In this document: positions 1 to 64,000 of the stretch, piece after piece | How the letters are laid out: each line of letters begins with the position of its first letter | Position numbering within the stretch: position 1 is the stretch's first letter | Origin: Comamonadaceae bacterium | Lineage (GTDB): Bacteria; Pseudomonadota; Gammaproteobacteria; Burkholderiales; Burkholderiaceae_C | Reading direction: 5' to 3' | Assembly (NCBI GenBank): GCA_009996515.1 | Contig: JAACZV010000007.1 | Span: 89,490-153,489, forward strand | Length of the DNA stretch: 64,000 nt | Notes under the pieces: model-generated | What the model was told of the DNA's origin: nothing | Database searches by the model: none | What the model saw: the letters and a program-made list of their open reading frames with translations, nothing else | Translations under genes and position numbers: made by a program

Positions 1-394
1 CTGGACGCCACGGCCGGACGAGCTCGAGTTCGACGCCATCCGCGCCAGCGGCCCCGGCGGCCAGAACGTCAACAAGGTCAGCAACGCCGTCCACCTGCGC
101 TTCGACATCCGCGCGTCCAGCCTGCCCGAGGCCGTCAAGGCGCGGCTGCTGGCCTGGGCCGACCAGCGCATCACGGCGGACGGCGTCGTCGTCATCAAGG
201 CCCAGGACTCGCGCAGCCTGGAACGCAACCGCGCCGACGCCGTCGCCCGCCTCATCGAGCTGGTGCGGGCCGCGGCCCATGTGCCCAAGGCGAGGCGGGC
301 CACCAAGCCGACCTACGGCTCGCGGCAGCGCCGCCTGGAGGGCAAGGCCAGGCGCGGCAGCATCAAGGCCGGGCGGCGCTCGCCGCTCGAGTAG
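1..394 (+). CDS. arfB: Alternative ribosome-rescue factor ArfB (partial, 5' end outside window)
   Basis: Reading frame 2 is open from the window edge to a TAG at 392-394, giving about 130 C-terminal residues. It carries the release-factor GGQ tripeptide within SGPGGQNVNKV, the peptidyl-tRNA hydrolysis motif. The short length after GGQ and the very basic tail (RRLEGKARRGSIKAGRR) match the ArfB/YaeJ family, which rescues stalled ribosomes by placing the tail in the empty mRNA channel. Full-length class I release factors have long extra domains that are absent here. Only the few N-terminal residues before the domain are missing. It converges on the FAD oxidoreductase 9 bases downstream. Function is from family knowledge; the motif is seen directly. 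Confidence 0.9.
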   Translation, partial: WTPRPDELEFDAIRASGPGGQNVNKVSNAVHLRFDIRASSLPEAVKARLLAWADQRITADGVVVIKAQDSRSLERNRADAVARLIELVRAAAHVPKARRATKPTYGSRQRRLEGKARRGSIKAGRRSPLE

Positions 395-403
395 CGCGGC
401 CCG

Positions 404-1561
404 CTAGATCACATTGGCCTCCCGCAGCGGCCGGCCGTCCAGCAGGCGCTGCGGCGTCAGCGCGTCGATCAGCGGCGCGTCCAGCCCGGCGATCAGCCGG
501 GCCATGGAGTGCCCGACGGCCGGCGACTGCTGCATGCCATGGCCCGAGAAGCCGCAGGCCGTGTAGGCGTTGGCCCAGCCGGGCAGCCGGCCGGCCAGGC
601 CGTTGTGGTCGAAGGCGTTCATCTCGTAATAGCCGGCCCAGGCCGAGCGCAGCCGCAGCGCCTCCAGCGCCGGCACGCGCGCGGCCAGCGTCGGCCACAG
701 CCAGTCCTCGAACAGGCCATGGTCGATGTCGTGCAGCGGCGCGTCGTCGACGTCCACGCCGCGCGGCGGGCCGCCGGCCAGCAGCCGCGCGCCCTCGGTG
801 CGGAACCAGGCGCCGCTGGGGTCGATGACCAGCGGGCAGCCCGGCAGCGCCGCCGGCGTCTCCAGCACGAAGACATCGCGCTTCTTGGCATGCACGGGCA
901 GCGCCAGGCCCAGCGCCCGGCCCAGCGGCGCGCTCCAGGCGCCGGCCGCGATGACGAAGGCGTCGCCACGCAGGCGCGTGCCGTCGGCGCAGCGCAGCGC
1001 GCTCACGCGCCCGGCGCCGGTCTCGAAGCCCACGCCCTCGGCCGGCACGAAGCGCACGCCGCAGGCCTGTGCCTTGCGCCGGAACGCGCGGTGCAGCGCC
1101 GGGCCGTCGAACCAGCCCTCGCCGCTCAGGCCCAGCGAGCCCAGCGCGACATCGTCCACCGCCAGCCAGGGAAAGCGCGCCGCCAGCGCGGCCGGCTCCA
1201 GCAGCGCGACGTCCACGCCCTCGGCGCGCTGCAGCGCATGCAGCTCCCGCAGCGTCGCCGCACCGGCCGCGCCGGCCAGGTAGAGGTAGCCGGGCTCCAC
1301 CAGGCCTATGGCCGGCCGGTCGTCCGGCGTCGCCAGCTCGTCCGCCGCACGGCGCAGGAACTCGACGCTCCAGCGCGACAGCCCCATGTTGACCGGCTGG
1401 GAGAACTGCTGGCGTATGGAGCTCAGCGACAGCGAGCTGGAGGCCTGCGCATAGCTGGGGTCGCGCTCGACGACGGTCACCGCGGCGCCATGGTCGCGGG
1501 CCAGGAAACAGGCGGTGGCGGCGCCCATCACGCCGCCGCCGATGATGATCACTTCCAACAT
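404..1561 (-). CDS. FAD-dependent oxidoreductase, DAO (glycine/D-amino-acid oxidase) family
   Basis: 385 residues from an ATG at 1561 that directly precedes the dinucleotide-binding motif (MLEVIIIGGGVMGAA, GxGxxG at residues 8-13). The acidic end of the Rossmann beta strand follows as VVERD. A second family feature near the C-terminus is the glycine-rich CGFSGHGMQQSP segment, typical of DAO-type enzymes where the flavin is contacted again. Such enzymes oxidise amino acids, sarcosine or related amines; the substrate cannot be read here. An upstream in-frame extension exists but has no domain. It is divergent from the EamA gene with only 18 bases between start codons, so the promoters must overlap the coding ends. 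Confidence 0.85.
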   Translation of the reverse strand: MLEVIIIGGGVMGAATACFLARDHGAAVTVVERDPSYAQASSSLSLSSIRQQFSQPVNMGLSRWSVEFLRRAADELATPDDRPAIGLVEPGYLYLAGAAGAATLRELHALQRAEGVDVALLEPAALAARFPWLAVDDVALGSLGLSGEGWFDGPALHRAFRRKAQACGVRFVPAEGVGFETGAGRVSALRCADGTRLRGDAFVIAAGAWSAPLGRALGLALPVHAKKRDVFVLETPAALPGCPLVIDPSGAWFRTEGARLLAGGPPRGVDVDDAPLHDIDHGLFEDWLWPTLAARVPALEALRLRSAWAGYYEMNAFDHNGLAGRLPGWANAYTACGFSGHGMQQSPAVGHSMARLIAGLDAPLIDALTPQRLLDGRPLREANVI

Positions 1562-1579
1562 GCTGGCAGCATAGAGGGC

Positions 1580-2476
1580 ATGAGCCCCCAGACCCGCCAG
1601 TCCCATCTCGATCCCCGCGCCGTCCTGCTGCTGCTGCTGTGCTGCCTGCTGTGGGGCATCAACCAGGTGGCGGCGAAGGCGGCGCTGACCGAGATCGGCC
1701 CGCTGTGGCAGGCGGGGCTGCGCTCGCTGGCGGGGGGGCTGCTGGTGTGGGCCTGGTCGGCCTGGCGCGGCATCCGGCTGTTCGAGCGCGACGGCAGCCT
1801 GGCCGGCGGCCTGCTGGCCGGCCTGCTGTTTGCCGGCGAGTTCGCCTGCATCTTCGTCGGCCTGCAATACACCAGCGCGTCGCGCATGGTGGTCTTCATC
1901 TACCTGGCGCCCTTCGTCGTCGCGCTGGGCATGCCGTGGATCGCACGCGGCGAGGCGCTGTCGGCGCGGCAGTGGGGGGGCCTGCTGCTGGCCTTCGGCG
2001 CGATGGCGTTCGCGTTCGCGGAGGGCTTCTCGGCGCCGGGCACGCCGCGGCAATGGTGGGGCGACGCGCTAGGCGTGGCCGCCGCCGTGCTGTGGGGCGG
2101 CACCACGCTGGCCATACGCGCCACGCGGCTCAGCGCCGCGCCGGCCGAGAAGACGCTGCTGTACCAGCTGGGCGTGTCGGCGCTGGCGCTGTGCGCCGCG
2201 GCGCTGTTCGCGGGCGAGCCGCTGCCCCTGCACTGGTCGCCGCGCCTCCTGGGCCTGTTCGGCTTCCAGGCCGTCATCGTGACCTTCGCCAGCTACCTGG
2301 CCTGGTTCTGGCTGGTGCGCCATTACGCAGCCACCAAGCTGTCGGTCTTCACGCTGAGCACGCCGCTGTTCGGTCTGCTGGCCGGCGCGCTGCTGCTGGG
2401 CGAGGGCATCAGCGCCCGCCTCGTCGCGGCGCTGGCGGCGCTGGCGGTGGGCATCGTGTTCGTCAACCGGCGCTGA
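1580..2476 (+). CDS. EamA/DMT-superfamily transporter
   Basis: 298 residues, almost entirely hydrophobic, with about ten predicted membrane helices and the internal duplication typical of the drug/metabolite transporter superfamily (EamA repeats, each about 140 residues). The N-terminal helix begins RAVLLLLLCCLLWGINQVAAK and the second repeat begins near GDALGVAAAVLWGGTTLAIRA. The ATG at 1580 was chosen because it leaves a short cytoplasmic N-terminus before helix 1; longer frames upstream run antisense to the oxidoreductase. These proteins usually export amino acids or metabolites across the inner membrane. The substrate is unknown. The divergent arrangement with an amino-acid-oxidase-like gene hints at a shared small-molecule substrate, which is only inference. 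Confidence 0.88.
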   Translation: MSPQTRQSHLDPRAVLLLLLCCLLWGINQVAAKAALTEIGPLWQAGLRSLAGGLLVWAWSAWRGIRLFERDGSLAGGLLAGLLFAGEFACIFVGLQYTSASRMVVFIYLAPFVVALGMPWIARGEALSARQWGGLLLAFGAMAFAFAEGFSAPGTPRQWWGDALGVAAAVLWGGTTLAIRATRLSAAPAEKTLLYQLGVSALALCAAALFAGEPLPLHWSPRLLGLFGFQAVIVTFASYLAWFWLVRHYAATKLSVFTLSTPLFGLLAGALLLGEGISARLVAALAALAVGIVFVNRR

Positions 2477-2544
2477 TGTCGCCGCCGCGCCAGGGCCCGC
2501 CCGCCGCATTGCCTAGACTGTGCGCCCCTACCCAGGAGACCCCC

Positions 2545-3207
2545 ATGATCACGCTCTGCGGCATTCCGCTCTCGAACTACTACAACAAGGTCAAGCTGAC
2601 CCTGCTGGAGAAAGGCATCCCGTTCGACGAGGAGTATGTGAAGACCCATTCCCACGACGAGGCCGTGCTGAGCTGCTCGCCGCTGGGCAAGGTGCCCTTC
2701 ATCAAGACGCCGCAGGGCGCGCTGTGCGAGAGCCAGGTCATCGTCGACTACCTGGAGGCCGCCTACCCCGACACGCCGCGGCTGATGCCGGCCGACCCCT
2801 GGCAGGCCGCCAAGGTGCGCGAGCTCATCACCTATGTGGAGCTGCACCTGGAGCTGGTGGTGCGCGAGCTGTACGCCGAGGCCTTCTTCGGCGGCCAGGT
2901 CAGTGACGGCACCAAGCAGCGCGTGGCCCGCGTGCTGCCCGCCAACATCCAGGCCTTCAAGCGCCTGGCCCGCTTCGGCCCCTACCTGGCCGGCGAGCAG
3001 TTCACGCTGGCCGACTGCGCCGGCTGGGTCAGCCTGCCGCTGGTGGGCATGGCCACCAAGATCATCTACGGCGAAGACCTGCTGCAGGCCGGTGGTGTGG
3101 ACTGGAAGCCCTATGCCAAGCTGATCGGCGAGCGCCCGACGGCGCAGCGGGTCGCCGCCGACCGCAAGGCCGACCAGGAGCGCTCTCTGGCCGCCAACCG
3201 CGCCTGA
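2545..3207 (+). CDS. Glutathione S-transferase family protein
   Basis: 220 residues with an N-terminal thioredoxin-fold GST domain (about residues 1-78: MITLCGIPLSNYYNKVKL, then GKVPFIKTPQGALCESQVIVDYLE, where the cis-Pro and the E-S pair that holds the glutathione gamma-glutamyl group are visible). An all-helical C-terminal domain follows (about 88-215). A purine-rich stretch CAGGAGA sits 8 bases before the ATG. It is cytosolic and likely conjugates glutathione to electrophiles or reduces peroxides; the subclass is not clear. It is followed 10 bases later by the CYTH-CHAD gene and may share its transcript. Confidence 0.85.
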   Translation: MITLCGIPLSNYYNKVKLTLLEKGIPFDEEYVKTHSHDEAVLSCSPLGKVPFIKTPQGALCESQVIVDYLEAAYPDTPRLMPADPWQAAKVRELITYVELHLELVVRELYAEAFFGGQVSDGTKQRVARVLPANIQAFKRLARFGPYLAGEQFTLADCAGWVSLPLVGMATKIIYGEDLLQAGGVDWKPYAKLIGERPTAQRVAADRKADQERSLAANRA

Positions 3208-3217
3208 GGCCACCGCC

Positions 3218-4738
3218 ATGGGCCCTGCCCGGCCGCCCGCCAACGCCCCGAGCGCGGCGCCGGGCGCCGCCCATGTCGAGATCGAGCTGAAGTTCCTCGT
3301 GCCGGCGGCCGCGCTGGCGGCGCTGGCCGCCGAGCTGGCCGGCCGCGGGCAGCCGCGGCGCGTCCAGCTGATCGACGTCTATTTCGACACGCCCGACCTG
3401 CAGCTGGCCCGCGCCGGCCTGGCCTGGCGCATGCGCCGCGAGGGCTCGCGCTGGGTGCAGGGGCTGAAGGCCGCAGGCAGCGGCGCGCTGGCGCGCTTCG
3501 AGCACGAGGTGGTCCGCCCCGATGCCAGCCCCGACCCGCAGGCCCATGCCGAGACGGCGCCCGGCCGGCGCCTGCTGGCCTTGCTGGCCCAGGCCGAGGC
3601 CGTGGGCCCGCGCTGCCAGATCCAGCAGCGCCGCCTGCTGCGCCGCGTACGCACGCAAGGCGCCGTCGTCGACATCGCGCTGGACCAGGGCCGGCTGACG
3701 GCCGGCGCCCAGACGCGCCCGCTGCGCGAGATCGAGTTCGAACTGGTGTCCGGCTCGCCGCTCGCGCTGCTGGGCCTGGCCGAGCGCTGGCGGCGGCGCT
3801 ACGGCCTGGTGCTGGACCCACGCAACAAGGCCCAGCGGGGCCTGGGTCTGGCCGCCGGCCTGGCGGACCCGCCGCTGCGCAAGGCCCAGCCGGCGCGCTA
3901 CGACGCGGACGCCGGCGCGCTGGACGCCTTCGGCGCCATCTGCGACGAATGCCTGGACCATCTGGGCCGCAGCGTCATCGGCCTGGCGGAGGGCGACGCC
4001 GGCCTGCGCGCCGAGCATGTGCACCAGGCGCGCGTAGCCATCCGCCGGCTGCGCAGCGCGCTGCGCGTCTTCCGCGGCTGGGTGCAGGCGCCGCCGGCCG
4101 AGCTGGTGGACGGCCTGCGCACGCTGTTCACCGAGCTGGGCCGCGTGCGCGACGCCGATGTACTGGCCGGCAGCATCGCCGCCGAGCTGCGCCAGGCCGG
4201 CGCGCCGCCGCTGGCCTGGCCCGCCGCGGCCGGCGCGCCTGACCCCGCCGCGCTGGTGCGCAGCGAGGCCACGCAACGCCTGCTGCTGGCCTGGATCGCC
4301 TGGCGCGCCGGCCTGGCGCCGGCCGACCCGCCGCAGCAGGCGCAGCAGGCGCTGAAAGCCCTGGCGCGCCGGCGGCTGCGCCGCTGGCAGCAGGCCTTGG
4401 CCGAGGGCTGCCGCGGCTTCGACGCGCTCGACGCCACGGCCCTGCACCGGCTGCGCAAGCGCGTGAAACGCCAGCGCTATGCGCTGGAGCTGCTGGCGCC
4501 GCTGCTGCCGCCCAAACGCGCGGCGCGCCAGCTGCAGGCACTGGCCGCGGCCCAGCAGGCCCTGGGCGAGATGACCGACCTGGCCACCGCGCACGACCGC
4601 TACCTCGCCCGGGTGGCCGACGACCCGCCCGCCTGGTTCGCCGTCGGCTGGCTGGCGGCCCGCCTTGCCGAGGCGCGCGGGAAGGCGAGCGCCGAGCTGC
4701 TGCGGCTGGGCGCGCTGGAGCCGCTGCCGCGACGTTGA
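3218..4738 (+). CDS. CYTH and CHAD domain-containing protein (inorganic triphosphatase-like)
   Basis: 506 residues. The CYTH domain (about residues 22-210) opens with HVEIELKF, the ExExK signature of the triphosphate tunnel metalloenzymes, and contains alternating acidic/basic strands (LIDVYFDTPDL, RMRREGSRWVQGLKA). The CHAD domain follows (about 225-500) with the conserved histidines and arginines expected for polyphosphate binding (VHQARVAIRRLRSALRVF; LHRLRKRVKRQRYALELL). The same two-domain layout occurs in E. coli YgiF, an inorganic triphosphatase. Expected role: hydrolysis of PPPi, with CHAD binding polyphosphate. Located just after the GST gene. Confidence 0.88.
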   Translation: MGPARPPANAPSAAPGAAHVEIELKFLVPAAALAALAAELAGRGQPRRVQLIDVYFDTPDLQLARAGLAWRMRREGSRWVQGLKAAGSGALARFEHEVVRPDASPDPQAHAETAPGRRLLALLAQAEAVGPRCQIQQRRLLRRVRTQGAVVDIALDQGRLTAGAQTRPLREIEFELVSGSPLALLGLAERWRRRYGLVLDPRNKAQRGLGLAAGLADPPLRKAQPARYDADAGALDAFGAICDECLDHLGRSVIGLAEGDAGLRAEHVHQARVAIRRLRSALRVFRGWVQAPPAELVDGLRTLFTELGRVRDADVLAGSIAAELRQAGAPPLAWPAAAGAPDPAALVRSEATQRLLLAWIAWRAGLAPADPPQQAQQALKALARRRLRRWQQALAEGCRGFDALDATALHRLRKRVKRQRYALELLAPLLPPKRAARQLQALAAAQQALGEMTDLATAHDRYLARVADDPPAWFAVGWLAARLAEARGKASAELLRLGALEPLPRR

Positions 4739-4825
4739 GCGCAGTCACCACCAGCCGAACGGCTCATCCCCCCGAATCTGCAGTCTGTCGCGCCGCGCTA
4801 GGTCGGCGCCCGGGGGCGGAGATAT

Positions 4826-4849
4826 GGTGTGCTACATCAGCAACACACC
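4826..4849. promoter_or_regulatory. Inverted repeat upstream of GntR-ABC operon, probable GntR/YtrA operator
   Basis: GGTGTG (4826-4831) and CACACC (4844-4849) form a perfect 6-bp inverted repeat separated by 12 bases, ending 11 bases before the GntR start codon. YtrA-type GntR regulators commonly autoregulate by binding such repeats at their own promoter. Position and symmetry are seen; binding is inferred. Confidence 0.55.
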
Positions 4850-4860
4850 CCGGAGCGCCC

Positions 4861-5214
4861 ATGACTCCCACCTGGACCGACCAGGCGCCGATCTACCAGC
4901 AGCTGGCCGACCGCCTGGCCGTGCAGCTGCTGGACGGCAGCCCCCCGGAAGGCGAGGCCCTGCCCTCGGTGCGCCAGCTCGCCAGCCAGTACGTCATCAA
5001 CCCGCTGACGGTCACGCGGGCGCTGCAGGCGCTCAGCGACCACGGCCTGATCGAGTCGCGCCGCGGCCTGGGCATGTACGTGATGGCCGGCGCCCGCGAA
5101 CGGCTGCTGCGCCAGGAGCGCGAGCGCTTCCTGCAGAAGGACTGGCCGGCGCTGCGCGCCAGGCTCAAGCGGCTGGGGTTGAATGCCAAGGATCTGAACT
5201 GGGAGTCGACATGA
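4861..5214 (+). CDS. GntR-family transcriptional regulator, YtrA subfamily
   Basis: 117 residues: an N-terminal GntR winged helix (about 10-75, IYQQLADRLAVQLLDG...GEALPSVRQLASQYVINPLTVTRALQALSDHGLIESRRGLGMYV) and only a short helical tail of about 40 residues (ERLLRQERERFLQKDWPALRARLKRLGL). The short tail in place of a ligand-binding domain defines the YtrA subfamily, which typically represses adjacent ABC transporter genes. The start overlaps nothing upstream, and the stop overlaps the ABC ATPase ATG in an ATGA arrangement, so the regulator and transporter are co-translated. An inverted repeat at 4826-4849 is the likely autoregulatory site. Confidence 0.9.
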   Translation: MTPTWTDQAPIYQQLADRLAVQLLDGSPPEGEALPSVRQLASQYVINPLTVTRALQALSDHGLIESRRGLGMYVMAGARERLLRQERERFLQKDWPALRARLKRLGLNAKDLNWEST

Positions 5215-6080
5215 ATCTCATCGAAGCCAAGAACGTCTCGCTGCGCTACGGCAAGAAGACGGCGCTGAACGAGGTCTCCATCAGCGTGCCCAAGGGCCGC
5301 GTCGTGGGCCTGCTGGGCCACAACGGCGCCGGCAAGACCTCGCTGATGAAGGCGCTGGTGGGCCTGCTGCCGGTGCAGGGCGAGATGACGGTGCTGGGCC
5401 TCAAGCCCACGCAGGATCGCCAGAAGCTGCTGGAGCAGCTCAGCTACATCCCCGACGTGGCCGTGCTGCCGCGCTGGGCCCGCGTGCACGAGCTGATCAC
5501 GCTGATGACGCGGCTGCAGCCCAGGTTCTCAGCCGAGCGCGCCCGCGCGCTGCTCAAGCGCACCAGCGTCAGCGAGAACGACAAGGTCAAGAGCCTGTCC
5601 AAGGGCATGGTGGCCCAGACCCATCTGGCGCTGATCGCCGCCATCGACGCCAAGCTGATGATCCTGGACGAGCCGACGCTGGGCCTGGACGTGGTGTCGC
5701 GCAAGAGCTTCTACGAGATGCTGATCGACGAGTGGTGCGACGGCGAGCGCAGCGTGCTGATCTCGACGCACCAGGTGGAGGAGGTGGAGGCGCTGTTGAG
5801 CGACGTCATCATGCTGGACGAGGGCCGCGTGGCGCTGTCCATCAGCCTGGAGGACATCGACCGCCGCTTCGTCGCGCTGAACCACGACCCCGCCGCCGCC
5901 GACGCGATGGCCGCCGCCCACCCGCTGCTGCGCTACCGCGAGCAGGGCCGCACGACCTCGCTGTTCGACGGCACGCCGCCCGAGCACATCAGCAGCCTGG
6001 GCCAGCGCGTGCGGCCCAGCCTGGTCGACCTCTTCATGGCGCTGACCCGCAATCCGGCGCTGAACGGCAAGCAAGCCTGA
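5211..6080 (+). CDS. ABC transporter ATP-binding protein
   Basis: 289 residues. Walker A GHNGAGKTS (about 38-46), Walker B LMILDEP with the catalytic Glu, D-loop LGLD, and H-loop STHQ are intact. The signature motif is unusual: KSLSKGMVAQ instead of LSGGQ, a form seen in YtrB/CcmA-like exporters with a GntR partner. The C-terminal 70 residues after the nucleotide-binding domain carry a small accessory region. It starts within the stop codon of the GntR gene and is followed after 19 bases by the permease. Likely powers a two-subunit exporter; the substrate is unknown. Confidence 0.9.
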   Translation: MNLIEAKNVSLRYGKKTALNEVSISVPKGRVVGLLGHNGAGKTSLMKALVGLLPVQGEMTVLGLKPTQDRQKLLEQLSYIPDVAVLPRWARVHELITLMTRLQPRFSAERARALLKRTSVSENDKVKSLSKGMVAQTHLALIAAIDAKLMILDEPTLGLDVVSRKSFYEMLIDEWCDGERSVLISTHQVEEVEALLSDVIMLDEGRVALSISLEDIDRRFVALNHDPAAADAMAAAHPLLRYREQGRTTSLFDGTPPEHISSLGQRVRPSLVDLFMALTRNPALNGKQA

Positions 6081-6099
6081 ACCCCAAGGAGCACACGCC

Positions 6100-6966
6100 A
6101 TGAACTCCCACATCCCCACCCTGCTGCTGCGCGAATGGATGCAGCACAAGCGCGGCTGGCTGATCACCGCCTTCGCGCCGCCGCTGCTGTTCCTGGCCCT
6201 GCTGCCCTTCGGCCAGGTGCAGGGCATGCCCTCGGAGCACAAGGAACTGGTGGCGCTGGCCATCCTGATGGTCAGCGCCAGCGCCGTGTTCGCGATCTGC
6301 CTGCTGGTGGCGCTGTTCCAGATGCCCGGGCTGGCGCGCCGCGATGTGCAGGACCGCTCCATCGAGTTCTGGCTGTCGCTGCCGGGCCGGCCCAGCGAGA
6401 GCCTGGCGGCCACGGTGCTGGCCCATGCCTGGCTGGCGCCGCTGGGCGGTGCCATCGTCGGCACGCTGTTCGGCCTGCCGATCGCGATGTCGCTGCTGGC
6501 GGCCAAGGGCGGCATGAGCGAGGTGGCCGGCGTGAACTGGGGCGAGGTCGTCGCCGCCGCGCTGCCGCTGCTGCTGCGCGGCCTGGCCGGCACGCTGCCG
6601 CTGCTGCTGTGGCTGACGCCGCTGATCTTCGTGCTGATGGCCGCCTCGGCCTGGCTCAAGCGCCTGGGTGTGCCGGTGGTGCTGGTCGGCGGCCTGGTAA
6701 TCGTGCTGGTGCTGAACCGGGTCTACGACATCGGCTGGCCCATCGAGGCGCTGATCGCCTGGAAATCGCAGCTGAGCCTGGCCATCCTCAACGATGCCCC
6801 CGGCCTGAAGGATGCGCTGATGTCGGACACCAACCTGTGGGTCTGGGCCATGCAGGACTTCGGCCGCGCGCTGGCGCAGCTGGCCTCGCTGCAGTTCCTG
6901 GGCTGGGCCGCCGTGGCGGCCGCGGGCTTCGCGCTGGTGGTGGCGAAGCGCTCGCGGGCCGGTTGA
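6100..6966 (+). CDS. ABC transporter permease (ABC-2-like membrane subunit)
   Basis: 288 residues with six or so hydrophobic segments: about 20-40 (LITAFAPPLLFLALLPF), 50-75 (LVALAILMVSASAVFAICLLVALF), 105-125, 155-185, 190-210 and 265-283. A cytoplasmic loop RRDVQDRSIEFWLSLPGRPSE follows helix 2, typical of ABC-2 permeases. A purine-rich AAGGAG lies 8 bases before the ATG. As the partner of the preceding ATPase it forms the membrane pore. A strong bidirectional terminator follows 20 bases after the stop. The exported substrate cannot be determined. Confidence 0.82.
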   Translation: MNSHIPTLLLREWMQHKRGWLITAFAPPLLFLALLPFGQVQGMPSEHKELVALAILMVSASAVFAICLLVALFQMPGLARRDVQDRSIEFWLSLPGRPSESLAATVLAHAWLAPLGGAIVGTLFGLPIAMSLLAAKGGMSEVAGVNWGEVVAAALPLLLRGLAGTLPLLLWLTPLIFVLMAASAWLKRLGVPVVLVGGLVIVLVLNRVYDIGWPIEALIAWKSQLSLAILNDAPGLKDALMSDTNLWVWAMQDFGRALAQLASLQFLGWAAVAAAGFALVVAKRSRAG

Positions 6967-6986
6967 GCGCGTCCGCCGCCCATGAA

Positions 6987-7008
6987 AAGAGGCCCCGCGG
7001 GGCCTCTT
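6987..7008. terminator. Bidirectional rho-independent-type hairpin
   Basis: A perfect palindrome with 11-base arms (AAGAGGCCCCG / CGGGGCCTCTT) between two convergent genes. Stem ends are A-rich on the left and T-rich on the right, so it can act on both strands, ending the ABC operon on plus and the LitR-diiron operon on minus. Confidence 0.8.
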
Positions 7009-7025
7009 GCGCTGGCGGCGGCGGA

Positions 7026-7889
7026 TCAGGCCTGCGCCAGATCGGAGGCGGACGGCGGCACGATGCGCGCGGCCATTTCCTTGCGGAAGCGGTTGAGCTC
7101 CTGCACCGTCGCGAAGCTGCGGTCCATCAGCAGGCTCATGTTGTGCAGGATGCGCTCGACGACCTTGTTCTCCCACACGCTGTCGAACTGGATCTGCGTG
7201 TCCAGCCAGCGCTCCAGCCACTCGGGGTCGGGCAGGCGGCTCTGGATGGTGTCGCGCGGGAACAGCTTGGCGTTCACGTGCAGGTTGGTGGGGTGCAGGG
7301 CCTGGGCCGTGCGGCGGGCGCTGGCCATCAGCACGCCGACCTTGGCGAAGGCGGCACGCGCCTCGTCGCCGAACTTGGCCATGGCGCGCTTCATGTAGCG
7401 CAGGTAGGCGCCGCCATGGCGGGCCTCGTCGCGCGACAGGGTCTCGTAGATGGCCTTGATGACCGGCTCGGTGTGCCATTCGGCGGCGCGGCGGTACCAG
7501 TGGTTCAGGCGGATCTCACCGCAGAAGTGCAGCATCAGCGTCTCCAGCGCCGGGGCCGGGTCGAAGTCGAAGCGCACCTCGTGCAGCTCGGCCTCGGTGG
7601 GCACCAGGTCGGGGCGGAAGCGCTTCAGGTACTCCATCAGCACCAGGCTGTGCTTCTGCTCCTCGAAGAACCAGACCGACATGAAGGCCGAGAAGTCGCT
7701 GTCCTCGCGGTTGTCGCGCAGGAACATCTCGGTGGCGGGCAGGGCCGACCACTCGGTGATGGCGTTCATCTTGATGGTCTGGGCCTGCTCGTCGGTGAGC
7801 TTGGACGCATCGAACTTGTCCCAGGGGATGTCGCTGTCCATGTTCCAGCGCACGGCTTCGAGTTGCTTGAACAGTTCGGGGTAAAGCAT
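7026..7889 (-). CDS. Ferritin-like diiron protein (acyl-ACP-desaturase-like fold)
   Basis: 287 residues, helical, with a complete diiron signature: E46, E77xxH80 (EEQKH), E125 (CGEIRLNHWY) and E155xxH158 (DEARH). Two Glu plus two ExxH motifs is the layout of ferritin-like oxidases, ribonucleotide reductase R2 and stearoyl-ACP desaturases; the length fits the latter two better than bacterioferritin (about 160 residues). It begins 13 bases after the stop of the LitR-type regulator on the same strand, so the two are probably one transcript. In that context a lipid-modifying oxidase/desaturase or an oxidative-stress role is plausible. The reaction is not established. Confidence 0.75.
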   Translation of the reverse strand: MLYPELFKQLEAVRWNMDSDIPWDKFDASKLTDEQAQTIKMNAITEWSALPATEMFLRDNREDSDFSAFMSVWFFEEQKHSLVLMEYLKRFRPDLVPTEAELHEVRFDFDPAPALETLMLHFCGEIRLNHWYRRAAEWHTEPVIKAIYETLSRDEARHGGAYLRYMKRAMAKFGDEARAAFAKVGVLMASARRTAQALHPTNLHVNAKLFPRDTIQSRLPDPEWLERWLDTQIQFDSVWENKVVERILHNMSLLMDRSFATVQELNRFRKEMAARIVPPSASDLAQA

Positions 7890-7902
7890 GGCGGATCCTT
7901 GT

Positions 7903-8874
7903 TTAGACCCGGGATTCTAAAAGTTCGCGCCAGCGTGCCACCTCGGGCCCGATGGCGGCCAGCCCGTCCAGGCAGCGCACCCCTTCGATGGCGCCCGGCG
8001 GGCGCAGCGCCCGGCTGCGGCCGCCGGCCCAGATCTCGATGCCGGCCGGCAGCAGGGCGCGCAGCGCGACCAGCGCGTCCTGCACCGCCCGGCTGGACAG
8101 CTGCACGCTGAAGCTCAGCGCGACGACGTCGGCGCGATGCGCCGCTGCGGCGGCGGCCAGCTGGGCCGGCGGCGTCTGTGCGCCCAGCGACAGGCAGACC
8201 ACCCCCTCCAGCGTCAGCAGGGCCTCGGCCATCAGCAGGCCCAGCACATGGCTCTCGCCAGGCAGCGTCGTCAGCAGCACGCGCGGCGCGGCGCCGGGAG
8301 CCTGCGCCGGCAGGGCCTGGATGGCCTGGCGCAGCGTCAGCTGCAGCGACTCGCTGTAGATGTGCTCCTGGAACACCTGCACCTCGCCGCTCATCCACAG
8401 CTCGCCGATGCGCGTCGTCAGCGGCGCGAAGACCTCGGTCACGGCGCCCGCCAGGCCGCGGCGCAGCACCGCCTGGGACAGGGTGCGGCGCAGGCCGTCC
8501 ACGTCGTGCCGCTGCAGCAAGGCCGTGCAGGCGGCGATCTCGGGCGCCTCGGCCGCGGCCGCGCCCGAGGCCAGCCCCTCGGCCGCCGGCTGCAGCAGCG
8601 CAGTCAGTTCGGCGGCGGACGCGCCGACGATGCGCCCCGGCCGGTGACCGGCCTCCAGCAGGCGCTTGATGAGGCGCAGCTTCTGCAGCTGCTCCGGCGG
8701 ATACAGGCGCTCGCCGGCGGCGTCGCGCCAGGGCGTGGGGAAGCCATAGCGGCGCTCCCAGACGCGCAGCGTCTCCTTCTGGATGCCGGTCTCGCGCTCG
8801 ACGGCGGCGATGCCCATGGCACCCACCGGCGCGCCGCCGGCCTCGCCGCCCCCTGGGAACAAGACATCGCTCAT
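7903..8874 (-). CDS. litR: MerR-family B12-dependent photoreceptor regulator, LitR/CarH type
   Basis: 323 residues. The N-terminal MerR winged helix (about 20-90: MGIAAVERETGIQKETLRVWERRYGFPTPWR, then RLYPPEQLQKLRLIKRLL) is followed by a helical B12-cap domain and a Rossmann-type cobalamin domain. Two diagnostic motifs are present: Wx9EH (W160, E170, H171), which marks adenosylcobalamin photoreceptors of the CarH/LitR class, and ExHxxG (E207, H209), whose His is the lower axial cobalt ligand. Family members are tetrameric dark repressors that fall apart in light. It diverges from an eight-gene lipid-type operon, with palindromic sites between, and is followed by the diiron gene. The symbol is by family, not by orthology test. 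Confidence 0.88.
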   Translation of the reverse strand: MSDVLFPGGGEAGGAPVGAMGIAAVERETGIQKETLRVWERRYGFPTPWRDAAGERLYPPEQLQKLRLIKRLLEAGHRPGRIVGASAAELTALLQPAAEGLASGAAAAEAPEIAACTALLQRHDVDGLRRTLSQAVLRRGLAGAVTEVFAPLTTRIGELWMSGEVQVFQEHIYSESLQLTLRQAIQALPAQAPGAAPRVLLTTLPGESHVLGLLMAEALLTLEGVVCLSLGAQTPPAQLAAAAAAHRADVVALSFSVQLSSRAVQDALVALRALLPAGIEIWAGGRSRALRPPGAIEGVRCLDGLAAIGPEVARWRELLESRV

Positions 8875-8921
8875 GGCGGCGGCACCGTCAGCAGCAGAAA
8901 TGGACTAGACATGATCTTGAA

Positions 8922-9026
8922 TTTGTCCTGGACAAAGTTAAGACAGAACGCGGCACATGGCGTAATATCGCTCCAAACAGACAATTTGCACAGGACAAAT
9001 CTTCTACAACAAGCCTCGATTGTCCT
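8922..9026. promoter_or_regulatory. Candidate LitR operator region: 15-bp palindrome plus repeated half-sites
   Basis: A perfect palindrome TTTGTCC-T-GGACAAA lies at 8922-8936. Related half-sites follow: AGACAAT at 8979-8985, GGACAAA at 8993-8999 and TTGTCC at 9020-9025. TTGAAT at 8917-8922 could be a plus-strand -35 box, so the palindrome would fall in the spacer, as is common for MerR-type regulators. The region is distinctly AT-richer than its surroundings and sits in the gap between the divergent regulator and operon. Sites are seen; LitR binding is inferred. Confidence 0.6.
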
Positions 9027-9097
9027 CTCGGATGCATGGCCTTGTGCAAGGCCCCGCAACCGGGACAGGGACGTCGAGACCGCACGGGACACCGGAC

Positions 9098-10723
9098 ATG
9101 GCGACAGCATTCGTCACCCGAACTGGGGACAGCGCCCAGGAACTTCATGCTTCGGGTCGACTCTCGGACTACATAAACGGTGCAAGCCCGAGCCTCTCGC
9201 GGCGCGGGGCGCCACCGACCCCTGCCGAATTCGGGCCGCCTGACCTCTCTGGGTCCAGAGCAGCAATCTCGGAGCCGTTCTCCTCCTCACTCCCTCCCTC
9301 GTTGGCTCCGGGGCGTTTGGCGGCCTCTTTTACAACCCGGTCCCGTGTCGATGCCGACGCGGGGCCGTCCGCATCCGCCCCCGCCGGCCATGCCGGGCCG
9401 CTGCTGGAGCTGCTGCGCCATCGCGGCCACCCGCAAGCGCCTGGCGGCCGCACCGACAGGCGCATCGCCGTGGTCGGCGCCGGCATCGCCGGCCTCTCGG
9501 CCGCCTGGGCACTGAGCGACCGCGCGCACGTCACGCTTTTCGAGGCCGCTCCGCGTGCCGGCGGCCACACGCACACGGTCGACGTGACGCTGGGCGGGGT
9601 GACGCATGGCGTGGACACCGGCTTCCTCGTCTTCAACGAGCGCACCTACCCGCTGCTGATCCAGCTCTTCGAGCAGCTGGGCATACGCACGGCACGCAGC
9701 GACATGAGCTTCTCGGCCCAGGTGCCGGCGGACGACGTCGAATGGAGCGGCAGCAGCCTGGCCACCGTCTTCGCCCAGCGCCGCAACCTGGGGCGCCCGG
9801 CCTTCTGGGGCATGCTGGCCGACCTGCTGCGCTTCAACCGGCTGTGCACGGCGCTGGCGGCGCGCGGCGAGGAGGCGGCGCTGGCCGAGCCCATCGGCGA
9901 CTTCCTGGACCGCCACCGCTTCGGCCCGGCCTTCCGCGACTGGTACCTGCTGCCCATGGTGGCCTGCATCTGGTCCTGCCCCACCGCGCAGATGCTGCAG
10001 TTCCCGGTCCGCACGCTGATCCGCTTCTGCCACAACCACGGGCTGCTGCAGGTCAACGACCGGCCGCAATGGTGGACGGTGGCCGGCGGCGCCCGCCACT
10101 ACGTCGAGGCCCTGCTGCCGGCCATCCACGACGTGCGGCTCGCCACGCCGGTGCAGGCGGTGCGCCGCCTGCCGGGCGGCGGCGTCATGCTGGCCTCGGC
10201 CCGCGGCGAGGAGCGCTTCGACGCCGTCGTCCTCGCCGGCCACAGCGACCAGAGCCTGGCGCTGCTGCCCGAGGCCGGCAGCGCCGAGCGCGAGCTGCTG
10301 GGCGCCATCCGCTACCAGCCCAACGTGGCCGTGCTGCACACCGACGCCAGCCTGCTGCCGCGCCGCCGCCGCGCCTGGGCGGCGTGGAACTACGAAAGCG
10401 GCGGCCGCCACGGCGAGCAGGGCGCCTCGGTGTGTCTGCACTATCTGCTCAACCGCCTGCAGCCCCTGCCCTGGCAGGAGCCGGTCATCGTGTCGCTGAA
10501 CCCGCTGCGCGCCCCCGACCCGGCGCGGGTCGTCGGCCGCTACGACTACGCCCACCCCGTGTTCGACGAGGGCGCCGTGCGCGCCCAGGCGCGGCTGCCC
10601 GCCATCCAGGGCCTGGGCGGCGTCTGGTTCGCCGGCGCCTGGACCCGCTACGGCTTCCACGAGGACGGCCTGCTGTCCGGCCTGACGGCGGCCCGTCAGG
10701 TCGCCGAGGAGGTGCTGTCGTGA
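9098..10723 (+). CDS. NAD/FAD-binding oxidoreductase (amine-oxidase-like, COG2907 type); start uncertain
   Basis: The recognisable protein starts near base 9461 with RIAVVGAGIAGLSAAWAL (GxGxxG flavin motif), then the acidic strand end LFEAAPRAGGHTHTVD, and ends with the flavin-contacting WFAGAWTRYGFHEDGLLSGL. This matches predicted NAD/FAD-binding proteins that sit beside DUF1365 and CFA-type genes. In-frame ATGs occur at 9032 and 9098; either gives an N-terminal extension of 120 or more low-complexity residues with poor codon bias, so the true start may lie later (possibly a TTG or CTG). It is the first gene of the light-island operon, and its stop overlaps the DUF1365 GTG start. Probable role: flavin-dependent oxidation or desaturation of a lipid; not proven. 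Confidence 0.8.
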   Translation: MATAFVTRTGDSAQELHASGRLSDYINGASPSLSRRGAPPTPAEFGPPDLSGSRAAISEPFSSSLPPSLAPGRLAASFTTRSRVDADAGPSASAPAGHAGPLLELLRHRGHPQAPGGRTDRRIAVVGAGIAGLSAAWALSDRAHVTLFEAAPRAGGHTHTVDVTLGGVTHGVDTGFLVFNERTYPLLIQLFEQLGIRTARSDMSFSAQVPADDVEWSGSSLATVFAQRRNLGRPAFWGMLADLLRFNRLCTALAARGEEAALAEPIGDFLDRHRFGPAFRDWYLLPMVACIWSCPTAQMLQFPVRTLIRFCHNHGLLQVNDRPQWWTVAGGARHYVEALLPAIHDVRLATPVQAVRRLPGGGVMLASARGEERFDAVVLAGHSDQSLALLPEAGSAERELLGAIRYQPNVAVLHTDASLLPRRRRAWAAWNYESGGRHGEQGASVCLHYLLNRLQPLPWQEPVIVSLNPLRAPDPARVVGRYDYAHPVFDEGAVRAQARLPAIQGLGGVWFAGAWTRYGFHEDGLLSGLTAARQVAEEVLS

Positions 10724-11469
10724 ACCAGGCCCTGCTGGGCCTGGGCCGGGTCGTCCACCGCCGGCTGCGGCCGCGCGAGCATGCCTTCTCCTACCCCAGC
10801 TATTTCCTCTGGCTGCCGATGCGCGCGCTGCGCGGCCAGCCCTGCCCGGCGCTGAATCGCAACGGCCGCGGATGGCTGAGCTTTCACGACGCCGACCATG
10901 GCGACGGCGGCGCCGACGCGCTGGCCTGGCTGGACGCGCTGCTGGCCGCCGAGGGCGTGGCCGATGCCGACGGCGAGGTGTGGCTGCAGACCTACCCGCG
11001 CGTGCTGGGCCATGTGTTCAAGCCCGTCAGCTTCTGGTTCTGCGAGCGTGCCGACGGCTCGCTCGCGGCTGTCGTCGCGGAGGTCAACAACACCTTCGGC
11101 GAGCGCCACTGCTATCTGCTGCAAGGCCCGGAGCTGGCCTGGGGGCAGGAGCAGGTCGCCAGCAAGGTCTTCCACGTCTCGCCGTTCTGCCGCGTCGAAG
11201 GCCGCTACCGCTTCCGCTTCCAGCGCCGCGGCGACCAGGTCGCCAGTCGCGTGGACCATGACGACGCCAGCGGCCCGTTGCTGCTGACCAGCCTCGCCGG
11301 CCAGCTGCAGCCGCTGACCTCGCGCAGCGCCCGCCGCGCCTTCTTCGCGATGCCGGCGCTGACGCTGATGATCGTCGCCCGCATCCACTGGCAGGCGCTG
11401 ATGCTGGCCGTCAAGCGCGTGCCCTTCTTCTCCAAACCCCAGCCGCCCGAGCGCTTCGTCACCCGCTGA
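10720..11469 (+). CDS. DUF1365 domain-containing protein
   Basis: 249 residues from a GTG that overlaps the previous stop (GTGA). Conserved family blocks are visible: HRRLRPREHAFSYPSYFLWLPM near the start, LGHVFKPVSFWFC, EVNNTFGERHCYLL, and KVFHVSPFCRVEGRYRFRF. No signal peptide is seen; a hydrophobic patch (ALTLMIVARIHWQALMLAV) lies near the C-terminus, so it may associate with membrane. DUF1365 has no firmly assigned reaction, but it almost always accompanies a FAD oxidoreductase and a CFA-type methyltransferase, as here. Six bases separate it from the methyltransferase gene. Confidence 0.9.
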   Translation: MNQALLGLGRVVHRRLRPREHAFSYPSYFLWLPMRALRGQPCPALNRNGRGWLSFHDADHGDGGADALAWLDALLAAEGVADADGEVWLQTYPRVLGHVFKPVSFWFCERADGSLAAVVAEVNNTFGERHCYLLQGPELAWGQEQVASKVFHVSPFCRVEGRYRFRFQRRGDQVASRVDHDDASGPLLLTSLAGQLQPLTSRSARRAFFAMPALTLMIVARIHWQALMLAVKRVPFFSKPQPPERFVTR

Positions 11470-11475
11470 CCCGCC

Positions 11476-12693
11476 ATGCCGACCACCACCACCGCCACCT
11501 CCCTGCCCGGCCTGAGCGTCGAACCGCCCCGCCCCGCGCGCCGCGTGCTGGCGCTGCTGCGCCACCTGCGCCACGGCAGCCTGGACGTGCAGACGCCCGA
11601 GGGCGAGCTGCTGCATTTCGGCAGCCAGCAGCAGCCGCGCGCGGCGCTGCGCATCGCCGACTGGGCCGTCTGCGACGCCGCGCTGAAGTCGGGTGACGTG
11701 GGTTTCGCCGAGAGCTTCGTCGCCGGGCACTGGAGCAGCCCCGACCTCAGCGCACTGCTGACGCTGCTGATCCGCAACCGCACCACGCTGGAAGACCTGT
11801 TCTACGGCGGCTTCTGGGGCGGCCTGCTGCACCGCCTGCGCCACGCGCTCAACCGCAACACGCGCGCCGGCAGCCGCAAGAACATCCAGGCCCACTACGA
11901 CCTGGGCAACGAGTTCTACCGGCTCTGGCTGGACCCGACGATGAACTACTCCAGCGCCTGGTTCGAGCAGGGGCGCGGCGGCGACCTCGTGCAGGCCCAG
12001 CAGGCCAAGATGCGCCGCGCGCTGGCCGAGGCCGGGGTCGCGCCGGGCCAGCGCGTGCTGGAGATAGGCTGCGGCTGGGGCGCCGTCGCCGAGGTGGCGG
12101 CGCGCGACTTCGGCGCTCAGCTGACCGGCGTGACGCTGTCCACCGAGCAGCTCGCCTGGGCCAAGGACCGGCTGGCCCGGGCGGGCCTGAGCGCCGACCT
12201 GCGCCTGCAGGACTACCGCGATATCGCCGACCCGCCCTTCGACGCCATCGTCTCCATCGAGATGTTCGAGGCCGTGGGCCGCGAGTACTGGGACGGCTAT
12301 TTCCGCACCGTGCACGACCGGCTCAAGCCGGGCGGCCGTGCCTGCATCCAGAGCATCACCATCCGCGACGATCTGTTCGACCGCTACCTGCGCTCGACCG
12401 ACTTCATCCAGCAGTACATCTTCCCCGGCGGCCTGCTGCCCAGCCCCAGCCAGTTCCGCGCCCACGCCGAGAAGGCCGGGCTGCGCGTCGTCAACGAGCT
12501 GGCCTTCGGCGCGGACTACGCCGAGACGCTGCGCCGCTGGCGCGAGGCCTTCCTGCACCAGGACGGCCGCGTGCGCGAGCTGGGCTTCGACACCCGCTTC
12601 ATGCGGCTGTGGGAGTTCTACCTGGCCTACTGCGAAGCGGCCTTCGCGGCGGGCAACACCGACGTCATGCAGTTCACGCTGCAGCGCGACTGA
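11476..12693 (+). CDS. Cyclopropane-fatty-acid-synthase-like SAM-dependent methyltransferase
   Basis: 405 residues. CFA family landmarks: AHYDLGNEFYRLWLDPTMNYSSAWF (about 141-163), the SAM site VLEIGCGWG, IVSIEMFEAVG, and YIFPGGLLPS. Against E. coli Cfa, three positions around the catalytic bicarbonate differ as I align them by eye: Cys139 is S160, the MFEHVG block reads MFEAVG (Glu239 kept as E265), and His266 is Q292. The Tyr in GADY is kept. Such changes suggest methyl transfer to an unsaturated acyl chain that may not end in a cyclopropane ring. Third gene of the operon; its stop overlaps the next ATG by one base. Confidence 0.88.
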   Translation: MPTTTTATSLPGLSVEPPRPARRVLALLRHLRHGSLDVQTPEGELLHFGSQQQPRAALRIADWAVCDAALKSGDVGFAESFVAGHWSSPDLSALLTLLIRNRTTLEDLFYGGFWGGLLHRLRHALNRNTRAGSRKNIQAHYDLGNEFYRLWLDPTMNYSSAWFEQGRGGDLVQAQQAKMRRALAEAGVAPGQRVLEIGCGWGAVAEVAARDFGAQLTGVTLSTEQLAWAKDRLARAGLSADLRLQDYRDIADPPFDAIVSIEMFEAVGREYWDGYFRTVHDRLKPGGRACIQSITIRDDLFDRYLRSTDFIQQYIFPGGLLPSPSQFRAHAEKAGLRVVNELAFGADYAETLRRWREAFLHQDGRVRELGFDTRFMRLWEFYLAYCEAAFAAGNTDVMQFTLQRD

Positions 12694-13226
12694 TGCGCCG
12701 CCGCACCGCCCTCGCCGGCCTGGGCCTTGCGCTGCTGCCCGTCGCGCCGCACGCCTGGGCGAGCCCCGAGCTGGCCGGCCTGACGCTGCGCGGCCAGGGG
12801 CGGTTCCGCTACTTCGGGCTGGCCATCTACGACGCGCGGCTGTGGTCGGCCGAGCCGCTGGACGCCAACCGCTGGGCCGAGCAGCCGTTGCTGCTGGAGC
12901 TGCAGTACGCCCGCTCGCTGGTGGGCCGCGAGATCGCCAAGCGCTCGCTGGCCGAGATGCGCCGCCAGGCCGCCATCGGCGATGCGCAGGGCCAGGCCTG
13001 GCTGCAGGCGATGGAGGCCGCCTTTCCCGACGTGAAGGCCGGCGACCGCCTCACCGGCCGCTACGAGCCGGGCGCGGGCGCGCAGTTCTTCTTCAACGGG
13101 CAGCCCCGCCAGCGCATCGCCGATGGGCAGTTCGCGCGGCTGTTCTTCGGCATCTGGCTGAGCCCGCAGACCTCGGAGCCGGCGCTGCGCGAGCAGCTGC
13201 TGGGCGGCCGTGACGGCCAGGGCTGA
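12693..13226 (+). CDS. Chalcone-isomerase-like exported protein
   Basis: 177 residues. It begins with a twin-arginine-like or Sec signal peptide (MRRRTALAGLGLALLPVAPHAWA, cleavage expected after AWA). The mature part (LAGLTLRGQGRFRYFGLAIYDARLWS... then FFGIWLSPQTSEPALREQLLG) matches the bacterial chalcone-isomerase-like family, whose members in plants and bacteria bind fatty acids rather than chalcones. It is therefore likely a periplasmic lipid-binding or lipid-processing partner. The ATG shares one base with the preceding TGA; the end overlaps the MFS gene by 17 bases. Confidence 0.8.
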   Translation: MRRRTALAGLGLALLPVAPHAWASPELAGLTLRGQGRFRYFGLAIYDARLWSAEPLDANRWAEQPLLLELQYARSLVGREIAKRSLAEMRRQAAIGDAQGQAWLQAMEAAFPDVKAGDRLTGRYEPGAGAQFFFNGQPRQRIADGQFARLFFGIWLSPQTSEPALREQLLGGRDGQG

Positions 13227-14448
13227 GCTCGCGCCGCTGGACGGCCTGCGCTACGGTGCGCTGGGGCTGGCGCTCGCCTTCGTGGCCCTGCCGCTGTACG
13301 TGCACCTGCCGCAGCACTACGCGACCCGGTTCGGCGTGCCGCTGGCCAGCCTGGGCGCCCTGCTGCTGGCGGCGCGCGCCCTCGACGCGCTGGCCGACCC
13401 CTGGATAGGCCGGCTGTGCGACCGGGCCCTGGGGCGCCGCCGCCTGCTGTGGCAGCTGCCGCTGGCCGGGCTGCTGCTGGCGGCCGGGTTTGCCGGCCTG
13501 TTCTTCCCGCTGCCGCGCGCGCCCGCCGCGCTGCTGGCCTGGGCCGGCGGGCTGCTGGTGCTGACCTACCTCGCCTACAGCGTGTTGACCGTGCTGCACC
13601 AGGCCTGGGGCGCGAGGCTGGGCGGCGGCGTGGCGCGGCAGAGCCGCGTGGTGGCCTGGCGCGAGGGCTTCGCCCTCGTCGGCGTGGTGACGGCCAGCCT
13701 GCTGCCGTCCACCCTCGGCCTGGGCGCCACGGCGGCCGCGCTGGCGGTCGCGCTGGTGCTGGGCCTGGCCCTGCTGGCCTTCGCGCCCCAACCCGGCGCC
13801 AGCGATGCCGAGCCGGCGCCGCTGGCCCTGGCCTGGCGGGTGGGCGAGTTCCGCCGCCTGCTGGCCGTCTACCTGCTCAACGGCATCGCGGCGGCGGTGC
13901 CGGCCACGCTGCTGCTGTTCTTCATCGACGACCGCCTGCGCCTGCCCCAGGCGCAGGGGCTGTTCCTGGCCAGCTATTTCGCCGCGGCCGTGGTGTCGCT
14001 GCCGCTGTGGCTGCGCATCATCGGGCGGCTGGGCCAGCCGCGCGCCTGGGGCCTGGGCATGGGGCTGGCCATCGCCAGCTTCGCCTGGGCGGCGGCGCTG
14101 GGCGAGGGCGATCAGGGCGGCTTCCTGGCCGTGTGCATCGCCAGCGGCGCGGCCCTGGGCGCGGACCTGGCCGTCCCCGGCGCGCTGCTGGCCGGCGTCA
14201 TCCAGCGCGCCGGCCTGGCCGGCCGGGCCGAGGGAGCGTTCTTCGGCTGGTGGAACGCCGCCACCAAGCTCAATCTCGCGCTCGCCGCCGGCCTGGCGCT
14301 GCCGCTGCTGCAGGGGCTGGGCTATGCGCCCGGCCAGCGCGACCCCCAGGCCCTGCAAGCCCTGACCCTCGCCTACTGCCTGCTGCCCTGCGCCCTCAAG
14401 CTGGCCGCGGCCGGGCTGCTCTACCGCCACTTCATCGCCACGCCATGA
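13210..14448 (+). CDS. MFS transporter, sodium:galactoside-symporter-like
   Basis: 412 residues, about twelve membrane helices, starting at a GTG inside the previous gene. The motif ALDALADPWIGRLCDRALGRRRLLW between helices 2 and 3 is the GPH-type MFS signature, and the middle loop near residue 195 is short. Typical glycoside symporters are 450 or more residues, so this is a slightly compact form. In light/singlet-oxygen islands of other proteobacteria a similar carrier accompanies CFA-like and DUF3833 genes; whether it moves lipids or a small solute is unknown. The stop overlaps the DUF3833 ATG (ATGA). Confidence 0.85.
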   Translation: MTARAELAPLDGLRYGALGLALAFVALPLYVHLPQHYATRFGVPLASLGALLLAARALDALADPWIGRLCDRALGRRRLLWQLPLAGLLLAAGFAGLFFPLPRAPAALLAWAGGLLVLTYLAYSVLTVLHQAWGARLGGGVARQSRVVAWREGFALVGVVTASLLPSTLGLGATAAALAVALVLGLALLAFAPQPGASDAEPAPLALAWRVGEFRRLLAVYLLNGIAAAVPATLLLFFIDDRLRLPQAQGLFLASYFAAAVVSLPLWLRIIGRLGQPRAWGLGMGLAIASFAWAAALGEGDQGGFLAVCIASGAALGADLAVPGALLAGVIQRAGLAGRAEGAFFGWWNAATKLNLALAAGLALPLLQGLGYAPGQRDPQALQALTLAYCLLPCALKLAAAGLLYRHFIATP

Positions 14449-14975
14449 ACCGACGCCTGCTGCTCACCACATCCGCCCTGGCCCTGCTGGCCGGCTGCGC
14501 CAGCGCCCCGGTGCCCGAGGACTACGCCGCCGAGAAGCCGGTGCTGGATCTCAAGACCTATTTCAACGGCCCGCTGACCGCGCATGGGCTGTTCACCGAC
14601 CGCGCGGGCAAGGTCAAGCGCCGCTTCGTCGTGAAGCTGCAGGGCCGCTGGCAGGGCGATGTCGGCACGCTGGAGGAAGACTTCCTCTACAGCGACGGCA
14701 AGACCGAACGCCGGGTCTGGACCATCACGGCGCTGGGCAACGGCCGCTACCGGGGCACCGCCGCCGACGTCATCGGCGAGGCCCAGGGGCTGGCCCGCGG
14801 CAACGCGCTGCGCTGGAGCTACACCTTGCGCCTGCCGGTGGACGACACCACCTATGACGTGCAGTTCGACGACTGGATGTACCTGATGGACGACCGTGTC
14901 ATGCTCAACAAGGCGCGCATGAGCAAGTTCGGCATCGATCTGGGCGAGGTCACCTTGAGTTTCTACAAGCCATGA
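14445..14975 (+). CDS. DUF3833 lipoprotein
   Basis: 176 residues with a lipoprotein signal peptide: MNRRLLLTTSALALLAGCAS, lipobox LAGC with the modified Cys at residue 18. The mature domain is DUF3833-like (FNGPLTAHGLFTDRAGKVKRRF, DFLYSDGKTERRVW, LPVDDTTYDVQFDDWMYLMDDRVMLNKARMSKFG), predicted to form a lipocalin-like barrel. This would place it in the periplasm anchored to a membrane, suited to binding lipid products of the operon. It is linked by ATGA overlaps on both sides. Confidence 0.88.
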   Translation: MNRRLLLTTSALALLAGCASAPVPEDYAAEKPVLDLKTYFNGPLTAHGLFTDRAGKVKRRFVVKLQGRWQGDVGTLEEDFLYSDGKTERRVWTITALGNGRYRGTAADVIGEAQGLARGNALRWSYTLRLPVDDTTYDVQFDDWMYLMDDRVMLNKARMSKFGIDLGEVTLSFYKP

Positions 14976-15730
14976 GCCTGAACCCGCGCTTGCGCGACTG
15001 GCAGGGCCGCACCGCCTGGGTCATCGGCGCGTCCAGCGGCATAGGCCAGGCCACGGCCAGCGCCCTGCATGCGGCGGGCGCGCGCGTCGTCGTGTCGGCG
15101 CGCCAGGCGGCGCTGCTGGACGAGTTCGTGGCGGCCCACCCGGGCAGCCGCGCGCTGCCGCTGGACGTGCTGGACCTGCCGGCCCTGCGCGCCGCGGCGG
15201 CCGAGGTGGGGCCCGTGGACCTGTGCGTCTACTGCGCCGGCTACTACCGGCCCATGGGCGCGGCCGGCTTCGACCTGGCCGAGGCCCGCCGCCATGTCGC
15301 CATCAACTACACCGGCGCCCTGCATCTGCTGGACGCGCTGCTGCCGCAGCTGCTGGCCGCAGGCGGCGGCCACCTGAGCCTGGTGTCCAGCGTGGCCGGC
15401 TACCGCGGCCTGCCTCGGGCGCTGGCCTACGGCCCGGCCAAGGCCGCGCTGACCCACCTGGCCGAGGCGCTCTACCTGGACCTGCACCCGCGCGGCATCG
15501 GCGTGTCCGTGGTCCACCCCGGTTTCGTGGCGACGCCCATGACGGCGCAGAACGACTTCCACATGCCGGCCGAGATCGGCCCCGACGAGGCGGCGCGGGC
15601 CATGCTGGCCGGCTGGGCCGCCGGCGAGTTCGAGATCCACTTCCCCAAGCGCTTCACGCGCTTCATGAAGCTGCTGCGGCTGCTGCCGTACCGGCTCTAT
15701 TTCCCGCTCGTCGGCAAGGTGAACCGATGA
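14972..15730 (+). CDS. Short-chain dehydrogenase/reductase
   Basis: 252 residues. The cofactor site reads VIGASSGIG (TGxxxGIG-type, about 13-21), the catalytic region has LVSSVAGYRG with the active Ser, then YGPAK with the Tyr-x3-Lys pair. A C-terminal amphipathic stretch (RFTRFMKLLRLLPYRLYFPLVGKV) is hydrophobic and basic and could tether the enzyme to membrane. It probably oxidises or reduces a hydroxyl or carbonyl of a lipid intermediate. Both ends overlap neighbours by four bases. Confidence 0.88.
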   Translation: MSLNPRLRDWQGRTAWVIGASSGIGQATASALHAAGARVVVSARQAALLDEFVAAHPGSRALPLDVLDLPALRAAAAEVGPVDLCVYCAGYYRPMGAAGFDLAEARRHVAINYTGALHLLDALLPQLLAAGGGHLSLVSSVAGYRGLPRALAYGPAKAALTHLAEALYLDLHPRGIGVSVVHPGFVATPMTAQNDFHMPAEIGPDEAARAMLAGWAAGEFEIHFPKRFTRFMKLLRLLPYRLYFPLVGKVNR

Positions 15731-16143
15731 CCCACCCGGACTCGCGCGTGGCCGTGCTCATCGGCCTGTACGAAACCCTGCAACCCGCCAACCTGGACGA
15801 GCTGGCGGCGCGCTATGCGCGCGGCTGCCGCTTCAAGGATCCGTTCAACGAGGTACAGGGCCGGGCGGCGCTGCGGCGCGTCTTCCAGCACATGTTCGAG
15901 ACGGTGAAATCGCCGCGCTTCGTCGTGCGGGATGCCTTCGTGGAGGGCGACCAGTGCTTCCTCAGCTGGGACTTCCACGCCGGCGACCTCGTCATCCGCG
16001 GCGCCAGCCATCTGCGCTTCGACGCCGCCGGCCTGGTGGCCGAGCACCGCGACTACTGGGATGCCGCCGAGGAGCTGTACGAGAAGCTGCCCGTGCTGGG
16101 CGCGCTGATGCGCCTGTTGAAACGCCGTCTGCGCGCGACGTGA
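15727..16143 (+). CDS. NTF2-like (SnoaL/nuclear transport factor 2 fold) protein
   Basis: 138 residues; the sequence VLIGLYETLQPANLDELAARYARGCRFKDPFNEVQGRAALRRVF is a classic NTF2/SnoaL start, with FKDPF and a later HRDYWDAAEELYEKLPVLG. Members of this fold act as small isomerases, hydratases or binding proteins. It is the last gene of the light-island operon, starting in the SDR stop codon. No active-site assignment is safe. A hairpin within a repeat-like element follows. Confidence 0.8.
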   Translation: MTHPDSRVAVLIGLYETLQPANLDELAARYARGCRFKDPFNEVQGRAALRRVFQHMFETVKSPRFVVRDAFVEGDQCFLSWDFHAGDLVIRGASHLRFDAAGLVAEHRDYWDAAEELYEKLPVLGALMRLLKRRLRAT

Positions 16144-16156
16144 TGTCTTGCCGCGC

Positions 16157-16232
16157 GACTGCCGTGGAGCCGGCTTTGCCGGGCCACTGGCAGTGCCCCC
16201 TTCGAGGGGGCGCGCGTAGCGCGTAGGGGGTG
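16157..16232 (+). repeat. REP-like palindromic element with terminator-type hairpin
   Basis: This intergenic stretch between the convergent operon and corA holds stacked short palindromes: GAGCCGGC...GCCGGGC, then GCCCCCT-TCG-AGGGGGC at 16195-16211, then CGCGCGTAGCGCG. I recognise this arrangement from extragenic repeats common in Burkholderiales genomes. No second copy was noticed in this window, so the repeat assignment rests on recall; the hairpin is seen directly and may end transcription. Confidence 0.5.
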
Positions 16233-16234
16233 GT

Positions 16235-17209
16235 CTATTTCAACCATCCTTTGCGGCGGAAGTAGATGAAGGGTGCCGCGACGGACAGCAGCATCAGCAC
16301 CAGCGCGAACGGATAGCCCCAGTCAGACTCCAGCTCCGGCATGTGCTTGAAGTTCATGCCGTAGATGGACGCGATCAGCGTCGGCGGCAGCAGCGCCACG
16401 CTGGCCACCGAGAAGATCTTGATGATCTTGTTCTGGTTGATGTTGATGAAGCCCACCGTGGCGTCCATCAGGAAGTTGATCTTGTCGAACAGGAAGGCGG
16501 TGTGCGAGTCCAGCGAGTCGATGTCGCGCAGGATCTGGCGCGACTCCTCGAACTGCTCGGCGTTGAGCATGCGGCTGCGCATCATGAAGCTGACCGCACG
16601 GCGCGTGTCCATCACGTTGCGGCGGATGCGGCCGTTCAAGTCTTCCTCGCGGGCGATCGACCCCAGCACCTCGCCGGCCTCGGCGTCGGTCACGTCGCTC
16701 TTCAACACGCGGGCACTGACGGCCTCGAGCTTGTCATAGATGCCCTCCAGCACGTCGGCCGAGTACTCGGCGTCGGCGTCGTAGAGCTTGAGCAGCACGT
16801 CCTTGGCGTCCTCGATCAGCGCGGGAATGCGGCGCGCGCGCAGCCGCAGCAGCCGGAACACCGGCAGGTCCTCGTTGTGGATGGAGAACAGGATGTTGTT
16901 GAACAGGATGAAGGCCACGCGCACGTTGCGCGCCTGGCCGTCGTCGTCGATGAGGAAGTCGGAGCGGATGTGCAGCTCGCCGTTGTCTTCCTCGTAGAAG
17001 CGCGCCGACTCCTCCAGGTCCTCGTCGACGATGTCCTCGGGGATGGTCAGGCCGAAGCGGTCGCGTATCCAGCCTTTTTCCTCGGCGCTGGGGCTTTCCA
17101 GGTCCACCCAGACCGGGCGCGACAGGGCCAGATCCTCGGCGGTTTCAATCTCTTGCTGGAACAGGCCGCCCTTCAGGCGCCCGTTGTCCAGCGTGAACAC
17201 ATTCAGCAT
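16235..17209 (-). CDS. corA: Magnesium and cobalt transporter CorA
   Basis: 324 residues with a large soluble N-terminal domain, acidic and helical, and two C-terminal membrane helices (IIKIFSVASVALLPPTLIASIYGMNF and YPFALVLMLLSVAAPFIYF). The YGMNF motif at the end of helix 1 is the ion-selectivity signature of CorA, and the chain ends with the basic RRKGW tail. It forms a pentameric inner-membrane Mg2+ channel. The 407-base region upstream separates it from hpf on the other strand. Confidence 0.96.
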   Translation of the reverse strand: MLNVFTLDNGRLKGGLFQQEIETAEDLALSRPVWVDLESPSAEEKGWIRDRFGLTIPEDIVDEDLEESARFYEEDNGELHIRSDFLIDDDGQARNVRVAFILFNNILFSIHNEDLPVFRLLRLRARRIPALIEDAKDVLLKLYDADAEYSADVLEGIYDKLEAVSARVLKSDVTDAEAGEVLGSIAREEDLNGRIRRNVMDTRRAVSFMMRSRMLNAEQFEESRQILRDIDSLDSHTAFLFDKINFLMDATVGFININQNKIIKIFSVASVALLPPTLIASIYGMNFKHMPELESDWGYPFALVLMLLSVAAPFIYFRRKGWLK

Positions 17210-17616
17210 GCCTCGTCTCCGGCAGCGGCAAGCGGGAGGACGACGGCTGCCGTCCGGGGTGGTGGGGTCAGGTCAACCGTCTCACTCCGGGCGGGCGGGC
17301 CGCAAGCGGACCCGGCGGCGGGAGCGGACGGTCACCGAGGGTGATCGCTGTCCAAGAAGCTCTCCGAGGGGGAATAGCCAAGGATTATTGCATCGCGCGC
17401 GGCGCGGAAGAAGGCATAAAAAGTTGATCCACTTGGGCACAAAGCCTCACCGTCATCCCCTTGTCACGCTGCGGCTTCGCGCGCAAACTGGACTCGTCGA
17501 TTCCCCCACTCCCACCCACTCTGCTACCCGAGAACTCCCTCCTTCCTCCCCTCTCCGATTCCGTTTTTTTCGTTCCCCGGTCCATTTCCCGACCCATCCC
17601 TCTGAAAGGAGGCTTT
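17210..17616. other. 407-base non-coding divergent region between corA and hpf
   Basis: No credible gene in either strand. The hpf-proximal 150 bases are strongly pyrimidine-rich on the plus strand (runs such as CTCCCTCCTTCCTCCCCTCTCC) and look like an untranslated leader. The middle is AT-richer (17381-17430, with ATTATTGCAT and GGCATAAAAAG) and probably holds promoter elements, but I could not place a convincing -35/-10 pair. The end has a near-perfect Shine-Dalgarno (GAAAGGAGG, 17604-17612) four bases before the hpf ATG. Confidence 0.5.
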
Positions 17617-17958
17617 ATGAATCTGACGATCAGTGGCCATCATCTTGAAGTCACCCCGGCTCTGCGCGAGTACGTGCTCACCAAGCTGGACCGTGTGACC
17701 CGCCACTTCGACCAGGTCGTTGACATCAACGTCCTGCTGACCGTAGAGAAGCAAAAGGAGAAGGAACGCCGCCAGCGCGCCGAAGTCACGCTGCGCGTGA
17801 AGGGCCGCGACATCTTCGTCGAGCAATCCCATGAGGATCTGTACGCCGCCATCGACCAGTTGATGGACAAGCTGGACCGCCAGGTCTGCCGGCACAAGGA
17901 CAAGGTGCAGGACCACCACCACGCCTCGGCCAAGCGCCTTGAGGTTTCGCCCCCCTGA
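17617..17958 (+). CDS. hpf: Ribosome hibernation promoting factor HPF / sigma-54 modulation protein (short form)
   Basis: 113 residues: [41 protein letters not shown] is the standard HPF/RaiA start, followed by [52 protein letters not shown]. The beta-alpha-beta fold binds the 30S decoding centre and pairs 70S into inactive 100S dimers; the short length places it in the short-HPF class. The very strong ribosome binding site fixes the start. In related bacteria it sits next to rpoN, which is not in this window; the following genes are ptsN and hprK. Confidence 0.94.
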
Positions 17959-17980
17959 GCCCACGGGCTCATCGCTCTCG

Positions 17981-18004
17981 GCGGCCTGCGGGCCGCTTTT
18001 GTTT
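17981..18004 (+). terminator. Rho-independent terminator after hpf
   Basis: Stem GCGGCC / GGCCGC with a four-base loop TGCG, immediately followed by TTTTGTTT. It lies 22 bases past the hpf stop and separates hpf from ptsN. Confidence 0.85.
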
Positions 18005-18201
18005 GGGCGCCCGCCGCGCCACGTTGTTGCTGCGGTGCCGCAAAAAACCATGCTGAAGGGCCGACAGCGGGGTTTTCCATGGCTTCAAAGCCCGCCACTC
18101 CCCCCAAAACGGCCCGCGGTTCCATAATCTGCGCCTCTGATTGACCCATTGCCCGGCTGCGGCCGCACTCCTTCGGTGCCCCCGCTGCCAGGTCCCTGCC
18201 C

Positions 18202-18672
18202 ATGAACCGTCTCGCCGCCATCCTGCCCGCCGACAACGTGTTGGTGAATGTGGATGCGTCCAGCAAGAAGCGCGCTTTCGAACATGCCGGCCTGCTGTTC
18301 GAGAACCACCACCAGATGGCCCGCGCGCTGGTCACCGACAACCTCTTCGCCCGCGAGCGCCTGGGCTCGACCGGCCTAGGCCATGGCGTCGCCATCCCGC
18401 ATGGCCGCGTCAAAGGCCTGAAGAACCCGCTGGCCGCCGTGCTGCGCCTGCAGCAGCCCATCGCCTTTGATGCGCCGGACGACGAGCCCGTCAGCCTGCT
18501 GATCTTCCTGCTGGTGCCCGAGGCGGCCACGCAGCGTCATCTGGAGATCCTGTCCGAGATCGCCGAGATGCTGTCCGACCGCGAGCTGCGCGAGCAGCTC
18601 AAGGCGGAGCCGGAGGCTGCCACGCTGCACAGGCTGATCGCGGCCTGGGAACCGCTGAAGTCGGTCGCTTGA
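18202..18672 (+). CDS. ptsN: PTS IIA-like nitrogen regulatory protein PtsN (EIIA-Ntr)
   Basis: 156 residues, a single PTS EIIA type-2 domain. The phospho-accepting His lies in [10 protein letters not shown] (H67). It also contains the family block [35 protein letters not shown]-Ntr receives phosphate from NPr in the nitrogen PTS and adjusts potassium, phosphate and carbon/nitrogen balance by protein-protein contact rather than sugar uptake. The stop codon overlaps the TTG start of hprK, which fits a joint regulatory unit. Confidence 0.94.
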
Positions 18673-19625
18673 AACCGTCCTCCATCAGCGCCGAGCGGCT
18701 CTTCGAGGAGCACCGCGAAGCCCTCCGTTGGGAGTGGATCGCCGGCCACGCCCATCCGGAGCGTCGCTTCGACGAGGCCGCCGTGCGCGATGCGCAGAGC
18801 GCGGCCGACCTGGTCGGCTACCTGAACTACATCCACCCCTACCGGGTGCAGATCGTCGGTCGCCGCGAGGTGGCCTACCTGAGCCAGGAAAGCGCCGAGG
18901 TCCAGGACCGCCGCATCTCGCGCATCGTCACGCTGGAGCCGCCGGTCCTGATCGTGGCCGACGACACCGTGCCGCCGCCGCGCCTGGTGGCGATGTGCGA
19001 CCGCGCCGAGATCCCGCTGTTCCGCACCAACGAGTCCGCCGGCCACGTCATCGACCTGGTGCGCGGCTACCTGTCGCAGCTGTTCGCCAACCGCACGACC
19101 CGCCATGGCGTCTTCATGGACATCCTGGGCCTGGGCGTGCTGCTGACCGGCGAGTCGGGCCTGGGCAAGAGCGAACTGGGCCTGGAGCTGATCTCGCGCG
19201 GCCACGGCCTGGTGGCCGACGACGCGGTGGACTTCTTCCGCATCGCCCAGACCGCCATCGAGGGCCGCTGCCCCGATCTGCTGCTGAACCTGCTGGAAGT
19301 GCGCGGCATCGGCCTGCTGGACATCAAGGCCATCTTTGGCGAGACGGCCGTGCGCCGCAAGATGCGCCTCAAGCTCATCGTCCACCTGGTGCGCAAGGAA
19401 ACCATGGAGCGCGACTTCGAGCGCCTGCCCTACGAGCCGCTGTACGAGGACGTGCTGGGCATGCAGGTGCGCAAGGTCGTCATCGCGGTGGACGCGGGTC
19501 GCAACCTGGCCGTGCTGGTGGAGGCCGCCGTGCGCAACACCATCCTGCAGCTGCGCGGCATCGACACCTACAAGGAATTCGTCGAGCGCCACCAGCGCGC
19601 CATCGACAACGGCTCCATCGATTGA
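18669..19625 (+). CDS. hprK: HPr kinase/phosphorylase
   Basis: 318 residues from a TTG codon overlapping the ptsN stop; no later ATG precedes the conserved N-terminal domain, so TTG is the best start. The Walker A loop GESGLGKS sits at residues 161-168, and the HPrK signature EVRGIGLLD follows near residue 209. It phosphorylates or dephosphorylates a serine of HPr/NPr. In betaproteobacteria the kinase is kept next to EIIA-Ntr even where sugar PTS is incomplete. Length equals the usual 310-320. A weak GC hairpin at 19640-19662 lies between it and the convergent fur. Confidence 0.94.
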
Positions 19626-19678
19626 ATGCGTTCAGCCGCCCCGGGGACGACGTCGCCCCGGGTGCCTGCCGCTGCGCC

Positions 19679-20119
19679 CTAGCCGCGGTTGGGGCAGTTC
19701 ACCTTCACGCAGCTCGCATACAGGGCCAGCGAATGCTCCTGCAGCTGGAAACCCCGCTCGCTGGCAATCGCATGCTGGCGCTCCTCGATGTCCGGATCGA
19801 AGAACTCCTCCACCCGGCCGCAGTTCAGGCAGACGAGGTGGTCGTGGTGATGCCCCTCGTTGAGCTCGTAGACGGCCTTGCCGGTCTCGAAGTGGTTGCG
19901 GCTCAGCAGGCCCGCCTGCTCGAACTGCTGCAGCACGCGGTAGACCGTCGCCAGGCCGATGTCGGCTCCCTCGCCAAGCAGCGCCTTGTAGACATCCTCG
20001 GCCGTCATGTGGCGCTGCGCCGCGCGCTGGAAGATCTCGAGGATTTTGATGCGCGGCAGCGTCGCCTTGAGGCCGCTGTTCTTGATGTCGGTGGTCTGGT
20101 TCTTGGCTGAGGAAGACAT
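19679..20119 (-). CDS. fur: Ferric uptake regulator Fur
   Basis: 146 residues from the ATG at 20119; an in-frame upstream ATG exists but its extension is not Fur-like. The winged helix spans about 10-85 ([16 protein letters not shown], then [20 protein letters not shown]). Metal and dimer residues are visible: the HHHDH cluster, CLNC zinc pair, and the C-terminal YASCVKVNC pair. It represses iron uptake genes when bound to Fe2+. It diverges from bamE with 103 bases between starts. Confidence 0.96.
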
Positions 20120-20155
20120 GGCGCTAAAGCGCGGGGACTCCGGAAGGTGGCCCGC

Positions 20156-21526
<1,371 letters not shown>

Positions 21527-21592
21527 ACAGGCGGCTGCGGACCGAACGCCGGGCCGCCGCAAACCGGCCCAAGCGCCGGATGAGGCGCTGAC

Positions 21593-22237
21593 ATGCTCGC
21601 GGACTTCTGGGCCCAAAGCGACCTGGTCGGCCGCGCCGTCGCGCTGCTGCTGCTGGCCATGTCGGTCAGCGCCTGGGCGCTGATCCTCTGGAAGACCTGG
21701 CTGTTGCGCCGCGCCCGCCGCGGCCTCGTGCGCGCGGTGCCGGCCTTCTGGGCCGCCGCCGGCGTGAGCGAGGGCCGCAGCGCGCTGCAGAACTTCGACA
21801 CCGAGGCGCTGCTGCTGCCGCTGCTGGACGCCGCCACCGCCGAGACCCGCGCCGCCACGCTGGACGCCGCCGGCCGGCGCGAATCCCGCCTGACCCGCCG
21901 CCTGCGCGACGCGCTGCACGCCGTGCTGGCGCGGCTGCAGTTCGGCCAGGTGCTGCTGGCCTCGGTCGGCGCCACCGCTCCCTTCGTGGGCCTGTTCGGC
22001 ACCGTCTGGGGCATCTACCACGCGCTGGTCAGCATCTCGGCGGCCGGCAACATCACCATCGAGAAGATCTCCGGCCCGGTGGGCGAGGCGCTGATCATGA
22101 CGGCGGCGGGCTTGGGCGTGGCCATCCCGGCCGTGCTGGCCTACAACGTGTTCGGCAAGGTCGTGGCCGCCTGCGAGGCCGACCTCGAAGGCTTCGCGCA
22201 CGACCTGCGCGAGTTGCTGGACCACGACGCACCATGA
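21593..22237 (+). CDS. exbB: MotA/TolQ/ExbB proton channel family protein
   Basis: 214 residues with three membrane helices: about 13-31 (AVALLLLAMSVSAWALILW), and a pair at about 118-140 (GQVLLASVGATAPFVGLFGTVWGIYHAL) and 163-185 (EALIMTAAGLGVAIPAVLAYNVFG). The GLFGTVWGI and EALIxTAAGLGVAIPA blocks are the proton-channel signature. It pairs with the ExbD-like gene, sharing an ATGA overlap, to energise an outer-membrane system. No TonB, TolA or TolB gene lies nearby, so ExbB versus TolQ cannot be settled by context; similarity in length and placement favours an ExbB-type unit. Confidence 0.85.
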   Translation: MLADFWAQSDLVGRAVALLLLAMSVSAWALILWKTWLLRRARRGLVRAVPAFWAAAGVSEGRSALQNFDTEALLLPLLDAATAETRAATLDAAGRRESRLTRRLRDALHAVLARLQFGQVLLASVGATAPFVGLFGTVWGIYHALVSISAAGNITIEKISGPVGEALIMTAAGLGVAIPAVLAYNVFGKVVAACEADLEGFAHDLRELLDHDAP

Positions 22238-22659
22238 GCTTCGGCCGGCTCGAGCGCCCCGACGCGTCGCGCCCCATGAGCGACATCAACATGACGCCGC
22301 TCATCGACGTCATGCTGGTGCTGCTGGTCATCTTCATGATCACCGCGCCGCTGATGACGGCCTCGCTGCGGCTGGACCTGCCCAAGAGCGAGGCCGCCAC
22401 GCCCAGCGACACGCCCAGCTTCATCGCCGTGGCCATCACGCCCGATGGCCAGCTGCATCTGGGCGAAGAGGCACTGACGCCCGACGCCTTCCAGAAGCGC
22501 ATCTCGGAGCTCGGCCGCGCCAATGCCCAGATGGAAGTTCAGCTGCGTGCCGACCGCACGGTGCCCTACGGCCAGGTGGCCGAGCTGATAGGCTGGGTGC
22601 AGGCCGCCGGCCTGAACCGCATCGCCTTCGTCGCACAGGCCGCCGCCTCGGCCCCCTGA
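22234..22659 (+). CDS. exbD: ExbD/TolR family biopolymer transport protein
   Basis: 141 residues, one N-terminal membrane helix ([25 protein letters not shown]) preceded by the conserved [11 protein letters not shown], in which the Asp takes part in proton transfer. The periplasmic domain (about 45-138) has the ExbD fold ending in [21 protein letters not shown]. It partners the upstream proton-channel protein. A hairpin overlapping the leuS promoter follows 6 bases after its stop. Confidence 0.88.
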
Positions 22660-22665
22660 GCGAAA

Positions 22666-22692
22666 GGTCGCCGCGGGGGCGACCCATACAAT
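22666..22692 (+). promoter_or_regulatory. Hairpin and -10 box directly before leuS
   Basis: GGTCGCC (22666-22672) and GGCGACC (22678-22684) form a 7-bp stem, then TACAAT at 22687-22692 ends 7 bases before the leuS ATG. At that spacing transcription would begin at or next to the A of the start codon, implying a leaderless mRNA. The stem may end exbD transcription. No clear -35 box. Confidence 0.5.
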
Positions 22693-22699
22693 TTGGGTC

Positions 22700-25330
22700 A
22701 TGAACGCCCCCATCGAAGCGCCCAGCTACAAGCCCAACGAGATCGAAGCCGCCGCCCGTGCCTACTGGACGGAACGCGACGCCTACCGCGTGACCGAAGA
22801 CGCGAGCAAGCCGCACTTCTACGCCTGCTCCATGCTGCCCTATCCCTCGGGCAAGCTGCACATGGGCCATGTGCGCAACTACACGATCAACGACATGCTG
22901 GCCCGCCAGCTGCGCATGAAGGGCTACAACGTCCTGATGCCGATGGGCTGGGACGCCTTCGGCCTGCCGGCCGAGAACGCCGCGATGAAGGGCAAGCTGC
23001 CGCCGGCGCAGTGGACCTACTCCAACATCGCCCACATGAAGGGCCAGATGCAGGCGATGGGCCTGGCCATCGACTGGAGCCGCGAGGTCGCGACCTGCGA
23101 CCCCCGCTACTACAAGTGGAACCAGTGGCTGTTCCTGAAGATGCTGGAGGCCGGCATCGCCGAGCGCCGCACCCAGGTCGTCAACTGGGACCCGGTGGAC
23201 CAGACCGTGCTCGCCAACGAGCAGGTCATCGATGGCCGCGGCTGGCGCTCGGGCGCGCTGGTCGAGAAGCGCGAGATCCCGGGCTACTACCTGAAGATCA
23301 CGCAGTACGCTGAGGAGCTGCTGTCGGCGGTCGCCAACCCCGAAGACCCCAACTACCTGAGCGGCTGGCCCGAGCGCGTGCGCCTGATGCAGGAGAACTG
23401 GATCGGCAAGAGCCAGGGCGTGCGCTTCGCGTTCCCGCACGGCATCGACGGCGCCGACGGCAAGCTGTGGGTGTTCACGACCCGTGCCGACACCATCATG
23501 GGCGTGACCTTCTGCGCCGTCGCGCCGGAGCATCCGCTGGCCGCCATCGCCGCGAAGACCAAGCCCGAGGTGGCCGCCTTCATCGCCGAATGCAAGGCCG
23601 GCGGCACGACCGAGGCCGAGATCGCCACGCAGGACAAGAAGGGCGTGCCCACGGGCCTGTTCGTCACCCACCCGCTGACGGGCGCGCAGGTGGAGGTCTG
23701 GGTCGGCAACTACGTGCTGATGAGCTACGGCGATGGCGCCGTGATGGGCGTGCCGGCGCATGACGAGCGCGACTTCGCGTTCGCGAAGAAGTACGGCATC
23801 GAGATCAAGCAGGTCGTGCAGGCCGAGGGCGAGGCGTTCAGCACCGACGCATGGGCCGAGTGGTACGGCGACAAGGCGCGCGGCGTCTGCGTGAACTCCG
23901 GCGTGCTGGACGGCCTCACCCACAAGGCCGCCGTCGACAAGGTCGCCGAGCTGCTGGCCGACAAGGGCCTGGGCGAGAAGAAGACCACCTGGCGTCTGCG
24001 CGACTGGGGCATCAGCCGCCAGCGCTACTGGGGCACGCCCATCCCGATCATCCATTGCGATGACTGCGGCGTCGTGCCGGTGCCCGAGAAGGACCTGCCG
24101 GTCGTGCTGCCCGAGGACTGCATCCCCGACGGCAGCGGCAACCCGCTGAACAAGCGCGCCGACTTCCTGAACGTGGCCTGCCCCAAGTGCGGCAAGCCCG
24201 CCAAGCGCGAGACGGACACGATGGACACCTTCGTGGACTCGTCGTGGTACTTCATGCGCTACTGCGACCCGACCAACGACCAGGCGATGGTCGCAGACGG
24301 CACGAAGTACTGGATGCCGATGAACCAGTACATCGGCGGCATCGAGCACGCCATCCTGCACCTGCTGTACGCGCGCTTCTGGACCAAGGTCATGCGCGAC
24401 CTGAAGCTGGTGGACGCCAGCGAGCCGTTCGAGAAGCTGCTGACGCAGGGCATGGTGCTAAAGGGCGCGTTCTTCCACAAGCCCGAGGGCGGCGGCAAGG
24501 ACTACTACTGGGACCACGAGATCGACGTCATCCACGACGACAAGGGCGGCATCGTCGGCGCCAAGCTGAAGAAGGACGGCACGCCACTCGAGTACGAGAT
24601 GACGACCATGTCCAAGTCCAAGAACAACGGCGTGGACCCGCAGGCGCTGATCGACCAGTACGGCGCCGACACGGCGCGCCTGTTCGTCATGTTCGCCAGC
24701 CCCCCGGAGCAGACGCTGGAATGGAACGACGCGGCCGTCGAGGGCGCGCACCGCTTCCTGAAGCGCGTGTGGAACTTCGGCATGCGCAACGCCGAGGCCA
24801 TCAAGGCGGGTGGCAAGGACTTCGCTGCGCTGAACGCCGACGGCAAGGCGCTGCGCCGCGAGGTGCACAACGTGCTCAAGCAGGTCAGCTACGACTACGA
24901 GCGCATGCAGTACAACACCGTCGTCTCCGGCGCGATGAAGCTGCTCAATGCGCTCGAGTCGTTCAAGGCCGAAGGCCAGGCCGCGGCCGTGCGCGACGGC
25001 TTCTCGGTGCTGCTGCGCGTGCTCTACCCGGCCACGCCGCACATCGCCCACACGCTGTGGCAGGAGCTGGGCTTCGCCGCCGAGTTCGGCGACCTGCTCG
25101 ACGCGCCCTGGCCCACGGTCGACGAGGCCGCGCTGGTGCAGGACGAGATCGAGCTGATGCTGCAGGTCAACGGCAAGCTGCGCGGCGCGGTCAAGGTGCC
25201 GGCCGGCGCCGACAAGGCCGCCATCGAGGCGGCCGCGCTGGCCAACCCCGAGTTCGCCAAGTTCAGCGAAGGCAAGGCACCGAAGAAGGTCGTCATCGTG
25301 CCGGGCCGCCTCGTCAACGTGGTGGTCTGA
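22700..25330 (+). CDS. leuS: Leucyl-tRNA synthetase
   Basis: 876 residues, the usual bacterial size. The HIGH-type motif is in [15 protein letters not shown] (about 49-63), the editing domain occupies roughly 225-420 with the threonine-rich region near [12 protein letters not shown], and the second class I motif appears as TMSKSKNNG (MSKS at about 637-640) with Thr in place of the first Lys of KMSKS. The C-terminal anticodon domain is complete. The start has no Shine-Dalgarno, consistent with a leaderless transcript. lptE follows after 4 bases. Confidence 0.98.
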
Positions 25331-25334
25331 CGCG

Positions 25335-25820
25335 ATGGACCGCCGCCTCGCGCTGTTGAGCCTCGCCGCCCTGGCCGGCTGCGGCTTCGAGCTGCGCAGG
25401 GAACCGGAGCTGCGCTTCCAGACGCTGGCGCTGACCGGCTTCCCGCCCGACTCGCCGCTGGCCGCCGGCCTGAAGCGCCAGATCAAGCGCACGCCGGTGC
25501 AGCTGCTGGACGACCCCGCGCGCGCCCAGGTCGTGCTGGAGGCGCTGCACGAGTTCCGCGACCGCACCGTCGTGGCCTCCACCAGCGTGGGCCAGGTGCG
25601 CGAGTGGTCGCTGCGCCTGCAGTTCGACTACCAGATCCGCACGGCGGCCGGCGAGCTGCTGGTGCCCAAGGTGGAGCTGCGGCTGTCGCGCGACATGAAC
25701 TACACGGAGTCCACCGCGCTGGCCAAGGAGCAGGAGGCGGCCAACCTGTACGGCGCCATGCATTCCGATGCGATCGCGCAGGTCATGCGCCGCCTGGCCG
25801 CCGTCAAGCTTCCAAGCTGA
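25335..25820 (+). CDS. lptE: LPS-assembly lipoprotein LptE
   Basis: 161 residues with a short lipoprotein signal MDRRLALLSLAALAGCGFEL (lipobox LAGC, Cys at residue 16) followed by the LptE-type start GFELRREPELRFQTLAL. LptE plugs the LptD barrel and helps place LPS in the outer leaflet; lptD itself is at 37.7-40.1 kb here. Position between leuS and holA is standard for proteobacteria. Its TGA overlaps the holA ATG by one base. Confidence 0.92.
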   Translation: MDRRLALLSLAALAGCGFELRREPELRFQTLALTGFPPDSPLAAGLKRQIKRTPVQLLDDPARAQVVLEALHEFRDRTVVASTSVGQVREWSLRLQFDYQIRTAAGELLVPKVELRLSRDMNYTESTALAKEQEAANLYGAMHSDAIAQVMRRLAAVKLPS

Positions 25821-26890
25821 TGCAACTGCGCGCCGAGGGCCTGCAAGCCCATCTGAACAAGGGCCTGGCCCGCATCTACACGGTCCACGGCGACGAGCCA
25901 CTGCTCGCCCAGGAGGCGGCGGACCAGATCCGCGCCGCCGCCCGCGCCCAGGGCTTTGGCGAACGGCAGATCTTCACCGTCTCCGGCGCCTACTTCGACT
26001 GGGCCCCGGTGCTGGCCGCCGCCCAGGCCATGAGCCTGTTCGCCGAGCGCCAGTTCATCGAGATCCGCATTCCGACCGGCAAGCCGGGCAAGGACGGCTC
26101 CGAAGCGCTACAGCGTTATGCCGAGGCCGCGCCGGACGACGTGCTGACGCTGGTGACGCTGCCGCGGCTGGACAAGACCCAGCTCAACAGTGCCTGGTTC
26201 ACGGCGCTGGACGGCCACGGCGTGTCCATCCGCGTCGAGCCCGTCGAGCGCCGCCAGCTGCCGGCCTGGCTGGCCCAGCGGCTCAAGGCGCAGGGCCAGT
26301 CGGTGCCCGAAGGCGAGGACGGCCAGAAGGCGCTGGCCTTCTTCGCCGACCGCGTCGAGGGCAACCTGCTCGCCGCCCACCAGGAGTTGCAGAAGCTGGC
26401 GCTGCTGCACCCCAAGGGCGAGCTGACGCTGCAGCAGATCGAGGCCGCCGTGCTGGACGTGGCGCGCTTTGACGTCTTCAAGCTCAGCGAGGCCGTGCTG
26501 TCCGGCGCGGTGCCGCGGCTGCTGCGCATGCTGGACGGCCTGGAGGCCGAGGGCGAGGCCGCCGTGCTGGTGCACTGGACGCTGGCCGAGGACGCCCGCG
26601 CGCTGGCCCGCGTGCGCGCCGCGCTGGACGCCGGCAAGCCGCTGCCGCTGGCGCTGCGCGAGGCGAGGGTCTGGGGCGCCAAGGAGCGCCTCATCGAACG
26701 CATCGCGCCCCGGCTGGACGCGGCGCAGACCGGCGCGCTGGTGCAGGCCGCCCAGGTCTGCGACGGCCTCGTCAAAGGCCTGCGCCACCCCGACTGGCCC
26801 GCCGACCCCTGGGCCGCGCTGCGCCGCCTCGCGCTGATGCTGGCCGAGGCGGCCAGCGGCAGGACCGGGGCAGTCCTGGCTGCCCGCTGA
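25820..26890 (+). CDS. holA: DNA polymerase III delta subunit
   Basis: 356 residues. The N-terminal block RIYTVHGDEPLLAQEAADQIRAAARAQGF and the central LPRLDKTQLNSAWFTALD are typical of HolA, a clamp-loader AAA+ subunit that opens the beta sliding clamp. A Walker lysine is not expected in delta. The collar domain near ARFDVFKLSEAVLSGAVPRLLRMLDGL is clear. The start is set by the TGATG overlap with lptE. Confidence 0.94.
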   Translation: MQLRAEGLQAHLNKGLARIYTVHGDEPLLAQEAADQIRAAARAQGFGERQIFTVSGAYFDWAPVLAAAQAMSLFAERQFIEIRIPTGKPGKDGSEALQRYAEAAPDDVLTLVTLPRLDKTQLNSAWFTALDGHGVSIRVEPVERRQLPAWLAQRLKAQGQSVPEGEDGQKALAFFADRVEGNLLAAHQELQKLALLHPKGELTLQQIEAAVLDVARFDVFKLSEAVLSGAVPRLLRMLDGLEAEGEAAVLVHWTLAEDARALARVRAALDAGKPLPLALREARVWGAKERLIERIAPRLDAAQTGALVQAAQVCDGLVKGLRHPDWPADPWAALRRLALMLAEAASGRTGAVLAAR

Positions 26891-26928
26891 GCCCGATTGG
26901 GCTATCGTCCGGGCGCAAACCCGCCGCC

Positions 26929-27519
26929 ATGACGATGCCGCTCCGCCACCTGCTGCCCGCCGCCCTCGCACTGCCCGCACTGACCGCACTGGCGGTGCCC
27001 GTGACCGTGCAGCTGCGCGGCCCCGGCGGCCAGCCGCTGGCCGGCGCCGCCGTGGCCATCGAAGCGAAGGGCCGCACCGGCCGGGCCACCAACGCCAAGG
27101 CCGAGATGGGCCAGCGCGACCGCCAGTTCACGCCCCAGCTCCTGGTCGTGCAGACCGGCACGGCGGTCAGCTTCCCGAACTTCGACACCGTGCGGCACCA
27201 CGTCTACTCGTTCTCGCCCATCAAGGTCATCGACATCAAGCTCTACTCCGGCACGCCGGCCGAGCCCATCGTCTTCGACAAGCCCGGCGTCGCGACGCTG
27301 GGCTGCAACATCCACGACCGCATGAGCGCCCACATCGTCGTCGTCGACACGCCGCTGTTCGCGCGCACCGACGACAAGGGGCAGGCGAGCTTCGACCTGG
27401 CCGCGGGCGAGCATGTCGTCAAGGCCTGGCATGCGGGCCAGAAGTCGCCGACGCTGCAAAGCCTCAAGCTGGACGTGCCGGCCGCCGGCGGCACGGTTGC
27501 GCTGACGCTCGCCGAGTAA
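26929..27519 (+). CDS. Exported cupredoxin-like (methylamine-utilisation type) protein
   Basis: 196 residues. A signal peptide (HLLPAALALPALTALAVP) precedes a beta-rich domain with type 1 copper ligands in cupredoxin order: His in VRHHVYSFS, then Cys, His and Met in LGCNIHDRMSAH. It resembles plastocyanin-like proteins labelled methylamine utilisation in databases, although no amine dehydrogenase genes are nearby. The next gene, 9 bases on, is a GGDEF-EAL sensor; the pair suggests periplasmic copper or redox sensing linked to c-di-GMP. That link is inference. Confidence 0.78.
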   Translation: MTMPLRHLLPAALALPALTALAVPVTVQLRGPGGQPLAGAAVAIEAKGRTGRATNAKAEMGQRDRQFTPQLLVVQTGTAVSFPNFDTVRHHVYSFSPIKVIDIKLYSGTPAEPIVFDKPGVATLGCNIHDRMSAHIVVVDTPLFARTDDKGQASFDLAAGEHVVKAWHAGQKSPTLQSLKLDVPAAGGTVALTLAE

Positions 27520-27528
27520 GCCGCCACG

Positions 27529-29925
27529 ATGCGCTGGCCCGCCTGGCTGAACCTGCGTCGTCTGGAAGGGCGCATCGTGGCCCTGTTCCTGGCGCTGCTG
27601 CTGGTCGTGCAGCTGGTCAGCTTCGGCGCCATTCACGCCAGCATCACCCACAACGCCGAGGCTTCGCTGGCCGCCGAGCTGCAGACCGGCGAGCGCGTGC
27701 TGCGCCGCCTGCTCGACCAGCGCGCCGGCAAGCTGCGCGACGCCGCGGAGCTGCTGGCCAAGGACTACGGCTTTCGCAGCACGGTGGGCCTGCCGCTGGC
27801 CGAGGCCGGCACCGTGGAGACCATCAAGGACGCCCTGCTCAACCAGGGCGAACGCGTCGGCGCCTCCGTCGTCGCCTACTTCGACGACCAGCAACGGCTC
27901 ATCGCCGCGACGCGCGACGGCTCGGCCGCGTTCGGCGCGGCGCTGGGCCAGCTGATCAGGAGCAGCGAGGGTGCCGCGCTGGCCGTTCAGGGCCGCCAGG
28001 TCTTCCAGGTCGTCGCCGTGCAGGTGCGCACGCCGGCGCCGGTGGGCTGGGTGCTGATGGCGTTCGCGCTGGACCGCGAGGTGCTGGACGACCTCAAGGC
28101 CTTGTCCGAGCTGCAGGGCGTCGTGCTGCTGCAGCCGCCGGGCCAGCCCTGGCTGGACATCGTCGACAACCTCGACGACACGGCGGCCACGGCGCTGCGC
28201 GCCGGGCTGGACCGGTCGGCGCCGGTGGGCGGCATGCTGGCGCTGGCCGGCGAGCGCATGGGCAGCCGCTTCGTGCCGCTGATGGGTGCCGGCGAGCAGC
28301 CGCTGGGCGTGCTGCTGCTGCGCTCGCTGGACGTGGCGCTGGCGCCCTACCAGCAGCTGCAGCTGGTGCTGCTGGGCCTGACGCTGCTGGGCGTGGCCGT
28401 GTTCGCGCTGGTGAGCGTGCTGCTGGCGCGCGGCATCAGCAACCCCATCACGGCCCTGTCGGCCTCGGCGCGCCGGCTGGAAGGCGGCGACTACGACACG
28501 CCGGTGCCGGCGACTTCCAGCCTGGACGAGGTGCACGGGCTGGCGCTCGCGCTGGAGGGCATGCGCGAGGGCATACGCCGCCGCGACGTGCTGGTCAACA
28601 AACTGGCCTATGTGGACACGCTGACGGGGCTGCCCAACCGCGCCCGCTTCGCCGCCTTGCTGCAAGACCATCTCGCCACCCGCCCGCAGCCGGGCGCCGT
28701 GCTGATGCTGGACCTGGACCGCTTCAAGCATGTCAACGACGTGCTGGGCCACGAGGTGGGCGACCGCCTGCTGCGCGCGGTGGCCGAGCGCCTGCGGGTG
28801 CTGTGCGCGCCGAGCGAGTCGCTGCTGGCCCGGCTGTCGGGTGACGAGTTCGCCATCCTGCTGACGCCCACCGATGCCCATGCGGCCAGCGAGGCGGCGC
28901 TGGCCATCCTGAAGGACTTCGAGCGGCCGCTGCAGATCGACGACGAGACCATAGACCTCGGCGCCGGCATCGGCATCGCGCTGTTCCCCGAGCATGGCAG
29001 CGACATCAACCTGCTGCTGGGCCGCGCGGAGCTGGCCATGTATGCGGCCAAGAGCCGGCAGTGCGGCAGCCTGATCTACCACGCCCAGCTGGACGCCGGC
29101 AGCCAGGAGTCGCTGTCGCTGCTGTCCGAGCTGCGCCGCGCCATCGACGACGACGAGCTGCGGCTGTTCCTGCAGCCCAAGATCGACCTGCGGCGTGGCC
29201 GCGTCGTCGGCGCCGAGGCGCTGGTGCGCTGGCAGCACCCGACACGCGGCCTGGTGCCGCCCATGCAGTTCATCCCCTTCGCCGAGCAGACCGGCTTCAT
29301 CCGCAGGCTCAGCGCCTGGATGCTGTCCGGGGCGGCCAGGTTCTCGCGCCAGGCGCTGGACGCCGGTCTGGACCTGCGGCTGTCGGTCAACCTGTCCACG
29401 CGCGACCTGATGGACCAGGACCTGCCGGCCAAGATCGAGGCCATGCTGGCGCCGCTGGGCGTGTCGCCGGCGGCGCTGTGCCTGGAGATCACCGAGAGCG
29501 CCATCATGGACGACCCCGAACGGGCGCTGTCCACGCTGGAGCAGCTGCATGCAATGGGCTTCAAGCTGTCCATCGACGACTTCGGCACCGGCTATTCGTC
29601 GCTGGCCTATCTGAAGCGGCTGCCGGTGGACGAGCTCAAGATCGACAAGAGCTTCGTCATGGCCATGGAGCGCGACCTGGACGACGCGCGCATCGTGCGC
29701 TCCACCATCGAGCTGGCGCACAACCTGGGCCTGAGCGTCGTCGCCGAGGGCCTGGAGACGGTCAAGGCCTGGGCCATGCTGGCCCGCCTGGGCTGCGACG
29801 AGGGCCAGGGCTACTACGTCTGCAAGCCCATGCCGCAGCAGCAGTTCATCGCCTGGGCCCAGGCCTGGCAGCCGCCGGACGTGCCCAGCCTGATGGCCGA
29901 GAGCCTGCTCGCCAAGCTGGGCTGA
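27529..29925 (+). CDS. Membrane GGDEF-EAL c-di-GMP signalling protein with periplasmic sensor
   Basis: 798 residues: TM1 about 15-37 (IVALFLALLLVVQLVSFGAIHAS), periplasmic dCACHE-like sensor about 40-270, TM2 about 280-303, HAMP about 303-360, GGDEF about 360-515, EAL about 535-785. The cyclase motif reads SGDEF at 437-441 rather than GGDEF. The EAL domain has E563-A564-L565, NLS, ITES, DDFGTGYSSL and VVAEGLE, so phosphodiesterase activity looks intact. It probably degrades c-di-GMP, with the GGDEF domain acting as a GTP sensor or weak cyclase. Adjacent to the cupredoxin-like gene. Confidence 0.9.
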   Translation: MRWPAWLNLRRLEGRIVALFLALLLVVQLVSFGAIHASITHNAEASLAAELQTGERVLRRLLDQRAGKLRDAAELLAKDYGFRSTVGLPLAEAGTVETIKDALLNQGERVGASVVAYFDDQQRLIAATRDGSAAFGAALGQLIRSSEGAALAVQGRQVFQVVAVQVRTPAPVGWVLMAFALDREVLDDLKALSELQGVVLLQPPGQPWLDIVDNLDDTAATALRAGLDRSAPVGGMLALAGERMGSRFVPLMGAGEQPLGVLLLRSLDVALAPYQQLQLVLLGLTLLGVAVFALVSVLLARGISNPITALSASARRLEGGDYDTPVPATSSLDEVHGLALALEGMREGIRRRDVLVNKLAYVDTLTGLPNRARFAALLQDHLATRPQPGAVLMLDLDRFKHVNDVLGHEVGDRLLRAVAERLRVLCAPSESLLARLSGDEFAILLTPTDAHAASEAALAILKDFERPLQIDDETIDLGAGIGIALFPEHGSDINLLLGRAELAMYAAKSRQCGSLIYHAQLDAGSQESLSLLSELRRAIDDDELRLFLQPKIDLRRGRVVGAEALVRWQHPTRGLVPPMQFIPFAEQTGFIRRLSAWMLSGAARFSRQALDAGLDLRLSVNLSTRDLMDQDLPAKIEAMLAPLGVSPAALCLEITESAIMDDPERALSTLEQLHAMGFKLSIDDFGTGYSSLAYLKRLPVDELKIDKSFVMAMERDLDDARIVRSTIELAHNLGLSVVAEGLETVKAWAMLARLGCDEGQGYYVCKPMPQQQFIAWAQAWQPPDVPSLMAESLLAKLG

Positions 29926-29974
29926 ACGGTTGGCCCCTCGTCCAGCCTCGGCCCGCAGCTCAGGCGCCGCGAGG

Positions 29975-30472
29975 TCAGGTGTCCCGGTCTTCCAGCGCTT
30001 CGCACAACGCCGTCAGGCCCGCCGTCACCGTCTGCGCGCGCACCGCATGGCGGTCGCCGCCGAAGTTCTCGCGCCAGACCCGGGCCGGCCGCCCCGCATG
30101 CACCAGGGCCAGCCAGACCGTGCCGACCGGCTTGGCCGCGCTGCCGCCGGTGGGGCCGGCGATGCCGGTCACGGACAGCGCCCAGTCGATGGGTGCATGG
30201 GCCAGCAGGCCGCGCGCCATGTGCTCGGCCACCTCGCCGCTGACCGAGCCGTGCAGCGCGATCAGCGCCTTGGGCACGCCCAGGAACTCGGTCTTGCTCT
30301 CGTTGCTGTAGCAGACGACGCCGCGCTCGAACCACTGGCTGGAACCGGCGAGGTCCGTGCAGGCTGCCGCGATCAGCCCGCCGGTGCAGGACTCGGCCGT
30401 GCCGATGCGCTCGCGGCGCCGCATCAGCGCCACGGCGATGCGCTCTATCAGTTCGGCATGGTCATCGGTCAT
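29975..30472 (-). CDS. pncC: CinA-family nicotinamide-nucleotide amidohydrolase (PncC)
   Basis: 165 residues, a stand-alone CinA C-terminal domain. Conserved blocks: IGTAESCTGGLIAA (active-site Ser in ESCTGG), YSNESKTEFLGV, and ALSVTGIAGPTGGSAAKPVGTVWLAL. It deamidates NMN to NaMN in pyridine-nucleotide salvage. The ATG at 30472 is chosen over an upstream ATG that lies inside pgpA. Last gene of the thiL-pgpA-pncC unit, 4 bases after pgpA. Confidence 0.93.
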   Translation of the reverse strand: MTDDHAELIERIAVALMRRRERIGTAESCTGGLIAAACTDLAGSSQWFERGVVCYSNESKTEFLGVPKALIALHGSVSGEVAEHMARGLLAHAPIDWALSVTGIAGPTGGSAAKPVGTVWLALVHAGRPARVWRENFGGDRHAVRAQTVTAGLTALCEALEDRDT

Positions 30473-30476
30473 GGTC

Positions 30477-31016
30477 TCACCCCAGCAGCACCCGGTAGAG
30501 CGCGATGACGGCAAGCGTACAGCCGGCGGCGACGAAGTCGTCGAACAGGATGCCGAAGCCCTGGCGCCAGCCGATGTCGCAAGCCCCTGACGGGCCGGGC
30601 CGGGCCTTGAAGAGCCGGTCGGCCCAGCCCACCGGCCCGGGCTTGGCCGCGTCGAAGAAGCGGAACAGGCCGAAGGCGACGAACTGGCCGATGAAGCCGG
30701 CCGGCGCGATCAGCCACAGGATGAGCCAGAAGGCCAGCACCTCGTCCCAGACGACGGCGCTGGGGTCGGCGGTGTTCATGTCGCGCGCCGTGCGCGTGCA
30801 GGCCCACCAGCCGACGAGGGTGCCGAGGCCGATCAGCGCGGCCCAGCGGGCGTCGTCCATCCACGGCACGATGAGCCAGAACACCAGCCAGGCCCACAGC
30901 GTGCCCACCGTGCCGGGCGCCTTGGGACTGAGGCCGCTGCCAAAGCCCAGCGCGATCCAGCGCGCGGGGTGACCCAGCATGAAGGCCGGCGTGGCCCGTC
31001 TCGGTGCGGCGCTCAT
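30477..31016 (-). CDS. pgpA: Phosphatidylglycerophosphatase A
   Basis: 179 residues, four hydrophobic helices. The family core is GFGSGLSPKAPGTVGTLWAW near residue 25 and the acidic VVWDEVLAFWL, then the late FDDFVAA. It removes the phosphate from phosphatidylglycerophosphate at the inner membrane to make phosphatidylglycerol. The start overlaps the thiL stop in ATGA form, the classical thiL-pgpA pair. Confidence 0.93.
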   Translation of the reverse strand: MSAAPRRATPAFMLGHPARWIALGFGSGLSPKAPGTVGTLWAWLVFWLIVPWMDDARWAALIGLGTLVGWWACTRTARDMNTADPSAVVWDEVLAFWLILWLIAPAGFIGQFVAFGLFRFFDAAKPGPVGWADRLFKARPGPSGACDIGWRQGFGILFDDFVAAGCTLAVIALYRVLLG

Positions 31017-31957
31017 GACGCGAAGTGGTCGTAGCCGCGCAGGCCATGTTCGACGGCGGCGCCCGCTGCATCGACGACGCGCAGGCCCGGCCGGGCCTCG
31101 ATGCGGCCGATGCGCGTCAACGCCACGCCCACGTCGGGCAGCCGCGCACCGGCAGGCGCCGTGAACAGCAGCTCGTAGTCGTCGCCGCCAGCCAGCAGGC
31201 ATTGGCGCTGCAGGGCCGCCGGCTGCGCGGCCAGCACGGCGCTGCGCGGCAGCGCGTCGACGTCCAGGCAGGCCCCGACGCCCGACGCGGCGAGGATGTG
31301 GCCCAGGTCGCCCAGCAGGCCGTCGGACAGGTCGATGGCGGCCGTCGCAATGCCGCGCAACGCCTGGCCCAGCGCCAGCCGCGGCGTCGGGCATTCCATC
31401 GCGCGGCGCACGGCCTCGAAGCCGTTGCCCTCCAGCGCCACCGTGCCGCGGAACACCTCCAGCGCCAGCCGCGCATCGCCCAGCCGGCCCGACACCCAGA
31501 TCTCGTCCCCGGCCCGCGCGCCGCCGCGCAGCAAGGCCTGGCCCGCGGGCGCCTCGCCGAGGACGGTGATGCAGAGATTGAGCGGCCCCTGCGTCGTGTC
31601 ACCGCCGATCAGCGGGCAGCCACTGGCCTCGGACAGGGCCCACAGGCCCCGGGCGAAACCGGCCAGCCAGGCTTCGTCGACGCGCGGCAGCGCCAGCGCC
31701 AAGGTGAAGCCGCGCGGCGTCGCACCGCAGGCCGCCAGGTCGCTGAGGTTGACAGCCAGTGCCTTGTGGCCCAGTCGAGCCGGGTCCACGGTGGACAGGA
31801 AATGCCGCCCCTCGACCAGCATGTCGCTGGACACCAGCCAGCGCGCGCCGGGCGTGGGCCTCAGCACGGCGCAGTCGTCGCCCACGCCCACCTCGACGCC
31901 GGCATCCGCCGCGGGAAGGCGCTGGAAGAAGCGCCGGATCAGATCGAACTCGCCCAT
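31013..31957 (-). CDS. thiL: Thiamine-monophosphate kinase
   Basis: 314 residues. AIR-synthase-like kinase motifs: GEFDLIRRFF start, VGDDCAVL, SSDMLVEGRHF, and LSDLAACGA, then IDLSDGLLGDL and GGDDYELLF. It phosphorylates thiamine phosphate to the active diphosphate. The ATG at 31957 gives the canonical N-terminus. It is divergent from maeB with 91 bases between starts. Confidence 0.95.
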   Translation of the reverse strand: MGEFDLIRRFFQRLPAADAGVEVGVGDDCAVLRPTPGARWLVSSDMLVEGRHFLSTVDPARLGHKALAVNLSDLAACGATPRGFTLALALPRVDEAWLAGFARGLWALSEASGCPLIGGDTTQGPLNLCITVLGEAPAGQALLRGGARAGDEIWVSGRLGDARLALEVFRGTVALEGNGFEAVRRAMECPTPRLALGQALRGIATAAIDLSDGLLGDLGHILAASGVGACLDVDALPRSAVLAAQPAALQRQCLLAGGDDYELLFTAPAGARLPDVGVALTRIGRIEARPGLRVVDAAGAAVEHGLRGYDHFAS

Positions 31958-32048
31958 GCCGCCATTAGACCTTGTGGAGATCCGCAGCGCCCCGATCCGG
32001 CCACAGTGGCATGATGCCCAACCCGACGGTCCCCTTGTGATCCCCGCC

Positions 32049-34346
<2,298 letters not shown>

Positions 34347-34526
34347 CGCCGTCGGCGCGTCCGGGAGGGAGCGGGCGCAGGCGCGCCCCGCCCCTCAATT
34401 GACAGAAGTTTTCACGCCAAAAACTTCGTCAAACAGCTCTCATGCTGGCTGTAAAAACGCGGTCTACAACGCATGTGTGCGCACGCTCACATACCCTGGA
34501 TCCAGACTCCGGCATCGGGGTCCGGC

Positions 34527-34555
34527 TTGAGCTTTTGGGGTCGCTTCGGTACCAT
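34527..34555 (+). promoter_or_regulatory. Sigma-70 promoter for the barnase-type gene
   Basis: TTGAGC (34527-34532) and TACCAT (34550-34555) are separated by 17 bases, the best-spaced promoter seen in this part of the window. Transcription would start about 20 bases before the GTG at 34582. The surrounding region is less GC-rich than neighbouring coding DNA. Confidence 0.5.
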
Positions 34556-34581
34556 GATGGTTTCGAATTCAGGGTAAACCC

Positions 34582-35004
34582 GTGTCTTTGCTCTCGTGGC
34601 TGGCGCGCTCTGGCGCATCGGCGGTCACCACCGCCCTGCTGCTTTCCGGTCTGGCCGGAGGCGTGCAAGCCAAGGAAGCCACCCCCACCGCAACGCCCGC
34701 TCCGGCCGAGATTTCGCTGAGCGAGCTGCCCGCCCAGGCCCAGGAAACCCACCGGCTCATTCTCGCCGGTGGTCCGTTTCCCCATGCCAAGGACGGCGTG
34801 GTGTTCGGCAATCGCGAGCGCCTGCTGCCCCGCAAGGCGCGCGGCTTCTACCGCGAATACACGGTCAAGACCCCTGGCGCACGTACGCGTGGCGCCCGCC
34901 GCATCGTCTGCGGCGGAACGCCGCCTACCGCGCCGGAGGCCTGCTACTACACCGACGATCACTATGCCAGCTTCAAGCGCATACGCGCCGCGGCGGGCAG
35001 GTGA
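34582..35004 (+). CDS. Secreted guanyl-specific ribonuclease, barnase family
   Basis: 140 residues from a GTG. A signal peptide (about 1-30, cleavage after GGVQA) and a Thr/Pro/Ala linker lead to a barnase/RNase N1 domain: HAKDGVVFGNRERLLPRKARGFYREYTV, then RGARRIV and CYYTDDHYASFKRIR. By alignment to barnase the general base is E92 (in FYREY), the Arg of the TRGARR segment would stabilise the phosphate, and H127 is the general acid. Both catalytic residues are kept. A barstar-family gene follows 48 bases later. Exported, so it could act as a competition toxin or nutrient-scavenging RNase. Confidence 0.9.
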   Translation: MSLLSWLARSGASAVTTALLLSGLAGGVQAKEATPTATPAPAEISLSELPAQAQETHRLILAGGPFPHAKDGVVFGNRERLLPRKARGFYREYTVKTPGARTRGARRIVCGGTPPTAPEACYYTDDHYASFKRIRAAAGR

Positions 35005-35052
35005 AGGTCGGGAATCGAAGCCGTTTTGTGACTTGAAAGGAGGAACGCGACC

Positions 35053-35448
35053 ATGCTTTTGCAGACCGTCCGTCCCAATATCGTGCAGGCCATACGGGCC
35101 TACCGGGTCGAGGACTTGATGCAGGCCGCTCAAGAGGCGGGCCAGCATTTCCTATACGCCAACCTGTCGGAGGCGCAGTCCAAGCAGGACGTGCTCGACG
35201 GCATTGCGCAGGCTTTCCTGTTCCCTGCGCATTTCGGCAAGAACCTGGACGCGCTGCATGACTGCATGACCGACCTCGTCCACAAGGCCGGCAGCCAGCC
35301 GGGCTTCGTCGTGGTGCTGGAGCAGTTGCCCGACAACGTGCGCTTCGACCGCGAGGCGCGCGAGCAACTGCTCGACGTCTTCCGCGACACGGCCGACTAC
35401 TGGGCCGACAGGAAGATCCCCTTCCGGTGTTTCTATTCTTTTCAGTAG
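35053..35448 (+). CDS. Barstar-family ribonuclease inhibitor
   Basis: 131 residues, no signal peptide, so cytosolic. The barnase-binding segment AHFGKNLDALHDCMTDLV corresponds to barstar residues 27-45: Asp35 and Asp39 equivalents are present, while barstar Trp38 is His here. The C-terminus YWADRKIPFRCFYSF is also family-like. It has an N-terminal extension of about 30 residues relative to barstar. A strong Shine-Dalgarno (GAAAGGAGG, 35036-35044) ensures expression. It would protect the producer from the preceding secreted RNase. Confidence 0.9.
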   Translation: MLLQTVRPNIVQAIRAYRVEDLMQAAQEAGQHFLYANLSEAQSKQDVLDGIAQAFLFPAHFGKNLDALHDCMTDLVHKAGSQPGFVVVLEQLPDNVRFDREAREQLLDVFRDTADYWADRKIPFRCFYSFQ

Positions 35449-35483
35449 CCCGCTCCCAAGAAAACGGGTCATGGGAGCGGGCT
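35447..35483 (+). terminator. Long stem-loop over the barstar stop codon
   Basis: A perfect 12-bp stem (AGCCCGCTCCCA / TGGGAGCGGGCT) with a 13-base loop. It overlaps the barstar TAG and lacks a following T tract, so it may be a processing or weak termination element. Confidence 0.6.
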
Positions 35484-35640
35484 GCTGAGGTGGCCCCGGT
35501 GGTTGAAAAGCCCGCGCCGAAAAGCGCGAAGTCTGCGATTGGCAACCCCAACTTCGGCATGAACATGCCGATGATGTGCAGTGCCTTCGACACATCCATG
35601 TGGCTGAGCGCGGCCTGAAGCCTCGCCCACGCCCATGAAG

Positions 35641-35670
35641 AACGGGACCCTCGGGTCCCGTTTCCTTTTC
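35641..35670 (+). terminator. Rho-independent terminator, plus strand
   Basis: Arms AACGGGACCC and GGGTCCCGTT with a two-base gap, followed by TTCCTTTTC. The T-rich side is on the plus strand, so it ends plus-strand transcription just before the convergent rsmA stop. The 157 bases between the two hairpins (35484-35640) hold no gene I can support. Confidence 0.8.
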
Positions 35671-36443
35671 TAGCCCTGCACTTCCAGTGCCAGCGCCACG
35701 AACTCGTCGACCGGCACCTCCTCGGCCCGGCGCTGCAGGTCGAAGTGGCCGGCGTAGCCGCGCTCGGCCAGCCAATGGCCCAGGCTGTGGCGCAGCAGCT
35801 TGCGGCGCTGCGAGAAGGCGCTGGCAACCAGCTCGCCCAGCAGGGCCGGATTCACGGCCGGCGGCGCCTTCAGCGGCAGCATGCGCACGATGGCCGAGTC
35901 CACGCGCGGCGGCGGGTCGAAGGCCTCGGGCGGCACGTCCAGCACCGACTCGATGTCGTAGCGCCACTGCAGCATCACGCTCAGGCGGCCATAGTCCTTG
36001 CCGCCCGGCCCGGCGGCCATGCGATCCACCACTTCCTTCTGCAGCATGAAGTGCTGGTCCACAACGTCGTCCACCGCGTCCAGCAGATGGAACAGGATGG
36101 GCGTGGAGATGTTGTAGGGCAGGTTGCCGACCACGCGCAGCTTGGCACCCTTGGCCGCGGCCAGCGCGCGGAAGTCGACCTTGAGCACGTCCGACTCGAT
36201 GACCTCAACGTCGTCACGCTTGCGCAGCCGTGCGGCGAGATCGCGGTCCAGCTCGATGACGGTCAGCGGCTTGTGGCGGGCCAGCAGCGGCAGCGTCATC
36301 GCGCCCAGACCCGGGCCGATCTCGACCAGGGTCTCGACGGGCTGCGGATCGATGAGGTCGACGATGGCGTCGATCAGCGCCCTGTCGGTCAGGAAATGCT
36401 GGCCGAAACGCTTGCGCGGGATGTGGGAACTTAGTCGAGCCAT
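35670..36443 (-). CDS. rsmA: 16S rRNA (adenine(1518)-N(6)/adenine(1519)-N(6))-dimethyltransferase KsgA
   Basis: 257 residues. [12 protein letters not shown] starts the family, [11 protein letters not shown] is the SAM motif, and [17 protein letters not shown] is the catalytic NLPY adenine-binding motif. It dimethylates A1518 and A1519 at the end of 16S rRNA. Its start lies inside the surA stop region (13-base overlap), the usual lptD-surA-rsmA order, though pdxA that often intervenes is absent. Confidence 0.96.
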
Positions 36444-37729
36444 TCGCGCACTTCGACGAAGGCCTTGGTGCGCAGATCCTTGACCCACTCCTGATAGGCC
36501 TCGTCGTACTTCTGCTCGCGCAGCGCCCCGCGGGCCTGCTCGCGCAGCTGCTTCATCTCGACGTCGACGGTGCGGCGCTCCAGCACCTGGATCAGGTGCA
36601 CGCCGAAGCGCGACACGACGGGCCCCGAGATGCCACCCAGGGGCAACGCATTCATCGCCTCCTCGAACTCGGGCACGAAGCCGCCGGCGCCCATCCAGCC
36701 CAGGTCGCCGCCCTCGGGGGCGCTGCCGTCCTCGGAGTTGGCCTTGGCGACGTCCTCGAACTTGGCCTGGCCGCTCTCGATCTGGCGCTTGTACTCGGCC
36801 AGGCGGCGGGCCGCGACCTCGGCCGTCAGCTGGGCCGAGGGGCGCAGCAGGATGTGGCGGGCATGGGTCTGCACGCTCTGCGTCAGCGAGGCGCCACCCT
36901 GGCGCTCGACGACCTTGAGGATGTGGAAGCCCGCGCCGCTGCGCAGCAGCTCGGGCGCGACCTCGCCGCTCTTCAGGCCCGCGGTGGCGTTGACGAACAC
37001 GTCGGGCAGGCGGTCCGCCGGGCGCAGGCCGATCTCGCCGCCGCGCGCCTTGTTGCCGTCCTCGGAGACCTCGCGAGCCACCTTGGCGAAGTCCTCGCCG
37101 CCCTTGATGCGGGCCAGCGCGGCCTCGGCGCGGGCGCGCTTCTCGGCGACGACGCTGTCCGGCGCGCCCTCGGGCACCGTCACCAGCACCTGGGCCAGGT
37201 TGATCTGGCCGCCCTGCTCCAGCGCGGCGCGCTTCTTGTCCAGCCAGGCGTCGATCTCGGCGTCGGTCACCCGGATGCGGCCCTGCACTTCGCGCTCGCG
37301 CACGCGCTCGGTCATCATCTGGTCGCGCAGGTTCTCGCGGAAGGCCTTGTAGTCGGTGCCGTCCTGCTTGAGGCGCTCGCGCAGCTGCTCCATGGTCAGC
37401 TTGTTCTGCGCCGCGACGTTGGCGACGACGCGGTCCAGCTCGGCCTCGTCCACGCGCGGGCCGTTCTCGCGGGCATAGGTGACGAGGACGCGGTCCTCGA
37501 TCAGCGCCTCCAGCGCCTGCTTGCGCAGGCCGGTGGTCTCGGGCATGACCTCGCCCTTCTGGCGGGCCTCCTGGCGCAGCCTCTCGGTGCGCTGGATGAC
37601 CTCGCTGGCGGCAACCACGTCCTGGTTGACGACGGCGGCGATGTAGTCCCCGGGCTGCAGCGCGGGCGTCTGGGCCGAGGCGGAAAAGGCGGCCAGGGCC
37701 AGAACTAGGGGAGCGAGGCGATGCATCAT
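36431..37729 (-). CDS. surA: Periplasmic chaperone SurA
   Basis: 432 residues. Signal peptide [20 protein letters not shown], a SurA N-terminal chaperone region (about 30-170), then two parvulin PPIase domains (about 172-275, [15 protein letters not shown]..., and 285-390, [14 protein letters not shown]...[20 protein letters not shown]). It escorts outer-membrane proteins to BAM, including LptD encoded immediately upstream. The first of two tandem ATGs overlaps the lptD stop in ATGA form. Confidence 0.96.
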
Positions 37730-40098
37730 GGTTGGAAGTCTGAACTCGGCGAGCGGTCGGAGCTCAGCCTGCGATAACCGGGCACATTGTCCGTCAAGAC
37801 CTTGAGGGCGTTGGAACCCAGCTGCGACAGGCCCACCAGCTCCAGCTGCAGCATCAGCCGCGTGTTGGTCTCGGCGCGGCCGGTGGACAGGCGCTCCACG
37901 CCCCAGCGCAGCACCCAGCAGCCGGCGTCGTACTCGAAGCCCATGACCGAGTCGGTCAGGCGGCGGTCGCGCAGCGAATACTGCACGCGGCCGGCGCTGT
38001 ACCAGGCGCCGCCGCAGGACTTGCTGTCGGCGCCGCGCGAGGTGACGGGCGCGCCGTAGAGCGGCCATTGCCAGGCCAGCTCGACCTGCTCGCTCTGCCC
38101 GCGCGCCAGCCGGTAGGCGACGCTGACCGTCTTGAACGGCCCCGGCGAATAGCGCGCGCGCAGCACGGAGCGCACGGAGCGGTTGATCTCGGGGTTGAAT
38201 TCCAGCGTGCCGTCGGCCCACCACTTCTCGTCCAGGTGGGCGGCGGCAGCCAGCAGCAGGTCGGAGAAGCGCTGCGTGACGGGCTGGCCGTCCGGCGTGA
38301 TCTTCTGGTCACGGAACAGGAAGCGCTGCACGGCGCCCAGACGCAGGATCTCCTCGCCCGAACTGGCGCCCACCCAGCGGCTGGTCGCGCCGACGCTCAA
38401 GGCGTGCAGGTCCGACACCCGGTCCACGCCCGAGAACTGGTTGTCGGTGTAGATGGAGTCGAAGTTGAAGTCCTTGGGCGCGGAGTCGAAGTTGGGCAGG
38501 TTGGTCTGGTCGCGCAAGGGCGTGTTCACGTAGAACAGCCGCGGCTCCAGGCTCTGGCGGTAGTCGCGGCCGAACAGCGTCGTGTCACGCTCGAACACCC
38601 AGCCATGGTCGATGCTCAACGTCGGGATGACGCGGCCCATGCGACGGCGGCCGTCGGCCTGCGGGCGGTCCAGGTCGTAGGCGGCCGCGTTGAAGGAAAC
38701 GCGCGGGATGAACCACCAGGCCTCGCCGCCCAGCGGCGCCGCCACATGGCCCAGTGCATGCACGCGCTGGCCGCCGCCCGGCTGCCCTGGCAGCGCCGAG
38801 CCGGGCAGGTCGAAGCGGTTGTACTCCAGCTCCAGCCCGCCCTCCAGCCGCGCCTTGCGGCCCCAGGGGCGGAAGCTGTCCAGCACCGCCTCGTCGGCCG
38901 CCGTCGTCAGGCGCGCGCCGATCTGCGGGCTGCGCTGGTAGGGCGAGTCGAACTGCGCCGTCACGTCCTTGCCCTGCAGCGTCTGCCAGCGCTGCACGCG
39001 GGCATAGCTGTCGATGGTGCCCCAGGACAGCTCGCGGTGGCGGGCCAGCTGGAAGTCGCTGGCCATGAGGCGCGGCGTCTGGCTCTCGACGCGGCGCGAC
39101 ATGTCCTTCCAGTAGTCGTCGTCGGAGACCCGCTCGCCGCGCAGCCGGTAGCGCCAGTCGCCGAAGCTGCCGTCGTTGTTGAGCTTGAGGCTCCAGCGCG
39201 AGCGGCCGAACACGCGGTCGCTGGGCAGCAGGTCCACGTTGATGCGGCCGCTGTGGCCGGGCTCCAGGTAGCGGAACTCGCTGTCCAGGCCCAGGCCGCG
39301 CTTGGTCATGACGAAGGGCGTGAAGGTGGCGTCGCGCTGCGGCGCGATGTTCCAGTAATAGGGCACGCCGGTCTCGAGACCGCTGCGGTTGTCCAGGAAG
39401 ATGTTGGGCGGCAGCCAGCCCGATTTGCGCTCCGAGCTGAGCGGGAAGGTCATGGACGGCGCGGCCAGGATGGGCACGCCCAGGAAGCGCAGCACCGCGC
39501 CGTCGGCCTCCCCTTCGTTGGCGGCCAGGTCCATGCGCAACTGCTTGGCCGTGATCTGCCAGGCCGGCTCCTGGTTCTCCACCGCCGGGCAGCTGCTGTA
39601 GCTGCCCTCGATGGCGCTCATGTGCTCGCTGTCCTGGAACTTCAGCAGCTTGGCCTTGCCGGCACCGCCGGTGGCGGCGAGCTGGAAGCTGGGCGTCAGG
39701 AACTCGCCCTCGAAGCGGCTCACGTACATCTGCAGCAGCGGCCCCGTGAAGACGTTGCCGTTGTGATTGATGCGCACATGGCCCTCGGCCCGCGCGAAGT
39801 CGTCGCTGACGCGGTAATCGAGCTGGTCGGCGTTCATCACCAGCTCCCCGTAGCGCAGCTCCACGCCGTTGCGCCCCTGGGCCTGCTGGTCCATCTGGGC
39901 CGCCAGCTGGCCGGCGGAGATGACCAGGGCCGGCTTGGCAGCGCCCGTCTTGGCCGGCGCGGCCAGCACGCGGCTGCCGCGCAGCGGCAGCGCGGCGTCG
40001 GCGGCCTGCTGTGCCGAAGCCTCGCCCCAGGCACACAGGGCCAGGGCGATCAGCGGTGACAGCGGGACGGGGCGGGGGAGGCGGAACGGGCGCGGCAC
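37726..40098 (-). CDS. lptD: LPS-assembly protein LptD
   Basis: 790 residues with a signal peptide ([17 protein letters not shown]), a jellyroll OstA domain (about 55-190, [31 protein letters not shown]), and a large beta-barrel. Four Cys are expected for the disulfide switch; Cys appears in the YSSCPAVE segment and late in SKSCGG and AGCWVL, consistent with a functional pattern. It inserts LPS in the outer membrane together with LptE. It is divergent from the amgK-like remnant; the intergenic gap is 81 bases. Confidence 0.96.
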
Positions 40099-40147
40099 GG
40101 GCAGCGGAAGGCTCGGAGTCGGTGAGGAGGCCGGGGCCGGCGGTTCT

Positions 40148-40153
40148 TAGAAT
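40148..40153 (+). promoter_or_regulatory. Candidate -10 box (TAGAAT) for the amgK-like gene
   Basis: TAGAAT lies 26 bases before the ATG at 40180, and GAGG (40165-40168) lies 11 bases before that ATG. No convincing -35. The box suggests the shortened gene is still transcribed. Confidence 0.4.
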
Positions 40154-40179
40154 TTCATTATCCACGAGGGCTTTACCCC

Positions 40180-40731
40180 ATGACGCCGCCGACCCCCACC
40201 CTGATCCAGGAACTGCAAGCCCATCCCGAAGACGCCGACCGCCTGATGCGGGCCGCCTGCGCCGCGCTGCGCAACGGGCCCGCCAGCCCCGCACCGCCCG
40301 ATGCGGACGCCCTGCGCGCCGGCCTGGCCCGCATGGCCGACGCGGGCCTGGACGCGGTGCTGCAGCGCCTGCTGGACGATGCCCCCCGGGGCCGCGTGAC
40401 CGACGGCATCGCCGCGCTGCTGCGTCCGCCCGAGCTGGCCTGGGACGAGGCGCAGGAGATCGACTGGGCCGTGCGCCACTGGGAGGCCTGCCGCGCGGCG
40501 GGGCAGCTGGACGAGGAGCTGGCGGCCGACTTCGGCGAGTACTGGCGCCGGCTGGAGTGGAGCGCGCTGCGCCAGCATCTGGCACTGCTGGGCCAGGGCC
40601 ACCCCGAGGAGCGCCGTCTGCTGGCCTTCAGCGTGAAGACGGCGTCGCGCTACGTGGCGCTGGCGCCCTTGAAGCGCGCGATGGAGGCGAGGTTTCCGGA
40701 GTTCTTCGAGCTGGGCTTCAGCCTGCGCTGA
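40180..40731 (+). CDS. Hypothetical protein; C-terminus resembles AmgK-type sugar kinase, kinase core absent (likely remnant)
   Basis: 183 residues. The part from about residue 88 (EIDWAVRHWEACRAAGQLDEELAADFGEYWRRLEWSALRQHLALLG, then SVKTASRYVALAPLKRAM) matches my recollection of the C-terminal helices of AmgK/COG3178 phosphotransferases, where the pattern is W..Y/RYW...DFxExxRxxEWMGLQRHLKVLG. None of the kinase landmarks (P-loop-like N-lobe, HGDFHxxN, DFQ) is present; the first 85 residues are Ala/Leu/Arg-rich and unrecognised. In many Burkholderiales amgK-murU stands divergent from lptD, exactly this spot. I infer a decayed or domain-lost amgK. Alternatively it is a distinct small family. 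Confidence 0.55.
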   Translation: MTPPTPTLIQELQAHPEDADRLMRAACAALRNGPASPAPPDADALRAGLARMADAGLDAVLQRLLDDAPRGRVTDGIAALLRPPELAWDEAQEIDWAVRHWEACRAAGQLDEELAADFGEYWRRLEWSALRQHLALLGQGHPEERRLLAFSVKTASRYVALAPLKRAMEARFPEFFELGFSLR

Positions 40732-40755
40732 GGCGGCTCGGGGCCGGGGGCGCCT

Positions 40756-41703
40756 TCAAGGACGGGTCGCGCAGCCGGCGGCCACCAGCCAGGGGTCTTT
40801 GTCTTCGCCGCCGAAGATCTCCAGCAGGAAGTCCAGGAAGGCGCGGGTGCGCGCCGGCACGTATTTGCGCGTCGGCATGCCGGCCCACAAGGTGGTGCCG
40901 AACAGCCGCCACTGCGGCATGACCCGCTCCAGCGCCTGCTCCATCAGCGCGTCCTCCACCATGAAGCTGGGCAGGCCGGCCACGCCCAGGCCGTGCAGCG
41001 CGGCGGCGTAGTTGGTGTCCATATGCGTCGTCGACAGCGTCGCGCGCGAGGGCACGATGGGCAGCGTGATCTCCTCGCCGCCATCGCCGCGCTGCAGCGT
41101 CAGGCCGCGCATCAGCGAGGCCGTGGGCGGCAGCAGCGCATCATGCTGCCGCAGCTCGCTGGGGTGCTGGGGGCGGCCGCGCTGGTCCAGGTAGTCGGGC
41201 GAGGCGCACATGATGAACTCGCTGCGCGCCAGCCGCCGCGCGACGAAGTCGCCGTCCAGCGGCTCGCGCGACAGGAAGATGGTCAGGTCGTAGCCGTCGT
41301 CCACGGTCTCGACCGGGCCGGGCGAGGTGATCTCCAGGGTCACCAGCGGATAGGCGCGGTGAAACTTGGGCAGGTGCTTGGCCAGCTGATGCACGGCGAT
41401 GGCCGGCGTGCAAAGGATGCGCAGCAGGCCGCGCACCTCCTGCGTGGCCGAGGCGGCCAGGGCCGCGGCCTCGTCCACGTCGGCCAGGATGCGCCGCGCC
41501 CGCTCCAGATAGGCCTCGCCGATCTCGGTCAGCGACAGCCGCCGCGTGGTGCGATTCAAGAGCCGTACGCCGAGGTGCTCCTCCAGCTCGGCGACGAGGC
41601 GGGTGACGACGGCCGGCGCCAGGTCCAGCGCCCGAGCCGCGGCGGCGAAGCTACCCTCGTCGATGACGCGGGTGAACACCTTGATGGCGCGCAGCTGGTC
41701 CAT
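40756..41703 (-). CDS. LysR-family transcriptional regulator
   Basis: 315 residues. The N-terminal winged helix (MDQLRAIKVFTRVIDEGSFAAAARALDLAPAVVTRLVAELEEHLGVRLLNRTTRRLSLTE) is standard LysR; the rest is the substrate-binding domain (about 90-295). Helix 3 reads APAVVTRLVAELEEHLG, similar to regulators of oxidoreductase or drug-efflux genes. Target and inducer are unknown. The ATG overlaps the stop of the upstream 98-residue membrane protein (ATGA), so it is part of a four-gene minus-strand run with the XRE regulator. Confidence 0.9.
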   Translation of the reverse strand: MDQLRAIKVFTRVIDEGSFAAAARALDLAPAVVTRLVAELEEHLGVRLLNRTTRRLSLTEIGEAYLERARRILADVDEAAALAASATQEVRGLLRILCTPAIAVHQLAKHLPKFHRAYPLVTLEITSPGPVETVDDGYDLTIFLSREPLDGDFVARRLARSEFIMCASPDYLDQRGRPQHPSELRQHDALLPPTASLMRGLTLQRGDGGEEITLPIVPSRATLSTTHMDTNYAAALHGLGVAGLPSFMVEDALMEQALERVMPQWRLFGTTLWAGMPTRKYVPARTRAFLDFLLEIFGGEDKDPWLVAAGCATRP

Positions 41704-41999
41704 CAGAGCTTGTAGCCCGCGTGGTGGGCCATCTTCATCAGGAAGGACAGGGCCAGCAGCGCCACGCCCAGGCGCAGCAGCCAGCGGTCGGGCGCCTTCC
41801 AGGCGGCGGCCCGGCGCTCCAGGTCCTCGCTGACGGGCAGGCTGTTGGGGTCGCCGCCCTGCCGGGGCTGGGCCAGCGCCGCACGGAAGGCGCTCATGAA
41901 GGCGGCGGTGGAGTCGGCCTTCCAGGCCGGCACGGCCATCGCCGCGGCACTGCACACGCCGACGATGTCCGACCAGACCTCCAGCGATTGCCAGTTCAT
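41703..41999 (-). CDS. Small membrane protein of unknown function
   Basis: 98 residues. The N-terminal half is soluble (MNWQSLEVWSDIVGVCSAAAMAVPAWKADSTAAFMSAFR); a single predicted membrane helix lies near the end (about 75-91, LLRLGVALLALSFLMKM). No family recognised. It starts immediately before the XRE stop codon ends (no gap) and its own stop overlaps the LysR start, so it is translated with both regulators. Confidence 0.6.
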   Translation of the reverse strand: MNWQSLEVWSDIVGVCSAAAMAVPAWKADSTAAFMSAFRAALAQPRQGGDPNSLPVSEDLERRAAAWKAPDRWLLRLGVALLALSFLMKMAHHAGYKL

Positions 42000-42326
42000 T
42001 CAGAGCTCGACCGTCAGCGCCGAATCATCATCCGCCGCGGCCCCCTGCTTGCGCAGGCTCAGCACCACCGAATAGCCCGAGGCATGGGCCATGCGGCTGA
42101 CCAGGGCCAGGCTGGGGCCGCGGTCGGCCTGGCCACGCTCGGCCCGGCTGATGTCGGCCTGGTGGATGCCGCTGATGTCCTGCAGCTGCTGCTGCGACAG
42201 GCCGGAGCGCTGGCGCATCAGGCGCAGCAGGCCGCCCACCTTGACCAGCAGGTCGTAGTTGTCATAGCCATGCCTGACCGCGGGGTCCATCAGCGCCTCG
42301 CGCTCGAAATCAGTCAGTTCTCGCAT
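42000..42326 (-). CDS. XRE-family helix-turn-helix regulator, antitoxin-like
   Basis: 108 residues from ATG at 42326 (a GTG three codons earlier is possible, but AGGAG is spaced 8 bases before the ATG). A HigA/XRE helix-turn-helix lies at about 29-85: VGGLLRLMRQRSGLSQQQLQDISGIHQADISRAERGQADRGPSLALVSRMAHASG. The small size, and an unknown 116-residue protein 21 bases upstream in the same operon, fit the toxin-first higBA layout. It probably represses its own promoter at the inverted repeat 42709-42728. Antitoxin role is inferred. Confidence 0.7.
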   Translation of the reverse strand: MRELTDFEREALMDPAVRHGYDNYDLLVKVGGLLRLMRQRSGLSQQQLQDISGIHQADISRAERGQADRGPSLALVSRMAHASGYSVVLSLRKQGAAADDDSALTVEL

Positions 42327-42347
42327 GATGATCACTCCTGTTGGCGC

Positions 42348-42698
42348 TCAGTCCGAACGCCGCCGTGCCCGCTGGACGGCGCCACCGCCGAGGCGCGGCC
42401 CCACGGGCAGGCCGTTGCGCACCGCGTCGATGGCCAACACCTTCACGTCCTGGCCGAACTGCTGGTAGACATAGACCAGCGCGGTCAGCAGCGCGCTGCG
42501 GAACTCGACCTCGAACAGCGCCGAATGGACGCGGCCCGGGCCGATGAATTCGCCCTGCCACTGCAGCGGCTCCGTGCCAGCATCGATGCGGTTGTTGCGC
42601 ATGATGGCCAGCCCGAAGCAGCAGGCCAGATCCCAGTCGCAAAGGGGCCGGATGGCGGTGAACTCTGCCTGCGCCTCGGGGTGGTAGCTGAAGGCCAT
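42348..42698 (-). CDS. Unknown protein upstream of XRE regulator, candidate toxin
   Basis: 116 residues from ATG 42698; a frame extension to 42719 would run into the promoter repeat. Sequence MAFSYHPEAQAEFTAIRPLCDWDLACCFGLAIMRNNRIDAG... then VHSALFEVEFRSALLTALVYVYQQFGQDVKVLAIDAVRNG. It has no RelE/HigB signature I can defend, no signal peptide and no membrane helix. Operon position (first gene, followed by an XRE protein) suggests a toxin or a partner of the regulator. Function unknown. Confidence 0.5.
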   Translation of the reverse strand: MAFSYHPEAQAEFTAIRPLCDWDLACCFGLAIMRNNRIDAGTEPLQWQGEFIGPGRVHSALFEVEFRSALLTALVYVYQQFGQDVKVLAIDAVRNGLPVGPRLGGGAVQRARRRSD

Positions 42699-42707
42699 CG
42701 CCCAATG

Positions 42708-42735
42708 ATTATGGGGCAAACCCCATAAATTTCAA
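42708..42735 (-). promoter_or_regulatory. Promoter with embedded inverted repeat for the XRE operon
   Basis: On the minus strand TTGAAA (42735-42730) and CATAAT (42713-42708) are 16 bases apart, a good sigma-70 promoter. Between and over them lies a perfect inverted repeat TTATGGGG-N4-CCCCATAA (42709-42728), so a bound repressor would cover the promoter. The -10 ends 9 bases before the first ATG, giving a near-leaderless mRNA. Confidence 0.7.
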
Positions 42736-42754
42736 GCAAGGGCCCGCCCACCGC

Positions 42755-44230
42755 TCAGGGATGGGCCGCCATGACCTGGGCGACGGCGGCCGTCAGCCGC
42801 TTGCCATAGGGCACGTGCAGGAACTCGTTGGGCCCGTGCGCGTTGCTCTTGGGGCCCAGCACGCCGCAGACCATCATCTGCGCGGCCGGGAAGCCCTTCT
42901 GCAGCATGCTCATCAGCGGGATGGTGCCGCCCTGGCCGATATAGCCCACCGGCGCGCCGAACTGGGCCTGGCTGGCCTCGTTGAGCGCCTGGCTGAGCCA
43001 GGGCGACAGCTCGGGGGTGTTCCAGCCGGTGGCGCCCAGCGCGCCGGCGCGGCCGTCGGGCGTGAACGTGACCTTGGCGTTGTAGGGCGCGTTGTCCTCC
43101 AGCAGCGCCTTCAGCCTCAGCGCCGCCTCGTTGCCGTCGATCAGCGGCGGCAGCCGCAGCGACAGCTTGAAGGCCGTGTAGGGCCGCAGCACGTTGCCGG
43201 CGTTCTTCAGCTCCGGGAAGCCGTCGGCGCCCACCACCGACAGCGTGGGCCGCCAGGTGCGGTTCAGCAGCGCCTCGACCGGGTCGGTGGTCACCGGCAG
43301 CACCGGGCCGCCGTCCGCGCCGCAGGCCCAGGGCATGCGCTTGTAGACCTCTTCCTTCAGGATGGCCGCAGTCGCCTGCGCCTGCTCCAGCCGCACGCCG
43401 GGGATCTCGCAGTGGAAGCTCTCCGGCAGCAGGCGGCCGGTCTTGCTGTCCTCCAGCCGGTCCAGCACCTGGCGCAGGATGCGGAAGCTCGACGGCACCA
43501 GGCCCGACGCGTCGCCGCTGTGGATGCCCTCGGTCAGCACCTCCACCTTCAGCACGCCCGACACCATGCCGCGCAGCGAGGTCGTCAGCCACAGCTGCTC
43601 GTAGTTGCCGGCGCCGGAGTCCAGGCAGACCACCAGCGACACATTGCCCAGGCGGGGCTTGAGCAGGTCGATATAGGCCGGCAGGTCGAAGCTGCCGCTC
43701 TCCTCGCAGGTCTCGATGAGGCCCACGCAGCGCGGCCGCGGGATGCCCTGCTGGTCCAGCGCCATGATGGCCGTCAGCGAGGCGTAGACGGCGTAGCCGT
43801 CGTCGGCACCGCCGCGGCCGTACAGCAGGCCGTTCTCGTACTTGGGCGTCCAGGGCCCCAGGTCGCTGCGCCAGCCGCTGAACTCGGGCTGCTTGTCCAG
43901 GTGGCCGTAGAGGACGATGGTGTCGTCGCTGCCGGCCTTGGTGGCGGGCACCTCGAAGAAGATGACCGGCGTGCGGCCCGGGATGCGCACCACCTCCAGC
44001 TTCAGGCCGGCCACCTTCTTGCTCTCCACCCAGGCGGCGGCCTGGGTCAGCACCTTCTCGATGTGGCCATGCGCCGCCCAGTCGGCGTCGAACATGGGGC
44101 TCTTGGCCGGGATGGCGATGTAGTCGGTCAGCGCGGGGACGATCTCCTCGTCCCAGACGCGTGCGGCAAAACTGCCCAGCGCGCTGGCCTCGTCGGCTTG
44201 CAGGGGCAGGTGGGGATCACGGGCATTCAT
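42755..44230 (-). CDS. M20-family metallopeptidase (dipeptidase-like)
   Basis: 491 residues. Zinc-site motifs: VLYGHLDKQP (His and following Asp), GRGGADDGYA (bridging Asp), ETCEESGS (catalytic Glu pair), and the late SNAHGPNEFLHV with the last His. The dimerisation domain lies around 215-340 with the lid motif SGDASGLVP. Length (about 490) suits M20 dipeptidases of the carnosinase/PepV-like branch. It hydrolyses dipeptides or N-acyl amino acids in the cytosol. Start fixed by cat at 44228-44230. Confidence 0.9.
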   Translation of the reverse strand: MNARDPHLPLQADEASALGSFAARVWDEEIVPALTDYIAIPAKSPMFDADWAAHGHIEKVLTQAAAWVESKKVAGLKLEVVRIPGRTPVIFFEVPATKAGSDDTIVLYGHLDKQPEFSGWRSDLGPWTPKYENGLLYGRGGADDGYAVYASLTAIMALDQQGIPRPRCVGLIETCEESGSFDLPAYIDLLKPRLGNVSLVVCLDSGAGNYEQLWLTTSLRGMVSGVLKVEVLTEGIHSGDASGLVPSSFRILRQVLDRLEDSKTGRLLPESFHCEIPGVRLEQAQATAAILKEEVYKRMPWACGADGGPVLPVTTDPVEALLNRTWRPTLSVVGADGFPELKNAGNVLRPYTAFKLSLRLPPLIDGNEAALRLKALLEDNAPYNAKVTFTPDGRAGALGATGWNTPELSPWLSQALNEASQAQFGAPVGYIGQGGTIPLMSMLQKGFPAAQMMVCGVLGPKSNAHGPNEFLHVPYGKRLTAAVAQVMAAHP

Positions 44231-44306
44231 GGCAGGCTCCAGCTGGCGCTTGTGGCGCGAAGGACCAGTTTAGGCGCTCCGATAATGCCCCGACCCCCGT
44301 CCGACC

Positions 44307-46079
44307 ATGCGCCTGACCCGCCTCTTCCTGCTGACCACCGGGCTGCTGCTCAGCCTGGTGACGGCGCTGTTGCTGCGTTCCGTCTGGGTCGACTGGCACA
44401 CCGTCTCGACGGCCGAGACCGGCCTGGCGGCCATGCAGCGCGCCTATCTCGCGATGCAGGTGGCCGAGAAGGCCTCGGCCGAGCGCGGGCCGGCCAACCA
44501 GGTGCTCAGCGATGGCGAACCCGCCGACCCGGCCAAGCGCACGCGCCTGGCCCAGTTCCGCCACGCCACCGACGCCGCCTTCGAGGCGGCCGACGCGGCG
44601 CTGGCCCAGGCGCCTGCCGGCGCCGCCGCCATCGGCCTGGTCGAGCTGCGCCAGGCGCGCCAGGAACTGGCGCGGGCGCGGGCCGAGCTGGACCGCGTCG
44701 CCGCCCTGCCCCACGCGCTACGCAGCGCGCCCGGCGCGCGGGTGACGCGCAGCCCCGTCGACGCCATGTTCGCCGTCATCGACACGCTGTTCGGCGGCGT
44801 GACCACGCTGTCCGCCGAGGCCGAGGCCATCTACCCGGAGCTGGCCCTGTCGCTGGTGGGCGCCCGCCATGCGGCCGAGCTGCGCGAATACGCCGGCCGG
44901 CTGGGCTCGGAGTTCAACACGCCGCTGGCCACGCAGGCGCCGCTGACGCGCGGCGAGCAGCACGCCATCCAGCGCCTGGAGGGCCGCATCGAGCAGCTGC
45001 GCCGCCTCATCAGCCTGCAGGCCCGCCGCGCCGACGCGCCGCTGCGCCGCGCCGTCGAGCGCATGGAGGCGCGCTACTTCGGCGAGAACCTGCCGTTCGT
45101 GCACGAGCTGACCGCGCGCGGCCAGGCCGGCCAGGCCTATGGCGTCGACGCCGCCGCCTTCGTGGCCCGCTATGTACCGCCCATGGGCAGCATCGTCGAG
45201 CTGCGCGACACGCTGTTCGAGGCCGGGCGGCAGGCGGCCAGCGCCCGGGTGGCCGCCACGCGCGAGCGCCTCATCGTCAACCTTGCGCTGGGCCTGGCCG
45301 TGCTGGGCATTGAGCTGGGCGTGTTCCTGCTGATACGCCACCGTGTGCTGAAGCCGCTGCTGAGCAGCACGCGCACGATGACGGCCATCATGCAGGGCCG
45401 TGTGCCGCCACCCGACCAGACGCTGCCGACCGACCGCGATGACGAGATCGGCGCGATGCAGCGCGCCGTCGCCGCGCTGCGCGACGCCACGCTGCGCAGC
45501 CGTGCGCTGGAGGCCGAGCGCGAGCAGCTCATCGAGCAGCTGCGCGTCGCCAGCGACACCGATTTCCTGACCGGACTGCCCAACCGCCGCGCCTTCACCG
45601 AGCGTGCCGACGGCCTGCTGGCCCAGGCACGCCGCCATGGCTGGCCGGTGGCGCTGCTGGTCTTCGACCTGGACCACTTCAAGCGCATCAACGACCTGCA
45701 CGGCCACCAGGTGGGCGACCGGGTGCTGCGCACCGCGGCGGCCATCGCCCGCGACGAGGTGCGCGCCGGCGAGCTGCTGGCCCGCCATGGCGGCGAGGAG
45801 TTCGTCGTGCTGGCGCCCGACTGCGGCCCCGACCAGGCCCTGCAGCTCGCCGAGCGGCTGCGCGCCGCGCTGGCCGACGCGCCCGTCGCGACGGCCGATG
45901 GCCAGGAGCTGCGCATCAGCGCCAGCTTCGGCCTGGCCTGCACGCCGGCGCGCGGGCTGCCGGACCTGGACCGCCTGTTCCACGCCGCCGACCAGGCGCT
46001 CTACGCCGCCAAGTCCCGGGGGCGCAACCGCGTGGTGCTGGCCGGCGCGCCGGTCATGACCGCGCAAGACGCAGGCTGA
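44307..46079 (+). CDS. Membrane diguanylate cyclase (GGEEF)
   Basis: 590 residues. TM1 about 7-25 (FLLTTGLLLSLVTALLLRSV), a long helical extracytoplasmic region about 30-320, TM2 about 323-347 (LIVNLALGLAVLGIELGVFLLI), HAMP about 348-410, GGDEF domain about 420-580. The active motif is GGEEF at 495-499 with DFLTGLPNRRAF and FDLDHFKRINDLHGH upstream, so synthesis of c-di-GMP from GTP is expected. No inhibitory RxxD motif was evident just before GGEEF. Confidence 0.92.
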   Translation: MRLTRLFLLTTGLLLSLVTALLLRSVWVDWHTVSTAETGLAAMQRAYLAMQVAEKASAERGPANQVLSDGEPADPAKRTRLAQFRHATDAAFEAADAALAQAPAGAAAIGLVELRQARQELARARAELDRVAALPHALRSAPGARVTRSPVDAMFAVIDTLFGGVTTLSAEAEAIYPELALSLVGARHAAELREYAGRLGSEFNTPLATQAPLTRGEQHAIQRLEGRIEQLRRLISLQARRADAPLRRAVERMEARYFGENLPFVHELTARGQAGQAYGVDAAAFVARYVPPMGSIVELRDTLFEAGRQAASARVAATRERLIVNLALGLAVLGIELGVFLLIRHRVLKPLLSSTRTMTAIMQGRVPPPDQTLPTDRDDEIGAMQRAVAALRDATLRSRALEAEREQLIEQLRVASDTDFLTGLPNRRAFTERADGLLAQARRHGWPVALLVFDLDHFKRINDLHGHQVGDRVLRTAAAIARDEVRAGELLARHGGEEFVVLAPDCGPDQALQLAERLRAALADAPVATADGQELRISASFGLACTPARGLPDLDRLFHAADQALYAAKSRGRNRVVLAGAPVMTAQDAG

Positions 46080-46148
46080 CGGCCTCGCATCAGGCAGGAC
46101 CGCGGCGCTGGGTTAGGCTGGCGGCATCTGTTCCCGAAAACCGTCACC

Positions 46149-46361
46149 ATGAAGATCCAGACCCTTGCCGCCGCCCTCGCCATCGCCCTGACGGCGGCCT
46201 TCGCCGCTCCCGCCGCCGAGGCCCGCGTGGCCCCGCATCACAAGAGCGGCCATGCCGGCGTGCAGGCCAAGGCCGCGAAGAAGAAGCCCGCCAAGGCCAA
46301 GCACAAGAAGAAGGCCGGCAAGCACGCCGCCAAGAAGACCCGCAAGAAGACCATGGCCTGA
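46149..46361 (+). CDS. Small exported Lys-rich protein
   Basis: 70 residues. Signal peptide MKIQTLAAALAIALTAAFAAPAAEA followed by a 45-residue mature part that is more than 40 percent Lys/His/Arg (KAAKKKPAKAKHKKKAGKHAAKKTRKK). The composition resembles histone-H1-like tails and some secreted cationic peptides. It has no known family. The signal peptide is well formed, so it likely ends in the periplasm or outside. Convergent with metW 13 bases away. Function unknown. Confidence 0.65.
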   Translation: MKIQTLAAALAIALTAAFAAPAAEARVAPHHKSGHAGVQAKAAKKKPAKAKHKKKAGKHAAKKTRKKTMA

Positions 46362-46374
46362 GCGGCCGCGGCCC

Positions 46375-46950
46375 TCACTCCCGCTCGAACTTGAACACGG
46401 CCACGCTGGCCAGCAGATTGGGCAGCGTGCGCACCGGTTGGCCGTTCTGCAGGCCGAAGGCGTCGAGGATCTTGAGCCGGTTCTTGCGCGCCAGCACGCC
46501 GAAGTCGGCGAAGGTGCCGACGCGGATGTTGGGCGTGTCGTACCACTCGTAGGGCAGCGCCCGCGTGACCGGCATGCGGCCCACCAGCACCTGCAGCCGG
46601 TTGGGCCAGTGGGCGAAGTTGGGGAAGCTGACGATGCCCATCTTGCCGACCCGTGCCGTCTCCTTGAGCATCTGTTCGGCATTGCGCAGATGCTGCAGCG
46701 TCTCCAGCTGCAGCACGACGTCGAAGCTCTGGTCCTCGAAGATGGACAGGCCCTCCTCCAGATTGCGCTGGATGACGTTGACGCCGCGCTTCACGCAGGC
46801 CAGCAGGTTGGCGTCGTCCAGCTCCACGCCGTAGCCGCTGCAGCCCTTGTGCTTGATGAGGTGTTCCAGCAGCTCGCCGGTGCCGCAGCCCAGGTCCAGC
46901 ACGCGCGAGCCCGGCGGCACCAGGGCCGCGATCGCAGGATCGAAGCTCAT
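46375..46950 (-). CDS. metW: Methionine biosynthesis protein MetW
   Basis: 191 residues. SAM-type Rossmann start [17 protein letters not shown], then [27 protein letters not shown] and [24 protein letters not shown]. MetW is almost always coupled to MetX and is required for full homoserine acyltransferase activity in several proteobacteria. It overlaps the metX stop in ATGA form. Start is the ATG at 46950. Confidence 0.94.
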
Positions 46951-48119
46951 ATGGCCACCCCCTTGAACTGCAGCACGGCAGGCGGTTCCAGCTCGCCCGC
47001 GATGCGCTCGAAATAGGCCCGCAGCACGCCGTGGTAGCGCGGATCGTCAAGCAGGAAGGCGTCGTGGCCATGCGGCGCATCGATCTCCGCGTACGACACG
47101 TCCAGCCGGTTGTCGAGCAGCGCCTTGACGATTTCCCGCGAGCGCGCCGGCGAGAAGCGCCAGTCGGTCGTGAAGCTCGCCACCAGGAACTTGGCGCGTG
47201 CGCTGGCGAAGGCGCGCGCGAGGTCGCCGCCATGCGCGGCGGCCGGATCGAAGTAGTCCAGCGCACGCGTGATCAGCAGATAGGTGTTGGCGTCGAAATA
47301 GTCGCTGAACTTGTCGCCCTGGTAGCGCAGATAGCTCTCGATCTGGAACTCGATGTCCTGCGTCGAATAGCCCAGCTCGCCGGACTTCAGCTCGCGGCCG
47401 AACTTCTCGGCCATCACGTCGTCGCTGAGGTAGGTGATGTGGCCGATCATGCGCGCCACGCGCAGGCCGCGCTTGGGCACCACGCCGTGGGCGTAGAAAT
47501 GGCCGCCGTGGAAGTCGGGGTCGGTCACGATGGCGCGGCGTGCCACCTCGTTGAAGGCGATGTTCTGCGCCGACAGGTTGGGCGCCGTCGCGATGGCGAT
47601 GCAGTGGGCCAGGCGGTCGGGATAGCGCAGCGCCCAGTCCAGCGCCTGCATGCCGCCCAGCGACCCGCCCAGCACGGCCGCCAGCTTCAGGATGCCGAAG
47701 CGCTCGACGACGCGGGCCTGGGCGTCCACCCAGTCCTGCACCGTGACGACGGGGAAGTCAGCCCCCCAGGCCCGGCCGGTCGCCGGGTTCACGTGCATGG
47801 GGCCGGTGGAGCCGAAGCAGGAGCCGAGGTTGTTGACGCAGATGACGAAGAACCTGTCGGTGTCCAGCGGCTTGCCCGGCCCGATCAGGTTGTCCCACCA
47901 GCCCTCGCTCCTGGGCTGGCCGGCATAAGTGCCTGCGACATGGTGGCTGGCGTTTAGCGCATGGCAGACCAGCACCGCGTTGCTGCGCTGGGCATTGAGC
48001 CGGCCATAGGTCTCGACCATCAGGTCGTAGGGCCCGAAGCTGGCGCCGCTGCGCAGCGGCAGCGGCTCGTCGAAATGAAAACTCTGCGGCGACACCTCGC
48101 CGACGCTTCGGCCCGTCAT
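46947..48119 (-). CDS. metX: Homoserine O-acyltransferase (MetX)
   Basis: 390 residues from ATG 48119 (TTG 12 bases upstream is less likely). An alpha/beta hydrolase of the MetX family: [14 protein letters not shown] start, nucleophile Ser in [10 protein letters not shown], and the C-terminal Asp/His pair with the His in DAPHGHDAF. It transfers an acetyl or succinyl group to homoserine, the first committed step to methionine; which acyl-CoA is used cannot be read by eye. A SAM-II riboswitch and a terminator lie directly upstream, so it should be shut off when SAM is high. Confidence 0.95.
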
Positions 48120-48137
48120 GGCCCACTCCAATGAAAA

Positions 48138-48167
48138 AACCGGCGGCCACTGTTGCGGACGCCGGTT
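48138..48167 (-). terminator. Terminator hairpin between riboswitch and metX
   Basis: On the minus strand AACCGGCG (48167-48160) pairs with CGCCGGTT (48145-48138) across a 14-base loop, then a run of six T (48139-48134). It sits 15 bases before the metX ATG, too close for any promoter to fit after it, so it must be conditional. Likely the expression platform of the SAM-II element. Confidence 0.8.
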
Positions 48168-48176
48168 GCTTCGGAG

Positions 48177-48229
48177 TCCTGTTTAGCGGCATTTGTAGAG
48201 CGCCCGCAATCCGGAACAAATCGGCGCTA
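48177..48229 (-). ncRNA. SAM-II riboswitch aptamer upstream of metX
   Basis: The minus-strand RNA reads, in order: GCGCCGAUUU, then CCGGAUUGCGGGCGC (closing stem GCGC/GCGC), then ACAAAUG, GCUAAA and AGG. This is the SAM-II pattern (stem P1 with GAUUU in the loop, AUUGC, then AAAUG..GCUAAA.AGG forming the pseudoknot), as in the metX element whose structure is known. It binds S-adenosylmethionine and lowers expression of metX-metW. It was recognised by conserved blocks, not by a covariance search. Confidence 0.85.
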
Positions 48230-48238
48230 TGGGGGGGG

Positions 48239-48244
48239 ATTCTA
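48239..48244 (-). promoter_or_regulatory. Candidate -10 box (TAGAAT) overlapping the mcp stop codon
   Basis: On the minus strand TAGAAT (48244-48239) begins with the TAG stop of the chemoreceptor gene. Transcription would begin in the C-run just before the SAM-II aptamer, the expected place. No clear -35. Confidence 0.45.
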
Positions 48245-49576
48245 GCCCCGCCCGTCGAGCCGGAACTGCGCCACCGCGCCGGCCAGCAGCTGCAGCTGCT
48301 GGCGCAGGCTGTCGGCGGCGGCGGCCGACTGCTCCACCAACGCGGCGTTCTGCTGCGTCATGTCGTCGAGCTGGCTGACGGCGCCGTTGATCTGCACGAT
48401 GCGCGCGCTCTGGTCGGCCGCGCCGGCGGCGACCTCGCCGATCATGTCGCTGACCTTCTGCACGTTGTCGACGATCTCCTGCATGGTCGCGCCGGCATGC
48501 TGCACCAGGCGGGCACCGGTCTCGGTGCGCTCGACGCTGGCCGTGATCAGCGACTTGATCTCGCGCGCCGCACCGGCCGAGCGCTGCGCCAGCGAGCGCA
48601 CCTCGGTGGCGACGACGGCGAAGCCCTTGCCCTGCTCGCCCGCACGGGCCGCCTCGACGGCGGCGTTCAGCGCCAGGATGTTGGTCTGGAAGGCGATGCT
48701 GTCGATCAGGCCCACGATGTCGCCGATGCGGCGCGAGCTGGTGTTGATCTCCTCCATCGTCGCGACCACCTCGGACACCTCCTGGCCGCCGCGCTGCGCC
48801 ACTACGGCCGCGCCCGCGGCCAGCTCGCGCGCCTTGCCCGCCGCGTCGGCGCCGTGGCGCACGCCCTGGGTCAGCTCGTCCATGGAATTGGTCGTGCGCT
48901 GCAGGCTGGAGGCCGTGCGCTCGGTGCGCTGGCTGAGGTCGTGGTTGCCCGCCGCCACCTCGTCGCTGGCGGTCTCGATGCTGAAGGCCGAGGTCTTGAC
49001 CTGGCTGACCAGGCCGCGCAGGCTGGCCTGCATGGTCTCCAGCGCGCGCAGCAGATCGGCCGCCTCGTCGCGGCCGGCGATGCGCACGTCGTTGTTCAGG
49101 TCGCCGCCGGCGATGGACTGGGCCACCGTGCAGGCATAGCGCATGGGCGTGGTGATGGTGGAGGAGTTGATCAGCGTCAGCGGCACCACCAGCACCAGCA
49201 CCAGGGCCAGCACGGCCAGCGCACGCCAGCCTATGCGCGCCATCTCGGCGTCGAAGCGGGCATCGGCCGCGCGGGCCTGCCGGTCGGCAGCGTCGGTCAG
49301 CGTCTGCATGCGCGTCTCGATGCCGGCCAGCGTCTCGCGGCTGCGCTCCGGCAGGCCTTCCTGCTGCCGCAGCTCGGCCAGCGTCTGGCGCACGGCGGCC
49401 AGTTGCTGAAGATCACGCGTGGTCTGCGCCGTGGCCTCGGCATGCAGGGCCGACAGCTGACGCCCCCCCAGCAGCCCCGTCAGCGCCAGCGCGGCGAACA
49501 TCAGCAGCACCATGGCGATGGCTCCGTGCATGCGGGTGCGGATGGTGAAACTGCGCATCCAGGTGGCGACATTCAT
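48242..49576 (-). CDS. Methyl-accepting chemotaxis protein
   Basis: 444 residues. TM1 about 20-38 ([19 protein letters not shown]), short periplasmic part about 40-115, TM2 about 117-138, HAMP about 138-195, then the signalling coiled coil with the hairpin tip [40 protein letters not shown] at about 295-335. The periplasmic domain is too small for a classical four-helix ligand domain, so it may sense membrane or redox state. No cytochrome or PAS motif is seen. metX is downstream on the same strand but has its own promoter and riboswitch. Confidence 0.92.
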
Positions 49577-49629
49577 GGCCTTGCTTCCTTGCTCCTTGCC
49601 GGACCGCCGGGGGCGATCTCCTCCCCGGC

Positions 49630-49657
49630 ATGCTAATGATCACTTTGGTGAGAGCAA
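49630..49657 (-). promoter_or_regulatory. Candidate promoter for the chemoreceptor gene
   Basis: Minus strand TTGCTC (49657-49652) and TAGCAT (49635-49630), 16 bases apart, about 55 bases upstream of the ATG. It looks sigma-70-like rather than FliA-like. Confidence 0.4.
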
Positions 49658-49817
49658 GAACTGTTTGGCCTTGCTTTGCGATTTGCCGAACACTTGGCAA
49701 AAAGTCCGCCCCCCTGTGGAGTTGTTGCCATCCGGCGGATCTTTCTGCCGGCGCTCGCCGCAATGAACCCGGCCCGGCGCAAGGACCGGCCATTGACGTG
49801 CAGGGCCCGACCCCGCC

Positions 49818-51701
49818 CTAAGGCGCACCGCAAAGGCAATGCACGGCCGCGGCGCGGTCCCACTGGCCGCGCGCGGCCAGCCTGGACAGCTCCTTGAGCA
49901 CCGCCAGCTCCTCGACGACGGGGGCCGGCAGCGCGTCCAGGCCCAGCGACTGCCCCAGGGCCACGGCCAGCGACGGCGCCATCACGTCGCCCAGCGACGC
50001 GAGCAGGCGCTCGCTGCGGCTGAGCTCGCGCTCCACATAGGCCAGGCGCGGCTTCTCGCCCGCCTTGAGCTCCAGCTTGGCCAGCTGCGCCGCCGCCTGC
50101 ACCGCGTCGTCGAAGCTGCCCAGACGGTCCACCAGGCCGCGCTCGCGCGCCTGCGCGCCGGTCCAGATGCGGCCCTGGGCGACGGCGTCTATCTTCTCCG
50201 GCGTGCTCTTGCGCGCCTGCGCGGCCAGGCCGGTGAAGCGGGCGTAGATGTGGTCGACGCCGGACTGCACGGCCGCCTTCAGCCGCGGGTCCAGCGGGCG
50301 GCGCGGGTCGTAGCCGCCAGCCAGCCAGGTGGTCGTGACACCGCCGGTGTGCAGCGACAGCTTGTCCATCAGGCCCTCGGCCGTGGGCAGGATGCCGAAC
50401 ACGCCGATGCTGCCGGTGATGGTGCCGGCGTCGGCGATGACGGCGTCGCTGGCCATGGAGATCCAGTAGCCGCCCGAGGCCGCCACGTCGCCCATGGAGA
50501 CGACCACGGGCTTGCCGGCGGCGCGCGTCAGCTCCAGCTCGCGGCGCACGATCTCGGACGCGAAGGCGCTGCCGCCGGGCGAGTTCACGCGCAGCACGAC
50601 GGCCTTGATGGCCTCGTCCTCGCGGGCCTTGCGGATCAGCCGGGCCGTGGAGTCGCCGCCGATGCGGCCCGGGCCGGCCTCGCCGTCGACGATCTCGCCC
50701 TCGGCCACGACGACGCCCACGCCGGGCTGCAGCTTGCTGGGTGCGCCGGCGTCCTTCACATAGGCCAGGTATTGGGCCAGCGACACCTGGCGGAAGCTCT
50801 TGCTGTCCGCGTCCTGGGCGCCCTTGGCGATCAGCAGCTCGCGCATCTGGTCGCGCGTCTTCAGGCCGTCGACGAGCTTGGCCTGCACCGCCAGCTGGGC
50901 CGCGTCGCCCTTGACGGCGGCCAGCAGCTGCGGGATCTGCTCGATGCTGCGGGTGATGGCGCCGGCCTCCAGCTTGCGCGCGGCCTCCACGCTGGCCGTG
51001 AAGCCGTTCCACAGCTCGCCGTAGACCAGGCCCTCGGCCTCCAGCGTCGCGGGGCTGGGGCCGGTGGCGGTGTAGGGCTCGGCAAAGCTCTTGTAGGTGC
51101 CGACCTTGACGACGTGGGCCGTGACGCCCAGGCGGTCCAGCGCGTCCTTGTAGTAGGTGCGCCAGCGGCCGAAGCCCTCCAGCATGACCATGCCCATGGG
51201 GTGCAGATAGACCTCGCCGGCCTGGGCGGCGAGGAAGTAGCCGCGCTGGCTGTAGCTGTCGGCATAGGCGAGGACGGGCTTGCCGCTGGTCTTGCGGAAG
51301 CGCTGCAGCGCCGCGCTGACCTCGTGCAGCCCGGCCAGGCCGGCGCCCTGCAAGTCCTGCACGTCCAGCAGCACCGCGCTGATCCTGTCGTCCCGGGCGG
51401 CCTGCTCCAGCGCCGCCAGCACGTCGCGCAGCCGCGTCTGCTTCGGAACACCGCGGCCCTGGGCCTGGGCCATCAGCTGCTCGCGCGGGCTGCCGGAGAA
51501 CTGCTCGACCAGGTTGCCGTCGAGCTTGAGCACCAGCGTGGTCTTGTCGGCCAGGGGCTTGGGGCCGCGCGTCAGCAGCGCCGTCGCGACGACGACGATG
51601 AGCAGCAGCACCAGCAGGTTCATCAGCGCCCGGCGCGTGCCGTCGAGCAGCCACCAGGCCTTGGAGAACAGCCAGCCTATCGCGGAGAACAGGGACTTCA
51701 T
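49818..51701 (-). CDS. sppA: Signal peptide peptidase SppA, 67K type
   Basis: 627 residues from ATG 51701 (GTG at 51710 is possible; AAGGT spaced for the ATG is better). One N-terminal membrane helix ([18 protein letters not shown], about 30-48). Catalytic Lys204 in [10 protein letters not shown] and Ser409 in DVAASGGYW match E. coli SppA Lys209/Ser409, the two-domain Ser-Lys dyad. It degrades leftover signal peptides in the inner membrane. Length fits the 618-residue E. coli enzyme. Confidence 0.96.
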
Positions 51702-51786
51702 GGGCAGCACCTTGAGGGTTGACGCGTGGCGATTGTGCGTGCCCGCGGCCTTAAGCTCCGCCGCTCATGGTTTGTGAGGACACCAC

Positions 51787-53439
51787 ATGCTTGCCTGGCC
51801 CGGCTGGACGCGACGCATCAACGAACATTTCCCGCTGCGCTATCTGACCTGGGTGCTGTGCGGCCTGCTGGCGCTGTTCTTCGCCATCGGCTGGACGGCG
51901 GGCCTGGGCCACGGCGTGCTGGTGCTGGTCTTCCTCGCGCTGACGCTGCTGGGTCTGCGCGATGTGCGCCAGCAGCGCCACTCCATCCTGCGCAACTACC
52001 CCGTCATCGGGCATCTGCGCTTCCTGCTGGAGTTCATCCGGCCCGAGATCCGCCAGTATTTCCTGGAGGGCGACAACGACGCCGCGCCGTTCTCGCGCGC
52101 CCAGCGCTCCATCGTCTACCAGCGCGCCAAGGGCGACCCCGACCAGCGCCCCTTCGGCACGCAGCTGGACGTGGGCGCGCGCGGCTACGAATGGATCAAC
52201 CATTCGCTGGCGCCCACGCACCTGACCAGCCACGACTTCCGCATCACCATAGGCGCGGGCCGCGCCCAGCCCTATTCGGCCAGCGTCTTCAACATCTCGG
52301 CGATGAGCTTCGGCGCCTTGAGCGCCAACGCCATCCTGGCGCTGAACAAGGGCGCAAAACAAGGCGGCTTCGCGCACGACACCGGCGAGGGCTCGATCAG
52401 CGCCCACCACCGCGTGCACGGCGGCGACCTGATCTGGGAGATCGGCTCGGGCTACTTCGGCTGCCGCAACGACGACGGCTCGTTCAGCGCGGAGCGCTTC
52501 GAGGCCGCGGCGCGCGACCCGCAGGTCAAGATGATCGAGCTCAAGCTCAGCCAGGGCGCCAAGCCCGGCCATGGCGGCGTGCTGCCGGGCCCCAAGGTCA
52601 GCGCGGAGATCGCCGCCGCGCGCGGCGTGCCGGTGGGCCAGGACTGCATCTCGCCGGCCCGCCACAGCGCCTTCTCGACGCCCGTGGAGATGATGCAGTT
52701 CATCGAGACGCTGCGCACGCTGAGCGGCGGCAAGCCCACCGGCTTCAAGCTCTGCATCGGCCACCCCTGGGAATGGTTCGCGCTGGCCAAGGCCATGCTG
52801 GAGACCGGCATCACGCCGGACTTCATCGTCGTCGACGGCGCCGAGGGCGGCACGGGCGCGGCGCCGCTGGAGTTCACCAACAACGTCGGCGCGCCGCTGC
52901 AGGAGGGGCTGCTGCTGGTGCACAACACGCTGGTCGGGCTCAACCTGCGCGACAAGGTCAAGATCGGCTGCGCCGGCAAGGTCACGACGGCCTTCGACAT
53001 CGTGCGCCTGATGGCGCTGGGGGCGGACTGGTGCAACGCCGGGCGCGGCTTCATGTTCGCGCTGGGCTGCATCCAGGCCCAGGCCTGCCACACCGGCCAC
53101 TGCCCCACCGGCGTGACCACGCAGGACCCGGTGCGCCAGCGCGCCATCGTCGTGCCCGACAAGGCGCAGCGCGTCGCCAACTTCCACCAGAACACGCTGA
53201 AGGCGCTGAAGGAGCTGGTCGAGGCGGCGGGCCTGTGCCACCCGCAGGAGATCACGGCCCAGCACATCGTGCACCGGCTGGACAAGCATGAGGTGAGGCT
53301 GCTGGCCAACCTCATTCCCTTCGTCGAGCCCGGCGCGCTGCTGCGCGGCGAGCTGCCGCACAACACCTTCCGCATCTACTGGCCGCTGGCCAGCGCCCAC
53401 AGCTTTGCGCCGCAGGGCGCCATCGCGCGCATGGCCTGA
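51787..53439 (+). CDS. FMN-binding glutamate synthase family protein
   Basis: 550 residues. Two N-terminal membrane helices (about 18-58, YLTWVLCGLLALFFAIGW, LVLVFLALTLLGL) precede a GltB-like FMN barrel (about 130-480) with NISAMSFGALSANAI, IELKLSQGAKPGHGG, VDGAEGGTGAAP and GCIQAQACHTGHCPTG, the last being a Cys cluster expected to bind a 3Fe-4S centre. It lacks the glutaminase domain, so it is not a full glutamate synthase. A membrane-bound flavo-iron oxidoreductase is likely; the substrate is unclear. Confidence 0.88.
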   Translation: MLAWPGWTRRINEHFPLRYLTWVLCGLLALFFAIGWTAGLGHGVLVLVFLALTLLGLRDVRQQRHSILRNYPVIGHLRFLLEFIRPEIRQYFLEGDNDAAPFSRAQRSIVYQRAKGDPDQRPFGTQLDVGARGYEWINHSLAPTHLTSHDFRITIGAGRAQPYSASVFNISAMSFGALSANAILALNKGAKQGGFAHDTGEGSISAHHRVHGGDLIWEIGSGYFGCRNDDGSFSAERFEAAARDPQVKMIELKLSQGAKPGHGGVLPGPKVSAEIAAARGVPVGQDCISPARHSAFSTPVEMMQFIETLRTLSGGKPTGFKLCIGHPWEWFALAKAMLETGITPDFIVVDGAEGGTGAAPLEFTNNVGAPLQEGLLLVHNTLVGLNLRDKVKIGCAGKVTTAFDIVRLMALGADWCNAGRGFMFALGCIQAQACHTGHCPTGVTTQDPVRQRAIVVPDKAQRVANFHQNTLKALKELVEAAGLCHPQEITAQHIVHRLDKHEVRLLANLIPFVEPGALLRGELPHNTFRIYWPLASAHSFAPQGAIARMA

Positions 53440-53469
53440 GGGCCGGTCAGGCGGCCCCGCGCACCGGCC

Positions 53470-54096
53470 TCAGGCCGTCGGCGCCGTGTCGATGAAGCTC
53501 TGGCGCTGGGACAGCTTGTCCATGTGGCGCGCCAGGTTGGGGTGGGTCTCGCGCCAGGCGATCTCCGGGAAGCGGAACTCCAGCCAGCCCAGCGCGCAGC
53601 CGACCGCGATGTCGGCCAGCGAGAAATGGTTGCCCGAGCACCAGGGCTTGTCGCCCAGGCCCTGGCTCATCGCGGCCAGCGCGGCGCTGACCTTGGTGAG
53701 ATGCCGGTCTATCCAGGCCTGGCTGCGCTGTTCGGGCCTGCGCCCGGCCCAGGTGCGCTCCAGGCGCACGAGGATGGCCGCGTCGGCGATGCCGTCGGCC
53801 AGCGCCTCCCAGGTACGCACCTCGCAGCGCTCGCGGCCGCGCTCGGGAATGAGCCGGCCCACCGGCGACAGCGTGTCCACGTACTCGACGATGACGCGCG
53901 AGTCGAACACCGCGCCGGCGATGGAGTCCTGGCCCTCCATGACCAGGCAGGGCACCTTGCCCAGCGGGTTCATCCTGAGGATGGCATCGCTGCCCCAGAC
54001 GTCTTCCAGCACCAATTGATAGTCGAGCTTCTTCTCGGCCATCACGATGCGCACCTTGCGCACGTAGGGGCTGGCGAGAGATCCGATCAACTTCAT
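53470..54096 (-). CDS. Glutathione S-transferase family protein
   Basis: 208 residues from ATG 54096 (ATG 54102 also possible). The N-terminal thioredoxin-like domain MKLIGSLASPYVRKVRIVMAEKKL and NPLGKVPCLVM, with EYVDTL helix, then a helical C-terminus (about 85-205). It is close to GstA/YfcF-type enzymes of proteobacteria. It converges with the flavoprotein gene 30 bases away and is unrelated in sequence to the first GST. Substrate unknown. Confidence 0.88.
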   Translation of the reverse strand: MKLIGSLASPYVRKVRIVMAEKKLDYQLVLEDVWGSDAILRMNPLGKVPCLVMEGQDSIAGAVFDSRVIVEYVDTLSPVGRLIPERGRERCEVRTWEALADGIADAAILVRLERTWAGRRPEQRSQAWIDRHLTKVSAALAAMSQGLGDKPWCSGNHFSLADIAVGCALGWLEFRFPEIAWRETHPNLARHMDKLSQRQSFIDTAPTA

Positions 54097-54289
54097 GGTC
54101 ATAGGGCAAACAGGGGTGGCACAAGTCGGAACGATTCTAGCCAGCGCCCCTAGTCGGACCGCCCGTGAAGAAGCCCTGTCGGCTCTGGTACACAGCCTCC
54201 CGATGCGGGGCTTGCCAGGCCGCCGCATGGGGGCCACAGTGCTGCCCGGCCCGCCGCGGTAGACGGCGGCCTCCATCAAGGGAGATCCC

Positions 54290-55476
54290 ATGCTCGACCT
54301 CGAAGCCGCCCCCCCCGCGGCCACCACGCCTGCGCCCGCCGCGCCGCGCGTCCTCGACATCCGCTTCACCGGCTCCGGCAGCGAGTACTTCCGCATCTGG
54401 GCGGTCAACCTGCTGCTCATCCTCGTCACGCTGGGGCTGTACCTGCCCTTCGCCAAGGCGCGGCGCATCCGCTACTTCTATGCAAACACCCTGGTCGATG
54501 GACAGGCGCTGAGCTTCCACGGCGACCCGTGGAAGATGTTCCGCGGCTTCCTGCTGCTGGTGGTGATGATGGGGGCGTACAGCGCCGCCGGCCATTTCTC
54601 CTCCACGGCGGCCTTCATCGCCTTCCTGATCCTGTGCGCGGTCTGGCCGGCGCTGTGGCGCGCGTCGCTGCAGTTCCGCCTGGGCAACACCAGCTGGCGC
54701 GGCCTGCGCCTGCGCTTCGAGGGCTCGCTGAAGGACGCCTACCTCGCCTGCGCGCCCAGCTATCTGCCCGCCATGGCCCTGGTGGGCGCCGCGGCGCTGA
54801 TGGACCCGGGCCGCAACGCCGAGGCCGCCCGCGGCTTCACGCCGGCCATGAGCCTGTACCTGGCCGGGGCGCTGTGCATGCTGCTGCTGGCGCCCTGGTC
54901 GCTGGCACTGTTCAAGCGCTACCAGCACAACGGCTACCGCATCGCCGGCCAGCATGCCCGCATCCATCTGCCGGCCGGCAGCGTCTATGCACTGGCGCTG
55001 AAGACCGTCGGCGTCGCGCTGCTGGCGGTGGCGGTGGCGGTCGCCGTGGTGGCCTTGCTGTTCTTCGTGGCACGCGCCATGGGCGCCAACTGGCGCGGCG
55101 GCGCCGGCGTCTTGTTGACCAGCCTGGGCGCTGCGCTCTCCTATCTGCTGGTGTTCGCCGCCGCCCTGCCCTATGGCGCCACCCGCATGCAGAACCTGGC
55201 CTGGAACGGCACGCGCAGCGAGGCGCTGGGCTTCAAGAGCCGGCTGAAGTTCCGCGCGCTGTTCGGGCTGACGCTGAAGAACTGGCTGCTGACGGCGCTG
55301 ACGCTGAGCCTGTACCGCCCCTTCGCCGCCGTCGCCACGGCAAGGCTGCGGCTGGAGGCCGTCGGCATCGGCTGCGACGAGGATCCCGCCGACTGGCTGG
55401 CCACGGCCTCTGCCGGTCATGCCGATGCGACGGGCGACATCGCCGGCGACTTCTTCGGCATCGACATGGGCCTGTG

Positions 55477-55477
<1 letters not shown>
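54290..55477 (+). CDS. DUF898/YjgN-family membrane protein
   Basis: 395 residues, about seven membrane helices. Conserved blocks: FRIWAVNLLLILVTLGLYLPFAKARRIRYFYANTLVDG near the start, repeated later as FGLTLKNWLLTALTLSLYRPFAAVATARLR, the internal duplication typical of YjgN. Function of the family is not established. The stop overlaps the ATG of the M48 protease (TGATG), so the two are translationally linked. Confidence 0.88.
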
Positions 55478-57934
<2,457 letters not shown>

Positions 57935-57998
57935 GGACCTTGCGGGACAGACCGCGCGAGCGCAGCGAGCAGCTCCGTCCCCAACTGACTCAGAGCGC

Positions 57999-58508
57999 CT
58001 AGAGCGCCAACCGGAAGACTCTCGAGGGCTCGTTGTAGCCCTCGAGCTGTTCCTGGCCCTGCTCGACGAAGCCCAGCTTGCGCAGCAGCGCCACGCTGGG
58101 CGGGTTGTCGATGGCCGTGATGGCCATCAGGGACGTCCAGCCCAGCACCGTCCTCGCATGGGCCACGCAGGCGCGCGCGGCCTCCAGTGCATAGCCGCGG
58201 CCCTCGTGCTCGGCCAGCAGCGCATAGCCCAGGTCGGGCTCGGGCAGGGCGGCCCGCTTGAACAGCCCGCACATGCCCAGCAGCTCGCCGTCCTCGCGCC
58301 GCTGCACGGCCCAGAAACCGTGACCCAGTTCTCGATAGGCCTTGAACAGCCGCCCCTCGGCCCAGGTCAGCGCATCGTCGACGCTGCGCACGCCGGGGTC
58401 GTTGATGTTGCGCAGCCAGCCCGGCTCATTGACCAGGCGCAGCAGGAAGGGCGCGTCAAGCGGTGTGAATTCACGCAGCGCCAGGCGTTCGGTGTCGAGG
58501 ATATGCAT
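57999..58508 (-). CDS. GNAT-family N-acetyltransferase
   Basis: 169 residues. MHILDTERLALREFTPLDAPFLLRLVNEPGW is the RimJ/RimL-type start; the acetyl-CoA motif appears as LLAEHEGRGYALEAARACVAHA, followed by AITAIDNPPSVALLRKLGF. The acceptor could be a protein N-terminus, ribosomal protein or small amine. The ATG at 58508 lies 73 bases from the divergent PAS-GGDEF-EAL start. Confidence 0.88.
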   Translation of the reverse strand: MHILDTERLALREFTPLDAPFLLRLVNEPGWLRNINDPGVRSVDDALTWAEGRLFKAYRELGHGFWAVQRREDGELLGMCGLFKRAALPEPDLGYALLAEHEGRGYALEAARACVAHARTVLGWTSLMAITAIDNPPSVALLRKLGFVEQGQEQLEGYNEPSRVFRLAL

Positions 58509-58581
58509 GAGACCAGACAATAACCGGTCATGCTCCAATCCCGCCCGACCGACCAGACCACAGCCGCCGCATAGCCGCTTC

Positions 58582-60843
58582 ATGAGCCTCGCGCCCGACC
58601 CCAGCGACAACCCCGCGCTCCGCCAGGCGCTGCGCGAGCTGGATGTCATTCTGGCCAACGCGGGCGTCGGCGTGGTGTTCGTGAAGGCGCGCAAGCTGGT
58701 GCGCTGCAACCAGCGCTACGCCGAGATCTACGGCTTCGCCAGCCCGGAGGCGGCCGTCGGCCGCAGCAGCGTGGAGCTGTACGAGAGCGAGGACGAGGCC
58801 CGCAGCCTGGGTCGCCGCGCCTATCCGGTGCTGGCGGCCGGCGAGACCTTCCGCAGCGAACAGCTGATGCTGCGCCAGAACGGCGCGCGCTTCTGGACCC
58901 AGCTGACCGGCCGCCTCATCGATCCCGCCGACCCGTCGGTCGGCTCGATCTGGATCGTCGAGGACATCCACGAGCGCAAGCTGGCCGACGCGGCGCTGGC
59001 CGACCTGCATGCCGAGCAGCAGCTGATCTTCGACCACGCGATGGTGGGCATCGTCTTCCTGCGCGGCCGCCGCGTGACGCGCTGCAACCGCGCCTTCGAA
59101 CAGCTGTTCGGCTACGGCCCCGGCGAGCTGGACGGCCAGCTGTCGCGCGTCTGGTACCTCAGCGAGGCGGACTGGAAGGCCGCCGGCGACCTCTGCTACG
59201 AGCCGCTGTCGCGCGGCGACTCCTTCCACGCCGAGATGCTGCTGGGCCGCAAGGACGGCACGCCCGTCTGGTGCGAGGTGCGCAGCAAGGCCATCGATCG
59301 CAGCGACCTGTCGCGCGGCTCGATCTGGATCACGCAGGACATCACCGCACGCAAGCAGGCCGAGCAAGACCTGGTGCGCTCCAAGGCCCAGCTGGAAGCC
59401 CTGGTCGCCCAGCGCACCGAGCAGCTCAGCCAGACCGTCGCGGCGCTGGAGCTCAAGGTCGCCGAACAGCAGGCCGCCGAGGCCCGCGCCGAGCGCCTGG
59501 CCCTGTTCGATGCGCTGACCGGCCTGCCCAACCGCCACCTGCTCGCCGACCGCGCCAGCCAGGCCCTGGACATCGCCCGCCGCAGCGACGAGCCGCTGGC
59601 CGTGCTGTTCCTGGACCTGGACCACTTCAAGAACGTCAACGACTCGCTGGGCCACCGCGTCGGTGACAGCCTGCTGACCCAGCTGGCCGCGCGGCTGCGC
59701 GGCGCCGTGCGCGAGCAGGACACCGTGGCCCGCATGGGCGGCGACGAGTTCGTCCTCGTGCTGCCGCTGACCGACGTCGCCGGCGCCGCCCACCTGGCCA
59801 CCAAGCTGATGGCGCTGGCCAGCGCCCCCTTCCACGTCGACCAGCAGGAGCTGACCGTCACGCCGTCCATGGGCATCGCGATGTTCCCGACGGATGGCGG
59901 CGACTTCGAGACGCTGTGCAAATGCGCCGACGCGGCCATGTTCCGCGCCAAGAAGGATGGCCGCAACGCCTACCGCTTCTTCACGAGCGAGATGCAGGCC
60001 CAGTCGGCCCGCGCGCTGCAGCTGGAGAACGGGCTGCGTCGGGCGCTGGAGCGCGGTCAGCTCAGCCTGCACTACCAGCCCCAGTTCGCGCTCGACGCCC
60101 ACGGCGGCGACACGCCCTACGGCGGCGACGGCAAGGCCCGCATCGTCGGCGCCGAGGCCTTGCTGCGCTGGCACCACCCCGAGCTGGGCTGGGTGTCGCC
60201 GGCCGAGTTCATCCCCATCGCCGAGGCCTCCGGGCTGATCCTGCCCATCGGCGAATGGGTGCTGCGGGAGGCGCTGTCGCAGCTGCGGCGCTGGGACCGC
60301 GCCGGCCTGCCGCAGCTGGCCATGGCCGTCAACCTGTCGGCCGTGCAGTTCCGCCATGACGACCTGCCGGCGCTGGTGGGCCGCCTGCTGGACGAGCTCG
60401 GCGTGCAGGCCCATCGCCTGGAACTGGAGCTCACCGAGGGCGCCGCGATGGACAATCCGGCCGCCGCCATCGCCGTCATGAACGCGCTGCATGCGCGCGG
60501 CGTGCAGCTGTCCATCGACGACTTCGGCACCGGCCACTCCTCGCTGAGCTATCTGAAGCGCTTCCGGGTCGGCAAGCTCAAGATCGACCAGTCCTTCGTG
60601 CGCGACCTGACCGAGGACGCCGAGGACCGCGCCATCGTCGACGCGGTCATCCGCATGGCCGGCGCCCTGGGCCTGCAGACCCTGGCCGAGGGCGTGGAGA
60701 CCGAGGGCCAGCTGGCCTTCCTGCGCCGCCAGGGCTGCCAGGCCGTGCAGGGCTATCTGTTCAGCCGCCCGCTGCCGGCCGAGGCTTTTGCAGAATTCGT
60801 GCTGGACCGCATCGCCCCCCTCTCCGCTTTTGCCCTGACATGA
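58582..60843 (+). CDS. PAS-PAS-GGDEF-EAL c-di-GMP protein
   Basis: 753 residues, soluble, with no membrane helix. Two PAS/PAC units (about 15-140 and 140-265), a coiled-coil linker, GGDEF about 305-465 and EAL about 485-745. GGDEF is intact at 386-390; EAL at 525-527 with [26 protein letters not shown] and TLAEGVE. A short glycine-rich insert ([15 protein letters not shown]) splits the first EAL strands. Both domains look active, so net direction is unclear. The TGA overlaps the pyrF ATG (ATGA). Confidence 0.92.
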
Positions 60844-61643
60844 CGACTTTTGTTGCCCAGCTCCAAGCCCGTTCTTCCTCCCGCCTGTGCGTGGGCCTCG
60901 ACCCCGAGCCGGCCAAGCTGCCGGGCGCCTGGGCCGGCGATGCCAGCAAGTTCTACGACTTCTGCGCCGCCATCGTCGATGCGACCCACGACCTGGTCTG
61001 CGCCTTCAAGCCGCAGATCGCCTACTTCGCCGCCCACCGCGCCGAGGACCAGCTGGAGCGCCTGATCGACCACATCCACGCGGTCGCGCCCGGCGTGCCC
61101 GTCATCCTGGACGCCAAGCGCGGCGACATCGGCTCCACCGCCGAGCAGTACGCCCGCGAGGCCTTCGTGCGCTACCGCGCCGACGCCGTCACGCTGTCGC
61201 CCTTCATGGGCTTCGACAGCATCGAGCCCTACCTCGCCTACGAGGGCAAGGGCGCCATCCTGCTGTGCCGCACCTCCAACAAGGGCGGCGACGACTGGCA
61301 GATGCAGCGCCTGGCCGACGTGCCGGGCCAGCCGCGGCTGTTCGAGCACCTGGCCCACCTCGCCGAGACGCAATGGAACCGCAACGGCCAGCTGGGCCTG
61401 GTCGTCGGCGCCACCTACCCCGAAGAGATCGCCCGCGTGCGCGAGCTCGCGCCCACGCTGCCGCTGCTGGTGCCGGGGGTCGGCGCCCAGGGCGGCGATG
61501 CCGCGGCCGTCGTGCAGGCCGCGGGCCGCACGGCGCCGCTGGTCGTGAACTCCTCGCGCGCCGTCCTCTATGCCGGCCGCGGCGAAGACTTCGCCGCCCG
61601 CGCCCGCGCCGTCGCGGAGGCGACCCGACAGGCCCTGAGCTGA
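60840..61643 (+). CDS. pyrF: Orotidine 5'-phosphate decarboxylase (long form)
   Basis: 267 residues; the longer subfamily typical of betaproteobacteria and actinobacteria. [17 protein letters not shown] start, catalytic [18 protein letters not shown] with the Asp-Lys-Asp array, LSPFMGFDS and [10 protein letters not shown] phosphate loop. It makes UMP from OMP. Its start lies in the stop of the c-di-GMP gene, an unusual coupling, and the next start codon follows two bases after its stop. Confidence 0.96.
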
Positions 61644-61645
61644 GC

Positions 61646-64000
61646 ATGGCCCGCGCCGCCGACGACATCAGCAGCCTCGTCGGCCACGCGGCGCCGCCCG
61701 AGCAGCAACGCCTGCGCCTGGCGACCAGCATGCGCTGGCATGCGGCGCGCATCTTCCTGCTGGCCTGCGGGCCCATCTTCCTGCCGGTGGCGGCGCTGCT
61801 CTGGTACACCCGCCAGGCCGGTGAATGGCTGGACGGCTGGCTGCCGCCGCTGCTGGCGACGCTGATCGCGCTGCTGGCCCTGCTGCGCCTGCTGACGCTG
61901 CCGCGCCGCCCGCGCCGCGAACCCCGGCCGGCCGTCGCGCTGCTGATGATGGCCCTGGTCATTGCGCTGCCGGTCAGCGTCGCCGTGTCGCGCAACCTCG
62001 GCCTGTGGGCGCTGGGCCTGACGGCGGCGGGCCTGATCGTGGCCTTCGTCACCGGCATGCTGGGCCTGGGCGCCGGCCTGCTGCTGACCGCGCTGGCCGG
62101 CGCGGCGCTGGCCGGCCTGGGCGGCGCCGAGGCCATGGGCTGGGCCACCCAGCCCGAGGCCATGCACAGCCTGCCGCTGCGCTTGGGCATCCAGCTCGGC
62201 CTGCTGGGCGCGGGCCTGGTCACCGGCATCGCGCTGTTCAAGATGATGCAGCGCTCGCTGGCCGAGGCCGAGGAGCGCACGGCGCGCTTCCGCGGACTGC
62301 TGGGCATGGCCGTGGACTGGTACTGGGAGATGGACCGCGAGTACCGCTTCACCCATGTGGCCGAGGAGCGGCCCGGCAGCGCCGGCCTGGACGTGCAGGC
62401 CTGCCTGGGCAAGACGCCCTGGGACATCGACGACATGGGCCTGTCGGACGACGAGCTGGACGCCCACCGCGCCGACCTCGAATCGCGCCGCCCCTTCCAC
62501 GCCATGCTGGCCCGCCGCGCCGGCCCGGACGGCAGCGCGCTGTGGGTCTCCATCAGCGGCGAGCCGCGCTTCGACGCGCAGGGCAATTTCCGCGGCTACT
62601 GGGGCGTGGGCCGCGACGTGACGGGCGAGGTGGCCGCCGAGCAGACCGTGCAGGCCACCGAGACGCGCTACCGCGAGCTGTTCCGCCGCTCGCCCAGCCC
62701 GCTGGTGCTGCACCGCTGGGGCCGCGTCGTCGACGCCAACCCGGCCGCCATGGCCATGTTCGGCTATGCGCAGCGCTCCAGCATGATCGGCCAGGACTTG
62801 TTCAGCCACTACGAGCCTGGCGACGACGAGAGCGCGCGCCAGCAGGCCCTGCGGCTGGAAGGCCTGGCACCGGGCGCCATGCAGCCCATGGCCGAGTACC
62901 GGCTGCGCACGCTGTCGCGCCGGCGCCGCCTGGTGCAGGCCACCAGCGTGCGCGTGGAGACCGCCTCGGGGCCGGCCACGCTGACCTTCTTCACCGACCA
63001 GACCGAGCAGAGCCGCGCCCAGGACGCGCTGCGCCGCTCGGAGGGCCTGCTGTCGCACCTGGTGGCCACCAGCCCCGACGTCATCACGCTGACCGAGGCC
63101 GAGAGCGGCCGCTACGCGATGGTCAACAAGGCCTTCGAGGCGCTCACCGGCTGGGACGGCGCCGAGGTGTTGGGCCGCACGTCCGACGAGATCGGCATCT
63201 GGCACGACCCGGCCGACCGCGTCGCCATCCGCGAGGCCATTCGCCGCGACGGCACGGCCAGCAACCTGCCCATCAGCTTCCGCCGCAAGGACGGCAGCAC
63301 GATCTCCATGCTGGTGTCGGTCGCGCCCTTCGAGATGGACGGCCAGAACTACCTGGTGCTGTACGCCCGCGACGTCAGCGAGAGCGAACGCACCCGGCTC
63401 GTGCACGGCGCCATCCTGGAGAACGCGTCCATCGGCATCGCGCTGACGCGCGACCAGCAGTTCGTGCTGGCCAACCCGCGCATCGAAGCCATGTTCGGCT
63501 GGGCGCGCGGCACGCTGCTGGGCCAGCATGGCAGCGTCGTCTGGCCCGGCGTGGAGGAATGGCAGGCCGTGGGCCGCGACCTCGGCGCCGCGCTGGCCGC
63601 CGGCGAGCAGGTCGAGACCGAGCGCACCATGCGCCGCCGCGACGGCTCCACCTTCCTGGCCCGGCTGCTGGCCAAGGCTGTCGACCCGGCCCATCCCAGC
63701 CGCGGCGGCACGATCTGGATCATCGAGGACATCACCGAGCGCCGCCGCGTCGAGGACCAGCTCGCCCAGGCCAAGGACGCGGCCCAGGCCGCCAGCCGCG
63801 CCAAGAGCGCCTTCCTGGCCAACACCAGCCACGAGATCCGCACGCCGCTCAACGGCCTGCTGGGCCTGGGACGGCTGGCCCAGCAGCCCGACATCGCCGA
63901 GGCGCAGCGGCGCGACTACCTGAACCAGATGATGGACAGCGCCGAGAGCCTGTCGGGCCTGATCTCCGACATCCTGGACCTGTCCAAGATCGAGGCCGGG
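61646..64000 (+). CDS. Multi-PAS sensor histidine kinase (partial, 3' end outside window)
   Basis: 785 codons remain open to the window edge. The N-terminus has about six membrane helices (MASE-like, about 35-205: IFLLACGPIFLPVAALLWY ... GLLGAGLVTGIALFKMM), followed by four PAS/PAC domains at about 212-325, 340-453, 465-582 and 585-700, and the HisKA start with FLANTSHEIRTPLNGLLGL; the phosphorylated His is residue 729. The ATPase domain and any receiver lie beyond 64000. The ATG follows the pyrF stop by two bases, so it is likely co-transcribed with it. Confidence 0.88.
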   Translation, partial: MARAADDISSLVGHAAPPEQQRLRLATSMRWHAARIFLLACGPIFLPVAALLWYTRQAGEWLDGWLPPLLATLIALLALLRLLTLPRRPRREPRPAVALLMMALVIALPVSVAVSRNLGLWALGLTAAGLIVAFVTGMLGLGAGLLLTALAGAALAGLGGAEAMGWATQPEAMHSLPLRLGIQLGLLGAGLVTGIALFKMMQRSLAEAEERTARFRGLLGMAVDWYWEMDREYRFTHVAEERPGSAGLDVQACLGKTPWDIDDMGLSDDELDAHRADLESRRPFHAMLARRAGPDGSALWVSISGEPRFDAQGNFRGYWGVGRDVTGEVAAEQTVQATETRYRELFRRSPSPLVLHRWGRVVDANPAAMAMFGYAQRSSMIGQDLFSHYEPGDDESARQQALRLEGLAPGAMQPMAEYRLRTLSRRRRLVQATSVRVETASGPATLTFFTDQTEQSRAQDALRRSEGLLSHLVATSPDVITLTEAESGRYAMVNKAFEALTGWDGAEVLGRTSDEIGIWHDPADRVAIREAIRRDGTASNLPISFRRKDGSTISMLVSVAPFEMDGQNYLVLYARDVSESERTRLVHGAILENASIGIALTRDQQFVLANPRIEAMFGWARGTLLGQHGSVVWPGVEEWQAVGRDLGAALAAGEQVETERTMRRRDGSTFLARLLAKAVDPAHPSRGGTIWIIEDITERRRVEDQLAQAKDAAQAASRAKSAFLANTSHEIRTPLNGLLGLGRLAQQPDIAEAQRRDYLNQMMDSAESLSGLISDILDLSKIEAG

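Follow-up and report, generated by a model that had tools for sequence, protein, structure and literature searches.

Results

Organization of the locus

The window (the whole 64-kb stretch of DNA that was analysed) comes from a bacterium related to Roseateles. Ten genes were confirmed at positions 7026..16143 from the list of open reading frames and from Pfam, PDB and NCBIfam profile matches. These genes, the predicted regulatory sites and the far flank of the island are as follows:

7026..7889, minus strand: ferritin-like diiron protein with a stearoyl-ACP-desaturase fold, a core gene at one island flank, probably no dedicated pathway enzyme
7903..8874, minus strand: litR, putative AdoCbl-binding MerR-family photoreceptor-repressor (class I LitR/CarH), from its domains, PDB match and alignment
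8922..8936, no strand: predicted LitR operator 1, perfect palindrome TTTGTCCTGGACAAA, with ACA at the CarH-type 11-bp step
8985..8999, no strand: predicted LitR operator 2, with 2 mismatches, 63 bp from operator 1; TnnACA 11 bp on
9461..10723, plus strand: ufaD-like FAD desaturase/oxidoreductase (Amino_oxidase/NAD_binding_8; UfaD domains as described in the available part of PMC7380195)
10720..11469, plus strand: ufaO-like DUF1365 protein (Pfam DUF1365, E=2e-77; UfaO is a DUF1365 protein in PMC7380195)
11476..12693, plus strand: ufaM-like CFA/CMAS-type SAM methyltransferase (CMAS; PDB and NCBIfam matches)
12693..13226, plus strand: chalcone-isomerase-like protein, accessory (Chalcone_3)
13210..14448, plus strand: MFS_2 transporter, accessory (MFS_2 profile)
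14445..14975, plus strand: DUF3833 protein with an N-terminal lipobox (LAGC), accessory (DUF3833 profile and translation)
14972..15730, plus strand: short-chain dehydrogenase, accessory (adh_short)
15727..16143, plus strand: NTF2/SnoaL-like protein, accessory (SnoaL_2)
16235..17209, minus strand: a gene that we take to be corA-like, the other island flank, which adjoins the diiron gene at empty sites

The initial annotation had described a MerR regulator with Wx9EH and ExHxxG motifs that diverges from eight nearly overlapping genes, and had remarked on the absence of a photolyase gene. Domains and coordinates confirm this arrangement in full, and photolyase queries of two types gave no match within the 64 kb. 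Of the seven junctions between the eight genes (9461-16143, plus strand), six are overlaps of 1 to 17 bp and one is a 6-bp gap. The ufaD-like gene has an uncertain start codon; its open reading frame spans 9020-10723, with the conserved part running from about 9461. Of 36 mapped UfaO-bearing loci, 24 contain all eight genes in identical order, so the arrangement is not a matter of chance.

The diiron neighbour

The diiron protein matches FA_desaturase_2 (E=2.4e-7; 30.4 bits against a cut-off of 22.7, with no single stretch passing alone); its next-best match is AurF, under its cut-off. The desaturase fold is present, complete with E, ExxH, E and ExxH ligands. This could be a working pathway member, an oxidase of the acyl-ACP-desaturase type that would supply the acyl chain or modify it, be co-transcribed with litR and be induced by light, and the co-occurrence data for the gene are compatible with such a functional tie. 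Its distribution nonetheless makes this unlikely. Close relatives retain the gene at four empty sites (L096, L098, L102 and L106), which lack the LitR-ufa island; UfaO is absent from 19 of the 61 diiron-bearing genomes; and 27 of 80 close-relative diiron loci, some of them ending at a contig edge, lack both LitR and UfaO over a distance of about 10 kb. In many genomes with no ufa or LitR nearby it adjoins an rfaE2-like gene. The predicted operator lies within 600 bp before the diiron gene in 1 of 47 loci with LitR and in 3 of 74 without, and at one locus (L097) the diiron protein is conserved at 96-97%, compared with 74% for LitR. This neighbour is a core gene, most likely with a function separate from that of the ufa operon. 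Its earlier reading as a pathway component was not supported: the gene persists at the four sites without LitR and ufa, and in the published pathway UfaD accounts for desaturation and UfaO for oxygenation (available part of PMC7380195).

Predicted furan-fatty-acid enzymes

By their domains, three of the eight operon genes correspond to the published furan-fatty-acid enzymes UfaD, UfaO and UfaM, which together give the furan in R. sphaeroides and R. palustris (PMC7380195). UfaD is an FAD-binding protein resembling phytoene desaturases, and its assignment here is made at the domain level (Amino_oxidase and NAD_binding_8, with a weak crtI_fam match among others). The best PDB and NCBIfam matches of the methyltransferase are CFA synthases, and the family alone does not separate UfaM from Cfa. 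The operon might yield a cyclopropane fatty acid or a branched methylated one instead of a furan, but the odds of this appear low: the genome holds one more strong and one weak CMAS match elsewhere, and in this operon the methyltransferase is adjoined by the UfaO and UfaD types that complete the furan-forming trio. The gene context, as we read it, favours UfaM over a cyclopropane synthase, and both domain homology and gene order speak for the furan-fatty-acid guess. Of the full furan or methylated-lipid pathway first proposed, the three ufa enzyme types are supported and the diiron oxidase is not. The accompanying remark on control of related sets by LitR or RpoE-ChrR agrees with the available parts of PMC9758184 and PMC7380195; LitR control of ufaM was previously published for Pseudomonas (PMC9758184). 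LitR and UfaO lie at most 10 kb apart in 35 of the 43 genomes of the order that hold both, in a count that ignores kinship.

The LitR protein and its cobalamin residues

Profile searches resolve MerR_1, B12-binding_2 and B12-binding domains in LitR. Its best PDB match is CarH (5c8d, E=2.1e-28), and the NCBIfam CarH model matches at E=9.9e-38, but with 130 of 400 bits, under the equivalog cut-off. Both Wx9EH (W160, E170, H171) and ExHxxG (E207, H209, G212) are intact, each position being kept in 63 to 65 of the 65 aligned LitRs. Equivalents of W131, E141, H142 and H177, the key AdoCbl-binding residues of CarH (PMC11796333), are conserved in LitRs. The original identification of an AdoCbl-type LitR with cobalamin-binding motifs is thus supported by its domains and conserved contact residues. 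The same genome holds a cobalamin riboswitch and a CobA/BtuR adenosyltransferase, and from this gene content a supply of AdoCbl in the host is plausible.

The upper-ligand histidine of T. thermophilus CarH (TtCarH), H132, is replaced by Met in the window LitR, and none of the 65 aligned LitRs has a His at this position (M in 25, L in 19, V in 9, A in 7, I in 3, S in 1 and E in 1). His132 caps the cobalamin in lit TtCarH and is present in "many" myxobacterial CarH proteins (available part of PMC9304148); position 132 varies among cobalamin photoreceptors (PMC11796333), and a His after the Trp is a common trait of class I LitR/CarH, not a strictly defining one. Since TtCarH H132A largely remains tetrameric in the light (as given in the available text of PMC10442372, where an earlier report that differs is cited), a LitR with Met at this position may switch otherwise, or weakly. 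The missing His would also suit a LitR that responds to B12 level or redox instead of light. This we consider improbable in view of the conserved AdoCbl-binding equivalents, the variability of position 132 and the photoprotective type of the genes neighbouring litR.

A predicted operator in the litR-ufaD gap

Between litR and the eight-gene operon lies the palindrome TTTGTCC-N-GGACAAA, which we predict to be the LitR operator; the copy at 8922-8936 is perfect, and a second, with 2 mismatches, lies 63 bp from it. The sequence GGACAA/TTGTCC occurs in 44 of 52 litR-upstream regions, compared with 8.9 expected from resampled regions. Sites of at least 14 bits are found in 47 of the 52 (77 sites in 19 kb), whereas the diiron-only loci, 376 kb in all, contain 19; training of the motif model drew on the same regions that were scored, and the held-out results (24/26 and 21/26) are not fully independent. 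Among site pairs, 25 of 30 are spaced 62-65 bp apart; in L097 (Roseateles puraquae), whose genes stand in this order too, the sites are at positions 8886 and 8949 of that locus. A site lies at most 600 bp upstream of only 21 of the 50 ufaD genes in loci with LitR, because genes often intervene or the site is weak; for loci without LitR, the ufaD-upstream regions carry a site in 0 of 35 cases. At exactly 11 bp, which is the repeat length known for CarH (PMC9304148), ACA recurs in 15 of 153 arms, compared with no more than 4 at any other offset; the main signal is the inverted repeat. The litR-ufaD gap showed no sigma-70-like promoter. The design of CarH-type operators is known to be plastic.

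The predicted operator elsewhere in the genome and in relatives

By composition, the perfect motif is expected 0.002 times in the 4.58-Mb host genome; it is found twice. The sole other perfect site precedes an operon encoding, in this order, a chemoreceptor, a second light sensor, which is a photoactive yellow protein (PYP), and a diguanylate cyclase. The PYP, located outside the window (G000:C6), matches TIGR02373 (E=1.2e-23; 83.5 bits, under the 143-bit equivalog cut-off) as well as PDB PYPs, and it retains the chromophore Cys motif VAPC. Judging from this second site, the same LitR probably controls the operon. With up to 2 mismatches the reversed control equals the real count in the host genome (5 and 5), so that only exact or near-exact sites carry weight. 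Across 150 genomes there were 17 exact and 55 degenerate hits, against 4 and 6 for the reversed control, and the degenerate motif was present in 35 of 63 LitR-positive versus 4 of 87 LitR-negative genomes, kinship being ignored in this count. In related genomes the motif stands before chemoreceptors or in the uvrB-iscR gap, where five genomes carry the palindrome. That it belongs to a different regulator and is near litR by coincidence, as its presence in the uvrB-iscR gap might hint, is very unlikely: each of the five genomes concerned has a LitR match, the presence of LitR predicts that of the motif, and the palindrome is missing from all 35 of the ufaD-upstream regions in loci without LitR.

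Discussion

We propose, with a probability of roughly 0.73, that an AdoCbl-dependent LitR repressor switches the furan-fatty-acid operon by light. The genes, motifs, candidate operators and their conservation rest on sequence, and from them we infer every regulatory and chemical step. In the dark, AdoCbl-LitR would occupy the two palindromes of the litR-ufaD gap, whose 63-bp separation corresponds to six helical turns, and would silence both directions, perhaps by bridging them. In the light, the Co-C bond would break and LitR would release the DNA, allowing expression of ufaD-ufaO-ufaM and the five accessory genes. UfaM would methylate an unsaturated acyl chain in a membrane phospholipid, UfaD would introduce a second double bond, and UfaO would insert an O2-derived oxygen to form a furan ring that quenches singlet oxygen, giving a rare type of membrane lipid. 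Through the one further perfect site, the same LitR would control the chemoreceptor - PYP - diguanylate cyclase operon.

More tentatively, and with the odds somewhat against it, a His-less clade of B12 photoreceptors acting on paired palindromes may run a light programme comprising furan lipids, a chemoreceptor and, in relatives, iscR. In such a programme the chemoreceptor of this genome, with PYP and a c-di-GMP output, would serve light avoidance or settling, and the iscR site in relatives would tune Fe-S cluster assembly.

The comparisons that follow draw on the available parts of the cited papers. The systems of R. sphaeroides (RSP1091-1087 and RSP2144) and R. palustris (RPA2571-2569) share the UfaD, UfaO and UfaM types, likened by domains, and other genes of the furan operon are similar in size (402, 186 and 245 aa, versus 412, 176 and 252 here); ufaM is within the operon here, has an adjacent locus tag in R. 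palustris and lies apart in R. sphaeroides, the chalcone-isomerase-like and NTF2-like genes are extra here, and LitR replaces RpoE-ChrR (PMC7380195). The light-inducible Pseudomonas PplR/PmlR class II LitR regulon likewise has a MerR/LitR gene near a short-chain dehydrogenase, an FAD oxidoreductase and ufaM, and also near a photolyase; its LitR has an incomplete B12 domain (complete here) and a LOV partner, and the operator is TGTACA-N12-TGTACA instead of the predicted TTTGTCC-N-GGACAAA (PMC9758184). TtCarH (5c8d) has in common with our LitR the MerR, four-helix and Rossmann B12 domains, Wx9EH and ExHxxG, and a trace of its 11-bp ACA repeat is present here; it differs in having His132, in binding three tandem 11-bp direct repeats where we predict inverted palindromes in pairs 63 bp apart, and in its association with carotenoid and not lipid genes (PMC10442372, PMC9304148). 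In Vibrio cholerae, the response to blue light requires a MerR-type regulator and includes a CFA-type synthase gene, and the available text does not state that MerR controls this gene; photolyase adjoins merR there, unlike in our window, and ROS are the proposed signal (PMC5241685). Known pyp operons have PYP followed by a GGDEF gene, as at the host PYP locus; MCP counts are given there only for fusions, whereas at the host locus the MCP gene is a separate one, located before pyp and preceded by a predicted LitR site (PMC12826048).

New in this analysis are the predicted operator in the litR-ufaD gap, its second genomic place before the chemoreceptor-PYP-diguanylate cyclase operon and the absence of the His from all 65 aligned LitRs. 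A concrete candidate operator and regulon can now be named for LitR in Burkholderiales, and an easy misreading is corrected, the adjacent diiron "desaturase" being a core neighbour and not evidently a member of the pathway. The lack of this histidine is a challenge to the Thermus-based view of CarH release from DNA. Two usually separate photoprotection stories, B12 light sensing and singlet-oxygen-quenching furan lipids, are brought together, and the second site points to a single repressor governing swimming behaviour as well.

Gene content of the locus

All ten genes that the initial annotation had placed at 7026-16143 were recovered by gene and domain calls, and the absence of a photolyase gene that it had claimed also held, no photolyase match being found within the 64-kb window. 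The contig that holds the window (C7) belongs to a genome of 4.58 Mb (G000), and the best-matching named records of the diiron protein are mostly from Roseateles (96-98% identity).

7026-7889 (-), diiron protein, 13 bp after the regulator gene
7903-8874 (-), MerR-B12 regulator (LitR), by domain calls
9461-16143 (+), densely packed eight-gene set (ufa operon): FAD amine-oxidase-type, DUF1365, CMAS methyltransferase, Chalcone_3, MFS_2, DUF3833, SDR and SnoaL_2, by domain calls

Going by protein lengths in PMC7380195, we take the SDR, DUF3833 and MFS genes to be the equivalents of RSP1087-1089. As that source describes the published enzymes, UfaM is a SAM methylase, UfaD an NAD/FAD-binding, phytoene-desaturase-like protein and UfaO an O2-dependent DUF1365 protein; in R. 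sphaeroides and R. palustris they together form a methylated furan fatty acid on phospholipids. The R. sphaeroides operon has three further genes, described as dispensable for this synthesis. It also reports that the furan is lost on exposure to singlet oxygen, which kills cells unable to make the furan fatty acid (PMC7380195). The window likewise has the UfaM, UfaD and UfaO types, adjacent to one another, and judged by enzyme type its operon is a furan-fatty-acid set.

A B12-type regulator

The ufa operon here is predicted to be under a B12-type LitR, in place of ChrR or class II LitR. The closest PDB match of this LitR is CarH of Thermus, and of 65 aligned LitRs at least 63 retain the residues of the AdoCbl motif. 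Directly after the Trp, where Thermus has His132, the window's protein has Met, and none of the 65 has His there (M25 L19 V9 A7 I3 S1 E1). In Thermus CarH, His132 is described as the upper cobalt ligand in the light, and the H132A protein as remaining mostly tetrameric, although an earlier report cited in the same source disagrees (PMC10442372). Because PMC11796333 already describes residue variation at position 132, the absence of the histidine is puzzling but no refutation. A supply of AdoCbl in G000 is plausible, since its contig C6 carries a cobalamin riboswitch and a CobA/BtuR adenosyltransferase ~7 kb apart.

Predicted operators

The AT-rich gap between litR and ufaD (47% GC over 8880-9030; 71% overall) holds two predicted sites.

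8922, predicted LitR operator 1, TTTGTCCTGGACAAA
8985, predicted LitR operator 2, TTTGCACAGGACAAA

Of the 52 regions upstream of litR, taken from the window and 51 relatives, the hexamer GGACAA/TTGTCC occurs in 44, against 8.9 expected from resampled regions; a 15-bp model finds a site of at least 14 bits in 47, and 25 of 30 site pairs are spaced by 62-65 bp. Sites of this strength number 77 in 19,371 bp of litR-upstream sequence versus 19 in 376,018 bp of twenty diiron-only loci. Within 600 bp upstream of ufaD, a site is present in 21 of 50 loci with LitR versus 0 of 35 without; before the glutathione-peroxidase-like gene, the figures are 16/17 and 1/26. A further ACA is enriched at a distance of exactly 11 bp from the core ACA (in 15 of 153 arms, with at most 4 at other offsets), in agreement with the 11-bp repeats that PMC9304148 describes for known CarH operators.

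Conservation and neighborhoods

In 150 genomes of the order, DUF1365 is present in 64, the diiron protein in 61 (4 of them partial or weak) and a LitR match above 150 bits in 46; UfaO and LitR lie at most 10 kb apart in 35 of the 43 genomes having both. In a sample of 60 hand-picked neighborhoods, 36 contain UfaO, and 24 of these the complete eight-gene set in the window's order. Frequent extra neighbors are presumably FolE2, glutathione peroxidase or photolyase; at L235, photolyase domains were verified for two proteins. At four loci without LitR (L052, L077, L092, L093), what we take to be a TetR-like gene stands in its place, divergent from the ufa genes, a position that we read as regulator swapping. 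Six loci (L079, L085-L088, L090) hold a second cluster type, which presumably combines two methyltransferases with a membrane desaturase, a lipocalin and a DUF1295-like protein; most of these clusters lie beside a more distant LitR-like gene. In many of L054-L073 the diiron gene adjoins an rfaE2-like gene, with no LitR or ufa nearby. In G179, of the same genus, litR (L248:3942-4835) is retained with the diiron and corA-like genes as its neighbors, but ufa genes are absent. No good operator remains at this litR, and its match contains one stop, perhaps just an early end. This litR is possibly decaying after ufa loss.

A predicted wider regulon

The exact palindrome (TTTGTCC-N-GGACAAA) occurs at two places in G000, the litR-ufaD gap and C6:192140, with 0.002 expected by composition. 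Across 150 family genomes it occurs at 17 places in 12 genomes, 11 of which have LitR (reversed control, 4 places). For a degenerate motif the count is 55 places, against 6 in the reversed control; these are spread over 39 genomes, 35 of 63 with LitR versus 4 of 87 without, and 29 of the 55 places adjoin litR. Of the 21 other places in LitR-bearing genomes, 6 precede chemoreceptor (MCP) genes (G000, G202, G206, G211, G163, G255), a count uncorrected for MCP abundance, 5 lie between uvrB-like and iscR-like genes (G161, G049, G170, G263, G179), and single places lie upstream of lipocalin and photolyases.

G000:C6:192140-195605 (L181:5641-9105), outside the window, second perfect LitR-type palindrome with MCP-PYP-PAS-GGDEF operon
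L181:5889-7328, L279:4550-6100, L284:3165-4610, MCP orthologues, each with a LitR-type site upstream
L234:836, L238:3813, L272:3875, L273:3632, L276:3285, LitR-type palindromes in the uvrB-like/iscR-like gap of five LitR-bearing genomes

Three of these MCPs, from G000, G206 and G255, are orthologous over their full length (50-51% identity), and those of G202, G211 and G163 are of other types. The orthologues share a conserved His-rich membrane region, HIQL..EFHFGVFV..HH..FDRLQ. On C6 the palindrome lies ~235 bp upstream of the MCP gene, which is followed by a photoactive yellow protein (PYP) homologue and then by a PAS-GGDEF protein, the latter two genes overlapping by 4 bp. The homologue matches TIGR02373 at E=1.2e-23, under the equivalog cut-off, as well as PDB PYPs, and has the VAPC cysteine. 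One light sensor, LitR, may control another; the PYP link is seen in G000 only. The sites in the uvrB-iscR gap suggest that Fe-S cluster assembly, too, would come under light control. Beyond the change of regulator, it is the predicted operator pair, the chemoreceptor, PYP and iscR sites and the missing histidine that would lift this locus above the ordinary.
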